NCBI RefSeq assembly: GCF_000336775.1
Contig: NZ_AOLJ01000012.1
Location: 1-64,000, forward strand
Direction of reading: 5' to 3'
Origin: Haloferax gibbonsii ATCC 33959
Lineage (GTDB): Archaea > Halobacteriota > Halobacteria > Halobacteriales > Haloferacaceae
Length of the DNA: 64,000 nt
Part shown: positions 1-64,000 of the stretch, piece after piece
Layout of the letters: each line of letters opens with the position of its first letter
Numbering within the stretch: position 1 is the stretch's first letter
Translations under genes and position numbers: made by a program
Notes under the pieces: model-generated
Databases searched by the model: none
Told to the model about the DNA's origin: nothing
The model's input: the letters and a program-made list of their open reading frames with translations, nothing else

Positions 1-428
1 GGACCACCGCGCGGGAGGTCGAACAGAAGTTGGAGCACTACGAGGTCGACGAGTCCAGCGCCACCATCCTCGACACGCTCTCTATCGAGCGCGGCTACTC
101 CCGACGCAGTTCGGACAACATCTACTACGTCGCGGCCCCCGACGACCTCGACGCCATCGTCGAGAAGACCCGGCAGTTCCTCGAACGCCACGACGGAAAG
201 CTCCGGCTCAGCGTCGATTCGGTCACGGAGATGGCGTACTACGCCGACGAGGACCGCGCCTTCGAAGCGACGAAGCAGATTCTCGAACTCCTCGACGAGT
301 TCGACGCGGTGGGGCTGTTCCACCTCTCGAAGGAAGTCCACGACCAGGAGACGCTCGACCGCTTCCGCGAACTGTTCGACGGCGTCGTCGACCTCGAAGA
401 GGACGGCACCGTCACGACCGAGTTCTGA
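1..428 (+). CDS. C-terminal part of a haloarchaeal RecA/KaiC-like family protein (5' truncated)
   Basis: The reading frame is open from the first bases of the window, so the gene begins outside it; the in-frame TTG at base 30 is internal. About 140 residues are visible and they end in TTEF. The segment alternates helices and strands and is acidic, with a SIERGYS stretch and a LLDEFDAVGLFHLSKEVHD stretch. It resembles the C-terminal half of halophile proteins distantly related to RecA/KaiC ATPases, but no Walker motif is inside the window, so the assignment is weak. It faces the convergent gene ending at 450. Confidence 0.5.
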   Translation, partial: TTAREVEQKLEHYEVDESSATILDTLSIERGYSRRSSDNIYYVAAPDDLDAIVEKTRQFLERHDGKLRLSVDSVTEMAYYADEDRAFEATKQILELLDEFDAVGLFHLSKEVHDQETLDRFRELFDGVVDLEEDGTVTTEF

Positions 429-449
429 GGCGGCACGCGACGCGAGCGG

Positions 450-1310
450 CTACGTCGAATCGGCGGCGTCGTCACCCGAGTCGTCGGCGGTCGGGTCGTC
501 GTCATCGACCGAGCCCGCGTCGTCGTCCGCCGCGAGTTGCGCGAAGGTCTTTTCGGCCCACTTGACCGCGTAGCTCGGCCCGTGGTCGCGGTACGCCGCG
601 GTGTCAAGCGCCGAAAACGGCGCGGGGAGGTCGCGGCCGTGTTTGACGGCCGAACACGCGAACTCGGTCGCCTCGGCGAAGGAGAGTCTGCCGAGCGCGA
701 CGAGCCGCGGGAGGTTCGCAAGTCGGTCGTCGAGTCGGCCGCCGGCGTCGACCCACGCCTCGCGGAGGCGGTCGTGGTCGCCCTCCCACGACGCGAACGC
801 CTCGCGGGTGTGGACGCCGACCCAGCCCTCGTAGAGCGCGGCCGCGACCTGATACGTCTCGCTCGGGCCGAGCGGCGTCGCCGCCGCGAGGTCGCGGTAC
901 CGCTCGCCGAAGAAGGGCAGGAAGTGCTCCGGAATCTCGTCGTTTCCGGCCTGCACGAACGCCTCGGCGATGAGGAAGTCCAGAAAGTCGTCCGGCGTCC
1001 CCTTCGCGCGGTACTTCACCAGCACGACCGGCGGGTCGGTCTGCCGGGACCACGTCACGGTGCCGTCGCCGGGCATCCCGATGGTGAAGTCGGACGAGGC
1101 GTAGCGCCGGAGCTGTTGGGGCGAGTCGTCTGGTAGCCACTCCGCGGGGTACGCCGCCGGGGAGAGCGACTCGACCACCAGCCCGAGGTTCTCCGCGGCC
1201 TCCGGGGGAATGGTGTCGAAGTCGCCGGCCACGTCCAAGACGAGCGCGCCGGGGGCGTACTCGTCGCGGACCGATTCGAGGTCCGACGGCAGGGTGCGCG
1301 TCTCGAACAT
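450..1310 (-). CDS. Haloarchaeal conserved protein of unknown function (DUF7089-like)
   Basis: A 286-residue soluble, acidic protein with no transmembrane segment or signal peptide. It contains conserved-looking Trp/Tyr-rich patches (SPAAYPAEWLPDD, VVLVKYRAKGTPDDFLDFL) and ends in a disordered tail of about 30 Asp/Ser/Ala residues. I do not recognise an enzymatic motif; the pattern matches an uncharacterised halophile-only family. Its ATG lies 4 bases after the stop of a 28-residue membrane protein gene on the same strand, so the two are probably co-transcribed and may be translationally coupled. Confidence 0.75.
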   Translation of the reverse strand: MFETRTLPSDLESVRDEYAPGALVLDVAGDFDTIPPEAAENLGLVVESLSPAAYPAEWLPDDSPQQLRRYASSDFTIGMPGDGTVTWSRQTDPPVVLVKYRAKGTPDDFLDFLIAEAFVQAGNDEIPEHFLPFFGERYRDLAAATPLGPSETYQVAAALYEGWVGVHTREAFASWEGDHDRLREAWVDAGGRLDDRLANLPRLVALGRLSFAEATEFACSAVKHGRDLPAPFSALDTAAYRDHGPSYAVKWAEKTFAQLAADDDAGSVDDDDPTADDSGDDAADST

Positions 1311-1314
1311 CCGC

Positions 1315-1401
1315 TCAGGCGATGCTCATCCCGACGAACACGACGGCCAGCAGGGCCGACACGCCGACGGTACCGAGCACGATTTTCGTCGCTTGGCTCA
1401 T
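1315..1401 (-). CDS. 28-residue single-span membrane microprotein
   Basis: A very short gene encoding M-S-Q-A-T-K followed by one hydrophobic segment of about 20 residues (IVLGTVGVSALLAVVFVGMS), ending IA. It should be a membrane peptide with a short positively charged N-terminus inside. The stop is 4 bases before the ATG of the 286-residue gene, which supports a real operon rather than a chance frame. Tiny membrane proteins of this kind are annotated in Haloferax genomes, but their role is unknown to me. Confidence 0.65.
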   Translation of the reverse strand: MSQATKIVLGTVGVSALLAVVFVGMSIA

Positions 1402-1456
1402 AGTGGCACGATTAGGGGCCCGCCGCTTAACCTTTACACTCTATCGTCGGCCGAAT

Positions 1457-1477
1457 CTCCAGTCGAAACGGAGGGGT
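1457..1477 (+). repeat. Isolated ORB-like 21-mer
   Basis: CTCCAGTCGAAACGGAGGGG followed by T. It matches the origin ORB TTCCACCCGAAACGAAGGGG(T) at 17 of 21 positions. It lies in the gap between the ferredoxin stop and the membrane microprotein gene, 15 kb from the origin. Function unproven. Confidence 0.5.
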
Positions 1478-1563
1478 TCGGGGACGCGCCCCACGGTCGT
1501 CGGTCACACGGTTCGGTCGCGTCGCGGACGCGAGAGAAAACGGTAGACTCGTCGGCGTCGCGG

Positions 1564-1809
1564 TCAGGGAACGAGCTGTTCGCCGTCGTCGTCGAGGATG
1601 CGGATGGCCTCGACGGGGCAGACGCGGGCGGCGAACTTCGCGTCGAACTCGGCGTCCTCCGGAATCTCGCGGACGAAGACGCCGTCGTCGGTCTCCTCGC
1701 CGTCGACGAGGTCGGCCTTGCCGTCGTCGACGTTCTTCTCGAAGCCCTCCCACTCGTCGACACACTGGAACATGCCGATGCAGGTGTCGCGGTCGTACTC
1801 GACTCTCAT
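1564..1809 (-). CDS. Ferredoxin, probably [3Fe-4S] type
   Basis: An 81-residue acidic ferredoxin. Cysteines are C10 and C16 (C-IGMFQ-C) plus C64 in a CP motif. The middle position of the usual CxxCxxC is Met13, leaving three Cys ligands, typical of single-cluster [3Fe-4S] ferredoxins that often serve cytochrome P450s or other oxidoreductases. The start MRVEYDRDTC is chosen because ferredoxins of this family begin just before the first cysteine; a longer in-frame extension to 1971 would be an unrelated low-complexity stretch. It is divergent from hel308. Confidence 0.85.
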   Translation of the reverse strand: MRVEYDRDTCIGMFQCVDEWEGFEKNVDDGKADLVDGEETDDGVFVREIPEDAEFDAKFAARVCPVEAIRILDDDGEQLVP

Positions 1810-1970
1810 GCGCCATCGTACCGCCGGGCCGTACAAAGCCCTGCCGACGCGGGGACGTGGGTCGGCGTCGCCTCGCGTCGCGGTCGTGCGACCGACGCCG
1901 CGGGCGGCGACGCGTCCGCGCCCGAACCGACCCGATGGCTTAAACCGGGGGACGGTCCAAGGGAGATGCA

Positions 1971-4451
1971 ATGCGAACTGCGGACCTGACGGGCCTGCCG
2001 ACGGGGATTCCCGAGGCCCTCCGCGACGAGGGTATCGAGGAGCTGTACCCGCCGCAGGCCGAGGCCGTCGAGGCCGGCCTGACGGACGGCGAGAGCCTCG
2101 TGGCCGCCGTTCCGACGGCGAGCGGGAAGACGCTCATCGCCGAGCTGGCGATGCTGTCGAGCGTCGCGCGCGGCGGGAAGGCGCTGTACATCGTCCCGCT
2201 CCGGGCGCTCGCCTCCGAGAAGAAAGCCGAGTTCGAGCGCTGGGAGGAGTACGGCATCGACGTGGGCGTCTCGACCGGCAACTACGAGTCCGACGGCGAG
2301 TGGCTCTCCTCGCGCGACATCATCGTCGCCACCTCCGAGAAGGTCGACTCACTCGTCCGGAACAACGCGGCGTGGATGGACCAACTCACCTGCGTCGTCG
2401 CCGACGAGGTCCACCTCGTCGACGACAGACACCGCGGGCCGACGCTGGAGGTCACGCTGGCGAAGCTCCGCCGGCTCAACCCGAACCTGCAGGTCGTCGC
2501 GCTCTCGGCGACCGTCGGCAACGCGGGCGTCGTCGCCGACTGGCTCGACGCGGAACTCGTCAAGTCCGACTGGCGACCCATCGACCTCAAGATGGGCGTC
2601 CACTACGGCAACGCCGTCTCCTTCGCCGACGGGAGCCAACGCGAGGTGCCGGTCGGCCGCGGGGAGCGACAGACGCCCGCGCTCGTCGCCGACGCGTTGG
2701 AGGGCGACGGCGACGGCGACCAGGGCTCCTCGCTCGTCTTCGTGAACTCGCGGCGCAACGCCGAGTCCGCGGCCCGCCGCATGGCCGACGTGACGGAGCG
2801 GTACATCACCGGGGACGAGCGCGGTGACCTGGCGGAACTCGCCGCCGAGATACGCGACGTCTCCGACACCGAGACCTCCGAGGACCTCGCCGCGGCGGTC
2901 GCCAAGGGCGCGGCGTTCCACCACGCGGGGCTCGCCGCGGAGCACCGAACCCTCGTCGAGGACGCCTTCCGCGACCGACTCATCAAGTGCATCTGCGCCA
3001 CGCCGACGCTCGCCGCCGGCGTCAACACCCCGAGTCGCCGCGTCGTCGTCCGCGACTGGCAGCGCTACGACGGCGACTACGGCGGGATGAAGCCGCTCGA
3101 CGTGCTCGAAGTCCACCAGATGATGGGTCGCGCCGGTCGGCCCGGCCTCGACCCCTACGGCGAGGCGGTGCTGCTCGCGAAGGACGCCGACGCCCGCGAC
3201 GAACTGTTCGAGCGGTACATCTGGGCCGACGCCGAGGACGTGCGGTCGAAGCTCGCGGCCGAGCCCGCGCTGCGGACGCACCTGCTCGCCACCGTCGCCT
3301 CCGGCTTCGCCCACACCCGCGAGGGACTGCTCGAATTCCTCGACCAGACGCTCTATGCGACCCAGACCGACGACCCCGAGCGACTCGGACAGGTGACCGA
3401 CCGCGTGCTCGACTACCTCGAAGTGAACGGGTTCGTCGAGTTCGAAGGAGAGACGATACGGGCGACGCCCGTCGGCCACACCGTCTCGCGGCTCTACCTC
3501 GACCCGATGAGCGCCGCCGAAATCATCGACGGCCTCGAGTGGGCGGCGGACCACCGAACCGAGAAGCTCCGGGCGCTCGCGGGCGAGACGCCCGAGAAGC
3601 CGAAGCGAGCGCGGAGCGAATCCGACGACGAACCCGGCGGCTTCCAGCGGGCCAGCGAGATGGTCGCGGCAGAGAGCGGCGACGCGGGAGACGGGACGGG
3701 GGCGGACGACGGCGACGACAGCGACGACGCCGACGAGTTCGAGGCGGACCGGACGTATCCGACGCCGCTCGGCCTCTACCACCTCGTCTGCCGGACGCCG
3801 GACATGTATCAGCTCTACCTGAAGTCCGGCGACCGCGAGACCTACACCGAACTGTGCTACGAGCGCGAACCGGAGTTCCTCGGGCGCGTCCCCTCTGAGT
3901 ACGAGGACGTGGCGTTCGAAGACTGGCTGTCGGCGCTGAAGACCGCGAAGCTCCTCGAAGACTGGGTCGGTGAGGTCGACGAGGACCGCATCACCGAGCG
4001 CTACGGCGTCGGCCCCGGCGACATCCGCGGGAAGGTCGAGACGGCCGAGTGGCTCCTCGGCGCGGCCGAGCGACTCGCCTCCGAACTCGACCTCGATTCC
4101 GTGTACGCGGTCCGCGAGGCGAAAAAGCGCGTCGAGTACGGCGTCCGCGAGGAGCTGCTCGACCTCGCCGGCGTCCGCGGCGTCGGCCGAAAGCGCGCCC
4201 GACGGCTGTTCGAAGCCGGCGTCGAGAGTCGGGCCGACCTCCGCGAGACCGAGAAATCGCGCATCCTCGCCGCGCTCCGGGGTCGCAGGAAGACCGCGGA
4301 GAACATCCTCGAAGCCGCGGGTCGGAAGGACCCCTCGATGGACGAGGTGGACGAGGACGACGCGCCGGAAGACGCCGTTCCCGACGACGCCGGCTTCGAG
4401 ACGGCCAAAGAGCGCGCCGACCAGCAGGCCAGTCTGGGTGATTTCGAATGA
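1971..4451 (+). CDS. hel308: ATP-dependent DNA helicase Hel308
   Basis: Superfamily 2 3'-5' helicase of 826 residues, the usual length for archaeal Hel308 (HelQ/Mus308 relatives), acting at stalled replication forks and in recombination. Visible motifs: Q-motif region near Q29, Walker A VPTASGKT (47-54), DEVH box (145-148), SAT (179-181), motif VI Q383-MMGRAGR, an acidic disordered insert near residues 540-590, and a helix-hairpin-helix beginning near 729 ([16 protein letters not shown]). The C-terminus QASLGDFE (Q819, L822, F825) looks like a PCNA-interacting peptide. The stop overlaps the start of cgi121 by an ATGA. A TATA-like stretch (ggcttaaacc) lies about 27 bases before the ATG. Confidence 0.97.
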
Positions 4452-4942
4452 GGCTCGTCGAAGCCGAGGCGACCGTCTCGGACCTCGATTCGTTCATCGC
4501 GGTCGTCGGCGACGTGGCCGACGAGACGGGCGCGACGGTGCAGGCGTTCGACGCCCGGTACGTCGTGGACCGCGAGCACCTCGAACGGGCGACCGAACTC
4601 GCCGACCGGGCCATCGGCCGCGGCAACGAAATCGCCCGCGACCGGGCCGTCGAAATCCTCCTCTACGCCAGCGGCCGCCGGCAGATTAACCGCGCGTTCG
4701 AAATCGGCGTCTCGGAGGGGACGCTCCCCGTCGTGATTCTCGTCGACGGCGGCGACGAAGAAGACGCCGAGGCCGCGCTGTTCGACCGACTCGACCTCGA
4801 ACCCGCGGAGACCCTCGGCGACTACGACGAAGCGCTCGTCCGCGAGGTGTTCGACGTGGGCGAGACGGAATTGCGCGTCGCCGACGGCGACCTCCCCGCA
4901 CTGGTCAAAGAGCGAGTCGCGCTGCTCGCGGTCGAACGCTAA
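4448..4942 (+). CDS. cgi121: KEOPS complex subunit Cgi121
   Basis: A 164-residue protein matching archaeal Cgi121, the KEOPS subunit that binds the tRNA 3' end and stimulates Bud32 during t6A37 synthesis. Diagnostic stretches are [34 protein letters not shown] and [14 protein letters not shown]. The start overlaps the hel308 stop (ATGA), so translation is coupled and the two form an operon. The Hel308-Cgi121 pairing recurs in haloarchaea, which may be only co-expression or may hint at a link between KEOPS and genome maintenance (inference). Confidence 0.95.
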
Positions 4943-5000
4943 GCGGTTTTCGCGGCCCGTACCCTCCGTATTCGGACGGTCTGAGAATACGTCAGCAAAA

Positions 5001-5058
5001 CTCCACTCGAAACATACCCCTTGGGTTTCTGAAACCTACCCCTTCGTTTCAACTGGAG
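5001..5058. repeat. Cluster of three ORB-like elements
   Basis: A strong minus-strand ORB-like 21-mer occupies 5038-5058 (CTCCAGTTGAAACGAAGGGG then T on the minus strand). A weaker minus-strand copy sits at 5016-5036, sharing the AAGGGGT end, and a plus-strand left half (CTCCACTCGAAAC) starts at 5001. They fill the space between the cgi121 stop and the tRNA-Gln 3' end, 12 kb from the origin. Confidence 0.5.
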
Positions 5059-5102
5059 AACAGGGGACGGCGCGGCCTCATCGAGAGTAGAATGCTGAGA
5101 AG

Positions 5103-5175
5103 TAGTCCCACCAGGATTCGAACCTGGGTCGTTGCCCCCAGAAGGCAACAGGATTGGCCACTACCCCATGGGACT
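5103..5175 (-). tRNA. tRNA-Gln (anticodon CTG)
   Basis: A 73-nt cloverleaf without intron. Acceptor AGTCCCA pairs with TGGGACT, discriminator is A, and no CCA is encoded. The anticodon arm is TTGCC-TTCTGGG-GGCAA, giving anticodon CTG (reads CAG, Gln). The T-loop is GGTTCGAATCC. A TATA-like box (TTTACAAATACC on the minus strand, about 5199-5210) lies at a suitable distance before the tRNA 5' end. The gene is divergent from purO. Confidence 0.95.
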
Positions 5176-5307
5176 TCGCATCAGTTCGTACTTCGCGGGT
5201 ATTTGTAAACGTTGCGTGTCGATTCCGCCGTGCGATTTTATGGCACGGTAACGGACGGACGTGCATAAACCGCCAACTATTTGCCCCTATTCTATCCACT
5301 CTCGTGT

Positions 5308-5880
5308 ATGTACGTCGGACGTTTCGTCGTCGTTGGCCCCGGAATCGGTGCGTATCGCGTCTCCTCTCGGTCCTTCCCGAACCGACAGGTCGTCGACCGG
5401 GACGGAGCCCTGACCGTCGGGCCGACGCCCGACGCTCCCGAGACCGATAACCCCTACATCGCCTACAACTGCGTCCGCGAGGGCGGCGACTACGTCGTCG
5501 TCGGCAACGGTTCGCAGGTCGACCCCATCGCGGAGAAACTCGACCTCGGCTACCCGCCGCGCGACGCCCTCGCCGAGATTCTGCTCGCGCTCGACTACGA
5601 GAAAGACGACTACGACACGCCCCGAATCGCGGGCGTCGTCGGCGACGACGAGGCGTTCATCGGCATCGTCCGAAAGGACGCGCTCGTCGTGGAGGCCGTC
5701 TCCGAACCCACGCTCGTGGCGACCTACGAGGAAGACGACCCGCGCGCGTTCGACCTCGACGCGGAGACCGCGGCCGACGCGGCCCGCGAACTCTACGACC
5801 ACGAGTTCGAACACGCCGTCTGCGCCGCCGCCGCGACCGTCGACGACTCGGTCGAGACCGCCTTCTACAACGGCGAGTAA
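5308..5880 (+). CDS. purO: IMP cyclohydrolase, archaeal PurO type
   Basis: A 190-residue protein of the archaeal PurO family, which closes the ring of FAICAR to give IMP, the last step of de novo purine synthesis, replacing the cyclohydrolase domain of bacterial PurH. The N-terminal [11 protein letters not shown] and [12 protein letters not shown] motifs and the NPYIAYNC motif are characteristic, as is length near 200. The ATG at 5308 is preferred over an upstream in-frame ATG because a TATA-like AACTATTTGC lies about 27 bases before it, fitting a leaderless mRNA, and the family starts at MYVGRF. Confidence 0.95.
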
Positions 5881-5964
5881 CGCAACTGTCGGCGTCCCGC
5901 CGCGGGCGAGCGCTCGACCGCGACCGGCCCGGAACTTTTCAGCCGCGCACCCGTACACCGAGCC

Positions 5965-6624
5965 ATGCGTCTGGGCGTCATCTCGGACGTGCACGGGAAC
6001 CTCCCGGCACTCGACGCGGTGCTCGAATCGATGCCGCCGGTCGACCGACTGGTCTGCGCCGGCGACGTGGTCGGCTACAACCCGTGGCCCGAGGAGTGCG
6101 TGTCCGAACTCGCCGAACGGGACGTGCCGACGGTCTCGGGGAACCACGACCGCGCGGTCACGTCGGGGACCGGCTTCCGCTTCAACAGCATGGCGGCCGC
6201 GGGCGTCGACTACGCCCGCGACGCGCTCTCCCCGGCGTCGATGGAGTGGCTATCCTCACTTCCGAAAACCCGACACCTCGCCGACGGCCGGGTCAAACTC
6301 GCCCACGGCCACCCCGACCACCCCGACCGCTACACCTACCCCGACGACTTCTCGCCGTCGCTCCTCGACGGCGAGGACCTGCTGGTGTTGGGTCACACCC
6401 ACGTGCAGGGCCACCGAATCTACGACGACGGAATCGTCCTGAACCCCGGAAGCGTCGGCCAGCCCCGCGACGGCGACCCGCGGGCGGCCTACGCGGTCGC
6501 CGACCTCGACGCGATGGAAATCGAGGCGGAGCGCGTCAACTACGACATCGACCGCGTCGCCGAGCGCGTGCGCGAGGTCGGCCTGCCGGAGCGACTGGCG
6601 AGTCGGCTGTACGAGGGAAAATAG
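5965..6624 (+). CDS. YfcE/MJ0936-type metallophosphoesterase
   Basis: A 219-residue calcineurin-like phosphoesterase. Metal-binding motifs appear in canonical order: D8-x-H10 in ISDVHGN, G33-D34, GNHD (59-62), then HGHPD and GHTHVQGH near the C-terminal third. The family (MJ0936/YfcE) hydrolyses phosphodiester bonds in a Mn/Ni-dependent way; the physiological substrate is unknown. It stands alone, convergent with tnaA, with a TATA-like box (acttttcagc) shortly upstream. Confidence 0.9.
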   Translation: MRLGVISDVHGNLPALDAVLESMPPVDRLVCAGDVVGYNPWPEECVSELAERDVPTVSGNHDRAVTSGTGFRFNSMAAAGVDYARDALSPASMEWLSSLPKTRHLADGRVKLAHGHPDHPDRYTYPDDFSPSLLDGEDLLVLGHTHVQGHRIYDDGIVLNPGSVGQPRDGDPRAAYAVADLDAMEIEAERVNYDIDRVAERVREVGLPERLASRLYEGK

Positions 6625-6654
6625 GGGAGAAATCGAGTAGGCGTCCTGAAGCCG

Positions 6655-8001
6655 TCAGTTCGACACCGGTTCGAGCCGCGCCGAGAAGTGCCGAAGCTCC
6701 TTCATCGGCGGCTCCTCGACGATTTCGAGACCGCCGTACTCGCCGGCGGATTCCATCACCTTCGCGGCCGTCTCGGCGACGTGTTCGAGGTGTTCGCGGC
6801 TGTAAGTGCGCCGCGGGAGCGCGAGGCGCACGAGGTCCGGTCGGTCGGTGCCGGGGAACGCGAAGCCGCCGAGTTCGACGCCTCGGACGCCGCCTTCGAG
6901 ATAGAGCGCGCAGACGAGTTCCTGTCCGGGGAACTCGTCTTTCGGGATGTGCGGGAACACCTCGCCGGCGTCGAGATAGACCGCGTGGCCGCCGGTCGGC
7001 TGGTAGACGGGGACGCCCGCCTCGACGAGGAGGTCGCCCAGTTCGGCCACCTGCTCGACGCGGTCAGACACGTACGGCGGCGTGACGGCCTCGCGGAGGC
7101 CGACGGCCATCGCCTCGATGTCGCGGCCCGAGAGGCCGCCGTAAGTGGGAAAGCCCTCGTAGAGGATGGCGCGCTGCTTCGCGTGTTCGAACACCGTCTC
7201 GTCGCGCATCGCGGCGAAGCCGCCGATGTTGACGAGCGCGTCCTTCTTGCCGGACATCGTAATCGCGTCGGCGTGTTCGAACTGCGCGCGGGCGATTTCG
7301 GCGACCGAGCGGTTCTCGTAGCCCGCCTCGTGGGTCTTGATGAAGTGGGCGTTCTCGGCGAACCGGCAGGCGTCGATGACGAACATGGCGTCGATGTCGC
7401 GGGCGAACTCGGCGGTGGCGCGGATGTTCGCCATCGAGACCGGCTGGCCGGCGACGGAGTTGTTCGTGATGGTGAGGACGACGACGGGAATCGCGTCGGC
7501 GCCGACCTCCTCGACGAGCGCGTAGCCCGCGTCGATGTCGAAGTTACCCTTGAACGACTCCGTGGAGTTCGGGTCGCGGGCGGCGGGCGACGGACAGTCG
7601 ACCGGCTCCGCGCCCTGATTGACGATGTGGGCCCGGGTCGTATCGAAGTGCGAGTTGTTCGGCACCACGTCGCCGTCCTCCAGGAGGACGCCGTAGAGGA
7701 CGTTCTCCGCGCCGCGGCCCTGATGGGTCGGCACGACGTGCTCGAAGCCCATCACGTCGCGGACCGACTCCGCGAGTCGGGCGAACGACTCACTGCCCGC
7801 GTAGGCCTCGTCGCCGCGAATCATCGCCGCCCACTGCTCTGCGGACATGGTTCCCGTCCCCGAGTCGGTCAAGAGGTCGATGTACACGTCGCGGGCGTCG
7901 AGGTTGAACGCGTTGTAGCCGGCCCGTTCGAGGGCGGCCTCGCGCTCCTCTCGCGAGGGGAGTTCGATGGGCTCGACCATCTTCGCCTTGTACGATTTCA
8001 T
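6655..8001 (-). CDS. tnaA: Tryptophanase (tryptophan indole-lyase)
   Basis: A 448-residue PLP enzyme splitting tryptophan to indole, pyruvate and ammonia, with the beta-eliminating lyase fold. Visible motifs are PTHQGRGAEN (91-100), VIDACRFAENA near 209, and SGKKD (250-254), where one of the paired lysines (probably K253) holds PLP. The start MKSYKAKMVEP is used; upstream in-frame residues to 8124 lack family similarity and lie in the promoter. A TATA-like GATTACTT about 27 bases before the ATG predicts a leaderless mRNA. In H. volcanii this promoter is known to be strongly induced by tryptophan. Confidence 0.95.
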   Translation of the reverse strand: MKSYKAKMVEPIELPSREEREAALERAGYNAFNLDARDVYIDLLTDSGTGTMSAEQWAAMIRGDEAYAGSESFARLAESVRDVMGFEHVVPTHQGRGAENVLYGVLLEDGDVVPNNSHFDTTRAHIVNQGAEPVDCPSPAARDPNSTESFKGNFDIDAGYALVEEVGADAIPVVVLTITNNSVAGQPVSMANIRATAEFARDIDAMFVIDACRFAENAHFIKTHEAGYENRSVAEIARAQFEHADAITMSGKKDALVNIGGFAAMRDETVFEHAKQRAILYEGFPTYGGLSGRDIEAMAVGLREAVTPPYVSDRVEQVAELGDLLVEAGVPVYQPTGGHAVYLDAGEVFPHIPKDEFPGQELVCALYLEGGVRGVELGGFAFPGTDRPDLVRLALPRRTYSREHLEHVAETAAKVMESAGEYGGLEIVEEPPMKELRHFSARLEPVSN

Positions 8002-8022
8002 GCCCGCAATAGACCCGCGAGC

Positions 8023-8072
8023 GTGAAGTAATCGGTAGGCGGAAAATCGAGGGACGACGACCGATTTTCGGC
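8023..8072 (-). promoter_or_regulatory. Candidate tnaA promoter with dyad operator
   Basis: A perfect 8-base inverted repeat, GAAAATCG at 8042-8049 and CGATTTTC at 8062-8069, has its half-sites 20 bases apart centre to centre, two turns of the helix. It ends a few bases upstream of the TATA-like element (about 8025-8034 on the minus strand). This placement suits an activator dimer helping TFB/TBP. The operator role is inferred from position and symmetry. Confidence 0.5.
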
Positions 8073-8217
8073 GCTCGTGGACGGGAATGTGCATCGGTGT
8101 CGCCGGCTGTTCCGCTATCGCCACGAACCGCCCACGCCGACCGTCGGATACTGCCGACTGTTCGGCGTCGCTGGCGGAAACGACTGCGTGAAAACGGAAT
8201 CGAGCCGAGGAGCGGGC

Positions 8218-9396
8218 TCAGAACTTGTCTTGGATGATGCCGAGCGTCTCCTCGCGGTCGTCCCACGCCACGAAGATTGCGACGGAGGTCGCGGAGGTGA
8301 TGGCGTCGTGGATGTTGATGCCGGCGTCGGACAGCGGCTGAACGATGTCGAGGATGACGCCGGGGCGGTTCGGGAGTTCGCCGCCGGTGACGCGGACGAC
8401 GGCGATGTCGTCTTCGACGGTGACCGAAGACAGCGCGTCGTCGGCGACGACGCGGTCGTGGAGGACGGCCTCGGCCCGGTCGGAGTCGTCTTCGAGGACG
8501 TAGAACGTGATAGAGTCCATCCCGGAGGCGACCGAGTCGACGTTGATGTCCTCTTCTCGGAGGGCTGCCGAGAGGTCCGCGAGGATTCCAGGTCGGTTGC
8601 GAATCGCTCGCCCGGCGACGGTGAGACACGCGAGGGGCTCTTCCTGCATGTCGATGAGGTTGTGGAACTCGCCTTCGATGAGCGTCCCGCCGGTGAGCAG
8701 GTCGCCGTGCTGGTAGTGGACGACCCGAACGTCGAGCGCCGCGTCCTTGTACGAGAGCGCGGACGGCGCGACGACTTCTGCCCCGCGGAACGAGAGGTTC
8801 CGGAGTTCGTCGACGGTGATGCGGCCGACGTTGCGCGCGCCTTCGACGACGCGCGGGTCGCCGGTCATGACGCCCTCCACGTCGGTCACGATGACGACCT
8901 CGTCGGCGTCCATGTAGTTGCCGAGCATCACGGCGGAGGTGTCGGAGCCGCCGCGGCCGAGCGTCGTGATTTCGCCGTCGTGGTTCTGCGCGAGGAAGCC
9001 GGTGATGACCGGGACGACGCCGTCGAGTTCGGCGGCGAGCTTCGCGGCCCGCTCTCGGGTCGCCTCGACGTCGACCTCGCCGAGGTCGTTCGTGATGACC
9101 GGCCACTCGTCGGTGCCGGGTTCGACGAACAGGGCGTTGACGCCGCGGGCGGCCAGCGCCGCCTTGAGCATGCGCACGCTGGTCCGCTCGCCCATCGAGA
9201 CGATTTCGGCTCGGTCGCGGTCGTCGGCCTCGAACTTGATTTCGTCGAGGAGGTCGTCGGTCGTCGAGCCCATCGCGGAGGCGACGACGGCGATTTCGTG
9301 GCCGTGTTCGACGGCCGCGGCGATGGAGTCCGCGGCGCGGTTGATTCGGTCGCCGCTACCGAGCGAGGTGCCGCCGAACTTCGCGACTACGCGCAT
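8218..9396 (-). CDS. lysC: Aspartate kinase
   Basis: A 392-residue aspartokinase catalysing the first step of the aspartate pathway to threonine, methionine and lysine or homoserine. The N-terminal kinase domain starts with VAKFGGTSLG and includes TLGRGGSDTSAV. Two ACT regulatory domains follow, the first near 262 (ACLTVAGRAIRNRPGILADL) and the second near 330 (RVTGGELPNRPGVILDI), implying feedback control by an amino acid. It is monofunctional, with no homoserine dehydrogenase fusion. It supplies the pathway used by the metX/metY block 27 kb away. Confidence 0.96.
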   Translation of the reverse strand: MRVVAKFGGTSLGSGDRINRAADSIAAAVEHGHEIAVVASAMGSTTDDLLDEIKFEADDRDRAEIVSMGERTSVRMLKAALAARGVNALFVEPGTDEWPVITNDLGEVDVEATRERAAKLAAELDGVVPVITGFLAQNHDGEITTLGRGGSDTSAVMLGNYMDADEVVIVTDVEGVMTGDPRVVEGARNVGRITVDELRNLSFRGAEVVAPSALSYKDAALDVRVVHYQHGDLLTGGTLIEGEFHNLIDMQEEPLACLTVAGRAIRNRPGILADLSAALREEDINVDSVASGMDSITFYVLEDDSDRAEAVLHDRVVADDALSSVTVEDDIAVVRVTGGELPNRPGVILDIVQPLSDAGINIHDAITSATSVAIFVAWDDREETLGIIQDKF

Positions 9397-9583
9397 CGTC
9401 CCTCCGGTGCGTCGCGTCGCTTCGGGGCTTCGTTGGTAAACATGCGAGGGGCTAACGCGGGGGGACGTATAACTATGTCCTCCGGTTCAACCGTTGCCGT
9501 CACCCGCGAATCCGGCGACGAGACGGCTCGTACCGCCGCCTCGCGTGCGGAGATTTATCACCGAAGGCGCGGTACGTTCGGGC

Positions 9584-10012
9584 ATGGATGTCAGAGACGC
9601 CGTGGACACCGACGCCGAGGCGCTCGCCGCCGTCGCGGACGCGCCGATACGGGCGATGCGGCGGCTGATACGCGACCGGACGGTCCGTCTCGCCACCGCC
9701 GACACGGGCTCCGACCCGAACGCCGACGCGCCGGCCGACGACGAACCGGTGCTCGGGTTCGTCGGCTTCGACGTCCGCGACGGCGTCCTCCACGTCACTC
9801 GACTCGGCGGGACCGAGCCGGCGGTGCGACGGCTGCTCGAAGAGCCGCTCCGCTTCGCCAGCGCCGAGAGCCTGCCGGTCGAGGTGCTCGTCCTCGAATC
9901 CGAGCGGCCGCTGTGCGACGCGGTCGAGCACGCCGGGTTCGACCGGGTGGGCCACGGCCCCCGGTTCGAGGGTGCGCCGACCGTCCGGTACGTCCTCGAC
10001 GAGACGGGGTAA
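9584..10012 (+). CDS. GNAT-like acetyltransferase family protein
   Basis: A 142-residue protein with the GNAT order of an N-terminal helix pair, strand GFVGFDVRDGVLHVTRLGGT, helix AVRRLLEEPLRF, strand VEVLVLES and a C-terminal AGFDRVGHGPRF segment like the usual GF-x-x-x-G end. The acetyl-CoA loop is not a clear Q/RxxGxG/A, so catalytic activity is uncertain. The start ATG at 9584 is preferred because a TATA-like GATTTATCA lies about 30 bases upstream; the longer frame from 9494 would run through that promoter. Substrate unknown. Confidence 0.7.
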   Translation: MDVRDAVDTDAEALAAVADAPIRAMRRLIRDRTVRLATADTGSDPNADAPADDEPVLGFVGFDVRDGVLHVTRLGGTEPAVRRLLEEPLRFASAESLPVEVLVLESERPLCDAVEHAGFDRVGHGPRFEGAPTVRYVLDETG

Positions 10013-10165
10013 TCCAGCCCGCGGGTCGCGGCCGCCCAGTTCGCTCCCGTCGCGCGCAACGAGGGCGCGGTCGGCGAGAACCGACGGAGGGCATACATAC
10101 CTCCCTCTCGTTTGGTGGCCCATGGCCGACCGACACGGAAACCAACCGCCGGAAGTGAGACGACC

Positions 10166-10975
10166 GTGACCGCGGTCGAGGAACTGTTCGTCTCGCTCGC
10201 GGGGTCGAACCCCGTGATGCAGGGCCTCCTCGGGGGCATCGTCATCGCCGGCATGAACATGCTGGGCGCGCTTCTCATTCTCGTCTGGCGCGACCCCTCG
10301 AAGCGCTCGCTCGACACGCTTCTCGGCTTCGCCGCCGGCGTCATGCTCGCCGCGAGTTTCACGAGCCTCATCCTCCCCGGCATCGAGGCGGCGGGCGGGA
10401 GTCCGATTCCCGTCCTCGTCGGCTTCGTCATCGGCGTCGTCGTCCTCGACCAAGCGGACCTGTGGATTCCGCACGTCCACATCCTCGTGACCGGCAAGAC
10501 CCGGACGGACGCCCCTGAGACGGAAACGAAGATGGCCTCGGTTATCCTGTTTATCGTCGCCATCACCATCCACAACATGCCCGAGGGCCTCGCCGTCGGG
10601 GTCGGCTTCGGCTCCGGCGACCTCGGGACGGCAATCCCGCTGATGCTCGCCATCGGCATCCAGAACATCCCCGAGGGGCTGGCGGTCTCCATCGCCGCCG
10701 TCAACGCCGGCCTCCGAAACACGACCTACGCGACGTTCGCTGGCATCCGCGCCGGTCTCGTGGAGATTCCGCTCGCCGTCTTCGGCGCGTGGGCCATCCA
10801 GTACGCCTCGGCGCTCCTCCCCTACGCGATGGGCTTCGCCGCCGGCGCGATGCTGTTCGTCATCTCCGACGAAATCGTCCCCGAGACGCACTCGAACGGC
10901 CACGAGCGCGTGGCGACGTTCGGGACGATGGTCGGCGTCATCGTGATGCTCTATCTCGACGTGACGCTCGGGTAG
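10166..10975 (+). CDS. ZIP family metal transporter
   Basis: A 269-residue membrane protein with about eight hydrophobic segments. The two signature metal-binding helices are present: HNMPEG (136-141) and QNIPEG (166-171), typical of the GufA/ZIP branch that carries Zn2+ or other divalent cations into the cytoplasm. The GTG at 10166 starts right before the first amphipathic helix; in-frame TTG/GTG codons at 10112-10115 would add a hydrophilic 17-18 residue tail without family support. A TATA-like gcatacatac lies near 10091-10100. No metal regulator is adjacent. Confidence 0.88.
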   Translation: MTAVEELFVSLAGSNPVMQGLLGGIVIAGMNMLGALLILVWRDPSKRSLDTLLGFAAGVMLAASFTSLILPGIEAAGGSPIPVLVGFVIGVVVLDQADLWIPHVHILVTGKTRTDAPETETKMASVILFIVAITIHNMPEGLAVGVGFGSGDLGTAIPLMLAIGIQNIPEGLAVSIAAVNAGLRNTTYATFAGIRAGLVEIPLAVFGAWAIQYASALLPYAMGFAAGAMLFVISDEIVPETHSNGHERVATFGTMVGVIVMLYLDVTLG

Positions 10976-11031
10976 TCGAAGCGGCTCGGCGCGCGAAAAC
11001 AGGGCGCACCGGGACGCCGCAAACACAGGAG

Positions 11032-11052
11032 TTCGAGTGGAAGCGAAGGGGT
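11032..11052 (+). repeat. Weak ORB-like 21-mer
   Basis: TTCGAGTGGAAGCGAAGGGG followed by T. It shares the GCGAAGGGGT end and spacing with the origin ORBs but has a divergent left half. It is in the convergent gap between the ZIP transporter and the flavin oxidoreductase. Confidence 0.3.
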
Positions 11053-11096
11053 TCAGTCGCCGGTTCGGCGTCAGAGAGTCCGGTGTCGAGGGCGCG

Positions 11097-12224
11097 TCAG
11101 TCGTCGGCGAGCGGCGGGTCCGACGGGACCTCGTGGTCCGAGAGCCCGGCAGTCGGCGCGAGGAACTTCGCCGGGTCGAACGCGTCGAGGTCGTCGCCGG
11201 CGGCCACGCGCGCCGGCCAGTCCGGGTTGGCGAGCGCGCTCGTCCCCAGCGTGAACAGGTCCGCGCCGGCGTCGACGGCGGCACGCGCCGCGTCCGGGTC
11301 GCCGAGACCGCCGTTGGCGATAACGACCGTGTCGTCCGTGACGTACTCGGCGGCGGCCTCGGCGAGCGAGGGACCGTCCGCGCCGAAGGTCGGGCTCGTC
11401 GCGTCGGTCTCGGTCGTGTGGACGTAGTCGGCTCCGGCGGCCGAGAGCGCCTCGAAGAAGACCGCGGCCGCGTCCTCGCCCTCGGGCCACTCGTAGTCGC
11501 CGTCGGTCACTTTCTCCTGCGAGACGCGGACGCCGACGACGAACTCCTCGGGGACCGCGTCGGCGACCGCAGAAAGGACCTCGGCGGGGAACTTGACGCG
11601 AGACTCGGGCCCGCCGCCGTACTCGTCGTCGCGCTGGTTCGCGTCCGCCGCGAGGAACTCGTTGAGCAGATAGCCGTTCGCGCCGTGGAGTTCCACGCCG
11701 TCGAAGCCGGCTTCGACCGCGTTCCTCGCCGCCTGTACGAAGCCCTCACGAGCGGTTTCGAGGTCCGCCTCGTCGGCCGCCTTCGGGACGGCGAACTCGC
11801 CGCTTCCGCCGTAGGCCTCCGCCTTCTGGCCGTCGGGCTGGACCGCGGAGGGCGCGAGCGTCCGGTCGCCGTCGAGGTGCGGGTTCCCCTGCGACTGCGC
11901 CCCGGCGTGCATCAACTGCGCGAAAATCGGCGTGTCGACCTCGTGGACGGCGTCCGTGACGTTCGTCCACGCCTCGACGTGGTCGTCGGTGACGAGCCCC
12001 GGCTGGTTCAGATAGCCCTGGCTGTACGCGTCGTCCGTGTAGACGCCCTCGGTGACGAGGAATCCGAACCCGCCGTCGGCGAACTTCCGGTAGTAGTGGG
12101 CCATCTCGTTCGTCGCCAACCCCTCGTCGGTGGCGCTGATACGCGTCATCGGTGCCAACCCGGCCCGGTTAGCGAGCGACAGGTCGTTCAGGCTCGTCGC
12201 GTCGAACAGCGCGTCGTCAGTCAT
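11097..12224 (-). CDS. Old-yellow-enzyme-type NADH:flavin oxidoreductase
   Basis: A 375-residue FMN-dependent TIM-barrel enzyme of the OYE family. Evidence: N-terminal NRAGLAPMTRISA, substrate-loop LMHAGAQS, the ELHGANGYLLNEFL segment that follows the FMN-binding strand, NQRDDEYGG, and the C-terminal phosphate-binding VIANGGLGD and GTSALANPDW. Such enzymes reduce alpha,beta-unsaturated carbonyls or nitro compounds; the natural substrate is unknown. It has no fused FeS/NADPH domain, as in short OYEs. The start MTDDALFD is chosen because the longer frame to 12512 runs antisense through polymerase D. Confidence 0.92.
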   Translation of the reverse strand: MTDDALFDATSLNDLSLANRAGLAPMTRISATDEGLATNEMAHYYRKFADGGFGFLVTEGVYTDDAYSQGYLNQPGLVTDDHVEAWTNVTDAVHEVDTPIFAQLMHAGAQSQGNPHLDGDRTLAPSAVQPDGQKAEAYGGSGEFAVPKAADEADLETAREGFVQAARNAVEAGFDGVELHGANGYLLNEFLAADANQRDDEYGGGPESRVKFPAEVLSAVADAVPEEFVVGVRVSQEKVTDGDYEWPEGEDAAAVFFEALSAAGADYVHTTETDATSPTFGADGPSLAEAAAEYVTDDTVVIANGGLGDPDAARAAVDAGADLFTLGTSALANPDWPARVAAGDDLDAFDPAKFLAPTAGLSDHEVPSDPPLADD

Positions 12225-12358
12225 CACCGGTTCTGCGCGCGTCGCGGATAAAAACCGACGGCGGAATGGTCCCGACCCCCGCACATCCGGCGTGCTATCA
12301 GGGCGCACGAAGGGCGGGAAACGAGTCGACGGCACAGGAAAACCACGCAGTCGCCGTC

Positions 12359-13951
12359 TCAGGAGAACTTCCGAACCGTCATGTTCAGCGTGTCGAGGTC
12401 GACGATGGGGGCGTAGCCGGCGTCGGGGTCGATGTTGACGGACTTCTGGAAGTCGGTCTGGGCCTGCCAGCAGCCGGAGTTGACCGCGAGAACGTTGTGG
12501 TACTTGCCCCACCCGAGCTTGTGGACGTGGCCGGTGTGGAAGATGTCGGGCACGTCCTCCATGACGAGGTAGTCGAGTTCCTCGGGCGCGAGGCGGGTGT
12601 GGCCCCCGAACTGCGGCGCGACGTGGCGCTTTTTCAGGAGCTGATACATCGCCTTGTGCGGCTCGTCGTAGCTCGCCTTATCCGCCGGCAGCTCGGCGAT
12701 GACCTCGTCGAGCGAGACGCCGTGGTACATGAGAACGTTGACCCCTTCGAGCGTGATCATCGAGGGATTGCTCGTGATTCGAGCGTCGTGGGCCGACATG
12801 ATGTCGCGGAGTTCGTCGTCGAAGCCGGGCTGTGGCTCCGCGAGTCGGACGGCGTCGTGGTTGCCCGGAATCATCACGATGTCGAGGTCGCCGGGCACCG
12901 ATTTGAGGTGCTCCGAGAACGACTCGTACTGCTCGTAGATGTCGATGACGTCGAGTTCCTCGTCCTGATTCGGATAGACGCCGACGCCCTCGACCATGTC
13001 GCCGGCGATGAGGAGGTACTCGATGCGCTCCGCCTCCTCGGTGTGGAGCCAGTCCGCGAACCGGTTCCACGCGTCGGCCATGAACTCCTGGCTGCCGACG
13101 TGGACGTCCGAGATGAGCGCCGCCTGCACGTCCCTGTCGGCGGTGTTGGGGCGGTGGCTCCGCGGCACGTCGGGGAAGTGCATCGAGTCGACGAAGAGGA
13201 TGCCCGCGTCGCCAGAGAGCGTCCCCTGCACCGCGATGCACTCGTCCATGAGGAGTTCGTCGACGTAGCCCGCGATGTCCTTGTCCTTCATCACGAGACA
13301 GGGGAACGTCCCCGTCGTGTCTTCGAGTTCGATAATCCAGTGGCCGCTCTTGGTGGAGCGAACGTCGTCGACGAGGCCGATGAGCTCCGCGTCCTCGCCG
13401 CCGGACATGTTCGAGATGGCCTTCGCGGGGCGGTGGTTGACGCGCCCGCGGAGCATCTTCGAGAGTTTCTCGTAGCGGTCGCGGAACACCTTCACGAAGT
13501 CGTCGTACTCGCCGGTGCCCGTCGACTGGCCGGTCATGTCGTTGGCGATTTCGAGGGACCGAAGCGCCGGGTCGACGTTCCGCCCGGTCGGCTCTCCCTC
13601 GGCTTCGGCTGGAGTCGATTGAGCGGTGTGGTCCGCGTTGTCGTGCGATGTTGCAGCGGAAACAGGGGGGTCTGACGCGGCGGTGGCAGACGCGTCGGCG
13701 TCCGTAGCCCGCGCGGCGGCCGAGCCGGTCGATTCCGTTCCCGGCGGGTCCGCGGCGGGGGCGGACGCGAGCACCTCGCGGACGTGGTCGGCGGTGATGC
13801 GAAGCGCGTCGTCCGGGACGGCTTCGACGACGCGGGCGAGGGTGCGGCCGGGGTCGTCGGAGCCGGCGATGAGGGTCACGGCCTCGCGTTCGGCGTTGTA
13901 GCCGCGACCGACGAGCGCCCGGACGATGCGCGCCGGCGTCTCCAGTGGCAC
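12359..13951 (-). CDS. polB: DNA polymerase D small subunit DP1 (3'-5' exonuclease)
   Basis: The proofreading subunit of the archaeal replicative polymerase PolD. Numbered from the GTG at 13951 it has 530 residues: an N-terminal helical domain, a disordered Ala/Ser/Asp linker of about 60 residues, an OB fold (near 185-255), then a calcineurin-like phosphodiesterase with SDVH (281-284), AGDMVEG (316-322), GNHD (363-366) and GHVHKLG metal ligands. A TATA-like TTTTT at 13975-13979 lies 27 bases before the GTG at 13951, so that start suits a leaderless mRNA; the GTG at 13969 would sit upstream of transcription. Divergent from sec11b. Confidence 0.95.
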   Translation of the reverse strand: MPLETPARIVRALVGRGYNAEREAVTLIAGSDDPGRTLARVVEAVPDDALRITADHVREVLASAPAADPPGTESTGSAAARATDADASATAASDPPVSAATSHDNADHTAQSTPAEAEGEPTGRNVDPALRSLEIANDMTGQSTGTGEYDDFVKVFRDRYEKLSKMLRGRVNHRPAKAISNMSGGEDAELIGLVDDVRSTKSGHWIIELEDTTGTFPCLVMKDKDIAGYVDELLMDECIAVQGTLSGDAGILFVDSMHFPDVPRSHRPNTADRDVQAALISDVHVGSQEFMADAWNRFADWLHTEEAERIEYLLIAGDMVEGVGVYPNQDEELDVIDIYEQYESFSEHLKSVPGDLDIVMIPGNHDAVRLAEPQPGFDDELRDIMSAHDARITSNPSMITLEGVNVLMYHGVSLDEVIAELPADKASYDEPHKAMYQLLKKRHVAPQFGGHTRLAPEELDYLVMEDVPDIFHTGHVHKLGWGKYHNVLAVNSGCWQAQTDFQKSVNIDPDAGYAPIVDLDTLNMTVRKFS

Positions 13952-14029
13952 ACCCGGAGTGTGCGACACGCGGCAAAAAGGATGCCGAAACCCAGAACGT
14001 TGAAACCCAGTCCGGGTAAACTGGGAGTG

Positions 14030-14878
14030 ATGAGTGACGACGACGGTCGCCCGCCCTCCCCCGAACCGCGGCGCGGTCCCGCCTCCGACGAAGGCGTACT
14101 AACTCGGCTCCGGACGGCAGAGGAGGGGCCGCTGCTGTTCGTCCGCGAAGTCCTGACGAGCGCGCTCGCCGTGTTGGCCGTCGGGTTGTTCCTGTTCGCG
14201 GTGAGCGGCGTGTGGCCGCCGATGGTCGCCGTCGAAAGCGGGAGCATGGAACCGCACATGCACAAAGGCGACCTCGTGTTCATCACGGGACCGGACCGGT
14301 ACGCCCCGGACGCGTCCGTCGAGGGAACTGCCGTCGTCACCGCCGAGACGGGCGCGGAGGTCGACTATCGGAAGTTCGGCGGCCCCGGCAGCGTCATCGT
14401 CTACGACGACCCCGGGTCGGCAGGGCCCCCGATTATCCACCGGGCGATGTTCTGGGTCGACGAAGGGGAGAACTGGTACGACCGGGCGAACCCCGAGTAC
14501 ATGTCGGCCGACAACTGTCGAGAACTCGCCAACTGTCCCGCGGAGTACGCCGGCTTCATCACGAAAGGCGACAACAACCCGCGGTACGACCAGGTGAGCG
14601 GCATCGCCGACCCGGTCCGACCCGAGTGGGTTCAAGGCGTCGCGCGGGTCCGCATCCCGCTTCTCGGCTGGGTCCGCCTGACGCTCGCCAACTCGATGGC
14701 GACGACGACGCCGGTCGCGCCCGTGTCGATTGATTCCGCTGATTCCGTCGAATCCGTCGACGTGGCGACCGAGGACGTGACGACGGCGGAGCCGACGGTC
14801 GCCAACGTAGCGACGACGGCACCGCTTCCGGTCGAGACGTCGAAGACAGCAGTGCACGGCGACGCGGTCGCGGCGTGA
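14030..14878 (+). CDS. sec11b: Signal peptidase I (Sec11b type)
   Basis: A 282-residue type I signal peptidase cleaving Sec signal peptides at the outer membrane face. Residues 42-63 form a membrane anchor, followed by the Box B Ser72 in VESGSMEPHM, His137 in PIIHRAM (archaeal His replaces bacterial Lys) and Asp181/Asp187 in TKGDNNPRYD. Ser72, His137 and Asp187 agree with the catalytic residues I recall for H. volcanii Sec11b. A second hydrophobic segment is absent; the C-terminal 75 residues are Thr/Val/Asp-rich and disordered. It is divergent from the PolD small subunit gene. Confidence 0.95.
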   Translation: MSDDDGRPPSPEPRRGPASDEGVLTRLRTAEEGPLLFVREVLTSALAVLAVGLFLFAVSGVWPPMVAVESGSMEPHMHKGDLVFITGPDRYAPDASVEGTAVVTAETGAEVDYRKFGGPGSVIVYDDPGSAGPPIIHRAMFWVDEGENWYDRANPEYMSADNCRELANCPAEYAGFITKGDNNPRYDQVSGIADPVRPEWVQGVARVRIPLLGWVRLTLANSMATTTPVAPVSIDSADSVESVDVATEDVTTAEPTVANVATTAPLPVETSKTAVHGDAVAA

Positions 14879-14967
14879 CCCGGGTTCGGTAAGCAGGACT
14901 AAGCAGAGAAGAACTAAGCAGAGCAGAACTTCTACGACGGCTCCGGTCAGAGAGCGACGGTTGTCGT

Positions 14968-16641
14968 TTAGTTGTCGAACCGCGCCTGCACGAACGGCTG
15001 TGCGCTCTCGATGTCGCCGAGCCGGGAGTCCGTCAGCAGGACGGCCTCGGTCTCGTCGATGGGGACAGAAAGACTGATTTCCTTGGTCCGGCCGTAGCGA
15101 CCCTTCGAGACGACGACGGCGTTGACGATGCCGAGCATGTCGAGTTCCGAGATGAGGTCGGTGACGCGGCGCTGGGTGAGTACGTCGGCGTCGATCTCCT
15201 CGCAGAGGCGCTTGTAGATGTTGAACACCTCGCCGGTGTTGATGTTGCGGACGCCGTTTTTCTCCAGGAGGATGATGGCGAAGAGGACGATTTTCGACTG
15301 CGTGGGGAGGGTACGGACGACCTCGACCACCCGGTCGAGTTCGATTTTGTCCTGCGCCTGCCGGACGTGTGCCTCCTCGACGGTGTCGGCCTGCCCGCGC
15401 TCTGCGAGCTCGCCGGCCGTGCGGAGCAGGTCGAGCGCGCGCCGGGCGTCACCGTGTTCCTGCGCGGCGAAGGCGGCGCACAGCGGAATCACGTCGTCGG
15501 TGAGCGCGCCGGGCTTGAACGCCACGTCGGCGCGGTGCTGGAGGATGTCGCGGAGCTGGTTCGCGTCGTACGGTGGGAAGACGATTTCCTCCTCGCCGAG
15601 GCTCGACTTGACCCGGGGGTCGAGGAAGTCGGTGAACTTCAGGTCGTTCGAGATACCCATGATGGAGATGCGGGAGTTGTCGAGTTCGGAGTTCATCCGC
15701 GAGAGGTTGTAGAGGGTGTCGTCGCCCGACTTCTCGACCAGTTTGTCGATTTCGTCGAGCATGATGACGACCACGCGCTCCTTGTAGTCGACGGCGTCGA
15801 AGAACGTCGTGTAGACCCGGTCGGTCGGCCACCCGGTCATCGGCACCGTCTCCATCTCGTCGGCGTCGTCGTCGAGTTCCGCCGCGCGCTCGTCTATCTC
15901 GGCGATGGAGTCGTAGGGCGTGTCCGCGAGGGCGTTCGGGTCTTCCGTCGCCCGCGTGCGCATCTCGTCGAGGCGTTCCTGTTCGGCCTCGATGCGTTCG
16001 ACGTTCTTCTCGATGAACTTGTTCGCCAACTGCGCGAGCACGCGGTACTGCGTGTCCGTCACCTCGCAGTTGATGTACTCGACCTCGCAGGGCACGTCGT
16101 ACTTCTGGGAGGTGGATTCGAGTTCCTGGCTGACGAACTTCGCGCTCGCGGTCTTCCCAGTCCCCGTCTTCCCGTAGATGAGGATGTTCGACGGCGTCTC
16201 CCCGCGCAGGGCGGAGACGAGAATCGTCGCCATCTGGTTTATCTGGTCGGTCCGGTGAGGGAGTTCGTGCGGGGTGTACGACGGACGAAGGACTTCCTTG
16301 TTCTCGAAAATCGGCTCGCCGGCGAGGAGGTCGTCGAACAGCCCCTTCGAACCCTCGTCGTCGTTGAGGACGACCTTGTCGAGACCGACGTCGGGGTCTT
16401 TGTGCTGGTCGAGGTCCTCGTCGGGCGCGTCGGCGTCGGGGCCGATGCTCGCCTGAATGTCGATGTCTTCGGGGGAGACGTCGTCCTCGGCGGCTGGTGT
16501 CGGTGTCTCGGAGGACGCATCGTCAGCGGACGCGTCGGTACTGGGTGCATCGCCGGAGTCGCCGTCGACGGCGCTGTCGTCCGACGTGCTGTTCCCGACT
16601 TCTCCTCGTGCGCCGCCTCGCGGATTCTCTTCCTCGTCCAT
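14968..16641 (-). CDS. orc1: Orc1/Cdc6 replication initiator
   Basis: A 557-residue origin-recognition AAA+ protein that binds ORB elements and loads MCM. An acidic disordered N-terminus (1-100) precedes the ATPase: Walker A GKTGTGKT (157-164), Walker B MLDEID (294-299), sensor 1 GISND, and sensor 2 GDARRAL. An acidic insertion between Walker A and B (about 215-268) is typical of haloarchaeal Orc1. The C-terminal winged helix includes NTGEVFNIYKRLCEEI and QRRVTDLISELDMLGI. It is transcribed away from the adjacent origin, and an ORB lies 8-28 bases before its ATG, suggesting autoregulation. Confidence 0.97.
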   Translation of the reverse strand: MDEEENPRGGARGEVGNSTSDDSAVDGDSGDAPSTDASADDASSETPTPAAEDDVSPEDIDIQASIGPDADAPDEDLDQHKDPDVGLDKVVLNDDEGSKGLFDDLLAGEPIFENKEVLRPSYTPHELPHRTDQINQMATILVSALRGETPSNILIYGKTGTGKTASAKFVSQELESTSQKYDVPCEVEYINCEVTDTQYRVLAQLANKFIEKNVERIEAEQERLDEMRTRATEDPNALADTPYDSIAEIDERAAELDDDADEMETVPMTGWPTDRVYTTFFDAVDYKERVVVIMLDEIDKLVEKSGDDTLYNLSRMNSELDNSRISIMGISNDLKFTDFLDPRVKSSLGEEEIVFPPYDANQLRDILQHRADVAFKPGALTDDVIPLCAAFAAQEHGDARRALDLLRTAGELAERGQADTVEEAHVRQAQDKIELDRVVEVVRTLPTQSKIVLFAIILLEKNGVRNINTGEVFNIYKRLCEEIDADVLTQRRVTDLISELDMLGIVNAVVVSKGRYGRTKEISLSVPIDETEAVLLTDSRLGDIESAQPFVQARFDN

Positions 16642-16648
16642 CGTGAAT

Positions 16649-16669
16649 ACCCCTTTGTTTCAAGTGGAA
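16649..16669 (-). promoter_or_regulatory. ORB element in the orc1 core promoter
   Basis: On the minus strand TTCCACTTGAAACAAAGGGG then T, matching the origin ORB at 18 of 21 positions. It ends 8 bases before the orc1 ATG and overlaps the space between a TATA-like CTATTCC (about 16668-16674) and the start codon. Orc1 bound here would occlude the promoter. Confidence 0.75.
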
Positions 16670-16929
16670 TAGTCGCCCGCAGCGGCGCATACGGTGCGTG
16701 AGGCCGGTGGTAGTCGGCATCTGCGCGTCACGCCGAAGAAGGCGATTCCAGATGATGCAAAGGAACCAAACGAACAGTCGGTACAAAAATCTTACTTCTC
16801 CGACTCGTCTGCCGTCGTTCGACCGGAACTCGACCGGACGGGACCGTTTCAACACGAGCGCTCGATTCGCTCGGGGAACGGAGACTCCTCGCGACCACTG
16901 TCCGGAAGCGCCGGTTGGAGTCGTCAGTC

Positions 16930-17150
16930 GATTGGGGTCGTCGGTTGGAAGTCGGGAGTCAGCTGAGGGTCAGCCGGGGGTCAGTCGATGGGGTCGGCAG
17001 GTCGTGATGGGGTCGGCAGGTCGTATCGACACCGAGAGCGGAACGTCTCGGAGTCGAAACCACGGCCGGGAGTCAGCGATGGGTGAGGAAGGGTTCGGAT
17101 GAGACGAGTAGTTCGAGTCGATCGGAGAACGTAGTCGGATGGGGTCGGGA
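16930..17150 (+). repeat. G-rich iterons (GGGGTCRG-like) in oriC
   Basis: About eight imperfect copies of a GGGGTC(A/G)G or GGGAGTCAG octamer-nonamer occur on the plus strand near 16933, 16954, 16966, 16976, 16990, 17009, 17062 and 17140. Two of them are parts of a perfect 19-base tandem duplication (16987-17005 and 17006-17024). They are unrelated in sequence to the ORBs. Confidence 0.65.
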
Positions 17151-17439
17151 GTCGGATAGAGCTGATCGAATGAGTCGGCCGGCTGGGACGGAGGGAATTG
17201 GGGACAGTGGCGTCGAGGTGAAACGGATCGGTTCGAACAATCGCACTCTGTCGAATCGAACCGCGGGACGCGTCGAGACTCCGAGCGATAGTGGTGGATT
17301 TCGACGAACGGCAGTTGCGCACCGGACACCCGGGCGGCACCACACCGGACTCCCGGTCGACGCGAAACCCACCGGTCCGCGTGGGTGGAGTGGAACTCGG
17401 AGTTGAGTGGACGTCCGACGAGAAAAATCGGTCCCCGAG

Positions 17440-17460
17440 ACCCCTTCGTTTCGTGTGGAA
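17440..17460 (-). repeat. ORB element
   Basis: Minus strand TTCCACACGAAACGAAGGGG then T, differing from the 17790 ORB at one base. It is the first strong ORB left of the unwinding element. Confidence 0.85.
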
Positions 17461-17518
17461 ACGGGTAAAACACGCTTCCGGAGAAATCGAGGGTCTGAGG
17501 ATTTTAGCGACCGTCCTA

Positions 17519-17539
17519 ACCCCTTGGTTTCCTCTGCAA
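17519..17539 (-). repeat. Degenerate ORB element
   Basis: Minus strand TTGCAGAGGAAACCAAGGGG then T. The GGAAACCAAGGGGT part is intact and the left half is degenerate. Orientation is the same as its neighbours. Confidence 0.6.
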
Positions 17540-17593
17540 TTAAGTGGGTGTTCTCCAGTTCGACGGGAAACCCCTGGGTCTCGCATCCCCCAC

Positions 17594-17614
17594 ACCCCTT
17601 CGTTTCGGGTGGAG
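17594..17614 (-). repeat. ORB element, left member of the inverted pair
   Basis: Minus strand CTCCACCCGAAACGAAGGGG then T. Twenty of 21 bases equal the plus-strand ORB at 17790-17810, so the two form a near-perfect inverted pair 196 bases apart around the AT-rich element. Confidence 0.9.
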
Positions 17615-17645
17615 GCGTGAGAGGGTGGGGAGGGGGTCTCGGTGG

Positions 17646-17742
17646 TCTTTAGATACAGATAGTTTTATTACTCATATTGTCATACCGTAACCGTACTGGG
17701 GCAAAAAGAGATATTATTGTACTCCCCTAGAATAGAATTAAC
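17646..17742. other. AT-rich duplex unwinding element
   Basis: The strongest long AT-rich stretch of the origin, with runs such as GATAGTTTTATTACTCATAT, GGCAAAAAGAGATATTATTG and AGAATAGAATTAACG, in a chromosome that is otherwise very GC-rich. It lies midway between the inverted ORBs, as expected for the site of strand opening. Confidence 0.85.
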
Positions 17743-17789
17743 GTCCCACCGCCGTCTAGCGGTCTCCCCCCACCCACCCCTTCGGGCCG

Positions 17790-17810
17790 TTCCACCCGAA
17801 ACGAAGGGGT
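17790..17810 (+). repeat. ORB element, right member of the inverted pair
   Basis: TTCCACCCGAAACGAAGGGG then T, used here as the reference ORB. It is followed by a G run (GGGGTGGGGG), and the flanking CACCCACCCCTTCG to its left makes a local inverted repeat (17771-17816). Confidence 0.9.
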
Positions 17811-18246
17811 GGGGGTGTTCCCCCGACCGTTTCGCGTCTACCAAATAGTGTCAACCCCGTGTCTTGTCCGCGGAGACTAAGGTGACGACAGATCGGGGGA
17901 GAGACCGGCTCGGTGTTTTCAGGAACTGTTCGGCACATTCAGGAGATTCTCCGTTCGTCGTATGTCCAAGTTACGCACGTGTGCGCGCAAAGTAACCATA
18001 AACTGCAATACGGATTCGGCTCGAACCGTTTTCGTATCAGTTACTTCACACTCGGTGAACAAGCGCTCGTCTCTCGTTTCTCGTTGCCCGACCTCGTTTT
18101 ATCGAACTGACCCTCGTCCACGACGCTCCTTTCTGTCGTCTTGTCTCCCACGTGACTGGTGTCTGACGTAGTGCTTAAGTGAGTCCGGTTGGGTGATACC
18201 TCCATACGCCCTCCACGACGCGTTCGGGAGGTGCGGGAGGCCCAGG

Positions 18247-18888
18247 ATGGGACTGCTCACAGATTTAAGAGACAGCATCTCACGAGTCGTCGACCGGCTC
18301 TTTTCGGAGAGCGAGCCGAAGCGGATCGGTATATATGGCCCGCCCAACGCCGGGAAGACGACTCTCGCAAACCGTATCGCCCGTGACTGGACCGGTGACG
18401 CCATCGGTCCCGAGAGCCACATCCCTCACGAGACTCGCCGCGCCAGGCGGAAAGAGAACGTCGAAATCGAGCGGAACGGCAAGAAAGTCACCATCGACAT
18501 CGTCGACACGCCGGGTGTCACGACGAAGGTCGATTACAAGGAATTCCTCGAACACGACATGGAGAAAGACGACGCCGTCCGCCGGTCCCGCGAGGCGACC
18601 GAGGGCGTCGCCGAGGCCATGCACTGGCTCCGCGAGGACGTCGACGGCGTCATCTACGTGCTCGACAGCACGAAGGACCCGATATCGCAGGTCAACACGA
18701 TGCTCATCGGCATCATCGAGAGCCAGGACCTGCCCGTGCTCATCTTCGCGAACAAGATCGACCTCGAAGACTCGAACGTCGAGCGCATCGCGAACGCGTA
18801 CCCACAGCACGAAACAGTCGAGTTGTCGGCGCTCGAAGGGGAGAACATGGACGAAGTGTACGCCAAAATCGCGGAGTACTTCGCGTGA
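18247..18888 (+). CDS. oapA: Origin-associated Era-like GTPase OapA
   Basis: A 213-residue small GTPase. G1 GPPNAGKT (31-38), G3 DTPG (87-90), G4 NKID (169-172) and G5 SAL (194-196) are all present, and there is no KH domain, so it is not Era itself. The conserved HETRRARR follows switch I. The ATG at 18247 is preceded by a purine-rich GGGAGG ribosome-binding site at about 18234; the longer frame from 18193 lacks conservation. OapA is the first gene after the origin, and a TATA-like GCTTAAGT lies near 18173. Its gene neighbourhood implies a replication-linked role, but the function is not established. Confidence 0.93.
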   Translation: MGLLTDLRDSISRVVDRLFSESEPKRIGIYGPPNAGKTTLANRIARDWTGDAIGPESHIPHETRRARRKENVEIERNGKKVTIDIVDTPGVTTKVDYKEFLEHDMEKDDAVRRSREATEGVAEAMHWLREDVDGVIYVLDSTKDPISQVNTMLIGIIESQDLPVLIFANKIDLEDSNVERIANAYPQHETVELSALEGENMDEVYAKIAEYFA

Positions 18889-18894
18889 TTCACC

Positions 18895-19287
18895 ATGCCT
18901 GAAGCAACCGCCTCCGACAACGGCTCCGACGGGGTCCAGATAGACCTCTTCAGCGGGAATCGGATGGCAAACCTCACGAGCATGGAGAAGATTCGGCTCA
19001 TCCTCGACGGCGTCCGCGACGGCAACATCGTCATCCTCGAGGAGGGCCTTTCGCCCGACGAGGAGTCGAAGCTCATCGAGGTCACGATGGCCGAGATAAG
19101 CCCCGACGAGTTCAACGGAATCGAAATCGAGACGTACCCGCGTTCGCAGACCGCAGACCAGAGCTTCCTCGACCGGCTCATGGGCCGACAGTCGACCCAG
19201 AAGCTCACCGTCATCGGTCCCGCGAACCAGATTCAGACGCTACACAAGGACGAGAATCTCATCAGCGCGCTCGTCTCGCGAAAGTAG
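18895..19287 (+). CDS. oapB: Origin-associated protein OapB (DUF2073)
   Basis: A 130-residue DUF2073 protein found next to OapA in many euryarchaea. Conserved-looking stretches are TSMEKIRLILDGVRDGNIVI, GLSPDEESKLIEVTM and LTVIGPANQIQTLHKDENLI. There are no cysteines, no signal peptide and no membrane segment. Only 6 bases separate it from the oapA stop, so the two are one transcript. The molecular activity is unknown; constant co-occurrence with the GTPase suggests a partner or effector. Confidence 0.92.
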   Translation: MPEATASDNGSDGVQIDLFSGNRMANLTSMEKIRLILDGVRDGNIVILEEGLSPDEESKLIEVTMAEISPDEFNGIEIETYPRSQTADQSFLDRLMGRQSTQKLTVIGPANQIQTLHKDENLISALVSRK

Positions 19288-19335
19288 GGGGTCCCACGAA
19301 CGCCCTCACGCGCCATCCGGCGTCAACATCTATCA

Positions 19336-20358
19336 ATGCCACATCAATGCACCACGTGCGGTAAGGTGTTCCCCGACGGCTCGAAGGAGATGCTCTCGGG
19401 GTGCCCGAGCTGCGGCGGCAACAAGTTTCAGTTCAAGCCCGCGTCGAGCGGGAGCGCTCCCGCGAGCGCGAGCGACGACGCGACGTCGACGGGCGGCGCC
19501 GGAACGCGGGACCTGACCTCCTCGGCAGCCGACGCCGTCCGAGACCGCGCGCAGCAGCAGTCCCACCCCGACACGACCGACGAGGAGTCGATGACCGTCA
19601 GCGACTGGGCGAACGCGAATGCGGACGCGGACGCCTCACAGCGAACCGAGACTGTCGATGCCGCCGGCTCGACCCAGAACGAGCCGTCGCCGACCGACGC
19701 GGTCGACGCAAGTGACGCGGTCGACGCAAGTGACGCGGCCGACGCAAGCGACGCGGTCGACGACCCCGAAGCCAAACCCCGCGGTTGGGGCGAATGGCCG
19801 TCTGCGCCCGGCGAGTCTCCGGGGGCAGACCCGCAGGACCCGGAAGCATCGCGGAACGAATCGCGGGCCCAATCGGCCTCGGAGCAGGCCAGCCGCTCGC
19901 GGGGACCGGATTCGCCCCCGAACCGCGAGCCGGGGAAAATCAACGCGCGCGAGACGGACGAAGACAACTCCCAGAAGAGCGCGCGGAGCGACGTCGTCAC
20001 CCCCGAGGAACTCGCCGCTGCCGACGCGAACCGGCGCGGCTCGCCGGCGGAGACGCCGTCCGAAGCGCCTTCCGGCCCCGACCCCGACGCGGCCGCCGGT
20101 CAGCCCGCCGACGCCGCACCCACGGACGCGGACGGTACGGTCATCGAGCCGTCGTCAGACGACCGACCCAACCTGGACCAGCTCCGCGAGGAGCTCAACG
20201 ACCAGTTCGAGAGCATCAAAATCGTCAATCCCGGTCAGTACGAACTCAATCTCATGGAACTGTACGACCGCGACGAGTACATCATCTCGCTCCGCGAGGA
20301 CGGCCGCTACGTCATCGAAGTCCCGGACTCGTGGGGACCGGGCAACCGCGAAGACTGA
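19336..20358 (+). CDS. oapC: Origin-associated zinc-ribbon protein OapC
   Basis: A 340-residue modular protein. The N-terminus is a zinc ribbon (CTTCGK at 5-10 and CPSCGG at 23-28), the middle 230 residues are an acidic, disordered Asp/Ser/Ala/Pro linker containing six-residue DAVDAS repeats, and the C-terminal 65 residues (NLDQLREELNDQFESIKIV...) form a small conserved alpha/beta domain with VNPGQYELNLMELYDRDEYI. It is third in the oap operon. The layout resembles a scaffold tethering two interaction domains (inference). Confidence 0.9.
   Translation: MPHQCTTCGKVFPDGSKEMLSGCPSCGGNKFQFKPASSGSAPASASDDATSTGGAGTRDLTSSAADAVRDRAQQQSHPDTTDEESMTVSDWANANADADASQRTETVDAAGSTQNEPSPTDAVDASDAVDASDAADASDAVDDPEAKPRGWGEWPSAPGESPGADPQDPEASRNESRAQSASEQASRSRGPDSPPNREPGKINARETDEDNSQKSARSDVVTPEELAAADANRRGSPAETPSEAPSGPDPDAAAGQPADAAPTDADGTVIEPSSDDRPNLDQLREELNDQFESIKIVNPGQYELNLMELYDRDEYIISLREDGRYVIEVPDSWGPGNRED
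19696..19763 (+). repeat. 18-base tandem repeat within oapC
   Basis: Units GACGCGGTCGACGCAAGT at 19696-19713, 19714-19731 and a near-copy at 19732-19749, followed by a partial unit. They encode DAVDAS repeats in the disordered linker. Length should vary between strains. Confidence 0.8.
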
Positions 20359-20388
20359 GCGCGTTCCTCGCGTCGAACTGATTTTCCG

Positions 20389-20409
20389 ACCCCGTTGTTT
20401 CCGGTGGAA
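20389..20409 (-). repeat. ORB-like 21-mer downstream of oapC
   Basis: Minus strand TTCCACCGGAAACAACGGGG then T, matching the reference ORB at 18 of 21 positions. It lies 30 bases past the oapC stop, 2.6 kb from the unwinding element, and just upstream of the promoter of a 37-codon gene. Confidence 0.6.
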
Positions 20410-20503
20410 CGCCGGCCGTTCGGTCCCGCGGACGAGTCCGTCCGTCGAATCGGCACAATCGTTATATACGATAGTTGAGAGTATATCTCCTTGGGGAAGC
20501 GCT

Positions 20504-20617
20504 ATGTCCAATCCGCACAACGAAAAGGTCGCCGAGTGGGCGTCGCTCCTCGGAGCGTCGCTCCCGTCCGCGCGACCAGACGACCCCGACCTCGACACCG
20601 CCGACAGCGCGGGGTAA
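20504..20617 (+). CDS. 37-residue small protein of unknown function
   Basis: Encodes MSNPHNEKVAEWASLLGASL followed by a Pro/Asp-rich tail ending DTADSAG. It has a short amphipathic helix (VAEWASLLGASL) and an acidic end. A strong TATA element (CGTTATATACG, about 20460-20470) lies about 27 bases before a start site near 20491, a few bases before the ATG, which supports expression. It sits between oapC and hef, so it may be a replication-locus microprotein, but no family is recognised. Confidence 0.55.
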   Translation: MSNPHNEKVAEWASLLGASLPSARPDDPDLDTADSAG

Positions 20618-20703
20618 CGACCGCCGCGGTTTCCACCGGCGGACCGCTTTACTTTCACCCCGCTCTGCGAACCCTTATCGGCGAGGACGAGTAATCGTCA
20701 CCG

Positions 20704-23319
20704 ATGCCGGCCTCCGAGGACGTTGCGTACGTGGACCACCCGCTACTCGCGCCGTCGTTCATCGAGCGACGGCTCTACCAGATTCGCCTCGCCGGTACCG
20801 CGCGCAACGGCCACACGCTGGTCTGTCTTCCCACCGGCCTCGGGAAGACGACCGTCAGCCTGCTCGTCACGGCCCAGCGGCTCCACGACGTCGGCGGGAA
20901 GTCGCTGTTTCTCGCGCCCACGAAGCCGCTCGTCCAGCAGCACGCCGACTTCTACCGCGAGGCGCTGAACGTCCCGGACGACGAAATCGTCGTCTTCACC
21001 GGCGACGTTCGGCCCGACGACCGGGCCGAACTCTGGCAGGAGGCCCAGATAGTTATCGCCACGCCGCAGGTCATCGAAAACGACCTCATCGGCAACCGTA
21101 TTTCGCTTCGGGACGTGACGCACCTCACCTTCGACGAGTGCCACCGCGCGAGCGGCGACTACGCCTACGTCTACATCGCGGAGCGTTACCACGCCGACGC
21201 CGAAGACCCGCTCGTCACGGGGATGAGCGCCTCGCCGGGCGGCGACGAGGAGGCCATCCTCGAAGTCTGTGAGAACCTCGGCATCGTCGACGTGGAGGTG
21301 ATGACCGAGGAGGACGCCGACGTGTCGGAGTACACCCACGACACGGACGTGGAGTGGAACCGCATCCAGCTCCCCGACGAGATTCTGGAGATACGCGACG
21401 CCCTCAACGAGGTCATCACCGACCGCCTGGAGAAACTCAAGCAGTTGGGCGTCACCAAGTCGACGAAGCCCGATATCTCCCAGAAGAAGCTCAACCGGAT
21501 GCGCGCGGAGCTACAGCGACTGATGAACGCCGACAAGTCGGAGGGCTACAAGGGTATGTCCACGCACGCGGAGGTGATGAAGCTCCGCCGGGCGGTCGAG
21601 CTCGTCGAGACCCAGTCGGTCGAGTCGGTCCGGCGGTACTTCGAGCGCCAGCGCAACGCCGCCCGGTCGTCGGGCGCGTCGAAGGCCAGCCAGCGACTCG
21701 TCGCCGAACCGAAGGTCCGCGAGGCGATGCGGAAAGCCGAGTCGTTCGACGGCCTCCACCCGAAGTTCAGGAAGACGCGCATCCTCCTCGCGGAGACGCT
21801 CGGCATTCAGGACGGCGAGCGCGTCATCGTCTTCACCGAGTCCCGCGACACGGCCGAGGCGCTCACGGAGTTCCTCTCGGAGAGCTTCTCGGTCCGGCGG
21901 TTCGTCGGACAGGGCGACCGCGAGGGCTCCGACGGGATGACGCAGAAGGAACAGCAGGAGACCCTCGACAAGTTCCGAAGCGGCGAGTTCGAGGTGCTGG
22001 TCTCGACCTCCGTCGCGGAGGAGGGCCTCGACGTGCCCGAGGTCGACCTCGTGCTCTTTTTCGAACCCGTGCCGACGGCCATCCGGTCCATCCAGCGGAA
22101 GGGTCGGACCGGTCGTCAGGCCGACGGTCGCGTGGTCGTCCTCCTCGCGGAGGACACCCGCGACGAGGCGTACTTCTGGATATCGCGCCGCCGCGAGAAG
22201 ACGATGCAAAACGAGCTTCGCGACCTCAAGGGCGCGGCCGACGACCTCGAAGCCGAACTCGACCCCTCCCAGCGCGACCTCTCGGCGTTCGCGGGCGACG
22301 ACGGCAGTTCCGCCGGCAACGCCGGGAGTTCCACCGGAAACGAGGGGGTTGACGCCGCGGCCGGTGACGATGCAAACGTGGCGTCGGACGCGGAATCGGC
22401 CGCTGAATCAGCCGCCGCGTCGACCGCCACGAACGGAGAGACCGCGGTCGCCGCGTCGACCGCCACGAACGGAGAGACCGCGGTCGCCGCGGCGACCGAC
22501 TCGGACGGGCAGTCGGGCCTCGCCGACTTCGGTCCCTCCGACGAGGAGTTGGCGCGGGCGGACGACGGCGACGACGGCGACGACGACGACGGCGACGATG
22601 AAAACGACGGCGACGGCGACGAGGCGGACGACCCGGCCACCGTCGCCGCGGCGGGAACGGACGACGAGGAGACCGTCGAAATCGTCGTCGACCAGCGCGA
22701 ACTCGACTCCAACATCGCCCGCACTCTCTCGAAGCGCGAGGACCTGACGACCCGGTTGGAGACGCTCGCGGTCGGCGACTACGTCCTCTCGGACCGCGTC
22801 GCGGTCGAGCGAAAGAGCGTCTCGGACTTCCTCGACACGCTCACGGGCGGCGACCGCTCGATATTCGAGCAGATAGCGGACCTCACGCGTCACTACGCCC
22901 GGCCGCTTCTCATCATCGAGGGTCGTGGTCTCTACGAGGAGCGGAACATCCACCCCGGCGCGATTCGCGGGGCGCTGTCGTCGGTCGCGGTCGATTTCAA
23001 CGTGAGCGTGCTGTTCACGGAGGACGAAGACGACACCGCGGAGATGCTGGCGACCATCGCCACCCGCGAGCAGACGGACCGCGAGCGCACCGTGAGCGTC
23101 CACGGCGGCAAGAGCGCGAAGACGCTCGACGAGCAACAGGAGTACGTCGTCTCGGCCATCGCCGACATCGGCCCGGTCACGGCGCGGACGCTGCTCGAAG
23201 CGTTCGGGAGCGTCGAGGCGGTCATGACCGCCAACGAGGACGACCTCAAAGAGGTCCGCGGCGTCGGCCAAGTCACCGCCGAGCGAATCCGCGAGGTCGT
23301 CGGGGCGGAGTATCGCTGA
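20704..23319 (+). CDS. hef: Hef helicase-nuclease (FANCM/XPF family)
   Basis: An 871-residue fusion of an SF2 helicase and an XPF nuclease that acts on stalled forks. Helicase: Walker A LPTGLGKTT (42-50), DECH box (144-147), the helical insert, and motif VI QRKGRTGRQ. A disordered linker (about 520-650) contains a 36-base tandem duplication and QSGLADFG (Q603, L606, F609), a candidate PCNA-binding peptide. The ERCC4 nuclease carries VERKS (701-705). Tandem helix-hairpin-helix motifs end the protein (IADIGPVTARTLLEAFGS, VRGVGQVTAERIREVV). Full-length Hef with both domains intact. Confidence 0.97.
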   Translation: MPASEDVAYVDHPLLAPSFIERRLYQIRLAGTARNGHTLVCLPTGLGKTTVSLLVTAQRLHDVGGKSLFLAPTKPLVQQHADFYREALNVPDDEIVVFTGDVRPDDRAELWQEAQIVIATPQVIENDLIGNRISLRDVTHLTFDECHRASGDYAYVYIAERYHADAEDPLVTGMSASPGGDEEAILEVCENLGIVDVEVMTEEDADVSEYTHDTDVEWNRIQLPDEILEIRDALNEVITDRLEKLKQLGVTKSTKPDISQKKLNRMRAELQRLMNADKSEGYKGMSTHAEVMKLRRAVELVETQSVESVRRYFERQRNAARSSGASKASQRLVAEPKVREAMRKAESFDGLHPKFRKTRILLAETLGIQDGERVIVFTESRDTAEALTEFLSESFSVRRFVGQGDREGSDGMTQKEQQETLDKFRSGEFEVLVSTSVAEEGLDVPEVDLVLFFEPVPTAIRSIQRKGRTGRQADGRVVVLLAEDTRDEAYFWISRRREKTMQNELRDLKGAADDLEAELDPSQRDLSAFAGDDGSSAGNAGSSTGNEGVDAAAGDDANVASDAESAAESAAASTATNGETAVAASTATNGETAVAAATDSDGQSGLADFGPSDEELARADDGDDGDDDDGDDENDGDGDEADDPATVAAAGTDDEETVEIVVDQRELDSNIARTLSKREDLTTRLETLAVGDYVLSDRVAVERKSVSDFLDTLTGGDRSIFEQIADLTRHYARPLLIIEGRGLYEERNIHPGAIRGALSSVAVDFNVSVLFTEDEDDTAEMLATIATREQTDRERTVSVHGGKSAKTLDEQQEYVVSAIADIGPVTARTLLEAFGSVEAVMTANEDDLKEVRGVGQVTAERIREVVGAEYR
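22414..22485 (+). repeat. 36-base tandem duplication in the Hef linker
   Basis: Two identical 36-base units (22414-22449 and 22450-22485) encode AASTATNGETAV repeated in frame. The repeat adds 12 residues to the disordered linker without changing the frame. Confidence 0.85.
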
Positions 23320-23404
23320 GCGCGGATGAGTGCGCTTCTCCGAAACAGAGGGACCGAAGCGTGTTGATTTCAACCGCCGAGAGCGATAGCGGTGCGCCGG
23401 TCGG

Positions 23405-24097
23405 TTATCGGTCGAGCGCGGAGATGGCCTCGGCGGCCTCGCGCGCGGCGGTCAGATACTCGGTCGCCCGCCGCGGGTCGTCGGTCGACTCGGCGCGCTC
23501 GGCGGCCCACGTCAGCGTCCGCACGAGCGACTCGCGCGCGTCGGTGACGTCGCCGGCGACCTCGCGGCGTGCACGCTGCCCGGTCGCCCGCTGCTCGCCT
23601 GCGGTTCGCGCTGACGGGGTCGCGGCGCGCCCGTTCGCGCCGGTGGGGTCACGGCGCGCCTCGTCGGCGACGCGGGTTCCTTGGCCCTGCGCCGGCTGTC
23701 GCGTTCCGGCCTGCGGTCGCTCGGAGTCCGACGCCTCGGCGGTGACCGCCGCAGGGTCGGCCGCCGCATCGGCGCGCTCTACGGACTCGGTCGCTCCGCC
23801 GGACGAGGCCTCGACCCCGCCTTCGACCGGGTCGGCTTCGACGGCCGCCTCGGCGGCCTGCTCGGCGTCTTGGTCCGCATTCGCCGCGACCTGCCCCTCG
23901 GCCTGACAGGTCGGACAGAACACCTGTCCCTCGTAGCGGAACAGCGGGTCGCCGCAGTTGTCGCAGTGCTTGTTCGTCATCGTCGCGCCCTTGAGGAGCA
24001 ACTCGCTCATGCGCTGGGTCGAACGGCGCTTCGTCTCGTCTCGCTCGTACTTCTCCCGAAGTCGCTGCCGCTCTGCTTCCTTATCGAAGTCGCTCAT
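23405..24097 (-). CDS. Zinc-ribbon protein of the SSSCA1/autoantigen p27 family
   Basis: A 230-residue protein. The N-terminus (RLREKYERDETKRRSTQRMSELLLKGATM) and zinc ribbon CDNCGDPLF...CPTCQ match the archaeal UPF0148/SSSCA1 family. A disordered Ala/Glu/Arg linker of about 110 residues follows, then a C-terminal helix pair (TLTWAAERAESTDDPRRATEYL). The ATG at 24097 begins MSDFDKEAERQ; an upstream in-frame start at 24133 adds residues of no similarity. The family's function in archaea is unknown. Convergent with hef. Confidence 0.85.
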   Translation of the reverse strand: MSDFDKEAERQRLREKYERDETKRRSTQRMSELLLKGATMTNKHCDNCGDPLFRYEGQVFCPTCQAEGQVAANADQDAEQAAEAAVEADPVEGGVEASSGGATESVERADAAADPAAVTAEASDSERPQAGTRQPAQGQGTRVADEARRDPTGANGRAATPSARTAGEQRATGQRARREVAGDVTDARESLVRTLTWAAERAESTDDPRRATEYLTAAREAAEAISALDR

Positions 24098-24303
24098 GTG
24101 CGTGTGGACGCGACGTGCGTCGAAAAACCCCACGGCGTCGCTCGGGTGGTTTCGTCACCGGCGGTCTCACCGGCTCTCGCGGCCGACGACACCCCGCCGC
24201 TGTCGGTCGAAATTCGACGACTGACGAACAGATAATCGACAGACGGCGCTTCGGTGCCCGTTTCGAAACGTTTACTCGGAATCCACAGCCTGGTTAATGT
24301 GGT

Positions 24304-25218
24304 ATGACGAAAGTTAGCGTGATTGGTGCGGCCGGGACGGTCGGCGCCGCGGCTGGGTACAACCTCGCGCTTCGCGATGTCTGTGACGAACTCGTGTTCG
24401 TCGACATCCCGAAGATGGAAGACAAGACGGTCGGACAGGCGGCGGACACGAACCACGGCATCGCGTACGACTCCAACACGGTCGTGACGCAGGGCGGCTA
24501 CGAGGACACCGCCGGCTCCGACGTGGTCGTCATCACGGCGGGCATCCCGCGGCAGCCGGGACAGACCCGCATCGACCTCGCGGGCGACAACGCCCCCATC
24601 ATGGACGACATCGGCTCCTCGCTCGCAGAGCACAACGACGACTTCGTCTCCATCACCACGTCGAACCCCGTCGACCTGCTCAACCGCCACCTCTACGAGA
24701 CGGGCGACCGCGACCGCCACAAAGTCATCGGCTTCGGCGGCCGACTCGACTCCGCCCGCTTCCGCTACGTGCTGAGCCAGCGCTTCGACGTGCCGGTCAA
24801 GAACGTCGAAGCGACCATCCTCGGCGAGCACGGCGACGCGCAGGTGCCCGTCTTCTCGAAGGTCCGCGTCGACGGCAACGACCCCGCCTTCTCCGGCGAC
24901 GAGAAAGACGAGATTCTCGGCGACCTCCAGGAGTCCGCCATGGACGTCATCGAGCGCAAGGGCGCGACCCAGTGGGGCCCGGCGACCGGCGTCGCCCACA
25001 TGGTCGAGGCCGTCCTGCACGACACCGGCGAAGTGCTTCCCGGCTCGCTCGTCCTCGACGGCGAGTTCGGCTACGAGGACACCGCCTTCGGCGTCCCCGT
25101 CAAGCTCGGCTCGAACGGCATCGAGGAGGTCGTCGAGTGGGACCTCGACGACTACGAGGCCGACCTCATGGACGACGCGGCCGAGAAGCTCCGCGACCAG
25201 TACAACAAAATCGCGTAA
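24304..25218 (+). CDS. mdh: Malate dehydrogenase (LDH-like)
   Basis: A 304-residue NAD-dependent MDH of the lactate-dehydrogenase-like class typical of haloarchaea, interconverting malate and oxaloacetate in the TCA cycle. NAD-binding GAAGTVG (8-14), substrate loop PRQPGQTR with Arg83 (the residue that selects malate over lactate) and Arg89, Asp149/Arg152, and catalytic His176 in GEHGD. A TATA-like CGTTTACTCG lies about 27-31 bases before the ATG, predicting a nearly leaderless mRNA. It is monocistronic. Confidence 0.97.
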
Positions 25219-25283
25219 GCCGCTCCGGCTCGCTCGCGCGACGAATCCAATCCGTCTTTTTCACCCGACGCGGCCGACCCCGC

Positions 25284-27023
25284 TCAGAGCCGTCGCTTCA
25301 GCTCCGCGGCCGTCTTCTCGCCGACGCCGGGCACGTCCGTCAGGTCCTCGACCGACGCCTCGCGGACGCCCTCGACGCTGCCGAACCGCGTGAGCAGCGC
25401 CCGGCGGGTCTTCTCGCCGACGCCGGGCACGTCGTCGAGGACGGTCTTCACCTCGTCGCGGAGCGTCTGGTGGTACTGGACGGCGAAGCGGTGGGCCTCG
25501 TCGCGGACGCGCTGGAGGACGTGCAGGTGCGGCGCGTCGTCCGGCCAGTCGAACGTCCGGTCGGGCGTGACGACCAGTTCGCGGTCCTTGGCGATGCCGA
25601 CGGCGGGCACGTCCCAGCCGGTCTCCTCGAGGGCGTCCAGCGCGGCGTTCAACTGTCCCTTCCCGCCGTCGATGAGGAGTAAGTCGGGGTCCGGGCGGTC
25701 GTCGCGGCCTTCCAGCGCGCGGGTCGCCCGCCAGCGGACGAGTTCTCGCATGTTCGCGTAGTCGTCGTTGCGCTCGGGGAGTCGCCGCCGGCGGTAGTCC
25801 GAGGTTTCGGCGCTCCCCTCGACGAAGCACACGTCGCTGCCGACGACGGCCTTGCCCTGCGCGTGGCTCACGTCGAAGCCCTCGATGCGGGAGACGCGTC
25901 GCACGTCGAGGTCGAGTTCGCGGGCGAGCGTGGCGAGCCCGTCGTCGCGGCCGGCGCGCCGGCGGGCGTTCTTCAGGGCGAGTTCGATCAGTTTCGCCTC
26001 GCGGCCCGCGCCGGGGACGCGGACGCCCACGCCCTCCGATTCGAGCCACGCGACCACGTCCTCGTCGTCGGGATGCTCCGAGAGGACGACCGCGTCGGGG
26101 AGTTCGCGTTCGGCGTAGAACTGCGCGAGGAACGCCGAGAGGACGGCGGCCGTGCGGTCTTCGCCCTCGGGGGCGTCGAGGTGGTGCCGCGTCCGGTCGA
26201 CCAGTTGCCCGCGCTCGGCGTGGAGCCGGGCGACGGTCGCCGAGTCGCCGCGGAGCGAGACGCCGAGCACGTCGATGGCGCGCTCGTCGGACTGCGACGA
26301 GACGGCGTCCTCGCCCGCGCCGTGGAACGACTCGACGACTTCCAACCGGTCGCGGAGGTTGGCGGCGCGCTCGAACTCCGCGTCCTGTGAGGCCGCCTCC
26401 ATCTCCCGGCGGAGCGGGTCGGCGAGGACGCCCGTCTCGCCCTCGAAGAAGCGGACCGCCGACTCCACGTCCTCGCGGTAGTCGCGCTCCGCGATTTCGC
26501 CGGTACAGGGGGCCGTACACAGCCCCATCTCGTAGTCGAGACACGGCCGCGAGCGGTTCGAGTACTTGTGGTCAGAACAGCCGCGGAGGCCGTAGGTCTC
26601 CCGAATCGCCTTCACGACCGTCTCGACGCGGCCCTTGTCGGTGTACGGTCCGAAGACGGTCGCGGAGTCCTCGGGGTCGCGGGTGACCTCGATGCGCGGG
26701 ACCGCGTGGGCCGTCAGTTGGACGAGCGGGTAGGACTTGTCGTCCTTCAGGCGGACGTTGTAGCGCGGCTGGTGGCGCTTGATGAGGTTGGCTTCGAGGA
26801 GGAGCGCCTGCGTTTCAGTGTCGGTAACGGCGAAGTCGATGTGCTCCGCGCGGTCGACCATCCGGGAGATACGCTCCGACCGCGGGTCGGCGTACGACCG
26901 AACCCGCGCGCGGATGTCGACGGCCTTCCCGACGTACAGCACCGTGTCGCCGGCGACGAACTGGTACACGCCGGGGTCCGACGGAAGCGCGCTGGCTCGT
27001 TCGCTGACCGCGGCAGGGTCCAT
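25284..27023 (-). CDS. uvrC: Excinuclease ABC subunit C
   Basis: A 579-residue UvrC, the dual-incision nuclease of nucleotide excision repair. The GIY-YIG domain (PGVYQF at 17-22, LYVGKA at 29-34), a Cys-rich stretch ([20 protein letters not shown] region), a UVR motif, the RNase H-like C-terminal nuclease ([21 protein letters not shown]) and two helix-hairpin-helix motifs at the end ([36 protein letters not shown]) are all present. Like other haloarchaea it uses bacterial-type UvrABC. Confidence 0.97.
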
Positions 27024-27170
27024 CTGGGGTGGCTTACCGCGCGAAGGGCTTGAGGCTGACGCGTCGAGCCAGCGGGGCGGCCGATTCGGCCGTCTCGCCG
27101 CCCCGAAAATTATCTGATTTGATAATCTGCTCGAAAGATACTCCTGTGATGCTCTGAAACGTGGCCTCTA

Positions 27171-28691
27171 ATGTCACTTGGTATACTCTCACGCGTCCGC
27201 TCGTGGTTCGGTGAGGAGACTCCGTTACCGGACGGCGGAATCGTCGCCGGTTCCGCCACGGACGCGCCGGACTTGAACGTCGACGACGACGTACTGCTCG
27301 ACGGCGTCGGCCTCCCGGCGTTCGTCCTCGACGAGCAGGGTCGCATCGCGGCGTGGAACGCCGGCGTCGAGTCGTTGACCGGCACGTCCGCGGACGCCGC
27401 GCTGGGCCGACGCGACCTCGGTGATGCCTTCTACGGCGACTCCGCGGCCAGCGTGCTCGCGGGGCAGGTCCTCGACAACCCACTCGACGCCGCGGCGCTC
27501 GACGGCGTGGAACTCGACGACCCCGACCGCCTGCTCTACGCCGTAGAAGAGACGTTTGCGGACGTGAACGGCGACGACTGCCACGCCCGGCACACGGCGA
27601 TGCCGCTCTACGAGGGCGACGAGCTCGTCGGCGTCCTCCAGACCGTCCGCAACCGGACGACGGAAGTCGAGCGCCACCGCGAGGTCGCCGCGCTCGTCTC
27701 CGAGGTCGAATCGACGCTGACCCAGTTGAGCGGGGGCAACCTCGACGCGCGGGCGACGATAGACGAGAGCGGGGCCGTCGACGACCAGCTCTATCTCGTC
27801 GTCGACGCGGTCAACGAGACGGCGCGCAACCTCTCGACGCTGGCGTCGAACGTCGAAGACGAGACGGAGACGGCGACCGCGGCGGTCACGCGGGCCGCCT
27901 CGGCGGCCGACGCCATCGTCGATAACGTCGAAGAGCAGCGCGACCTCCTCGACGAGGGCGCGACCCAGATGCAGCAGTTCAGCGCGACGATGGAGGAGGT
28001 CGCCGCGACCGCCGACGAGGTCGACACGGCGGCCACGGAGGCGCGGCAGGCGACCGCCGAGGGCCGCGAGGCCAACAGCGAGGCGCGAGCGGCGACCGAG
28101 AGCGTCGTCACGATGGGCGACGAGCTCGTCGACCGCGTGACCGAACTCGGCGGCCGCATGGACGACATCGAGGCGGTCGTCGAGGTCATCTCCGAGGTGG
28201 CCGAACAGACGAACCTGCTCGCGCTCAACGCGAACATCGAGGCCGCCCGCGCCGGCGAGGACGGCGACGGGTTCGCCGTCGTCGCGGAGGAGGTCAAGTC
28301 GCTCGCCGACGAGACGCGCCAGCACACCGAAGACATCACCGCGCAGATAGAGGACATCCAGTCGCAGACCGGCGAGGCGGTCCACGCGGCGACGGAGTCG
28401 AACGACCGCATCGAGCACGCCGACGACCGCATCTCCGAGATGCTGGCGGCGTTCGAGGAAATCGCCACCTCCATCGACACCGCCGCGGACGGCGTCGCGG
28501 AGGTCTCCCGCGCGACCGACGAGCAGGCCGAGGCGGTCGAAGAACTGACCGCGACCATCGAGGACGTGCGCGACCGGACCGTCGAGACCGAGGGCGCGGT
28601 CGACAGCATCGTCAGCGCGACCGACGAGAGCACGCAGGCGCTGTCGTCGCTCGCCATGGAAGTCGAGGAACTGACGGGCAATCGCTCCTGA
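27171..28691 (+). CDS. Soluble methyl-accepting transducer with PAS domain
   Basis: A 506-residue Htr-type chemotaxis transducer without any transmembrane segment. Residues 40-150 form a PAS-like sensor (PAFVLDEQGRIAAWNAGVES), then a HAMP-like linker (SGGNLDARATI), then a long coiled-coil signalling domain whose hairpin tip is QTNLLALNANIEAARAGEDG (346-365). Glu/Gln pairs flanking the tip are the expected methylation sites. It should feed CheA/CheW with cytoplasmic signals; the ligand, perhaps redox or a metabolite, is not visible. No che gene is nearby. Confidence 0.92.
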   Translation: MSLGILSRVRSWFGEETPLPDGGIVAGSATDAPDLNVDDDVLLDGVGLPAFVLDEQGRIAAWNAGVESLTGTSADAALGRRDLGDAFYGDSAASVLAGQVLDNPLDAAALDGVELDDPDRLLYAVEETFADVNGDDCHARHTAMPLYEGDELVGVLQTVRNRTTEVERHREVAALVSEVESTLTQLSGGNLDARATIDESGAVDDQLYLVVDAVNETARNLSTLASNVEDETETATAAVTRAASAADAIVDNVEEQRDLLDEGATQMQQFSATMEEVAATADEVDTAATEARQATAEGREANSEARAATESVVTMGDELVDRVTELGGRMDDIEAVVEVISEVAEQTNLLALNANIEAARAGEDGDGFAVVAEEVKSLADETRQHTEDITAQIEDIQSQTGEAVHAATESNDRIEHADDRISEMLAAFEEIATSIDTAADGVAEVSRATDEQAEAVEELTATIEDVRDRTVETEGAVDSIVSATDESTQALSSLAMEVEELTGNRS

Positions 28692-28757
28692 GCCGGGTTC
28701 CGAACGGCCGGCGTCGATGCCGGCACGCGTAAGGGAACCCCGTCCGAACCACGGGGC

Positions 28758-29033
28758 ATGAGCGACGACGACACGACGCGGCTCTGGTTGGTCGAGCGGT
28801 CCTACGACGACCGGGACCTCATCATCCTCATCTACGCGACGCCGGACGGCGAGTACGAACTCCGGAAGGAGCTCGCCGCGGCCGTGATGCACCAGCGCCG
28901 GATGACCGTGACCGCCGCCATCGACGCGCCGACAGAGAACCTCGAACCAGTAAGTGACGACGACCTGCGCGAGCGGTACGCGACGGAGGCCACGAAGATG
29001 GCCGACTCCCACGAACCCGACGAAGAGGTCTGA
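28758..29033 (+). CDS. Conserved haloarchaeal protein of unknown function, 91 aa
   Basis: A 91-residue acidic protein beginning MSDDDTTRLWLVERSYDDRD, with a strand-rich core (LIILIYATPDGEYELRKELA) and an amphipathic helix, followed by an Asp/Glu tail. No cysteines, no membrane segment. It follows the transducer by 66 bases on the same strand and may be co-transcribed. I recognise no family function. Confidence 0.75.
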   Translation: MSDDDTTRLWLVERSYDDRDLIILIYATPDGEYELRKELAAAVMHQRRMTVTAAIDAPTENLEPVSDDDLRERYATEATKMADSHEPDEEV

Positions 29034-29207
29034 GGCGGCACAGCCGGCCGTCGACATCGACCGCCGATACCGGCCGTCGAACCCGACCGTATCGCACGAC
29101 TGCGGCGATGTGACTCCTCCGTCTGACCCTCCGCTCGGCGCGGGAATGTTATCGCCCGTGATTTTTGCACCTAAAACCCTTTAACCCAGTACGACGCAGG
29201 CCCGCCC

Positions 29208-30188
29208 ATGGCCGCCATCGAACTGAACGGGGTGACGAAACGGTTCGAAGACGACGAGGGACTGTTCGATTCTCTCCTCCCGTCGTCCGACGCCGACGCC
29301 GTCACCGCCGTCGACGACCTCACGTTCTCCGTCGCGGAGGGTGAGGTCTTCGGGTTCCTCGGTCCCAACGGTGCCGGAAAATCGACGACTATCAACATGC
29401 TTCTCGACTTCGTGCGCCCGACGAGCGGGTCCGTCCGCGTGCTCGGACACGACGCGCAAGCCGAGAGCGTGGCCGTCCGGCGTCGGACCGGCGTGCTCCC
29501 CGAGGGGTACGACGTGTACGACCGGCTGACCGGGCGCGAACACGTCGAGTTCGCCATCGAGTCCAAGGAAGCCGACGACGACCCCGACGAACTGCTCTCC
29601 CGCGTCGGCCTCGACCCCGACGAGGCGGACCGCCGCGCCGGCGGCTACTCCAAGGGGATGTCCCAGCGCCTCGCGCTCGCGATGGCGCTCGCCGGGAGTC
29701 CCGACCTCCTCGTCCTCGACGAGCCATCCTCCGGTCTCGACCCCGCCGGCGCGCGCGAGATGCGCGACATCGTCCGCACCGAGGCCGACCGCGGCGCGAC
29801 GGTGTTCTTCTCCAGCCACGTCCTCGGACAGGTCGAAGCGGTCTGTGACCGCGTCGGCATCATGCGCGACGGCGAACTCATCGCCGAGGACACCATCGAG
29901 GGGCTCCGGAGCCGAATCGAGACCGACTCGGTTCTCCGCATCGACGTCGACGGCGACGCCGCCCTCGACGCTGTCCGCGCCCTCGACGGCGTCTCGTCGG
30001 TCGAGACCGACGGCGACCGCCTCATCGTCGGCTGTACCGACGACGCCAAGTCGCGCGTCATCGAGGCCGTCGAGGCCGGCGGCGCGACCGTGGCCGACTT
30101 CGAGACTGACTCCGCGTCGCTGGAGGACATCTTCCTCGCGTACACCGAGGGCGACGACTCCGCAGGCGAACCGGAGGTGACAGCATGA
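29208..30188 (+). CDS. ABC transporter ATP-binding protein (ABC-2 type)
   Basis: A 326-residue ATPase: Walker A LGPNGAGKST (51-60), Q-loop region, signature GGYSKGMSQRL, Walker B LLVLDEPSSGLDP (about 167-179), and a C-terminal extension of about 100 residues (DFETDSASLEDIFLAYTEG) typical of exporters of the DrrA/NatA class. An insert after KRFEDDEGLFDSLLPSSDAD precedes the first core strand. A TATA-like CTTTAACCC (near 29178-29186) lies about 25 bases before the ATG. The stop overlaps the permease start (ATGA). Confidence 0.93.
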   Translation: MAAIELNGVTKRFEDDEGLFDSLLPSSDADAVTAVDDLTFSVAEGEVFGFLGPNGAGKSTTINMLLDFVRPTSGSVRVLGHDAQAESVAVRRRTGVLPEGYDVYDRLTGREHVEFAIESKEADDDPDELLSRVGLDPDEADRRAGGYSKGMSQRLALAMALAGSPDLLVLDEPSSGLDPAGAREMRDIVRTEADRGATVFFSSHVLGQVEAVCDRVGIMRDGELIAEDTIEGLRSRIETDSVLRIDVDGDAALDAVRALDGVSSVETDGDRLIVGCTDDAKSRVIEAVEAGGATVADFETDSASLEDIFLAYTEGDDSAGEPEVTA

Positions 30189-31108
30189 CGCTCGAATCGG
30201 TCGCGCGCAAGGACTTCCGCGACGCTCTCCGGTCGCGGTGGCTCCTCGGCCTGACGCTGTTTTTCGCCCTCCTCATCGGCGGGTCGACGGCGCTGTTCTA
30301 CGGCGTCCTGCTCTCTGGCGCGGGCGCGAACTCCGAGACGCTGTTCGGCCTCACCACCGCGCCCGGCGGGCTGTTCAACTTCTCCTACGCGGGCATGCTC
30401 GGGTTCGTCCTCGCGCTCATCGCGCTCGTGACGGCCCACGGCTCGCTCATCGACGAGCGCGAGTCGGGCACCATCAAGCTCCTGCTGTCGCTGCCGAACT
30501 CTCGGCGCGACGTGGTGTTCGGAAAGCTCGTCGGCCGCACGCTCGTCGTCATCATCTCGATGCTCGTCGGCTTCGTCGTCGCCCTCTTCGCGATGCTGTT
30601 CACCGGCGGGCAGGTCATGTTCGTCTCCTACGCGGGACAGGTCGCCCTCTCGGGGCTCCTCGCCACGGCGTTCGTCTCCATCGGCGTCTGGCTCTCCGCG
30701 ACCTCGGCGTCCCAGCGACAGGCGCTGTTCGGCACCGTCGGGCTGTACTTCATCTTCGCCGTCCTCTGGTCGACGGTCGCCACGGGCGTCCCGCGGCTCG
30801 TCAACTGGGTCATCGAGCAGCTCGGTCTCACCGCGCTGACCGCGCCGCAAATCGTCCAGATGCGCCTTTTCATCAAGTACCTGAACCCGCTTCGAGCCTA
30901 CGAGACGCTGGTCGCGGAACTGTACGGCCCCGCGGTCGCCGCCCGCCTGTTCAAGGCCGGACTCGGCGAGCGACTCGCCATCGAGGCGACCTTCAGCGAG
31001 GCACTTCCGTTCTACTTCACCGGGCCGTTCATCCTCGCCATCCTCCTCGCGTGGATCGTCGTCCCGCCGCTGCTCGGCTACCGCGCGTTCCAGAAGGCGG
31101 ACCTCTGA
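30185..31108 (+). CDS. ABC-2 family permease
   Basis: A 307-residue membrane protein with about six hydrophobic segments, a long loop after the first (about 45 residues) and the motif LIDERESGTIKLLLSLPNSR characteristic of the ABC-2 (NosY/NatB-like) permeases. Its ATG overlaps the ATPase stop, so the pair is translationally coupled and forms one exporter. The cargo is unknown; NosY-like proteins often serve enzyme maturation or Na+/drug efflux. Confidence 0.9.
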   Translation: MTLESVARKDFRDALRSRWLLGLTLFFALLIGGSTALFYGVLLSGAGANSETLFGLTTAPGGLFNFSYAGMLGFVLALIALVTAHGSLIDERESGTIKLLLSLPNSRRDVVFGKLVGRTLVVIISMLVGFVVALFAMLFTGGQVMFVSYAGQVALSGLLATAFVSIGVWLSATSASQRQALFGTVGLYFIFAVLWSTVATGVPRLVNWVIEQLGLTALTAPQIVQMRLFIKYLNPLRAYETLVAELYGPAVAARLFKAGLGERLAIEATFSEALPFYFTGPFILAILLAWIVVPPLLGYRAFQKADL

Positions 31109-31171
31109 GGCGGAGACGCGGGCCGCAGAGGCGGTAACGACCGCTTTCGCGACTCTCCCACCGACTGTCGA

Positions 31172-33367
<2,196 letters not shown>

Positions 33368-33586
33368 TCACGCGAACAGGTAGGCGACGCCGAGCGCGGA
33401 CATGAAGACGCCGACGAACCGCGTGAGCGTCACGTTCCACTCGGCGGGTTCGACCTCGTCGTTGGGGGTCTTGCTCCCGATGGCGTCGACCCGCTCGCCG
33501 AGTTTCGACACGCGGTAGGGGAACGCCGCCGCCGGGAGGCCGACTGCGAGAAAGACGGCGGCGACGAGGAGGAAGTCTCCGGCCAT
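33368..33586 (-). CDS. Small two-span membrane protein of unknown function
   Basis: A 72-residue protein with an N-terminal hydrophobic span (LLVAAVFLAVGLPAAAF), a short hydrophilic loop (RVSKLGERVDAIGSKTPNDE), and a second span (FVGVFMSALGVAYLFA). No family is recognised. It stands between the ligase and P450 genes on the same strand, 96 bases before ligN. Confidence 0.75.
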   Translation of the reverse strand: MAGDFLLVAAVFLAVGLPAAAFPYRVSKLGERVDAIGSKTPNDEVEPAEWNVTLTRFVGVFMSALGVAYLFA

Positions 33587-33686
33587 GAAACCGGTCTTCG
33601 GTCTCGGGGAATAAGCGTGTTGGCGACGACGGTAGGCGAAGCCGGGGATGAGACTGTGCGCCGACGATTCGGCTCTCGCCGACCGC

Positions 33687-35039
33687 TCACCTGCGGTTCA
33701 CGACCATCTCGACCGACCCCTCGGGTCGGAGCGTAATCGAGGGGTCGAACGACAGGTCGTGGGTCGGGTCGACCGTCCACGACCGGGCAATCGTCGCCAG
33801 CGCGAGACGCGCTTCCAGCATGGCGAAGCGGTCGCCGATACACCGCCGCGGGCCGCCGCCGAACGGGAAGTAGGCGTACTTCGGGAGGTCGCGCTCGAAC
33901 GCTTTCGTCCACCGGCTCGGCCGGAAGTCGAGGGGGTCGTCGTAGAACCGCGGGTCGCGGTGGAGCACCCACTGCTGGACCGAGACGGTCTGTCCGGGTT
34001 CGACGCGGTAGCCGCCGACTGCGTCGGGTTCGGCGGCCTCGCGGATGAGTTCCCACACCGGCGGATAGACCCGCATCCCCTCCTTGACGACCTGCTCGGT
34101 GTAGGTCAGATCGTCGAGGTCGCCGAAGCCGGGGCGCTCGCCGTCGAGGACGGCGTCGAGCTCCTCGCGGAGCGTCGACGCCTGCTCGGGGTTCGTCCCG
34201 AGGAGGTGGAGCGTGTAGGTGAGCGCCAGCGCGGTCGTCTCGTGGCCGGCGAGGAGGATGGTCACGAGTTCGTCGCGTATCTGCTCGTCCGACAGGGAAT
34301 CGCCGTCGTCGTCGCGGAACGTCAACAGGAGCGAGACGACGTCGTTGGCCTCGGGGTCGGGGTCGTCGTCGCGGTGCTCGGTCACGATGCGGCCGACGAC
34401 CTCGGTGAGGTCGTCCAGCGCCTGCTGATACCGACGGTTGCGCGGAGTGGGGACCCACCGCGGCACGTCCACCGGGCGCTTCATCGAGGTCGACGAGTAG
34501 TCCATGACGGTTTCGAGGGCGTCGCCGACGGCGGACTCCTCCTCGCGGATGTCCACGTCGAACAGCGTCTTCGCGGCGATTTCGACGGTGAGGCTCATCA
34601 TGTCCTCGTGGATGTCGCGTGTCTCGCCGTCCTCCCACGACGACAGCATGCGCTCCGTGTAGTCGACCATCACCTCGCTGTAGCGCCGGAGCATCTGCGG
34701 GAGGAACGCCGGCTGCATCAGGTGGCGCTGCTGCCGCCAGAACTCGCCCTCGCTCGTGAGCAGGCCGTCGCCGAGGACCGTCCCGAGCGATTCCTGAAAC
34801 AGCTCGCCTTTGATATACCGCTGGTTCTCCTGTACGAGGACGTGCTCGACGAGTTCGGGGTCGCTCAGCTGGTAAAACGAGATGCCGCCGATGTCGTACT
34901 CGGCGACCGGACCGTACTCGCGGGCGACCTCGGTGACGAACGCGAGCGGGTCGTCCGCGTACCGAAGGGTGTGGTGGACCACGGGCTTCGACGGGGGACT
35001 CGGCGGTCGTTCTCGACCGCCTTGCGTCGCTTCTGACAT
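33687..35039 (-). CDS. Cytochrome P450
   Basis: A 450-residue soluble P450. The I-helix AGHETT (264-269), ExxR motif E320-GMR323, meander and heme loop FPFGGGPRRCIGD with axial Cys400 are all intact, so it should be a functional monooxygenase. There is no membrane anchor. The substrate is unknown; the closest known groups are CYP174-like halophile P450s and fatty-acid or carotenoid hydroxylases. Its redox partner could be one of the two ferredoxins in this window (inference). Bases 35040-35138 hold its promoter and the end of the HTH gene. Confidence 0.95.
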   Translation of the reverse strand: MSEATQGGRERPPSPPSKPVVHHTLRYADDPLAFVTEVAREYGPVAEYDIGGISFYQLSDPELVEHVLVQENQRYIKGELFQESLGTVLGDGLLTSEGEFWRQQRHLMQPAFLPQMLRRYSEVMVDYTERMLSSWEDGETRDIHEDMMSLTVEIAAKTLFDVDIREEESAVGDALETVMDYSSTSMKRPVDVPRWVPTPRNRRYQQALDDLTEVVGRIVTEHRDDDPDPEANDVVSLLLTFRDDDGDSLSDEQIRDELVTILLAGHETTALALTYTLHLLGTNPEQASTLREELDAVLDGERPGFGDLDDLTYTEQVVKEGMRVYPPVWELIREAAEPDAVGGYRVEPGQTVSVQQWVLHRDPRFYDDPLDFRPSRWTKAFERDLPKYAYFPFGGGPRRCIGDRFAMLEARLALATIARSWTVDPTHDLSFDPSITLRPEGSVEMVVNRR

Positions 35040-35138
35040 GGATGAAGCTACGGGCGGAACCGGGATGGCGCTACTGCCGATGCCGGCCGGCCCTTTATAT
35101 CGTGGTCCACCAAGTCGGCGACGCGACGCCGGCGGCCG

Positions 35139-35792
35139 TCACCCGAGCCGGTTCATCACGCGCGATTCGACCTTCCGGAGGTGTTCCGAGACGGTGCTCT
35201 GCGAGCAGCCGAGTTCGGCGGCGAGTTCCTCGACCGACACCCGACGCGGGATGTCGTAGTAGCCGCGCTCGACGGCGGCCTCGAGGACTTCGCGCTGGCG
35301 GGCGGTGAGGTCCGCGCGGACGCCGCCGCGGACCGGTTCGTAGTCCGAGAGGCCGTCCACGCAGAACGCGTCGGTGAGCGAGTCGGGCAGCGACGCGACC
35401 GCGCCCGAGAGCTGCGCGTGGCTCCCGAGGACGTTGACGACGACGCCCTCGCGGGTGAGCCGAATCGGCGTGTCGAGAAGCAGGTCGTGTTCGTCCACGA
35501 GTTCGAGGAGGCGGCGCACGTCGTCGTCGGGGACGAGATGAACGTGGCAGACGACGCCGCCGTCGGCCGTCTCGCCCGCGTCGAAATCGACGATATCGGG
35601 GTGGTCGGCCAGCCGCGCCTCGATGTCCGGCGGCGCGTCTTCGAGGACGCAGAGTTCGACCACGGTTCCGTCGGGCCGGAGCCGCAGGTCGCGAAGCTCC
35701 CCGCGCGGGTGTCGGCCGTCGACCGCGAACACGTCGTACGGGCTCCCGAACGGGTTCTCGTCGGCGTCGAAGTGGGCCCGGAGACACTTCAT
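35139..35792 (-). CDS. HTH-10 (Bat-type) transcription regulator
   Basis: A 217-residue regulator with an N-terminal alpha/beta sensor region (residues 1-150) and a C-terminal HTH-10 domain beginning LTARQREVLEAAVERGYYDI and ending in SVEELAAELGCSQSTVSEHL. This is the haloarchaeal Bat/bacterio-opsin activator class. No PAS or GAF domain is evident. It is upstream of the P450 on the same strand, with only about 100 bases between, and divergent from metY, so it may control either. Confidence 0.9.
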   Translation of the reverse strand: MKCLRAHFDADENPFGSPYDVFAVDGRHPRGELRDLRLRPDGTVVELCVLEDAPPDIEARLADHPDIVDFDAGETADGGVVCHVHLVPDDDVRRLLELVDEHDLLLDTPIRLTREGVVVNVLGSHAQLSGAVASLPDSLTDAFCVDGLSDYEPVRGGVRADLTARQREVLEAAVERGYYDIPRRVSVEELAAELGCSQSTVSEHLRKVESRVMNRLG

Positions 35793-35962
35793 GCGTTACA
35801 TCCTCCCTCGCGCCGCCGAGGTATGCAAGTTACTCTCCGACGCGGACCGTCCCGTTCCCCCGCGCTCTCCTCCGGACCGGCCGCCGCTCCCCGACCGCAA
35901 CCACGGGCAACGCTTGCCGTAACTGACGGTTATTCCTCTGTCGAAGATTATGCACCTCATAC

Positions 35963-37282
35963 ATGAATCGAGGCTTCCGCACGCTCGGCCTCCACGCCGG
36001 ACAGGACCCGGACCCGGCGACAGGGGCCCGCGCCCCGCCGCTCTATCAGACCACGTCGTACGTCTTCGACGACGCGGACCACGCCGCGGACCTGTACGCC
36101 CTCGAAGCCGACGGCGACGTCTACTCCCGCATCTCCAACCCGACGACCCGCATCCTCGAACGCCGCCTCGCCGCCCTCGAATCGGGCGTCGACGCGGTCG
36201 CCACCGCCTCCGGGATGGGCGCGCTCGACGCGCTCACGACCGTCCTCGCGTCGGTCGGCGACAACGTCGTCCTCTCGGAGGACATGTACGGCGGCACGGC
36301 CTCGTACTTCTCGAAGACCGCCGTCAGGCGCGGCGTCGAATCTCGGACCGTCGAGACGCTCGACGTGGACGCCTACGAGGACGCCATCGACGAGGACACC
36401 GCCTTCGTCCACGTCGAGACGGTGGCGAACCCCTCGCTGAAGACGCCGGACTTCGAGGCCATCGCCGAGGTCGCCCACGAGAACCGCGTCCCGCTCGTCG
36501 TTGACAACACGTTCGCCACGCCCGCGCTCTGTCGCCCCATCGAACACGGCGCGGACATCGTCTGGGAGTCGACGACGAAGTGGCTCCACGGCTCCGGCAC
36601 GACCGTCGGCGGCGTCGTCGTCGACGGCGGCACCTTCCCGTGGGACGCGGCCGACTACGACGAGCTCTCCGGCGAGAACCCCGCCTTCGGCGTCGATTTC
36701 GTCGAGCGGTTCGGCGAGCGCGCCTTCGCCGAGGCCGTCCGCCAGCGCGCCGTCCGGAGCACCGGCAGTTGCCAGTCGCCGTTCGACGCCTGGCAGACGC
36801 TTCAGGGCGTCGAGACGCTCGCGCTCCGGATGCGCGCCCACTGCGAGAACGCCCGGCAGGTCGCCGAGTTCCTCCGCGACCGCGACGGCGTCGCGTGGGT
36901 CACCTACCCCGGCTTCGAGGACCACGAGACCCACGACCTCGCCTCGGAGTACCTGCAGGGCGGCTACGCCGGCATGGTCACCTTCGGCCTCGACGGCGCG
37001 GACGACGAGGCGGCCTACGGAGCCGCCAAGACCGTCTGCGAGTCGGTCGACCTCGTGAGCTTCCTCGCCAACATCGGCGACGCGAAGACGCTTCTCATCC
37101 ACCCCGCGTCGACCACGCACGCCCAGCTCTCGATGGACGAACAGCGCGCCGCGGGCGTCGCGCCCGACATGCTCCGACTGTCGGTCGGCATCGAGGACGC
37201 CGCCGACATCATCGCCGACCTCGACCAGGCAATCGAACACGCCCTGCGTCAGCAGGCCGACGGGGGGTCGGAGGAGCCATGA
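35963..37282 (+). CDS. metY: O-acetylhomoserine (thiol)-lyase family PLP enzyme, first copy
   Basis: A 439-residue Cys/Met-metabolism PLP enzyme, either O-acetylhomoserine sulfhydrylase or cystathionine gamma-synthase. The start [20 protein letters not shown] and [13 protein letters not shown] motifs, the VDNTFATP strand, and K206 in ESTTKWLHG (Schiff base) are present. At 439 residues it is MetY length. Its stop overlaps the metX start (ATGA), so acetyl-homoserine is made and used by one coupled operon. A second, 430-residue paralogue follows metX. Confidence 0.92.
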
Positions 37283-38526
37283 GCCGCACGCGAACCACGC
37301 CCGGTCGCCGGGTCGAATCCGACGTGGTCGACATCGGCGAACACGAGTTCGAGTCGGGCGAGATACTGCCCGACCTGCAGGTCGCCTACGAGGCCTACGG
37401 CGAGTTCGACGGGCAGAACGCGGTCCTCGTCTGTCACGGTCTCACCGGGAGCCAGCACGTCGCCGGCCACGGCACCGAGTCGGGCGTCTCCGGGCAGGCC
37501 CGCGCGTGGTGGGGCGACATCGTCGGACCGGGCAAGGCGCTCGACACCAACGACTACTACGTCATCTGCGTGAACGTCCCGGGGTCGTGTTACGGCACGA
37601 GCGGCCCGGCGAGCGAGGGTCCCGACGGCGAGCCGTGGGGCACGGACTTCCCGCCGGTCACCGTCCACGACTGGACCCGCGCCCAGCGCCGCCTGCTCGA
37701 CCACCTCGGCGTCGGCCGCCTCCACGCCGTCGTCGGCGGCTCCGTCGGCGGCATGAACGCCCTCGACTGGGCCGTGCAGTTCCCCGACGACGTGGAGCGC
37801 CTCGCCGTCGTCGCCTCGGCGGCCCGCCTCGATTCGCAGTGCCTCGGCATCGACGCCGTCGCCCGCCGCGCCATCACCTCGGACCCGAACTGGAACGGCG
37901 GCGACTACTACGGCGAGGACCGCGCCTCGCCCGACGCGGGCCTCGGACTCGCCCGCCAACTCGGCCACCTGATGTACCTCTCGAAGGACTCGATGGAGCG
38001 CAAGTTCGGCCGGCGCTCCGCGGGCCGCGGCGACCGCGGCGACGCCTTCCCGTCGGACCCCGCGGCCGCGTTCTTCCCGTACCGCGAGGTCGAGTCCTAC
38101 CTCGACTACCAGGCCGAGAAGTTCGCCGAGCGCTTCGACGCCAACTCGTACCTGTACCTCACGCGCGCCATGGACGACTTCGACCTCTCGGAGGGTTACG
38201 AGTCCGACGCGGCCGCCCTCGCCGCCTTCGAGGGCGAGTCGCTCCTCGTCTCCTTCACCGGCGACTGGCACTTCACGACCGAGCAGTCGGAGTCGCTGGC
38301 GGGCGCGTTCCGCCGCGTCGACGCGCCGGTCGCCCACCACGTCGTCGAGTCCGACCACGGCCACGACGCCTTCCTCGTCGAACCCGAGAAGGTCGGGCCG
38401 CCGCTCGGCGACTTCGTCGACGAGGGCGTCGCGGGCCGCGCCGTGACCGACACCGCGACCGACGGCGGCGAACCCGACGAGGAGAAGGACTTCGCACCGG
38501 TTCACTCCTCTTTGTTCTCGCGCTGA
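37279..38526 (+). CDS. metX: Homoserine O-acetyltransferase
   Basis: A 415-residue alpha/beta-hydrolase-fold MetX, transferring acetyl from acetyl-CoA to homoserine for methionine synthesis. Nucleophile Ser155 in GGSVGGMN (153-160), the catalytic Asp in [12 protein letters not shown] and the His in [10 protein letters not shown] are visible, with the family stretch [11 protein letters not shown] near 53. The ATG overlaps the metY stop and is preferred; longer in-frame extensions run through metY. The C-terminus has a Thr/Asp-rich tail. Confidence 0.94.
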
Positions 38527-38652
38527 CGGTCCGGCCGTCGTCCCGCCTGCTGCCCGGCAGTCTTCCTCTTTCGCGTCGGTCCCGCGTCGCAGAAGCCGGC
38601 GGGAATTGCGACCGACACCCCGCTTTACCCCCGTTCGATTCGACGTTCGGGT

Positions 38653-39945
38653 ATGAGCGACGACAGTCCGGGCTTCCACACTCGGAGTCTCCACGCCGGA
38701 CAGAGCCCCGATTCCGCGACGGGCGCGCGCGCCCCGCCGCTGTACCAGACCACCTCGTACGTCTTCGAGGACGCCGCCGACGCCGCCGCGCAGTTCGCCC
38801 TCGAAAAGCCGGGACACATCTACTCGCGGCTGATGAACCCGACCGTCGGGATGCTGCAGGAGCGCCTCGCGTCGCTCGAAGGCGGCGTGGGCGCGGTCGC
38901 GACCTCGTCCGGGATGGCCGCGTTCGACCTCGCGACCTTCCTGCTCGCCTCTGCCGGCGACAACATCGTCTCCGCGTCGTCGCTGTACGGCGGGACCTAC
39001 ACCTACCTCACCCACACCGTCGAGCGCCGCGGCGTCACGACCCGGTTCGTGGACACGCTCGACGTTGACGCCTACGAGGAAGCCATCGACGACGACACCG
39101 CGTTCGTCCACCTCGAGACCATCGGCAACCCGGCGCTCGTGACGCCGGACATCGAGGCCATCGCCGAGGTCGCCCACGACCACGGGACGCCGCTGTTCGT
39201 GGACAACACGTTCGCCACGCCGTACCTCTGTAACCCCATCGAGCACGGCGCGGACCTCGTCTGGCAGTCCACGACGAAGTGGATTCACGGGGCCGGAACG
39301 ACCATCGGCGGCATCCTCATCGACGGCGGCACCTTCCCGTGGGACGAGTACGCCGACGACTACCCCGAAATCGCGAAGCCGAACCCGGCGTACCACGGCG
39401 TCAACTTCGACGAGACGTTCGGCCCCGCCGGCTTCACCTACGCCGGTATCGCCCGCGGCCTGCGCGACCTCGGCAACTCCCAGTCGCCGTTCGACGCGTG
39501 GCAGACGCTCGAAAAGCTCGAATCGCTCCCGCTTCGGATGCGCGCGCACTGCGAGAACGCGCAGGCTGTCGCGGAGTTCCTCGACGACCACGAGAAGGTG
39601 TCGTGGGTGAACTACCCCGGCCTCGAATCCCACGAGACCCACGAGGAGGCCTCGAAGTACCTCGACGGCGGCTACGGCGGCATGATTACCTTCGGCCTCA
39701 CCGACGGCTACGAGGCGGCCAAGGGCACCGTCAACAACGTCGAACTCGCGTCGCTCCTTGCCAACGTCGGCGACGCGAAGACGCTCGTCATCCACCCGTC
39801 GTCCACCACCCACCAGCAGCTCACGGAAGACGAACAGGCCGCCGCGGGCGTCACGCCCGACATGGTCCGCCTGTCGGTCGGCATCGAGGACGTCGACGAC
39901 ATCATCGACGACCTCGACCAGGCGATTCGCGCCGCGTCGAACTGA
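38653..39945 (+). CDS. metY: O-acetylhomoserine (thiol)-lyase family PLP enzyme, second copy
   Basis: A 430-residue paralogue of the gene at 35963, with the same motif order ([40 protein letters not shown]209 in QSTTKWIHG). It differs in an insertion EYADDYPEIAKPNPAYHG typical of O-acetylhomoserine sulfhydrylases that is shorter in the first copy. It is separated from metX by 126 bases and has its own TATA-like GCTTTACC near 38620. The two copies may split sulfide and cysteine as sulfur donors (inference). Confidence 0.92.
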   Translation: MSDDSPGFHTRSLHAGQSPDSATGARAPPLYQTTSYVFEDAADAAAQFALEKPGHIYSRLMNPTVGMLQERLASLEGGVGAVATSSGMAAFDLATFLLASAGDNIVSASSLYGGTYTYLTHTVERRGVTTRFVDTLDVDAYEEAIDDDTAFVHLETIGNPALVTPDIEAIAEVAHDHGTPLFVDNTFATPYLCNPIEHGADLVWQSTTKWIHGAGTTIGGILIDGGTFPWDEYADDYPEIAKPNPAYHGVNFDETFGPAGFTYAGIARGLRDLGNSQSPFDAWQTLEKLESLPLRMRAHCENAQAVAEFLDDHEKVSWVNYPGLESHETHEEASKYLDGGYGGMITFGLTDGYEAAKGTVNNVELASLLANVGDAKTLVIHPSSTTHQQLTEDEQAAAGVTPDMVRLSVGIEDVDDIIDDLDQAIRAASN

Positions 39946-40049
39946 ACTGAGGGCGCTCCCCTCGGGCGAGTCGTTTCCGGCCGCCGCGTCGGCGGACTGG
40001 CCGACCACCGACCGCCGTTCCTTTTATTCCCGCGCCAGTAGGTACCTCC

Positions 40050-41210
40050 GTGGTAGAAGCACTCCTCTTCGTCGGTTTCCTGGTGGCAGTGTTCGTCGGG
40101 TTCAACATCGGCGGCTCGTCCACGGGGGTCGCCTTCGGTCCCGCGGTCGGGAGCGGTGTGCTCGGCAAACTCGCCGCAGCGGCCCTGATGACGGGGTTCG
40201 CGCTCCTCGGCGGGTGGACGCTCGGGAGGGAGGTCGTCGCCAAGATGGGCGGCGAAATCGTCCCGCAAAGCGAGTTCACCCTCGCGGCGAGCGTCGCCGT
40301 CCTCTTTTTCGTCGGCCTCGCGCTGTTGGTCTCTAACACCTTCGGCGTCCCCGCCTCCACGTCGATGACGGCGGTCGGGGCCATCGCGGGCCTCGGCCTC
40401 GCCAACGGGTCGCTCGACTCCGGCGTGATGCTCGAAATCATCTCGTGGTGGATCGTCGCGCCCGTCATCGCCTTCTGGATCTGCGCGGTCATCGGGCGGT
40501 ACATCTACCCGTATCTCGACGCGTGGCTCAAACTCGACCAGAGCCCCGGCGCCCTCGTCAGGCTCGACCGCGACGGCGGCGTTCCGCGACCGCGACTCGG
40601 GCCGAACACGACGTACCGCGAGTTCGGAAGCACCGTCCTCGTCGTCGTCGTCGCCTGTTACATGGCGTTCTCCGCGGGCGCGTCGAACGTCGCCAACGCG
40701 GTCGCCCCGCTCGTCGGCAACGGCGCGCTCGAGATGAACACGGGCATCCTCATCGCCGGCGGCGCCATCGGGCTCGGCGCGTTCACCATCGCCCGTCGGA
40801 CGCTCGACACCGTCGGCAACGACCTCACGCAGTTGCCCATCCTCGCGGCGCTCATCGTCGAGACGGTGAGCGCGTCGCTCATCTCCTTCCTGTCGGCCAT
40901 CGGTATCCCCGCCAGCCTCGCCGTGAGCGCGACGATGTGCATCGTCGGCCTCGGCTGGGGACGTGCGACCCGAACCGTCACTCTCGGCGAGGCCCTGAGC
41001 GGCGGCGAGGCCCCGCAGGTATCGGTCAACGCACTCACCGTCGAGCGCGAGGACGAGGTGCCGAAGATGGGCGAGGAAGCGCCCGACGAACTCTCCGCGC
41101 AGGACCTGTTCGACCCCGGCACGACCGGGCGGGTCATCTTCTTCTGGATGCTCACGCCCTCGCTTTCGGCCCTCGCGTCGTACGCGCTGTTCTCCGCTGG
41201 CGTTATCTGA
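40050..41210 (+). CDS. PiT family inorganic phosphate permease
   Basis: A 386-residue membrane protein with roughly ten hydrophobic segments and the duplicated PiT signature: GFNIGGSSTGVAFGPAVG near residue 15 and SAGASNVANAVAPLVG near 208, separated by a hydrophilic loop. It is a low-affinity phosphate:H+ or Na+ symporter. The GTG at 40050 is 26 bases past a TATA-like CCTTTTATTCC, matching a leaderless mRNA. It is transcribed alone. No PhoU-like partner is adjacent. Confidence 0.9.
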   Translation: MVEALLFVGFLVAVFVGFNIGGSSTGVAFGPAVGSGVLGKLAAAALMTGFALLGGWTLGREVVAKMGGEIVPQSEFTLAASVAVLFFVGLALLVSNTFGVPASTSMTAVGAIAGLGLANGSLDSGVMLEIISWWIVAPVIAFWICAVIGRYIYPYLDAWLKLDQSPGALVRLDRDGGVPRPRLGPNTTYREFGSTVLVVVVACYMAFSAGASNVANAVAPLVGNGALEMNTGILIAGGAIGLGAFTIARRTLDTVGNDLTQLPILAALIVETVSASLISFLSAIGIPASLAVSATMCIVGLGWGRATRTVTLGEALSGGEAPQVSVNALTVEREDEVPKMGEEAPDELSAQDLFDPGTTGRVIFFWMLTPSLSALASYALFSAGVI

Positions 41211-41350
41211 AGCGTTCAATCGCCGCGTCCGTCAATCCGGAACTATCACGGTCAACAATGTAACAAACGGGCGGCCGCCGCCGCGGCGCGGGTCGAATTC
41301 GGCGCACGGAACAGCAAAGTCTAATGGGGTGGCCTTCGAATCCTCTGTCG

Positions 41351-41740
41351 ATGCCCACGGTAACCTACCTCAACTACGAAGTTCTCGACGACAACGGCTG
41401 GGACCTCGACGACGACGACCTCTTCGAGCAGGCCGCGGACGCCGGTCTCGACGCCGAAGACTACGGTGAGATGGAAGTCAACCAGGGCGAGTACATCCTG
41501 GAAGCCGCCGAGGCCCAGGGCTACGACTGGCCCTTCAGCTGCCGCGCAGGTGCCTGTGCGAACTGTGCGTCCATCCTGAAGGAGGGCGAAATCGAGATGG
41601 ACATGCAGCAGATTCTCTCCGACGAGGAGGTCAACGACAAGAACGTCCGTCTCACCTGCATCGGTTCGCCGGTCGAGGACGAGGTCAAGATCGTCTACAA
41701 CGCGAAGCACCTCGACTACCTGCAGAACCGCGTCATCTAA
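41351..41740 (+). CDS. fdx: Halophilic [2Fe-2S] ferredoxin
   Basis: A 129-residue plant-type ferredoxin with ligands C64, C69, C72 (CRAGACANC) and C103, and the acidic N-terminal insertion ([20 protein letters not shown]) known from Halobacterium and Haloarcula ferredoxins. It carries electrons from 2-oxoacid:ferredoxin oxidoreductases in central metabolism. The ATG at 41351 gives the family's [10 protein letters not shown] start; the earlier in-frame codon at 41324 is not conserved. It is monocistronic and likely highly expressed. Confidence 0.95.
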
Positions 41741-41861
41741 GGCGCTATCCCGAACATTTCTTTCGACGCGTCGCACCCGTGACCGACGGGTACGCCGTTT
41801 CCGCCCCCGTCCGAGCCGAGAGGCCGACAGCGATTTGTCCCGCCGACCGGTCGCTCCACCC

Positions 41862-42803
41862 GTGTCGAGAGTCACGACCGTCGTCCGCGAACTCCGCCCC
41901 GACGATTCGCTCCCGAGCGAAGCGACCGAACTCGGTCGACTCGGGCTCTTTCTCGCCTGTCTCACGGTGGCGAGCGCGGCCAGCTACTGGGTCGCGCTCA
42001 GGCTCCGCGGCGTCCCGATAGTCGGCACGCTCGCGTCCCCGAACGTCGCCGGCCTCGCGGTTCCGACGCTGGTCTACGCGCGCCATCGCGGCGTCTCGCT
42101 CTCGTTCGGGCTTCCCGGGCGCTCCCGACTCGCCGACGCGGCGGCGACGGTTCTCGCTCCCGCGCTCGCCGTCGTCGCGACGAGCGTTGTCTTCGCGGCC
42201 GGGTTCGACGCCTCGCTCGCCGCGCTCCTCGGGTGGACGTACCACCCGGAAGCGTCGGTCGCGACGGCGGCGGTTCGGACCGCCGAAGACGCGGCACTCG
42301 CCGGCCTCGGGTTCGGGATTCTCGTCGCGGCGGTGTTCGACCTCGCCTCGTCGCGGGTCGGACTCTCGTCCGCGCGCGCCGTCGCTGCGACGGCCGCGCT
42401 CGCGACGTTCTTTCGTTCGGTGCTCCGCGACGCCGCCTTCACGCTCGTCGTCTTCCCGAAACCCTGGCGGGTCGGCGTCGTCTCGCTTCTCCTCGTCGCC
42501 GCCGTCTGCGGCTGTGTCGCGGTCGGCGTGACGTATCGGAGCGCGGCCGAGCGGTCGATTCGACCCCTCTCGCGCCCGACGCTCGCTCCCGCGTTCGCCT
42601 TCGGACTGCTCGCCGTGGCCGCGCTCGGAACCGTCTTCGCCGACGTTCCCGGCAGCGTCGAACACGCCCTGTGGGCGCTCGCGTTCGGCGTGGCCGCCCT
42701 CGGCTTCGGCCGCTCGAAGTCGGCGTGGGTTCCCGCGGCCGCGATGGCACTGTTCTCGCTTTCGATTCGGCTCGTCGGCTTCGTCGAACTCGCGTTGTTC
42801 TGA
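41862..42803 (+). CDS. Polytopic membrane protein of unknown function
   Basis: About 313 residues with nine to ten hydrophobic segments rich in Ala, Val and Leu. No charged signature, Walker or metal motif is visible, though the EDAALAGLGFGI region and a later FR.VLRDAAFT could be conserved catalytic or packing segments of a CPBP-like protein; this is a guess. The GTG at 41862 (SRVTTVVREL) is the most likely start; a TTG at 41835 is possible. It precedes pibD by 73 bases on the same strand. Confidence 0.7.
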   Translation: MSRVTTVVRELRPDDSLPSEATELGRLGLFLACLTVASAASYWVALRLRGVPIVGTLASPNVAGLAVPTLVYARHRGVSLSFGLPGRSRLADAAATVLAPALAVVATSVVFAAGFDASLAALLGWTYHPEASVATAAVRTAEDAALAGLGFGILVAAVFDLASSRVGLSSARAVAATAALATFFRSVLRDAAFTLVVFPKPWRVGVVSLLLVAAVCGCVAVGVTYRSAAERSIRPLSRPTLAPAFAFGLLAVAALGTVFADVPGSVEHALWALAFGVAALGFGRSKSAWVPAAAMALFSLSIRLVGFVELALF

Positions 42804-42876
42804 CCCGCCGCCGGGGTCGGTTTCAGGATTGATACCCGTCCCGAACACCTAACTCCCCTGCCCCCAGTCTGCGGGT

Positions 42877-43929
42877 ATGTTCGGTATCGGAACGCTCCCC
42901 GACCTCCTGCGGTTGGTGGTGCTCCCCGTCCTCGCGTGGACCGCGGTACGCGACGTCCGCACGCGGCGCGTCCCCAACGTCGTCTGGTATCCGCTCGCGG
43001 CGCTGGGGCTCGTCCTGCTCGCGTGGGAACTCCTCGGCCACCTGCCGCCGGAGACGGTGCTCGACCGGCTGTACCTGATTCGCGTCGGCGTGAGCGTCTG
43101 TTTCGTCGTCCCGCTTTCGTACCTGTTCTGGCGGCTCGGCGGCTTCGGCGGCGCGGACGCGAAGGCGCTCATGGTGTTCGCCGTCCTGCTCCCGACGTTC
43201 CCCAGTTACGTCGTCGCCGGGACGGAGTTTCCGCTCGCCGCCACCCGCCTCGGCGTCTTCTCGATGACGATTCTCACGAACACGGTCATCGTCGGCCTCG
43301 CCTACCCGCTGTTCCTCGCCGCCAGGAACCTCGCCGACGGCGAGTTCGAGTTCCCCATCTCGTTCGTCGGCCGCCGCGTCTCCGTGGGGTCGCTCTCGGC
43401 GGCCCACGGCCGCCTGTTCGAGTCGCCCGAGGGAATCACGCGGAACGGACTGGACCTCGACGCGCTCCGGATGTACCTCCGCTGGCGCGGCCTCACGCTC
43501 GCGGACCTGCGTTCGGACCCGGACGCCCTCCGCGACCCCGACAGCATCGGCGAGACGTTCGACCCGACGGACGGCGCGGTCCACCGCGCGGCAACCGACG
43601 GCGGCGCGTCGCCCGACCTCGACGACGAGGATGCGGTAGACGGCGATACCGCGGCTGCCGGCGCTGGAGGCGACACCGCCGCAGCCGACGCGGACGCGTC
43701 GTTCGACGACCCGTGGGGCGCGGCCCGCTTCCTCGACAGCATCGAGGGCACCGCCTACGGCACCTCGCCCGAGAAACTCCGCGGCGGACTGGAACTCGTG
43801 ACGACTCGCGAGTCGGTGTGGATTTCGCCGGGCATCCCGTTTCTCGTCCCCATGTTCGTCGGTCTCGTCGTTGCGTTCGTCTACGGCGACATCCTCTTCG
43901 GCGTCCTCGGCGCGCTCGGTATCGTCTGA
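42877..43929 (+). CDS. pibD: Prepilin peptidase PibD
   Basis: A 350-residue aspartic membrane protease that removes class III signal peptides from archaellins and type IV pilins. The catalytic Asp26 (VRDVRTR) and Asp94 in GGADAK are placed as in the TadA/PibD family. Four to five hydrophobic segments flank a large cytoplasmic loop, including an Asp/Ala-rich disordered part, and a C-terminal helix ends in LFGVLGALGIV. In H. volcanii this enzyme is essential for motility and adhesion. Confidence 0.92.
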   Translation: MFGIGTLPDLLRLVVLPVLAWTAVRDVRTRRVPNVVWYPLAALGLVLLAWELLGHLPPETVLDRLYLIRVGVSVCFVVPLSYLFWRLGGFGGADAKALMVFAVLLPTFPSYVVAGTEFPLAATRLGVFSMTILTNTVIVGLAYPLFLAARNLADGEFEFPISFVGRRVSVGSLSAAHGRLFESPEGITRNGLDLDALRMYLRWRGLTLADLRSDPDALRDPDSIGETFDPTDGAVHRAATDGGASPDLDDEDAVDGDTAAAGAGGDTAAADADASFDDPWGAARFLDSIEGTAYGTSPEKLRGGLELVTTRESVWISPGIPFLVPMFVGLVVAFVYGDILFGVLGALGIV

Positions 43930-44007
43930 GCACGCGGGGGAGAGTCGGGCGTCGTTTCCGCGCGGCGACGCACAAGAGATAACCCCGGCCACCGCGTGAC
44001 CCGAATC

Positions 44008-44376
44008 ATGACCGTCGATGTCGACTTCGGCGAGGACGGCCTCGTCCCCGCCGTGGCGCAGGACGCCGACTCCGGAGAGGTGCTCATGCTGGCGTACGTC
44101 TCGCCCGAGGCGCTCGACCGAACCGTCGAGACGGGCCGGGCGCACTACTACTCGCGGAGCCGCGACGAACTCTGGGAGAAAGGGGCTTCGAGCGGCCACA
44201 CACAGGAGATTCGGGAGGTCCGCGTCGACTGCGATGCGGACACCCTGCTGTACCTCGTCGACCAGAACGTCGGCGCGTGCCACACCGGCCACCGGTCGTG
44301 TTTCTACCGCACCGTCGAGGGCGAGAACGTCGGCGAGCGCGTCTTCGACCCCGACGCGGTCTACGACGACGAGTGA
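44008..44376 (+). CDS. hisI: Phosphoribosyl-AMP cyclohydrolase
   Basis: A 122-residue HisI, third step of histidine synthesis, opening the purine ring of PR-AMP. Zinc ligands Cys75, Cys91 and Cys98 ([17 protein letters not shown]) and Asp residues 74/76/78 for Mg are present; [18 protein letters not shown] is the family signature. No HisE domain is fused. The ATG at 44008 is chosen over the GTG at 43996 because a TATA-like AGATAACC lies about 27 bases before it. The gap to the next gene, 44377-44475, holds only repeats of CCGACCGATGA. Confidence 0.93.
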
Positions 44377-44475
44377 CCGATGCGAGCCGACCGATGACGG
44401 GCGCGACCGCTCCGCCGACCGTCGCCACGACCGCGACCGACGGGTCGACCGACCGATGACCGCGGTCGCCGGCCG

Positions 44476-44727
44476 ATGCTGAACGTCAATCCGGTTTCCG
44501 TGGTCGCCATCGTCGTGGGGCTGGGCTGTTTCGCCCTCGGCGGCCGGCTGCTCAAGAGCGCCGCGGCCGCCCGTCGGGTCGCCCGCTCCGACGACCCGGA
44601 GTTCGTCCTCGACCCGACCCGCGAGGACCCGCCGGACGACGAACTCGGCGGCGACGACCTCGAACGCGGCTTCATGCTGTTGGTGTTCGGCGCGCTGGCG
44701 CTCCTGTTCGCGGCGATTAGCCTGTGA
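44476..44727 (+). CDS. Small two-span membrane protein of unknown function
   Basis: An 83-residue protein with two hydrophobic segments (VSVVAIVVGLGCFALGG and FMLLVFGALALLFAAISL) joined by an Arg-rich then acidic loop (RRVARSDDPEFVLDPTRED). No family recognised. It follows hisI on the same strand and is convergent with the phosphohexomutase gene. Confidence 0.7.
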   Translation: MLNVNPVSVVAIVVGLGCFALGGRLLKSAAAARRVARSDDPEFVLDPTREDPPDDELGGDDLERGFMLLVFGALALLFAAISL

Positions 44728-44772
44728 GCGGCGCGCGAAAAGAGACTCCTTCTCCCCGGTGCTATCGCCGAG

Positions 44773-46137
44773 TTACAGCGTCGCGACCGCGGTTCGAAGC
44801 GCGTCGGCGGCGTCCTCGGCGAGTTCGGTCGCGCGTTCCTCGGAGCGACCCTCGGCGTAGACGCGGACTTTCGGCTCGGTTCCCGAGGGGCGGACGAGCA
44901 CCCACGCGTCGCCGTAGTCGAGGCGGTAGCCGTCGGTCGTGTTCGGCGTCGCGTCGGCGGATTCCGCGTAGTCGGCGGCGGCGTTGAGCATCGCCGTCAA
45001 CTCGGCTTCCTCGTCGTATTCGAGGTTGATGCGGACGTTGTAGTAGTCCTCGTAGGGCGCGACGAGTTCGCTCGGCGGGCGCTCGGCGACGAGTTCGAGG
45101 AACTTCGCCGCGATGTACGCGCCGTCGCGGACGAGGCGGTAGTTGGGGTAGAACACTCCCCCGTTACCCTCGCCCGCGATGGGGACGTTCCGACCCTCGC
45201 GCCAGAGTTCGCGGATGCGGGTGATGAGGTTCGTCGCGCCGATGGGCGTGAGTTCGAGGTCGGCTCCGACCTCCTCGCAGACGTCGACGAGGCGCTGGGA
45301 GACGTTCACCGCGGAGACGGTCGCGTCGCCCGGTTCGAGGGCGGCGGCCGCGAGGGCGGCCAGCGACGCCTCGCCGGAGATGCACTCGCCGCGCTCGTTC
45401 ACGAAGACGGCCCGGTCGGCGTCGCCGTCGTGGGCGATTCCCACGTCGGCGTCGGTCGCGCGGACGAGTCGTTCGAGGTCGCTGAGGTTCTCGGGGACCG
45501 GCTCGGACTGGCGGCCGGGGAAGTGGCCGTCTGGCTGGGCGTTGACCGTGCGGACCTCGCAGCCGAGTTCGCGGAGGAAGTCGGGCGTGACGAGCGACCC
45601 GGCGCCGTGGCCGGGGTCGAGCGCGACCGTGAGGTTCGCGTCGGCGATTTTCTCGCGGTCGACGCTGGCGAGGAGGTCCTCGCGGTAGTCGTCGTTCGCC
45701 GTCTCGACGCGCCGGGTCTTCCCGACGGCGTCCCACTCGGCCACGTCGAACTCCTCGGCGAGGATGTGGTCTTCGATGCGCTCTAACTCCTCGACGGCGA
45801 GTTCGACGCCGTCGTCGCCGACGAGTTTGACGCCGTTGAACTCCGGGGGGTTGTGCGAGGCCGTGATGACGACGCCCGGAACGCCCTGGTTCTCGCAGTA
45901 CCGGACCGCGGCGGGGGTGGGGACGACGCCGAGGTCGTCCACGTCGACGCCGACGCTCGCCAGCCCGGACTCGGCGGCGTTGACGAACATCTCACCCGTC
46001 GTTCGGGTGTCGCGTGCGATGGCGACCCGGTCTGCGTTCCAGACCGTGCCGGCGGCCTTGGCGACGCGGAGGACGAACTCCGGTGTGAGGCTCTCACCCA
46101 CCACGCCGCGGGTGCCGCTGGAACCGAAGAGTTTCAT
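44773..46137 (-). CDS. glmM: Phosphohexomutase (phosphoglucosamine/phosphomannomutase)
   Basis: A 454-residue alpha-D-phosphohexomutase. Catalytic Ser94 in ITASHNPP, metal loop GIAHDGDADR (about 240-249), sugar-binding GEGNGG, and phosphate loop RPSGTEPKVR are intact. It interconverts hexose 1- and 6-phosphates; MutGlcN or Man cannot be separated by inspection, but the N-terminal KLFGSSGTRG fits archaeal GlmM-type enzymes making sugar nucleotides for glycan assembly. It is divergent from hisA; 174 bases between them hold both promoters. Confidence 0.92.
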   Translation of the reverse strand: MKLFGSSGTRGVVGESLTPEFVLRVAKAAGTVWNADRVAIARDTRTTGEMFVNAAESGLASVGVDVDDLGVVPTPAAVRYCENQGVPGVVITASHNPPEFNGVKLVGDDGVELAVEELERIEDHILAEEFDVAEWDAVGKTRRVETANDDYREDLLASVDREKIADANLTVALDPGHGAGSLVTPDFLRELGCEVRTVNAQPDGHFPGRQSEPVPENLSDLERLVRATDADVGIAHDGDADRAVFVNERGECISGEASLAALAAAALEPGDATVSAVNVSQRLVDVCEEVGADLELTPIGATNLITRIRELWREGRNVPIAGEGNGGVFYPNYRLVRDGAYIAAKFLELVAERPPSELVAPYEDYYNVRINLEYDEEAELTAMLNAAADYAESADATPNTTDGYRLDYGDAWVLVRPSGTEPKVRVYAEGRSEERATELAEDAADALRTAVATL

Positions 46138-46276
46138 TGAGTGTGTGTGCACCCCGGCGCGACAAAGCCGTTCCGAACTGGTGGCTCGCTCGGTCCGTTC
46201 GTCGCCCGATTCGCGTCGCCCACTCCGGGGTGTCGCACCCGGGTCGTCGTATTCGGTATCTCGGTCGCCGTATCCG

Positions 46277-46290
46277 GTGCGTTTACGCAC
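46277..46290. promoter_or_regulatory. Candidate palindromic operator at the hisA promoter
   Basis: GTGCGTTTACGCAC: six-base arms around TT. The TTTACG core sits 27 bases before the hisA ATG, so the palindrome covers the apparent TATA box. A bound repressor would block TBP. Role inferred. Confidence 0.4.
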
Positions 46291-46311
46291 GTCGCTCGCC
46301 CACGGTGGCGT

Positions 46312-47028
46312 ATGTTCCCGGAGTTCGAAGTCGTCCCCGCGGTCGACATGCAAGACGGCGAGGTCGTCCAGCTCGTACAGGGCGAACGCGGCACCGAGAA
46401 GACCTACGGCGACCCGGTCGAGGCCGCCCGCCGCTGGGTCGACGCCGGCGCGGAGACGCTCCACCTCGTGGACCTCGACGGCGCGTTCGAGGGCGAGCGG
46501 AAGAACGCCCCGGCGGTCGACGCCGTCCTCGACGCGGTCGACGTGCCGCTCCAACTCGGCGGCGGCATCCGCACCGCCGACGACGCCCGCGACCTGCTGG
46601 ACCGCGGCGTCGACCGCGTCATCCTCGGCACCGCGGCCGTCGAGAACCCCGACATCGTCGCCGAACTCGCCGAGGACTACCCCGACGGCGTGATGGTCAG
46701 CCTCGACGCGAAAGACGGCGAGGTCGTCGTCTCCGGCTGGACCGAGGGAACCGGCCTGGACCCCGCCGAGGCGGCCGCCCGGTACGAGGAACTCGGCGCG
46801 GCGGCCATCCTCTTCACCGACGTGGACGTCGAGGGACAGCTCGAAGGCGTCCACCTCGAGACGACCTCGGCGGTCGTCGACGCGGTCGACATCCCCGTCG
46901 TCGCCTCCGGCGGCGTCGCCTCGCTCGACGACGTCCGCGCGCTCCGCGAGGCGGGCGCGGCGGCGACCGTCGTCGGCACCGCGCTCTACGAGGGGCGGTT
47001 CACGCTCGAAGAGGCGATAGAGGCGTAG
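46312..47028 (+). CDS. hisA: Phosphoribosylformimino-AICAR phosphate isomerase HisA
   Basis: A 238-residue HisA TIM barrel, converting ProFAR to PRFAR in histidine synthesis. N-terminal VVPAVDMQDGEVVQL with the catalytic Asp, QLGGGIRT phosphate loop, TDVDVEGQLEGV with the second Asp, and VASGGVAS / GTALYEG phosphate-binding loops are visible. The ATG at 46312 fits the leaderless promoter pattern (TTTACG about 27 bases upstream). The in-frame upstream extension is shadow. Confidence 0.95.
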   Translation: MFPEFEVVPAVDMQDGEVVQLVQGERGTEKTYGDPVEAARRWVDAGAETLHLVDLDGAFEGERKNAPAVDAVLDAVDVPLQLGGGIRTADDARDLLDRGVDRVILGTAAVENPDIVAELAEDYPDGVMVSLDAKDGEVVVSGWTEGTGLDPAEAAARYEELGAAAILFTDVDVEGQLEGVHLETTSAVVDAVDIPVVASGGVASLDDVRALREAGAAATVVGTALYEGRFTLEEAIEA

Positions 47029-47057
47029 TCGCCGACGAGACGCGCCGCACCGAGGCG

Positions 47058-47246
47058 CTATCCGTCCAGATACGCGAGAACGGCCGCGGCGAGGCTCTCG
47101 ACGGTCCCGTAGACGCCGACGGCGACGAACAGCGCGCCGATAATCGCGGTCTCGGGACGCGAGGTCGCGAGGAACGGCCCCGAGAGGACGAGCATACTGA
47201 CAGTCACCACGTCGCGTTTCGGGCTGGCGGTCGCTCCGCGCCGCAT
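47058..47246 (-). CDS. Small membrane protein of unknown function, 62 aa
   Basis: A 62-residue protein with two hydrophobic segments (TVSMLVLSGPFLATS and AIIGALFVAVGVYGTVES), preceded by a basic N-terminus (MRRGATASPKR). It follows another small membrane gene (47292-47450) by 45 bases on the same strand, between hisA and hisB. No family recognised. Confidence 0.65.
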   Translation of the reverse strand: MRRGATASPKRDVVTVSMLVLSGPFLATSRPETAIIGALFVAVGVYGTVESLAAAVLAYLDG

Positions 47247-47291
47247 CAGTCGCTCGCCTCCGGACGACTCGATTCCAGTCGCATCGGTCGG

Positions 47292-47450
47292 TTATCGCCC
47301 ACTCAGGACGCCTCCGCCGAGTACCGCCGCGCCGACCGCGAGCGTCACCAGTGCGACGCCGAGCGCGACAGCCACCCCGGACCGGGCGGTGAGCAGGAGT
47401 CCCCCGACGCAGATGGTGTAGCCCACCACCAGCGCTCCCTTTCGCTGCAT
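47292..47450 (-). CDS. 52-residue small membrane protein
   Basis: Encodes MQRKGALVVGYTICVGGLLL followed by TARSGVAVALGVALVTLAVG and a Gly-rich end. Two short membrane spans are likely. The ATG has basic residues just after it, consistent with the positive-inside rule. A longer in-frame extension to 47846 is antisense to hisB. Function unknown; probably an operon with the 62-residue gene downstream. Confidence 0.6.
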   Translation of the reverse strand: MQRKGALVVGYTICVGGLLLTARSGVAVALGVALVTLAVGAAVLGGGVLSGR

Positions 47451-47571
47451 ACCCCACGGTACACGTCCGAAACCATGAACGTCCGTCAGACGAGCGTCTG
47501 ACGCTGCGGCGGGCTGCGGTCGCCTCCGCACGACGAGAATCCCTATATGCGCGGCCCGCTTCGAACGCGAC

Positions 47572-48165
47572 ATGAGCGACGCCGACCGACGCGCGGCCGT
47601 CTCCCGCGAGACGTCCGAGACGACCATCGACGTGACGCTGTCCATCGACGGCGACGGCGACGCGGTCGTCGACACCGGTATCGGGTTCTTCGACCACATG
47701 CTGGAGGCCTTCGCCAAACACGGCCTGTTCGACCTGACCGTCCAGTGCGACGGCGACCTCCACATCGACGACCACCACACCGTCGAGGACGTGGCCATCG
47801 TCCTCGGCGAGGCGTTCACCGAGGCGCTCGGCGACAAGCGCGGCATCGTCCGCTACGCCGACCGCAAGGTCCCGCTCGACGAGGCCGTCGCCTCCGTCGT
47901 CGTGGACGTGTCGGGCCGCCCCTTCTTCGAGTTCTCCGGGGAGTTCTCACAGCCCTACGTCGGCGAGTTCACCAGCCACATGGCCGAACACTTCGCGATG
48001 TCGCTGTCGATGAACGCCGGCCTCACGCTCCACGCGGGCGTCGAGGGCGACAACGCCCACCACGAGGTCGAGGCGCTGTTCAAGGCGCTCGCGCGCTCGC
48101 TCGACGACGCGACCCGCGTGGACCCGCGGCGCTCCGACACGCCGAGTACCAAAGGAAAACTGTAG
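47572..48165 (+). CDS. hisB: Imidazoleglycerol-phosphate dehydratase
   Basis: A 197-residue monofunctional HisB, converting IGP to imidazole acetol phosphate. It has the two manganese-binding His-rich motifs, [17 protein letters not shown] and [16 protein letters not shown], plus the [16 protein letters not shown] segment. No phosphatase domain is fused. A TATA-like CCCTATATGCG lies about 29 bases before the ATG. Confidence 0.96.
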
Positions 48166-48208
48166 TCGCCAGTCCGCCCCGTTCTCCCCGACCTCCCGCA
48201 CTCGACTC

Positions 48209-48931
48209 TCAGGGTCGCCGGAGCGTCCCCGAGTCGTCGACGAGCAGACCGCGTTCGACCGCGTAGTCGAAGATATCGGCGACCTCGTCGTCCTCGAGGT
48301 CGTACGCGCCGGACGCCAGCGCCTCGACTTCCGCCCGCTCGACGGGGAACTCGCGGTTCTGGAGGATGCGAATGACCTTTCGGAACTTCGGCGGCTCCTC
48401 GCTCCGGTCGGGCGACCCGCCGCTGGTTTCAGTCTCATCGTCGGCGTCCGAGTCGGCCCCACTGTCGGTCGCTTCGGCTTCGTCGTCGGTCTCGTCGGTC
48501 TCCCGAGCGGCACCGTCGGACTCCTCGGTTTCGGTCTCGGTTTCGGTGTCGCCGTCGTCGTCCGCGTCGTCTCCCGAGACGTCGCTGTCGCCGTCGTCGG
48601 GCGAGTCGTGATCGGCCGGCTCCGGCGGCGTCGGCGCGGGGTCGACCGCGTTCACGTCGACCGAGGCGGCCTCGCCGCCCGACCCGCTCGCGGTCCGCTC
48701 CGGTGCCGCGGACGCGCCCGTCTCGGCCCGCGCGTCGTCGGGTACGTCGACGCCGGCGTCGACGCCGAGTCGGGAGAGAAGCGGCGCGATGACCTCGCTC
48801 AGCGTCTCCTCGCAGTGTTCGCAGAGGACGACGCGGCGCTGGTCGTCGGCCGGCGTCAACTCCGGCGGCAGTACCTCGAACACGCCGACGGCGTCGGTCC
48901 CACAGAAATCGCAGGTGCGTAGCTCGCGCAT
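48209..48931 (-). CDS. Zinc-finger protein with acidic linker and winged-helix end
   Basis: A 240-residue modular protein. Zinc ligands are CDFCG (near 7-11) and CEHCEE (near 37-42). Residues about 65-170 form a disordered Asp/Glu/Ser/Thr linker with a TETETETEES run. The C-terminal 70 residues (FRKVIRILQNREFPVERAEV and DIFDYAVERGLLVDDSG) look like a winged helix. The arrangement suggests a transcription-related adaptor; no function is known. Convergent with hisB. Confidence 0.75.
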   Translation of the reverse strand: MRELRTCDFCGTDAVGVFEVLPPELTPADDQRRVVLCEHCEETLSEVIAPLLSRLGVDAGVDVPDDARAETGASAAPERTASGSGGEAASVDVNAVDPAPTPPEPADHDSPDDGDSDVSGDDADDDGDTETETETEESDGAARETDETDDEAEATDSGADSDADDETETSGGSPDRSEEPPKFRKVIRILQNREFPVERAEVEALASGAYDLEDDEVADIFDYAVERGLLVDDSGTLRRP

Positions 48932-49093
48932 GCACGACGGGTATCCGCGCCGACGGTTAAACCCACTCCCCGGCCGCGGCGTCGGTCGCCTGCCCGCGGC
49001 GTCGTCCACCCGACGCCCGCGCGACGCCTCCAGTCAGCCGCCGTCGGCGACGTACCACTTAATGCACCCGCCCGCAAATCCCCCGACCAACGA

Positions 49094-49597
49094 ATGTTCG
49101 ACGAGATTATGGAGAAGTTCGAGGGCAGCCCGAGCCAGCAGGCCGTCATCCGGCTCCTCCTGGAGCGGGGCTTTTCCGTCAACGACCAGGGACGGGTCGT
49201 CTCGGGCGGCATCGAGATACCGAACACCGGCATCGCCCGCGAGGCCGACGTGGACAGGCGAGTCGTCGACTCGACGACCGACGCAATCCTCGCCGACGAG
49301 GAGCTTCGGCGAATCTTCCAGAACATCTCGTCGATTCCGAGTCTGATGGACCTCGCGCCGGTGCTCAACCTCTCCGTGCTCACCGTCGAGGTGGCCGACG
49401 CCGACGAGCCCGGCATCGTCGCCACCGTCACCTCGAAGCTCGCCGACGCGGGCATCTCGATTCGCCAGACGATAAGCGAGGACCCCGAGTTCACCGACGA
49501 CCCGAAGCTCTACATCATCACCGACGAGCCGATTCCCGGCGACCTGCTCAACGACCTGTCGAACCTCGAATTCGTCCGCCGCATCATCATCGCCTGA
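49094..49597 (+). CDS. ACT-domain amino acid-binding regulator
   Basis: A 167-residue protein: an N-terminal helix-turn-helix-like segment (SPSQQAVIRLLLERGFSVND and NTGIAREADVDRRVVDSTTD) and a C-terminal ACT domain (LTVEVADADEPGIVATVTSK, DAGISIRQTISED). It matches the COG2150 type of predicted regulators of amino-acid metabolism. It lies beside the histidine genes, though its effector is unknown. A TATA-like CTTAATGCA lies about 30 bases before the ATG. Confidence 0.88.
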   Translation: MFDEIMEKFEGSPSQQAVIRLLLERGFSVNDQGRVVSGGIEIPNTGIAREADVDRRVVDSTTDAILADEELRRIFQNISSIPSLMDLAPVLNLSVLTVEVADADEPGIVATVTSKLADAGISIRQTISEDPEFTDDPKLYIITDEPIPGDLLNDLSNLEFVRRIIIA

Positions 49598-49672
49598 GCC
49601 GCCCCGTCGGCTCGCGGATGTTCTGTCAACGCAGCAATAAGACTCTTGTAACTTCACGTGGTAGCTGTTCGC

Positions 49673-49789
49673 ATGGTGTCCATGCGCAGTTGCATGTGTT
49701 GTGGTGAGCCGATTTCCGAGACGCGCCACCTCTGCGGCGTCTGCATCCAAAACGGGTGTACGTCGTACGCGGACGCCTGCGGACAGTAG
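49673..49789 (+). CDS. 38-residue zinc-finger microprotein
   Basis: Encodes MVSMRSCMCCGEPISETRHL followed by CGVCIQNGCTSYADACGQ. C7, C9/C10, C21 and C24 give a CxxC...CxxC knuckle in a protein of under 40 residues, like the one-domain zinc-finger microproteins described in H. volcanii. A second ATG at 49682 is possible. TATA-like CAATAAGAC and TTGTAACTT lie about 37 and 25 bases before the first ATG. It stands alone between the ACT regulator and the IMPACT gene, and no longer frame covers it. Confidence 0.75.
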   Translation: MVSMRSCMCCGEPISETRHLCGVCIQNGCTSYADACGQ

Positions 49790-49920
49790 CAGTCGCGCGT
49801 CGTCTCCCGCCCGAACACCCGTCGCCCTCGGCCGGCCCTCGCCGACCCCATGCCGTCCGGGCCGGGCCGACGACGCCCCGGTGCGAACGCTTTTCCACGC
49901 CGCGACGCCAACTCGGTGGC

Positions 49921-50553
49921 ATGACCGACGCCTATCGAACCGTCGCCGGCCGGGCCGACGCCCGCTTCGAGGTCAACGGCTCGGAGTTCATCGGCTACGT
50001 CTCCCCCGCGGAGACGGTCGAGGAGGCGGAGGCGTTCGTCGCCGAAATCGAGGAGCGCCACCCCGACGCCACCCACAACGTCCCCGCCTACCGGGTGCCC
50101 GCCGGGTCGGCCTCGTCGTCGGTTCCCGGCGGGGGGAACGTCATGCTCCGCGAGTACCAGAGCGACGACGGCGAGCCGAGCGGCTCGTCGGGAAAACCGG
50201 CGCTCAACGTTCTCGTCCAGCAGGACGTGCGCAACGTCGCCGCCGTCGTGACGCGCTACTACGGCGGCACCAACCTCGGCGTCGGCGGCCTCGCCCGCGC
50301 GTACTCCCGGGCCGTCAAGGAGGCGCTCGACGCGGCGGGCGTCGTCGAGGAGATTCCCCACGAGCGGTTCACCGCGACCGTCGAGTACGACGACTCGGGG
50401 AGCGTCCGCGGGCTCCTAGAGAGCGCGGGCGTCGAGTTCGAAGCCGCCTACGAGGCCGACGTGTCGTTCGAGGTCCGCGTTCCCGTCGAGGACGGGGCGG
50501 ACCTCCGCGACCGCATCAGAAGCGCGACCAGCGGCCGCGCGGACATCGAGTAG
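49921..50553 (+). CDS. IMPACT/YigZ family protein
   Basis: A 210-residue UPF0029 protein. The N-terminal domain has FEVNGSEFIGYVSP, HPDATHNVPAYRV, QSDDGEPSGSSGKPALNVL and VTRYYGGTNLGVGGLARAY, all core IMPACT/YigZ motifs; the C-terminal domain is ferredoxin-like. Bacterial and eukaryotic relatives affect translation (GCN2 regulation in eukaryotes); the archaeal role is unknown. The ATG at 49921 is preferred; the earlier in-frame start is in shadow. Confidence 0.93.
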   Translation: MTDAYRTVAGRADARFEVNGSEFIGYVSPAETVEEAEAFVAEIEERHPDATHNVPAYRVPAGSASSSVPGGGNVMLREYQSDDGEPSGSSGKPALNVLVQQDVRNVAAVVTRYYGGTNLGVGGLARAYSRAVKEALDAAGVVEEIPHERFTATVEYDDSGSVRGLLESAGVEFEAAYEADVSFEVRVPVEDGADLRDRIRSATSGRADIE

Positions 50554-50577
50554 CGCAGTCGCGGGCTTCTTTTCGGT

Positions 50578-53457
50578 TCAGTTGGTCGGTTCTACCTGTT
50601 CCGGCGGCGTCGGTGCGGCCCGCTCGCGCGTCTCGCGGCGGTTCTTCACGGCGAGCGCGCCGAACAGCACCCCACCGACCGCGCGCATGGCGAGGTCGAC
50701 GGCGACCGTGTCCGGGACGGTCCCGACGAGTCCGAGGAAGCTCCCGAGGTCGAACGCGGCGTTCAACAGGAGCATCGGGGCCATGAGCAGGAACGCCGAG
50801 AGGGCGAACAGGGCCCGTTCGGTCTGCGATACGCGGCCGTAGAGGTAGCCGATGACGGTCGCGCCGAGTCCGATGACCCCGATGAAGACGCCCGCGACCG
50901 GGATGACCACCTCGGGAACGAAGTAGCCGACCTCGGCCACGTCGGCGAACGTGATGACCGCCGCGGACTCGCCCCGTCCGCGGAGGAGCAGGATGCCCGG
51001 GGTGAGGGCGAAGGCGAACGGTACGATGGCCTTGTTGAGCGACAGCGAGAACGCCTTCGTCCCGGTCCGGAACGGATTGGACCGGGCGATGCCCGAGGCG
51101 GCGTACGCCGCGACCGCCACCGGCGGTGTGATGTCCGCTATCACCCCGAAGTAGAGGATGAACAGGTGGGCCGCGAGCAGCGGGATGTCGGAGGACTGCG
51201 CGATAGCCGGCCCGAGCAGCGAGACGAGGATGATGTACGTCACCGTCGTCGGCATGCCCATGCCGAGGATGATGGAGGCGATGGCGGTGAAAAGCAACAG
51301 GAGGACGATAGAGCCGCCGGCGACCGCCTTGATGAGCGCGGTCAGGTTCGGGCCGAGGCCGGTCGCGCTGACGACGCCGGGGATGATGCCCGCGGCGGCG
51401 ACGGCGACGACGACCTCGGTCGAGGTGCGCGCGCCGGAGTCCATCGACTTCCCGATGAACGTCACGTAGCGGAAGACGTTCAGGTCGGACAGCGACGGCC
51501 GCGAGACGGCGTTGGCGACGTTGTCGGCCGCCTCGTCGACCGCGTCGTCGAACTCCAACAGCGGCGAGTCGAGCGCCGGTCGGACGAGCATCACGACGAG
51601 GCTGACGAAGATGGCGATGACGCCGAGGTCGCCCGCGGCGGCGAAGAGCGCGGCGGTCGCGCCGAGCGGCTCGCCGCTTCCGCCCGTGACCGCGTCGATG
51701 ACGCCGACGCCGGTGGTGACGTACGACCCGAGTTGCGCGACGAACGCCGCCGCGATAGCGCCCAAGAGGGGCACGCGGGTCCGCTCGCTGTACGCCGCGA
51801 CGACGGACAGGAGCGCCATGATGGCGATGAGCGTGAACCACGCCGAGCGCGCGACCGTCAGGCGCTCGACCAGCAGGTAGTACATGAGCAACACGAGCGG
51901 GATGAGGTAGAACCACCCGCGGACGAGGTGCTTTCCGAGGTCGACGACCTCGGAGCGGTCGAGGCCACCGATGCCGGCCCGCGTCGCTTCGAGGTGGACC
52001 ATCACCCACACGCCGAAGAAGAACACCACGGCGGGGATGGCCGCCGCGATGATGATGTCGGAGAAGGGGACGCCGATGAACTCGATCATGAGGAAGGCCG
52101 CCGCGCCCATCACCGGCGGGAGAATCTGCCCGCCGGAGGACGCGGAGGCCTCGACGGCCCCGGCGAACTCGGAGCGGTAGCCGGAGCGCTTCATCAGCGG
52201 GATGGTGAACGCGCCGGTCGTCACCGTGTTGGCGATGGAAGAGCCCGAAATGGTCCCCATGAAGCCGGACGCGAGGATGGACGCCTTCGCCGGGCCGCCC
52301 TTGCGGGTCCCGGTCGCGGCGTACGCGAGGTCGATGAACCACTGGCCGGCCCCCGACATCTCCAGGAACGCCCCGAACAGGATGAAGATGTAGATGAACT
52401 GCACGGAGACGGTGACCGGGATGCCGAAGACGCCGTTTTCGGTGTTGTACCAGAGGTTCTGGATGATGTTCGCCCACGACCCCTCGGGGATGGAGAGGAC
52501 GCCGACCAGCGGCATCGACGGCGAGATGAGGTAGCCGAACCTCGCGTAGACGATGAACGAGGCGACGATGACCATCAGGTAGAACCCGAGCGAGCGGCGG
52601 GTCGCCTCCAGGACGAGGAGGACGCCGACCGCGCCGAGGAAGAACGGGTAGGACACGTCCGCGAAGGGGAGGACGCCGATGGCCGCGACGACCGCGTCGG
52701 CGAGGAAGCCGAGCGGGCCGAGCGTCTCGGACAGCGAGACGAACGGCGCGCCGAGGTACTCGGCGACCGTCCGGCCGGCTTCGAGGCCGAACACGCGGAG
52801 CCGCTGAATCTCGGACCACTCGAACACCATGTAGGCCGCCGTGGCGACGGCGAACACGATAAACAGCAGGTCGAGCGGCGTCACGCGCTCGCGCTCCGGG
52901 TCGATCGCGAGCCATCGGACGAACCGGCGGATTCCCGCGGCACCGCGGGTGACCGGGTGGTCCTCACCGAGGTTCGACGCGAGGGTCGGAACGACGCGAC
53001 TGAGTGCCGCGGCGAACCGACCGTGGCCGGTCGTCGCCGGGAAGAGGACGAACGCCAGCACGAGCGCGAAGGCGACGTGAATCGAGTTCACCTGCAGGAG
53101 TTGGAGCGAACCGAGCGACACCTCGCCGACGAGCGGTATCGTCGCGGCGAACTCGAAGCCGCGGGCGGCCAGCCACGACTGGAAGACGGAAAAGGAGATG
53201 GCGACGAGCGACGTGAGAATCGCCGCCCACCCCGAGAGCGTCCGCTTCCGGTCGATGCCCTCCAGCATCTCCTGTGCCTCTTCTTCGGATAGTTCTTCGT
53301 CGGTACTCGCTGCCTCGCGGTCGTCGTCAGCGGGCGACTCGCCGCCGTCGGTTCGAATCGGCGGGTCGGCCGCCAGCGCGTCGGTCTCCGGGACGGACCG
53401 GGAGGCGTCTTCGTCGTCGGGGTCGTCGGGTCGACCCTCGTCGTGTGTTCGGTTCAT
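50578..53457 (-). CDS. TRAP transporter fused 4TM/12TM permease (TAXI type)
   Basis: A 959-residue integral membrane protein fusing the small (DctQ-like) and large (DctM-like) TRAP subunits. A cytoplasmic acidic N-terminus of about 75 residues precedes the first hydrophobic spans; the DctM part has FMGTISGSSIANTVTTGAFT, GGQILPPVMGAAAFLMIEF and ILGMGMPTTVTYIILVSLLG. About 18-20 spans are expected. It carries solute with Na+ or H+, partnered by the TAXI receptor at 54001. The C-terminal 25 residues are charged. ATG at 53457 is 6 bases after the DUF1850 stop. Confidence 0.95.
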   Translation of the reverse strand: MNRTHDEGRPDDPDDEDASRSVPETDALAADPPIRTDGGESPADDDREAASTDEELSEEEAQEMLEGIDRKRTLSGWAAILTSLVAISFSVFQSWLAARGFEFAATIPLVGEVSLGSLQLLQVNSIHVAFALVLAFVLFPATTGHGRFAAALSRVVPTLASNLGEDHPVTRGAAGIRRFVRWLAIDPERERVTPLDLLFIVFAVATAAYMVFEWSEIQRLRVFGLEAGRTVAEYLGAPFVSLSETLGPLGFLADAVVAAIGVLPFADVSYPFFLGAVGVLLVLEATRRSLGFYLMVIVASFIVYARFGYLISPSMPLVGVLSIPEGSWANIIQNLWYNTENGVFGIPVTVSVQFIYIFILFGAFLEMSGAGQWFIDLAYAATGTRKGGPAKASILASGFMGTISGSSIANTVTTGAFTIPLMKRSGYRSEFAGAVEASASSGGQILPPVMGAAAFLMIEFIGVPFSDIIIAAAIPAVVFFFGVWVMVHLEATRAGIGGLDRSEVVDLGKHLVRGWFYLIPLVLLMYYLLVERLTVARSAWFTLIAIMALLSVVAAYSERTRVPLLGAIAAAFVAQLGSYVTTGVGVIDAVTGGSGEPLGATAALFAAAGDLGVIAIFVSLVVMLVRPALDSPLLEFDDAVDEAADNVANAVSRPSLSDLNVFRYVTFIGKSMDSGARTSTEVVVAVAAAGIIPGVVSATGLGPNLTALIKAVAGGSIVLLLLFTAIASIILGMGMPTTVTYIILVSLLGPAIAQSSDIPLLAAHLFILYFGVIADITPPVAVAAYAASGIARSNPFRTGTKAFSLSLNKAIVPFAFALTPGILLLRGRGESAAVITFADVAEVGYFVPEVVIPVAGVFIGVIGLGATVIGYLYGRVSQTERALFALSAFLLMAPMLLLNAAFDLGSFLGLVGTVPDTVAVDLAMRAVGGVLFGALAVKNRRETRERAAPTPPEQVEPTN

Positions 53458-53463
53458 CGTTGG

Positions 53464-53949
53464 TCAGTGGAGGGCGGCGTCGAGGACGGAGCGGTGCGTG
53501 ACGTACAGGCGGACCGAGCGCGCGTCGGAGAGCGCCACGAGGTCGTAGGTCCGGTCACCGACGTGTAGCTTGTGGCCGGCGATGCGGCCGGGCTTGACGT
53601 ACAGGTCCTCGTAGCTCCCCTCGGGGTCGAAGACGAACGAGCCGTTTTCGGTCGTCACGTTCGCCCGAGCGGGCAGCCCCGCGCCGTAGGACTTGAACTC
53701 CATCTTGGTCATGACGAGTTCGCCGTCCTGAACCGCGTAGGCGTCGAGGACGCGCGTCTTCTCGACGCTGTGGGTGTATTCGAGCGCGACGGTCGTGTTC
53801 TCTTCGACCGGCATCGTCTGTAGTCGCTCGCCGGTCTCGGCGTCTTCGACGACGAGCACCTGTCCGGCCGGAACGGCGGCGCTCCCGCCGACGGCGACCG
53901 CCAGCACCGCGACTACGACGAGGAGACGTGTGGGAGTCGAATCAAGCAT
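53464..53949 (-). CDS. DUF1850 protein of the TRAP-TAXI operon
   Basis: A 161-residue protein with one N-terminal span or signal peptide (LLVVVAVLAVAVGGSAAV) and an extracellular beta-rich domain containing VALEYTHSVEKTRVLDAYAV and EFKSYGAGLP. DUF1850 proteins are regularly encoded beside TRAP-TAXI transporters, so an accessory role at the permease is likely, though undefined. It lies between the TAXI receptor and the fused permease genes. Confidence 0.88.
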   Translation of the reverse strand: MLDSTPTRLLVVVAVLAVAVGGSAAVPAGQVLVVEDAETGERLQTMPVEENTTVALEYTHSVEKTRVLDAYAVQDGELVMTKMEFKSYGAGLPARANVTTENGSFVFDPEGSYEDLYVKPGRIAGHKLHVGDRTYDLVALSDARSVRLYVTHRSVLDAALH

Positions 53950-54000
53950 CGAAAGATGGGTAGGAAACCGCTGTTCGAAAGCGAAGCGAAGCGCCCGGGC

Positions 54001-55029
54001 TCAGCCGAAGTAGGCCTGCGCGCCGGGGTGGAGCTCGATGGACATGCCGTCCTGCGCGCTCTCCTTGGAGATGAAGTCCGTCTTGATGGTGAGTTCGTCG
54101 ACGTTCTCGAAGATGGCGCTGGTGACCGATTCGACGGTCGATTCGGGCTGTTCGGCGTTGGTCGCGATCATCGCCTGCACCGAGACGGTCGGGGCGGGGT
54201 TCTCCAGTCCGTAGGTGCCCGACGGAACCTCGTCGTCGGCGTAGAACGGCGCGGCGTCCTTGACGGCCGTGCGGTTCTCGCCCTCGATGGGGACGATGCG
54301 CACGTCCTCGGTCGCGGCGAGTTCCTCGATAGCGCCGACCGGCCAGCCGCCGACGACGAACGCGGCGTCGATGTCGCCGTTCTTCAGCTGGTCGGAGGCC
54401 TGCGAGAAGCCGGTGTTCTGCTCGCTGTAGTCCGAGATGCCGAGGGCTTCGAGAATCTGGGTCGCGTTGACCTGCGTCCCGGAGCCGAGGTCGCCGGTGT
54501 TGATGGTCGCACCGGAGAGGTCGGACGGCGTCTCGATGCCCGTGTCGGCGAGCGTGACGACGTGAATCGTCTCGGGGTAGAGCGTGGCGACGCCGCGGAG
54601 GTTCTCGACGGGGCTACCCTGGAACGCCTCGATGCCCTCGCCGTTGCGGGCGAAGTAGGCGACGTCGTTCTGAATCAGCGCGAAGTCCGCGTCGCCGCGG
54701 GCGAGGCTGCCGACGTTCTCGACGGACGCGCCGGTGGACTGCACCTGAATCGTGAAGTCGGTCTGTCCCTCGATGACGGACTTGAACTCGTTCGAGAGGG
54801 GGTAGTACGTGCCGCCCGTCCCGCCGGCGTGCCACGAGAGTCGGCTCTCGGTGCCGCCGTTACCGCCGGATTCGGTCGTCGTCTCCTCGGCGGTGGTGGT
54901 ATCTTCGCCACCGGATTCGGTCGTCGTCGTCGTCTCTTCGCCGCCGCCACCGGAACAGCCGGCGAGGCCGGCCAGACCGACGGCACCTGTCGCAGCGATA
55001 AACTGTCGGCGGTCAAGCTTCCGAGTCAT
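54001..55029 (-). CDS. TAXI family TRAP solute-binding lipoprotein
   Basis: A 342-residue extracellular receptor. The Tat signal has the twin Arg at 7-8 (DRRQFI), a hydrophobic stretch and lipobox LAGC with Cys25 for lipid anchoring, followed by a Thr/Glu/Gly linker. The mature part includes WHAGGTGGTYYPLSNEFKSV, the TAXI signature near the N-terminus, and TVEHVTSAIFEN-like C-terminal helix. The ligand is unknown; family members take glutamate or similar acids. A TATA box (CATAAATACG) lies about 27 bases before the ATG. Confidence 0.94.
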   Translation of the reverse strand: MTRKLDRRQFIAATGAVGLAGLAGCSGGGGEETTTTTESGGEDTTTAEETTTESGGNGGTESRLSWHAGGTGGTYYPLSNEFKSVIEGQTDFTIQVQSTGASVENVGSLARGDADFALIQNDVAYFARNGEGIEAFQGSPVENLRGVATLYPETIHVVTLADTGIETPSDLSGATINTGDLGSGTQVNATQILEALGISDYSEQNTGFSQASDQLKNGDIDAAFVVGGWPVGAIEELAATEDVRIVPIEGENRTAVKDAAPFYADDEVPSGTYGLENPAPTVSVQAMIATNAEQPESTVESVTSAIFENVDELTIKTDFISKESAQDGMSIELHPGAQAYFG

Positions 55030-55281
55030 ACATCACTATTCGTCACGATACGTATTTATGGCTGTTCATGTCAACGGCCAACATATCTCTATTTACACAC
55101 TAATTGTAGTAAATTCTTATCAATGTTAGAATATTAATTCGCCAACGATACACATACCTGAACTCGCCCTTCTGGGGAGAAATACAATCCTCCGCGGTTC
55201 TGATTTCACTTCGACCCGCGTGCCCACCGCTGTCGGTTTCTCGTTTCTCTGTTCCGTCCGACTCCGGAGTTCGCGGCGGAC

Positions 55282-55302
55282 TTCGACCCGAAACGAAGGG
55301 GT
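55282..55302 (+). repeat. ORB-like 21-mer
   Basis: TTCGACCCGAAACGAAGGGG then T. It differs from the reference origin ORB at 17790 at two bases only (CC changed to GA region), making it one of the closest copies outside the origin, 37 kb away. Confidence 0.6.
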
Positions 55303-55418
55303 TCGGCGAGTTGGGTGCCGACCCCGACGCACCCCGTGCAAACGTCTCTCACAGTAGTCTACGGGGGTACGGTTCGGGACGTTCGACTCGAACTACAGTC
55401 GGCCGCCGGCGGGCGACT

Positions 55419-55439
55419 TTCGACCCGAAAAGAGGGGGT
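55419..55439 (+). repeat. Second ORB-like 21-mer
   Basis: TTCGACCCGAAAAGAGGGGG then T. Same orientation as the copy at 55282 and 137 bases from it, with a shared left half. Confidence 0.45.
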
Positions 55440-55479
55440 TCGGACGGCGTTCAGGGGAGTGCGCTCGCGCCCGCGGTCG

Positions 55480-55683
55480 TCAGTCGACGATTATCTCGGA
55501 GTCCGTCGAGTCGTCCGACGACTGCTTGGGCGACATCTGTTCTTCGTACCGGGTTATCCAGTCGGCGAAACAGGTCGGACAGAGTCGCTGGTCGTCCACG
55601 GTCGAGCCGTCGACCTGCAACTGGACCGCGCGGGCGAGGGCGTCTTCGACCGCCCGCCCGCAGCCGTCGCACGGGTCGCTCAT
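55480..55683 (-). CDS. Small zinc-ribbon protein, 67 aa
   Basis: A 67-residue protein with CDGCGRAVEDALARAVQLQV and CPTCFADWITRYEEQ, giving two CxxC knuckles about 27 residues apart, then a disordered acidic tail ending SEIIVD. It resembles a family of small haloarchaeal zinc proteins of unknown function. The 131 bases between its start and upp hold no gene. Confidence 0.75.
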   Translation of the reverse strand: MSDPCDGCGRAVEDALARAVQLQVDGSTVDDQRLCPTCFADWITRYEEQMSPKQSSDDSTDSEIIVD

Positions 55684-55814
55684 CGTCGGGTTCCTCCGGT
55701 GGCGCGAGGTTCGTCCATGCGTCGGAGGTGCGCGGGCGGTAACTTAGTCGTTACCCGAATTCGGGTCGGCGGCCGGGACGTCCCGCCCGCGAGCCGCGGT
55801 GCGAGGAGACCGAG

Positions 55815-56495
55815 CTACGTCGTGCGGAACGCCCGGTCGCCGGCGTCGCCCAGCCCGGGGACGATGTAGCCGTCGTCGTCGAGGTAGTCGTCGATGGAGA
55901 CCGTCAGCAGGTCGACCTCGGGGAACTCGCTGTCGACGCGGAGCAGACCGTCGGGCGCGGAGACGGCAGAGAGGACGAACAGCTTCTCGGGGTCGACGCC
56001 CGCGTTCTCGAGGATGTGGTCGAGGACCGAGCACATCGTCGAACCGGTCGCGAGCATCGGGTCGGCCACGATGACCGTGTCTTTCTCCGTGATTTCGGGG
56101 AGCTTCACGTAGTCGATGGTGATGGGGAAGCCGCCGTCGTCGTCCATCCCCGCCTCCTCGTCGCGGCCGGCGGAGATGACTCCCTGCTTCGCCCGCGGGA
56201 ACGCCTTGAGCAGTCCCTCCACGAACGGCGTCGCGGCGCGGAGCACGTTGATGATGACGACGTTGTCGAGCCCTTTCACGTGCTCGCCGGTCGTCTCGGC
56301 CAGCGGGGTCTGGATGGTGACGTACTCGGTCTCCATCGCGCCGTCGATTATCTCGTAGCCACAGATGCGGCCGAGTTTGACGAGGCCTTTCCGGAAGGCG
56401 ACCTGCGTCGTCTCCACGTCCCGGAGGCGCGAGAGCGTGTCCTTCGCCAGCGCGTGCGTGATGAGATACGCGTCGTCTCGGTCTTCGATGGGCAT
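55815..56495 (-). CDS. upp: Uracil phosphoribosyltransferase
   Basis: A 226-residue UPRT, making UMP from uracil and PRPP in pyrimidine salvage. PRPP-binding loop [14 protein letters not shown], the flexible [12 protein letters not shown] stretch and the uracil-binding [14 protein letters not shown]-terminus are present. A TATA-like CATTTATGTCC lies about 30 bases before the ATG. It is transcribed alone. Loss of upp in haloarchaea gives resistance to 5-fluorouracil (general knowledge). Confidence 0.96.
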
Positions 56496-56603
56496 CTTAC
56501 TGAGAAGGCGGTTTCCCGAAGGACATAAATGCGGCTATCGGCCGCCAGCGGTGCCCTGCGGGTAGTTCACGCGTAGAATGGTTCGGCGGCGCATCCCGCG
56601 GTT

Positions 56604-56840
56604 TCAGTTCGTCACGAGGTACGTGACGGCCGTGAGCACGAGCGCCGCGGACGCGACGTTGACGACCGAGAAGGCCGCGAGGTCGAGGTACGACAGGCCG
56701 TAGACGACGACCGCCGCGAACGCCGTCGAGAGGACGAGGTTCATGACGAACAGCACCCGCGGGTCGCCCTCGCCCCACTCTATCTCGTCGGCTCCGCGCC
56801 CCTCGTCGTCGCTCCCGGCCCCTTCGGCTTCGCCGCTCAT
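56604..56840 (-). CDS. Small membrane protein coupled to CobW
   Basis: A 78-residue protein: acidic N-terminal 30 residues (SGEAEGAGSDDEGRG), then two hydrophobic spans (LFVMNLVLSTAFAAVVVYGL and FSVVNVASAALVLTAVTYLV). The ATG overlaps the CobW stop in ATGA, so translation is coupled. No family recognised; as the partner of a metallochaperone GTPase it might be a membrane anchor or metal-entry accessory (inference). Confidence 0.75.
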   Translation of the reverse strand: MSGEAEGAGSDDEGRGADEIEWGEGDPRVLFVMNLVLSTAFAAVVVYGLSYLDLAAFSVVNVASAALVLTAVTYLVTN

Positions 56841-58159
56841 CGCCCGCCCTCCGAGGCCGCGCCCGTGGTCGGCACCGACTCGCGCTCCCGGGTCGGCTCC
56901 GCGAGCGCGACTTCCTCGCCGGGGTCGGTCGGGAAGTCGCCGGCGTCCGCGGACGCGCCGGGGTCGAGCAGGTGGGCGTCGAGCGCGGCCGCGAGCGCGT
57001 CTTCGTCCATCCCGCGGCCGATGAACACCAGTTCGGTCCGCCTGTCGCCGTGGTCGTCGTGCCAGTCGAGTTCGGGGTGATTGCGGCGGTAGGTGTCCTG
57101 TTCGAACTCGGGGCGCGAGGCGACCCACGGGCCGGCGGCGGCGACGTACGCCGACGGGCCGGCCTGACTGTAGGTGAAGTGTACGTCCTCGGCCCCGGCG
57201 ACCCACAGCGAGCCTTTCGCCCGGACGACCGAGTCGGGGAGGTCACCGAGGACAGCGGCCGCACCCTCGGGGTCGAGCGGCGCCCGGCGGCGGTAGACGA
57301 ACGAGGTGACGCCGTAGGTCGCTTCCGCGTGTGTGGTGTCGTCGTGGTCGTGGTCGCCGTAGCCGCCGTGGTCGTGGTCGCTGTGGTCGCTGTGGTCGTG
57401 GTCGCCGTGGCCGCCGTGGCCGTCTCGGTCGCTCTCGTCTCCTCCCGTATCATTTTCCAACGCCGCCCGCCAGCCGACGGGCGCGTCGGGGTCGTGGAGG
57501 TCAGAGAGGAGCAGGTCCGCGTCCACGTCGCCGCGGGTCGTCTCCACCACGGTCGCGCCGGGACGGAGCGCCTCGACCGCGTCGCGGACCGCGGCGAGTT
57601 CCGCGTCGGAGACGAGGTCGCGCTTGTTGAGGACGACGAGGTCGGCGCTCTCGACCTGCTCGACGAGGAGGTCCGAGAGGGGGCGCACCGAGCCGTCTCC
57701 CTCCTCGGCCACGGTCCGGTCGGGGTCGCCGTCGCCGAAGGTGTCCGCGAAGAGTCTGGCGTCGACGACCGTCGCGAGGCCGGCCACGTCGTAGCGGGCG
57801 GCCGCCCGCGAGGCGACGAACAGCCGGGCGACCGGGCCGGGCTCCGAGACGCCCGAGGCCTCGACGACGAGGTGGTCGAACGACCGCTCGCGCGCGAGGC
57901 GGACGACCGCGGTTTCGAGGTCGTCCTGTAGCTCGCAGCAGATACAGCCGTTCGAGAGTTCGGTCACGCCGTCGCCGACCGCGAGGTCGGACTCCTCGGC
58001 GACGAGTTCGGCGTCGACGTTCACGGAACCCATGTCGTTGACGAGCACGGCGATGTCCCGGTCGCCGGCGTGTGTCAACAGGTGGTTGAGAAGCGTCGTC
58101 TTGCCCGCCCCGAGGCTCCCGCCGAGCACCGTCACCGGAATCGTCTCCCCCGCGTTCAT
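56837..58159 (-). CDS. CobW/P47K-type metal-chaperone GTPase (G3E family)
   Basis: A 440-residue G3E GTPase. P-loop GGSLGAGKT (13-21), conserved metal motif GCICC (71-75), switch VVEASGVSEPG and G4 NKRD are visible. A His/Asp/Gly-rich loop (about 245-277) and the C-terminal CobW_C domain (SFVYRRRAPLD) follow. Such proteins deliver Zn or Co to client enzymes. A TATA-like TTTCATATG about 25 bases before the ATG predicts a leaderless mRNA. Divergent from the ArsA operon. Confidence 0.92.
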   Translation of the reverse strand: MNAGETIPVTVLGGSLGAGKTTLLNHLLTHAGDRDIAVLVNDMGSVNVDAELVAEESDLAVGDGVTELSNGCICCELQDDLETAVVRLARERSFDHLVVEASGVSEPGPVARLFVASRAAARYDVAGLATVVDARLFADTFGDGDPDRTVAEEGDGSVRPLSDLLVEQVESADLVVLNKRDLVSDAELAAVRDAVEALRPGATVVETTRGDVDADLLLSDLHDPDAPVGWRAALENDTGGDESDRDGHGGHGDHDHSDHSDHDHGGYGDHDHDDTTHAEATYGVTSFVYRRRAPLDPEGAAAVLGDLPDSVVRAKGSLWVAGAEDVHFTYSQAGPSAYVAAAGPWVASRPEFEQDTYRRNHPELDWHDDHGDRRTELVFIGRGMDEDALAAALDAHLLDPGASADAGDFPTDPGEEVALAEPTRERESVPTTGAASEGGR

Positions 58160-58260
58160 GGGCGGGCCTACCGGGGCCGCACATATGAAAGCGCAGGTAA
58201 CCCATGTGGACGTTCGTGAACGATACCCTTTTGTCCGAAAGCGGGTGAGTGTGTAAACTG

Positions 58261-58557
58261 ATGACGCTCGCCGCGCGCATCGAATCCTTTCGCGAACTCG
58301 TCGAAGAGTGGCTCCGCGGCCTCTACCACGGGATGATTTCGCACCCCGCCTACGAGAAGATAGAAAAGCAGGCCGAGGACGACGAGGACGCGTTCATGCT
58401 CGCGTGCTTCCCCGACGCGTTCGGCATCCCCTCGCCGATCTCGTACTACACCGCCGAACTGCTCCCGTACCTCGAAGACGAGTTCGAGGCGTGGGAGCGG
58501 CGGATGTGGGACCGCGGGTCGCTCCTCGAACGCAAGGGTCACCAGTACCACTTCTAA
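58261..58557 (+). CDS. Small protein coupled to the ArsA-type ATPase, 98 aa
   Basis: A 98-residue helical protein with LVEEWLRGLYHGMISHPAYE, QAEDDEDAFMLACFPDAFGI, SPISYYTAELLPYLEDEFEA and WERRMWDRGSLLERKGHQYH. It has one Cys, no signal or membrane segment. The ATG at 58261 is preferred over an earlier in-frame start at 58249. Its stop is 1 base before the arsA ATG, so the two are tightly coupled. It could be a client adaptor for the ATPase (inference); no family function is known. Confidence 0.8.
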   Translation: MTLAARIESFRELVEEWLRGLYHGMISHPAYEKIEKQAEDDEDAFMLACFPDAFGIPSPISYYTAELLPYLEDEFEAWERRMWDRGSLLERKGHQYHF

Positions 58558-58558
58558 C

Positions 58559-59524
58559 ATGCGCAAATTCGTCTTCTTCGGCGGCAAAGGCGGCGTGGGC
58601 AAGACGACGATGTCGAGCGCCTACGCGGTCAAGTGCGCCCGCGACGGCGTCCGGACGCTCCTCGTCTCGACCGACCCGGCCCACAGCACGAGCGACGTGT
58701 TCGACCAGTCGTTCACCGACGAGCCCGCGGCCGTCGCCGGCGAGCCCAACCTCGACGCGATGGAAATCGACCCCGAGACCGAGGTCCGCGAGCACCTCAT
58801 GGAGACCAAGCGGGCGATGGGCGACCAGGTCAGCCCCGCGATGGTCAACGAAATCGACCGGCAGATAGAGATGGCCCACCAGACGCCCGGCGCGTACGAG
58901 TCGGCGCTGTTCGACCGCTTCATCGACGTGATGCGCTCCGCGGACGACTACGACCGGGTCGTCTTCGACACCTCGCCGACCGGCGGGACGCTCCGACTGC
59001 TCTCGCTGCCGGAGTACCTCGACGGCTGGATTCAGCGGCTCCTCCACAAGCGAAAGGAGTCGGTCAAACTGTTCGAGCGCGCGGCCATCGGCAACAACGA
59101 ACCCCGGCGGATGATGGACGGCGACCCCATCATCGCCCGCCTCGAACAGCGCCGCGACGACTTCTCGTTCGCCAAGGAGACGCTTCGGGACGACGCCGCG
59201 TTCTTCCTCGTCGTGAACCCCGACGAACTCTCGCTCCGGGAGACCGAGCGCGCCATCGACCAACTCGACGACTACGGCCTCGACGTGCGCGGCCTCGCGG
59301 TCAACCGCCTCACGCCCGAACCCGACCCCGAGGAGTCCGGGCGGGGCGCGACGTTCTTGCGCGAGCGAGTCAAGACAGAGCGAGCGCGCCTCGACGACCT
59401 CCGCGAGAATTTTTCACCGCCGCTCGTCGCCGCGGTCGAGACGCGGGTCGCCGAGGTCAAAGGCGACTTCCTCGGCGAGGTCGCCGCCGAACTCGACGTC
59501 GACACCGCACCCGACGTTCAGTGA
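58559..59524 (+). CDS. arsA: ArsA/Get3-type ATPase
   Basis: A 321-residue single-domain ATPase with deviant P-loop GGKGGVGKTT (8-17), switch I STDPAHSTSD, switch II DTSPTGGTLRLL and a helical client-binding part (PEYLDGWIQRLL). There are no arsenite-binding cysteine pairs and no second ATPase domain, so it is closer to Get3, which targets tail-anchored proteins, than to ArsA arsenite pumps. No ArsB partner is encoded nearby. Confidence 0.92.
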   Translation: MRKFVFFGGKGGVGKTTMSSAYAVKCARDGVRTLLVSTDPAHSTSDVFDQSFTDEPAAVAGEPNLDAMEIDPETEVREHLMETKRAMGDQVSPAMVNEIDRQIEMAHQTPGAYESALFDRFIDVMRSADDYDRVVFDTSPTGGTLRLLSLPEYLDGWIQRLLHKRKESVKLFERAAIGNNEPRRMMDGDPIIARLEQRRDDFSFAKETLRDDAAFFLVVNPDELSLRETERAIDQLDDYGLDVRGLAVNRLTPEPDPEESGRGATFLRERVKTERARLDDLRENFSPPLVAAVETRVAEVKGDFLGEVAAELDVDTAPDVQ

Positions 59525-59575
59525 GCCGGCAAACCGACCGCGCGGTGAGAATTTTCGGCTACTCCGCCGATTGAA

Positions 59576-59616
59576 CGTGTCGTTCGAACACGATACATTC
59601 CTATCTATCGTTAACG
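59576..59616 (+). promoter_or_regulatory. Palindromic elements upstream of cstA
   Basis: An inverted repeat CGTGT (59576-59580) and ACACG (59588-59592) with seven bases between, and a perfect palindrome CGTTAACG (59609-59616), lie 43-83 bases before the cstA ATG. They could be operators, and the AT-rich GATACATTCCTATC between them may include a TATA box. Role unproven. Confidence 0.35.
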
Positions 59617-59658
59617 TTAAGGTGAGCATTTTCGTGTCACCGAGTGGGGCAGCGTACC

Positions 59659-61476
59659 ATGGTACAAGTCATTTGGTTGGTCGTCACGGTACTCGCGTTG
59701 TTTACCGTCGGGTATCTCGGTTACTCCCGATATCTCGCGCAGTTCGTCGAACTCGACGACAGTCGTGAGACGCCAGCGCACAAGTACGAAGACGGTCAAG
59801 AATACGTTCCGGCGAAAAAGCCGGTGTTACTGGGGCATCACTATTCGAGCATCGCAGGCGGCGCGCCGATTGTCGGTCCGATTACGGCGGGCGTGGTGTG
59901 GGGCTGGGTCCCCGCGCTCGCGTGGATCGCCATCGGCAACCCGCTTCTCGGGAGCGTTCACGACTTCGTGTCGCTGTCGAGCAGTCTGCGACACGACGGG
60001 AAGTCCATCGGCTACATCATCGGCGAGTACGTCGGCGAGCGCGGCAAGAACATGCTGTTGTGGTTCGCGTTTCTCACCATCGTCCTCGTCGTCGCGGTGT
60101 TCGCCCTCGTGGTGGCCATCGTGTTCAACGCCTATCCGGAGGCCGCCACGGCGAGTCTGGTGTACATCGTCCTCGCGGTGCTGTTCGGCATCTACCTCTA
60201 CCAACTGAACCTCCCGTTCCTGCTGGGGACGTTCGCCTTCGTCGTGGCGATGTTCGTCGGCGTCTACGCGGGGATTCAGTACCCGATTGCGCTGTTCGAA
60301 CCCGCGGCCCGCGCGCCCGCCGAGACGTTCGTCCTGTTCTCCGGTTCCGGCGCGTGGCTCCCCGGTGCGAGTTCGTTCAACGGGAACACCGCGGCGTGGG
60401 TGCCGCTCATCCTCGTCTACGGGGCGGTCGCCAGCGCCCTCCCGGTCTGGGTGCTCCTGCAACCGCGCGACTACCTCTCGTCGTTCCTGCTGTACGCGGG
60501 CGTCGGCGGCGCGCTCGTCGCCATCGTCGTGGGCACGTTCTTCACGAACCCGACTCAGCCGCTCGTGACGAACCTCGAACCGTACTACGGGTTCATCGGC
60601 CGCTCCGGCGCGCCGCTGTTCCCGCTCCTGTTCATCACTATCGCCTGCGGGACCATCAGCGGGTTCCACTCGCTCGTCTCGTCGGGCACGACCTCGAAGC
60701 AGCTGAACAAGGAGTCCGACGCGCGCGTCATCGGCTACGGCGGCATGCTCGGCGAGGGACTCCTCGCCACCGTCGCGCTGGCGACGGTCGCCATCATCGC
60801 GCCCGACGTGGGCGGCGGCATCGGCCTCGCGCTGCCGACGTTCGCCGCGGGCGGCGGCGTCATCCTGTCGAGCTTCGGCATCCCGACTTCCTTCGGCGGG
60901 CCGTTCATGGCCCTCGTGCTCGTGAGCTTCCTGCTCACGTCGACCGACACGGCCGTGCGTCTCGGTCGCTACATGATGGAGGAAATCGTCGGGACGCCCG
61001 AGACGCCGGTCGAGGAGTTCGCGACCAACCGCTACGGCAACGCGTTCGTGCAGTCGCTGCCGGCGTACATCCTCATCACGAGCGGCTCGTGGCTGACGCT
61101 CTGGCAGCTGTTCGGCGGCGCGAACCAGTTGCTCGCCGCGCTGGCGCTCCTGACCGCGACCGTCTGGCTGGCTAACTGGGACGACTCCAAGCAGCTCCTC
61201 AGCACGGGGCTACCGATGGCCCTCATGACGACGATCACGTCGCTGGGTCTGCTCTGGCTCGCGTTCCACGACAACCTCTACGCGAAGTTCCTGAACGCCG
61301 AGTGGATGGCCTCGGCGGGCACCTTCGCGATGGTGTCGGCGGCCGTCCAAATCGTCCTCGCGCTGGTGCTCGTCTACCTCGCGCTGTCGCTGGCGAAAAT
61401 CGGCTACGACAACATCAAAGACGCCCGGAGTTCGGGCGGCGGTGGCGGCGGTCGTCCGCAGCCGAGCGACGACTGA
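59659..61476 (+). CDS. cstA: CstA family carbon-starvation transporter
   Basis: A 605-residue membrane protein with about 16 hydrophobic segments matching CstA (peptide or pyruvate uptake during starvation). Family stretches include LLGHHYSSIAGGAPIVGPI near the N-terminus, GNPLLGSVHDFVSLSSSLRH, SGFHSLVSSGTTSKQL and FLLTSTDTAVRLGRYMMEE. It lacks the N-terminal GKK-like extensions of CstA/BtsT with a longer N-terminus. The ATG at 59659 is preferred over TTG-like or earlier in-frame codons (59644). The upstream region has palindromic CGTGT...ACACG and CGTTAACG. Confidence 0.92.
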   Translation: MVQVIWLVVTVLALFTVGYLGYSRYLAQFVELDDSRETPAHKYEDGQEYVPAKKPVLLGHHYSSIAGGAPIVGPITAGVVWGWVPALAWIAIGNPLLGSVHDFVSLSSSLRHDGKSIGYIIGEYVGERGKNMLLWFAFLTIVLVVAVFALVVAIVFNAYPEAATASLVYIVLAVLFGIYLYQLNLPFLLGTFAFVVAMFVGVYAGIQYPIALFEPAARAPAETFVLFSGSGAWLPGASSFNGNTAAWVPLILVYGAVASALPVWVLLQPRDYLSSFLLYAGVGGALVAIVVGTFFTNPTQPLVTNLEPYYGFIGRSGAPLFPLLFITIACGTISGFHSLVSSGTTSKQLNKESDARVIGYGGMLGEGLLATVALATVAIIAPDVGGGIGLALPTFAAGGGVILSSFGIPTSFGGPFMALVLVSFLLTSTDTAVRLGRYMMEEIVGTPETPVEEFATNRYGNAFVQSLPAYILITSGSWLTLWQLFGGANQLLAALALLTATVWLANWDDSKQLLSTGLPMALMTTITSLGLLWLAFHDNLYAKFLNAEWMASAGTFAMVSAAVQIVLALVLVYLALSLAKIGYDNIKDARSSGGGGGGRPQPSDD

Positions 61477-61507
61477 CGCGCCGGCCGCGCGACCGCTCCG
61501 TTTTCTC

Positions 61508-62161
61508 TTATCGACGAAGCTTCCCGAGGAGCCGACCTAACAGTCCGCCGGAGACGGCCGGCGAGCCGTCGCTCCAGAGCGTGAACGCGGCGACCGAGTC
61601 GGCGTTCCGGCTGGCGACGGCGTCCTCGTCGGTCGGCGCGACGACGGCGAGGTTCACCTCGTAGTGGCCGTAGTAGCCGAACTTCAGGAGCGTCCGGTCC
61701 GCGAAGTCGGAAACGAACGACCGGACCTCGTCCGACACCGCGTCGGCGACGACCACGAAGGTGAAGTCCGTCCCGTAGTGTTCCTCGTCGGGCTCTATCC
61801 ACTCGTCGGCGAGCGCGTGGCCCAGTTCGACGAGCCGTTCGAGTTCGGCGACCGTCGCCGACTCGACCCGCCGCGCGAACATGTACTCCATCGCGTGGTG
61901 GTTGGCGTAGTTGATAGACTGATGGAGGAACTGCTTTTGGCTCTCCATGCGCATCGAGCCGAACAGGTCGAACCGCTCGCCGCGGACGGCGTACTCCCGC
62001 TCCAAGTCGTAGTTGTACATGAGCCGTTCGGCGACCCGGTCGAGGTACTCGTCGTCCCACTCGGGGCGGTCGAGGGCCGGACCCGGAGCCGACGCGTTAG
62101 CCTCGGTCGACTCCCCCGACGTTCCGGCTCCCTCGGCGTCCTCGGGCTCGGCGCGCTTCAT
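61508..62161 (-). CDS. Conserved haloarchaeal protein of unknown function, 217 aa
   Basis: A 217-residue protein: an N-terminal disordered acidic segment, then an alpha/beta core with EYLDRVAERLMYNYDLEREY, GERFDLFGSMRMESQKQFL and QSINYANHHAMEYMFARRVE. His/Asn residues in SINYANHHAMEY could bind metal. Its start overlaps the stop of the upstream cupin gene (ATGA). It is convergent with cstA. I recognise no function. Confidence 0.8.
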   Translation of the reverse strand: MKRAEPEDAEGAGTSGESTEANASAPGPALDRPEWDDEYLDRVAERLMYNYDLEREYAVRGERFDLFGSMRMESQKQFLHQSINYANHHAMEYMFARRVESATVAELERLVELGHALADEWIEPDEEHYGTDFTFVVVADAVSDEVRSFVSDFADRTLLKFGYYGHYEVNLAVVAPTDEDAVASRNADSVAAFTLWSDGSPAVSGGLLGRLLGKLRR

Positions 62162-62538
62162 TCCTCGTCGGGGTCGTAGACCACCGCGTCGCCCGACACG
62201 GCCGGCGAGCCGAGCGCGAGCAGTTCGACCGGCTCGTCGGCTTCTTCGGGGTTGTACGCCCGGTGGGGGCTCTCGGGGTCGGCGACGAACAGGCCGTCAG
62301 CGCCGACTTCGAACGTCTCGTCGGGCGTCTCGACGAACAGCGTGCCCGAGAGGACGTAGAACGCCTCTTCCTGTTCGGTGTGGTAGTGGTACGAAAGCGG
62401 CACCTGCTCGCCGGGGGCGGCCCGGAAGCGGTTGAGCGCGACGGTCTCCAAGCCGCCCTCGCCGCCGATGCGGCGGAGTTCGCACGGGCGGTCGTCGGCG
62501 GGTTCGACGGCGGTTGCGTCCACGACGCGATATCCCAT
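62158..62538 (-). CDS. Cupin-domain protein
   Basis: A 126-residue single cupin. Motif 1 is YHYHTEQEEAFYVLSGTLFV with two His and Glu metal ligands, motif 2 is FVADPESPHRAYNP with the last His. The start MGYRVVDATAVEP at 62538 is chosen because the family starts just before this strand; the longer frame overlaps another gene. The stop overlaps the start of the downstream 217-residue gene, so the two are coupled. Small cupins may be isomerases, dioxygenases or storage proteins. Confidence 0.88.
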   Translation of the reverse strand: MGYRVVDATAVEPADDRPCELRRIGGEGGLETVALNRFRAAPGEQVPLSYHYHTEQEEAFYVLSGTLFVETPDETFEVGADGLFVADPESPHRAYNPEEADEPVELLALGSPAVSGDAVVYDPDEE

Positions 62539-62626
62539 GAGACGGAGCAACACGTTCGACCGTATAAGCCCGTCGCGACCCGTCCGAAAACCAAGATTTA
62601 TTCGTGAAGGTTCCGAACCGCGGCGC

Positions 62627-62836
62627 ATGGCAGACTCGTCCCGCGAGGCCTGCGGTCGGTGTTCGATGACCACCGTCGTGGACGCCACCGCGAGCGAGGA
62701 CCGCGACCCGCTCGGCGACGACCGAATCGAACTCGACGAGTCGGCGCTCCGACTCGCGTCGCCGGCGGCGTGGCTCGGTCGGGTGTCGGCCCGCCTCGAC
62801 GCGGCCGCCGAGCGGTTCGTCTACCGCGACCGCTAG
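62627..62836 (+). CDS. Small haloarchaeal protein with a CxxC motif, 69 aa
   Basis: A 69-residue protein with CGRC (near 9-12) at the N-terminus, an acidic middle and C-terminal ASPAAWLGRVSARLDAAAER. A TATA-like GATTTATTCG (about 62595-62604) lies 27 bases before the ATG, a leaderless promoter that supports the gene. Single CxxC could be a half zinc site or a redox motif. No function recognised. Confidence 0.7.
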   Translation: MADSSREACGRCSMTTVVDATASEDRDPLGDDRIELDESALRLASPAAWLGRVSARLDAAAERFVYRDR

Positions 62837-62909
62837 GCGTTCCCATGGGTGTGCGAACCTGTCCCCTCGTAGAGTTTATACCGTCTGGCACGTACACCCG
62901 TCAACGACA

Positions 62910-63602
62910 ATGGAAGAGAGCATCTCCGGGTTCAAGCGCCGCGGCACCTGGGACGAGGTCGTCGAACACGGGGAGCGAATCACCCGAGCGCTCCGCGACG
63001 CCGACGTCGACGGCGCCGCCTTCGACGACTGGGACGAGTGGCGACCGAAGTCCCACGAGCGCCTCGGCGAGGACGTCAACGAGAAGACGGCCCAGCAGGC
63101 CAGCGTCGGCGAGGGCGAGGGCGAGAAGGCGGGCAAGACGCCCAACGACGACCTCAAGACGGCGGGCGAGAAGCTCTCTCGGTCCTACGAGCGCGTCGAG
63201 GAGGGCGACAACGAGGGGGCCGTCGAGTCGTGGCAGGACTCCATCAACTACGTCGCCCGCGCGGCGGACTCCGCCGGCCGGAAGGCGCTGCGGAAGGTCG
63301 AGGACACGGTCTACCGCAACGTGATGACCCAGTTGGCACCGTACTACTTCGACAACGAACTCGTGAGCGCGAACATCCAGCAGGTCGGTCGCGGCACCGG
63401 CGACGAGCGGTTCGTCTTCGAGGTGAACGTCAACGACGACGAACTGAAGTCGATGGTGTCGGAGACGCTGCGGGACTTCGAGGACGAAATCGACCGCTGG
63501 CACATCGACACGCCGAAAGAGACCGAGGTCGCGGAGGTCGTCGAGGGCGTGGAGGTGCCGGTGACGGACGACGAACAGCGGTCCAAGTCCACGACGAACT
63601 GA
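62910..63602 (+). CDS. DUF5828-type haloarchaeal protein
   Basis: A 230-residue acidic protein: EESISGFKRRGTWDEVVEHG at the N-terminus, a helical middle (SRSYERVEEGDNEGAVESWQ) and a C-terminal strand-rich part. It fits a conserved halophile family of unknown function (DUF5828, from memory). TATA-like GAGTTTATACC lies about 33 bases before the ATG. No cysteines, no membrane segment. Confidence 0.8.
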   Translation: MEESISGFKRRGTWDEVVEHGERITRALRDADVDGAAFDDWDEWRPKSHERLGEDVNEKTAQQASVGEGEGEKAGKTPNDDLKTAGEKLSRSYERVEEGDNEGAVESWQDSINYVARAADSAGRKALRKVEDTVYRNVMTQLAPYYFDNELVSANIQQVGRGTGDERFVFEVNVNDDELKSMVSETLRDFEDEIDRWHIDTPKETEVAEVVEGVEVPVTDDEQRSKSTTN

Positions 63603-63701
63603 CGCACGTCCCGCGCTGCTTCGACTCGTCGAGCGCGGTCGCCGTCGTCGGCGTCCGCCGTCATCGACAATACTGATACCGTTCGCCCGCGACCCTCCGG
63701 T

Positions 63702-63941
63702 ATGCCCGAGCCGCTTCGAGTCGAGTCCGGCGAACTGACCGCAGACGAAATCCTCGACGCGCTCCGCGAGGGCCGCCGCGTCGTCGTCCAAGCGGAGATG
63801 CTCGGCGGTATCCACGAGGTGACGCTCCGACACGACGGGACGGTCTTTTACTGCGACACGCCGACGACGCTCCACAAACACGACGACGAAGACGGCATGC
63901 GGGACTGCGTGCTGAAGATGGGCTACGCGAAATCGGAGTAG
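63702..63941 (+). CDS. Small conserved haloarchaeal protein, 79 aa
   Basis: A 79-residue protein with ADEILDALREGRRVVVQAEM, LGGIHEVTLRHDGTVFYCDT and CVLKMGYAKSE; two cysteines, no membrane segment. It looks like a small alpha/beta domain of a haloarchaeal family of unknown function. TATA-like AATACTGATACC lies about 30 bases before the ATG. It is the last gene in the window; the final 60 bases contain no feature. Confidence 0.75.
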   Translation: MPEPLRVESGELTADEILDALREGRRVVVQAEMLGGIHEVTLRHDGTVFYCDTPTTLHKHDDEDGMRDCVLKMGYAKSE

Positions 63942-64000
63942 CCGCGGCGTCCCGTCCGGGACGACCGCTCGCTCGCCTGTAGGTGAGGGTTTAATCCGGC

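Follow-up and report, generated by a model that had tools for sequence, protein, structure and literature searches.

In Haloferax gibbonsii ATCC 33959 (GCF_000336775.1), the protein-coding gene cgi121, which ends at 4942 on the + strand, and a tRNA-Gln gene on the - strand (5102-5175) converge on a gap of 159 bp that holds a cluster of ORB-like sequences. Coordinates are those of the window, the whole stretch of 64,000 nucleotides that was analyzed (contig NZ_AOLJ01000012.1, positions 1-64,000, forward strand). The cluster lies about 12.6 kb from the ORBs of the replication origin oriC1 (17440-17810). The features of the locus are the following:

4448-4942, + strand: cgi121, encoding a KEOPS subunit (NCBIfam NF011465), upstream of the cluster and convergent with tRNA-Gln
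5001-5013, + strand: half-ORB with the head CTCCACTCGAAAC and without the G-string, pointing towards the full ORB
5016-5029, - strand: weak third copy GAAACCCAAGGGGT, with a core lengthened by one base and no TCCA head, about 22 bp away from the full ORB
5038-5058, - strand: full oriC1-type ORB CTCCAGTTGAAACGAAGGGGT, a 16/16 match and the core of the finding
5102-5175, - strand: tRNA-Gln(CTG), predicted by ARAGORN, with the cluster on its 3' side

The oriC1-type ORB is the box that Orc1 is expected to bind. Its sequence, TCCANNNGAAACGAAGGGGT, is matched 16/16 at 5038-5057 on the - strand (5038-5058 includes the leading C), and this match contains both the conserved core TCCAnnnGAAAC and the G-string GAAGGGGT. 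The combination of core and G-string is missing from the other two elements (5001-5013 and 5016-5029). An earlier note on this DNA had described three ORB-like sequences within 58 bases, 12 kb from the origin, one of them strong. The strong box is borne out, but of the remaining two one is half an ORB and the other a weak copy. Across Haloferax the cluster is composed of one full ORB and a half-ORB pointing the other way.

The full ORB stands out both in the genome and among related species. The box occurs with 0 mismatches four times in the 4.06-Mb genome (30 contigs), three times within oriC1 and once at 5038-5058, which a genome-wide scan thus identifies as the only such site outside oriC1. 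Shuffling 430-bp stretches 600 times never gave a match with fewer than 4 mismatches. When 13 Haloferax species are compared with the window, identity is 97.2% for the full ORB, 94.7% for the half-ORB and 97.6% for the tRNA, against 52% and 68% for the flanking parts of the gap. In sequence terms, this conservation of the full ORB relative to the gap amounts to a footprint. The middle element (5016-5029) is about 77% identical across Haloferax; it is under no clear constraint and may be nothing at all. A chance match is possible for this weak element, but for the full ORB nothing speaks in its favor, and the genome-wide scan, the shuffles and the footprint, together with the occurrence of the box in many genera, leave a chance match with a probability close to nil. 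The earlier note had asked whether the motif is equally frequent in random intergenic sequence; the scan, the shuffles and the field counts given below indicate that it is not.

Occurrence of the box beside cgi121 and tRNA-Gln

An ORB in the same orientation lies downstream of cgi121 in Halogeometricum, Halogranum, Halonotius, Halegenticoccus, Halobium and some Halobellus. Halogeometricum has two ORBs after cgi121, 46 bp apart. In the other families examined the ORB is missing downstream of cgi121, the sole exception being one genome (G106) that carries it on the other strand. There, a perfect ORB in the opposite orientation follows cgi121 after 24 bp, and cgi121 is about 40 kb from oriC1; this may represent an independent gain at the same gene.

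The site does not belong to either of its two neighbors. Assignment to cgi121 is rejected since in two sets of genomes, g5 and g14, the ORB stays with tRNA-Gln, and in g5 it is kilobases away from cgi121. Assignment to tRNA-Gln is likewise rejected since in Halogeometricum the ORB stays with cgi121 and the tRNA gene lies kilobases away. Within the family, the ORB is kept in 29/37 genomes that have cgi121 within 30 kb of orc1 and in 1/13 of those in which cgi121 is farther away (Fisher p 1e-5). Shared descent confounds this comparison: the independent relocations number only about five, and in one of them (G006, 64 kb) the site is retained. Several of the genomes whose cgi121 is close to orc1 have no ORB there.

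The earlier note's remark that mobile DNA often lands at tRNA genes concerns a matter separate from the ORBs. In four Haloferax species (elongans, marinum, profundi and mucosum), about 85 bp that duplicate the 3' end of tRNA-Gln are inserted between the ORB and the tRNA gene. This duplication could be the scar of an integrated element. The window lacks it, and in Haloferax the presence of the ORB does not depend on it.

The field of ORBs around oriC1

The window contains further ORBs outside oriC1, referred to here as satellites. They are listed below with the origin and the initiator gene; the gene boundaries around several of them were judged by eye.

1458-1477, + strand: satellite ORB in the gap upstream of hel308, 1 mismatch (0 mismatches at the matching place in two other genomes, G065 and G281)
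11033-11052, + strand: satellite ORB between converging reading frames, 2 mismatches (G065 and G281 have the same sequence type at the corresponding position)
13594-13671, no strand assigned: degenerate inverted pair with 58-bp spacing in the gene for DP1, with 5 mismatches at 13594 and 4 at 13652; in other genomes the pair is well preserved
14971-16641, - strand: orc1, the initiator gene (NCBIfam NF001625, TIGR02928)
16649-16668, - strand: ORB 8 bp upstream of the orc1 start codon, 1 mismatch
17440-17810, no strand assigned: oriC1, with ORBs at 17440 (-), 17519 (-), 17594 (-) and 17791 (+) and an AT-rich stretch at about 17640-17760
20389-20408, - strand: satellite ORB between oapC and hef, 2 mismatches
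55283-55439, + strand: two satellite ORBs 137 bp apart, 1 and 3 mismatches (matching site pair in G065)

The site at 11033 is flanked by a reading frame ending at 10975 and an oxidoreductase gene ending at 11097; like the site at 5038, it thus lies between converging genes and away from promoters. The position of an ORB immediately before the orc1 start suggests that Orc1 regulates its own gene. The gene for the origin-associated protein OapC (19336-20355) adjoins oriC1, and the ORB at 20389-20408 follows directly after it. Within hef, an ORB-like match at 22330-22349 coincides with an apparent helicase motif V (STGNEGVD) and is probably a protein-driven coincidence; it is included in the totals and was not used alone as evidence.

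Whole genomes of 39 haloarchaea from 8 families were scanned for ORBs with at most 2 mismatches, oriC1 being placed in each genome by visual inspection of the inverted ORB pair and of the orc1 match where one was listed. The scan found 323 sites, 117 within 1.5 kb of oriC1 and 206 outside. Between 1.5 and 50 kb from oriC1 lie 126 of the 206 outside sites, where an even spread would give 6.1; p-values for this excess are not literal since the genomes share ancestry, and an orthologous site enters the count more than once. The density per Mb falls with distance, from 162 (1.5-6 kb) through 32 (6-20 kb), 15 (20-50 kb), 4.4 (50-100 kb) and 3.2 (100-200 kb) to 0.47 (200-500 kb) and 0.30 beyond. This gradient is seen again in each family sampled, and all but one of the genomes (38/39) carry a satellite within 50 kb of oriC1. 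As a control, the pattern read backwards gave 0-3 matches per genome and strand. Since the search pattern was taken from the oriC1 of Haloferax, diverged boxes are missed. A repeat search in the flanks of the other Orc paralogues of this genome gave no usable motifs. The oriC1-centered field to which the 5.0-kb cluster belongs is found in all eight haloarchaeal families scanned.

In six distant members of the phylum (G370, G348, G338, G364, G328 and G341), ORB matches likewise form groups set apart from one another, in some cases by 6-12 kb; in G328 they extend over about 150 kb. There may be a wider origin field outside the haloarchaea.

An inverted ORB pair inside the DP1 gene

In most genomes an inverted ORB pair with its G-strings outward lies about 3-5 kb from oriC1, inside the gene for DP1, the small subunit of PolD (identified by Pfam DNA_pol_E_B). 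The pair was recognized in 18/21 genomes by allowing at most 9 mismatches over both boxes and a spacing of 45-74 bp; a spacing of 58 bp was not imposed. The start-to-start spacing is nevertheless 58 bp in 16/18 and 55 bp in the other two (G055 and G192). Between the boxes are about 12 residues whose number is conserved and whose sequence is not.

Codon choice at the box positions departs sharply from that in the rest of the 18 genes. Valine is encoded by GTT in 14/14 cases (compared with 5.6% of the valine codons in the remainder of the gene), threonine by ACT in 14/14 (4.8%), glycine by GGA in 11/11 (5.7%) and proline by CCA in 16/16 (4.3%), a test that is partly biased as similarity to the box was the criterion by which the pairs were picked out, although the distribution of third bases is still far beyond the gene background. 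At positions with a different amino acid, the third base is still the same (ACT, GCT, CCT, AGT). Protein conservation is rejected as the cause of the pair: the third bases persist through amino acid changes, and the codons used are rare ones. The simplest reading is that the pair is under selection as DNA, in which case the demands of an initiator-type site can leave their mark on the coding sequence of a replication gene.

Possible roles and related systems

The best explanation of the 5.0-kb cluster, given about an even chance of being correct, is that it is a conserved auxiliary site, predicted to bind Orc1, in the oriC1-centered field, and that its role would be initiator titration. Since the satellites carry the same type of box as oriC1, Orc1 would be expected to bind them. 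Lying close to oriC1, they would double in number right after the origin fires, and the doubled sites would take up free Orc1 and so damp re-initiation. Titration has been proposed for datA of Escherichia coli and for the ORB cluster oriC2D of Haloarcula hispanica; here it would be spread over scattered sites, among which the one between cgi121 and tRNA-Gln would be strong. Counted in favor are the perfect box, the footprint at the level of the tRNA, the occurrence in many genera, the field, the link with distance from orc1, the DP1 pair and, as a precedent from experiment, oriC2D. Against this, a handful of satellites per chromosome compared with the 4-5 boxes in oriC1 implies a small titration capacity unless Orc1 is scarce, and plain titration has no need of the constant 58-bp arrangement within the DP1 gene. 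The earlier note had proposed a decoy or titration site resembling datA of Escherichia coli; the proposal fits boxes that are of the origin's own type, conserved and concentrated near oriC1, but other roles fit the same pattern.

The satellites might instead mark or fold the origin domain, with bound Orc1 bridging or condensing the oriC1 region or serving segregation in the manner of parS. The steady decay of the field over about 200 kb on either side of oriC1 is consistent with such a role. Moreover, the fixed, inverted 58-bp arrangement in the DP1 gene suggests a defined protein-DNA complex over mere capacity, and is perhaps explained better in this way than by titration. However, no segregation role of Orc1 in haloarchaea was found in the open-access literature, and the sites are few and differ between genomes. 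An organizing role is the main rival of titration, though clearly less probable. A broader form of the proposal is put forward tentatively, as a minority possibility: in haloarchaea, Orc1 boxes, the 58-bp DP1 pair included, would mark out a whole origin domain some 100-200 kb in size, and the initiator would also organize or segregate replicated origin regions, with the 5.0-kb cluster among the strongest anchors.

Two further roles are improbable. The satellites could act as an antenna that raises the local concentration of Orc1 around oriC1 and aids firing, for which the same distance gradient can be cited. Yet in Haloarcula hispanica, plasmids with a minimal oriC1 replicate without distant sites, and the known extra ORB cluster of this organism acts negatively (PMC3936714); the antenna is accordingly given a small chance. 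A similarly small chance is given to a local role in transcription, in which Orc1 bound between the converging cgi121 and tRNA-Gln genes would block read-through or would itself be regulated by read-through from the tRNA gene. The box follows the cgi121 stop in an orientation that is constant within the family, and datA of E. coli, located behind tRNA genes, is modulated by read-through from them, which is an analogy only (PMC10950094). In some genera, however, the ORB is beside only one of the two genes, and a local role leaves the origin-centered field unexplained. A remnant origin, which the earlier note also considered, or a minor one is disfavored and very improbable: an oriC1-type ORB near orc1 could be taken as a trace of one, but the best 40 bp are 55% AT compared with 75% in oriC1, with no AT-rich unwinding element; there is one full ORB and no full inverted pair; the nearest orc gene is orc1 (14971-16641), which is 10 kb away and not adjacent; and purifying selection on the site is unlike a remnant.

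Among haloarchaea, titrating ORB clusters are known (oriC2D of H. hispanica), and no report of an origin-centered ORB field was found in the open-access literature. The available passages of the review literature contain no mention of scattered oriC1-type boxes. In Haloferax volcanii, deleting oriC1 and orc1 is reported to reduce the ploidy, and this was read as a sign of a further role in regulation. The field touches the questions of how archaea stop an origin from firing again and how haloarchaea handle sister origins, and a field of the initiator's own boxes offers concrete sites to delete or recode in H. volcanii. Sites for an initiator or a partition protein that are scattered near the origin are familiar from bacteria, as DnaA-box clusters around oriC in Bacillus and as parS around bacterial origins. 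These systems use other proteins and other boxes than the ORBs at 5.0 kb.

The box at 5038-5058 is the same as the oriC1-type ORBs described for haloarchaea, including the G-string of halophiles (PMC3528665). That survey covered only the intergenic regions next to orc/cdc6 genes, so the scattered sites were outside its scope (PMC3528665). The datA locus of E. coli groups initiator-binding sites at a distance from the origin, on the downstream side of tRNA genes (PMC10950094). It differs in involving the bacterial DnaA and IHF-dependent ATP hydrolysis and shares no homology with the 5.0-kb cluster, the likeness being one of layout and supposed role. In H. hispanica, oriC2D comprises 11 ORBs in 722 bp directly downstream of cdc6E and lowers the activity of oriC2, probably by taking up Cdc6E; a knockout was not obtained, and the copy-number effects were seen on plasmids (PMC3936714). 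The 5.0-kb locus, with one full ORB, is not a dense ORB cluster directly downstream of an initiator gene. Whereas oriC2D serves Cdc6E and oriC2 and lies beside its initiator gene, the 5.0-kb site is one strong ORB, 10 kb from orc1, in a scattered field; what the two have in common is ORBs outside the origin proper that are thought to titrate the initiator.
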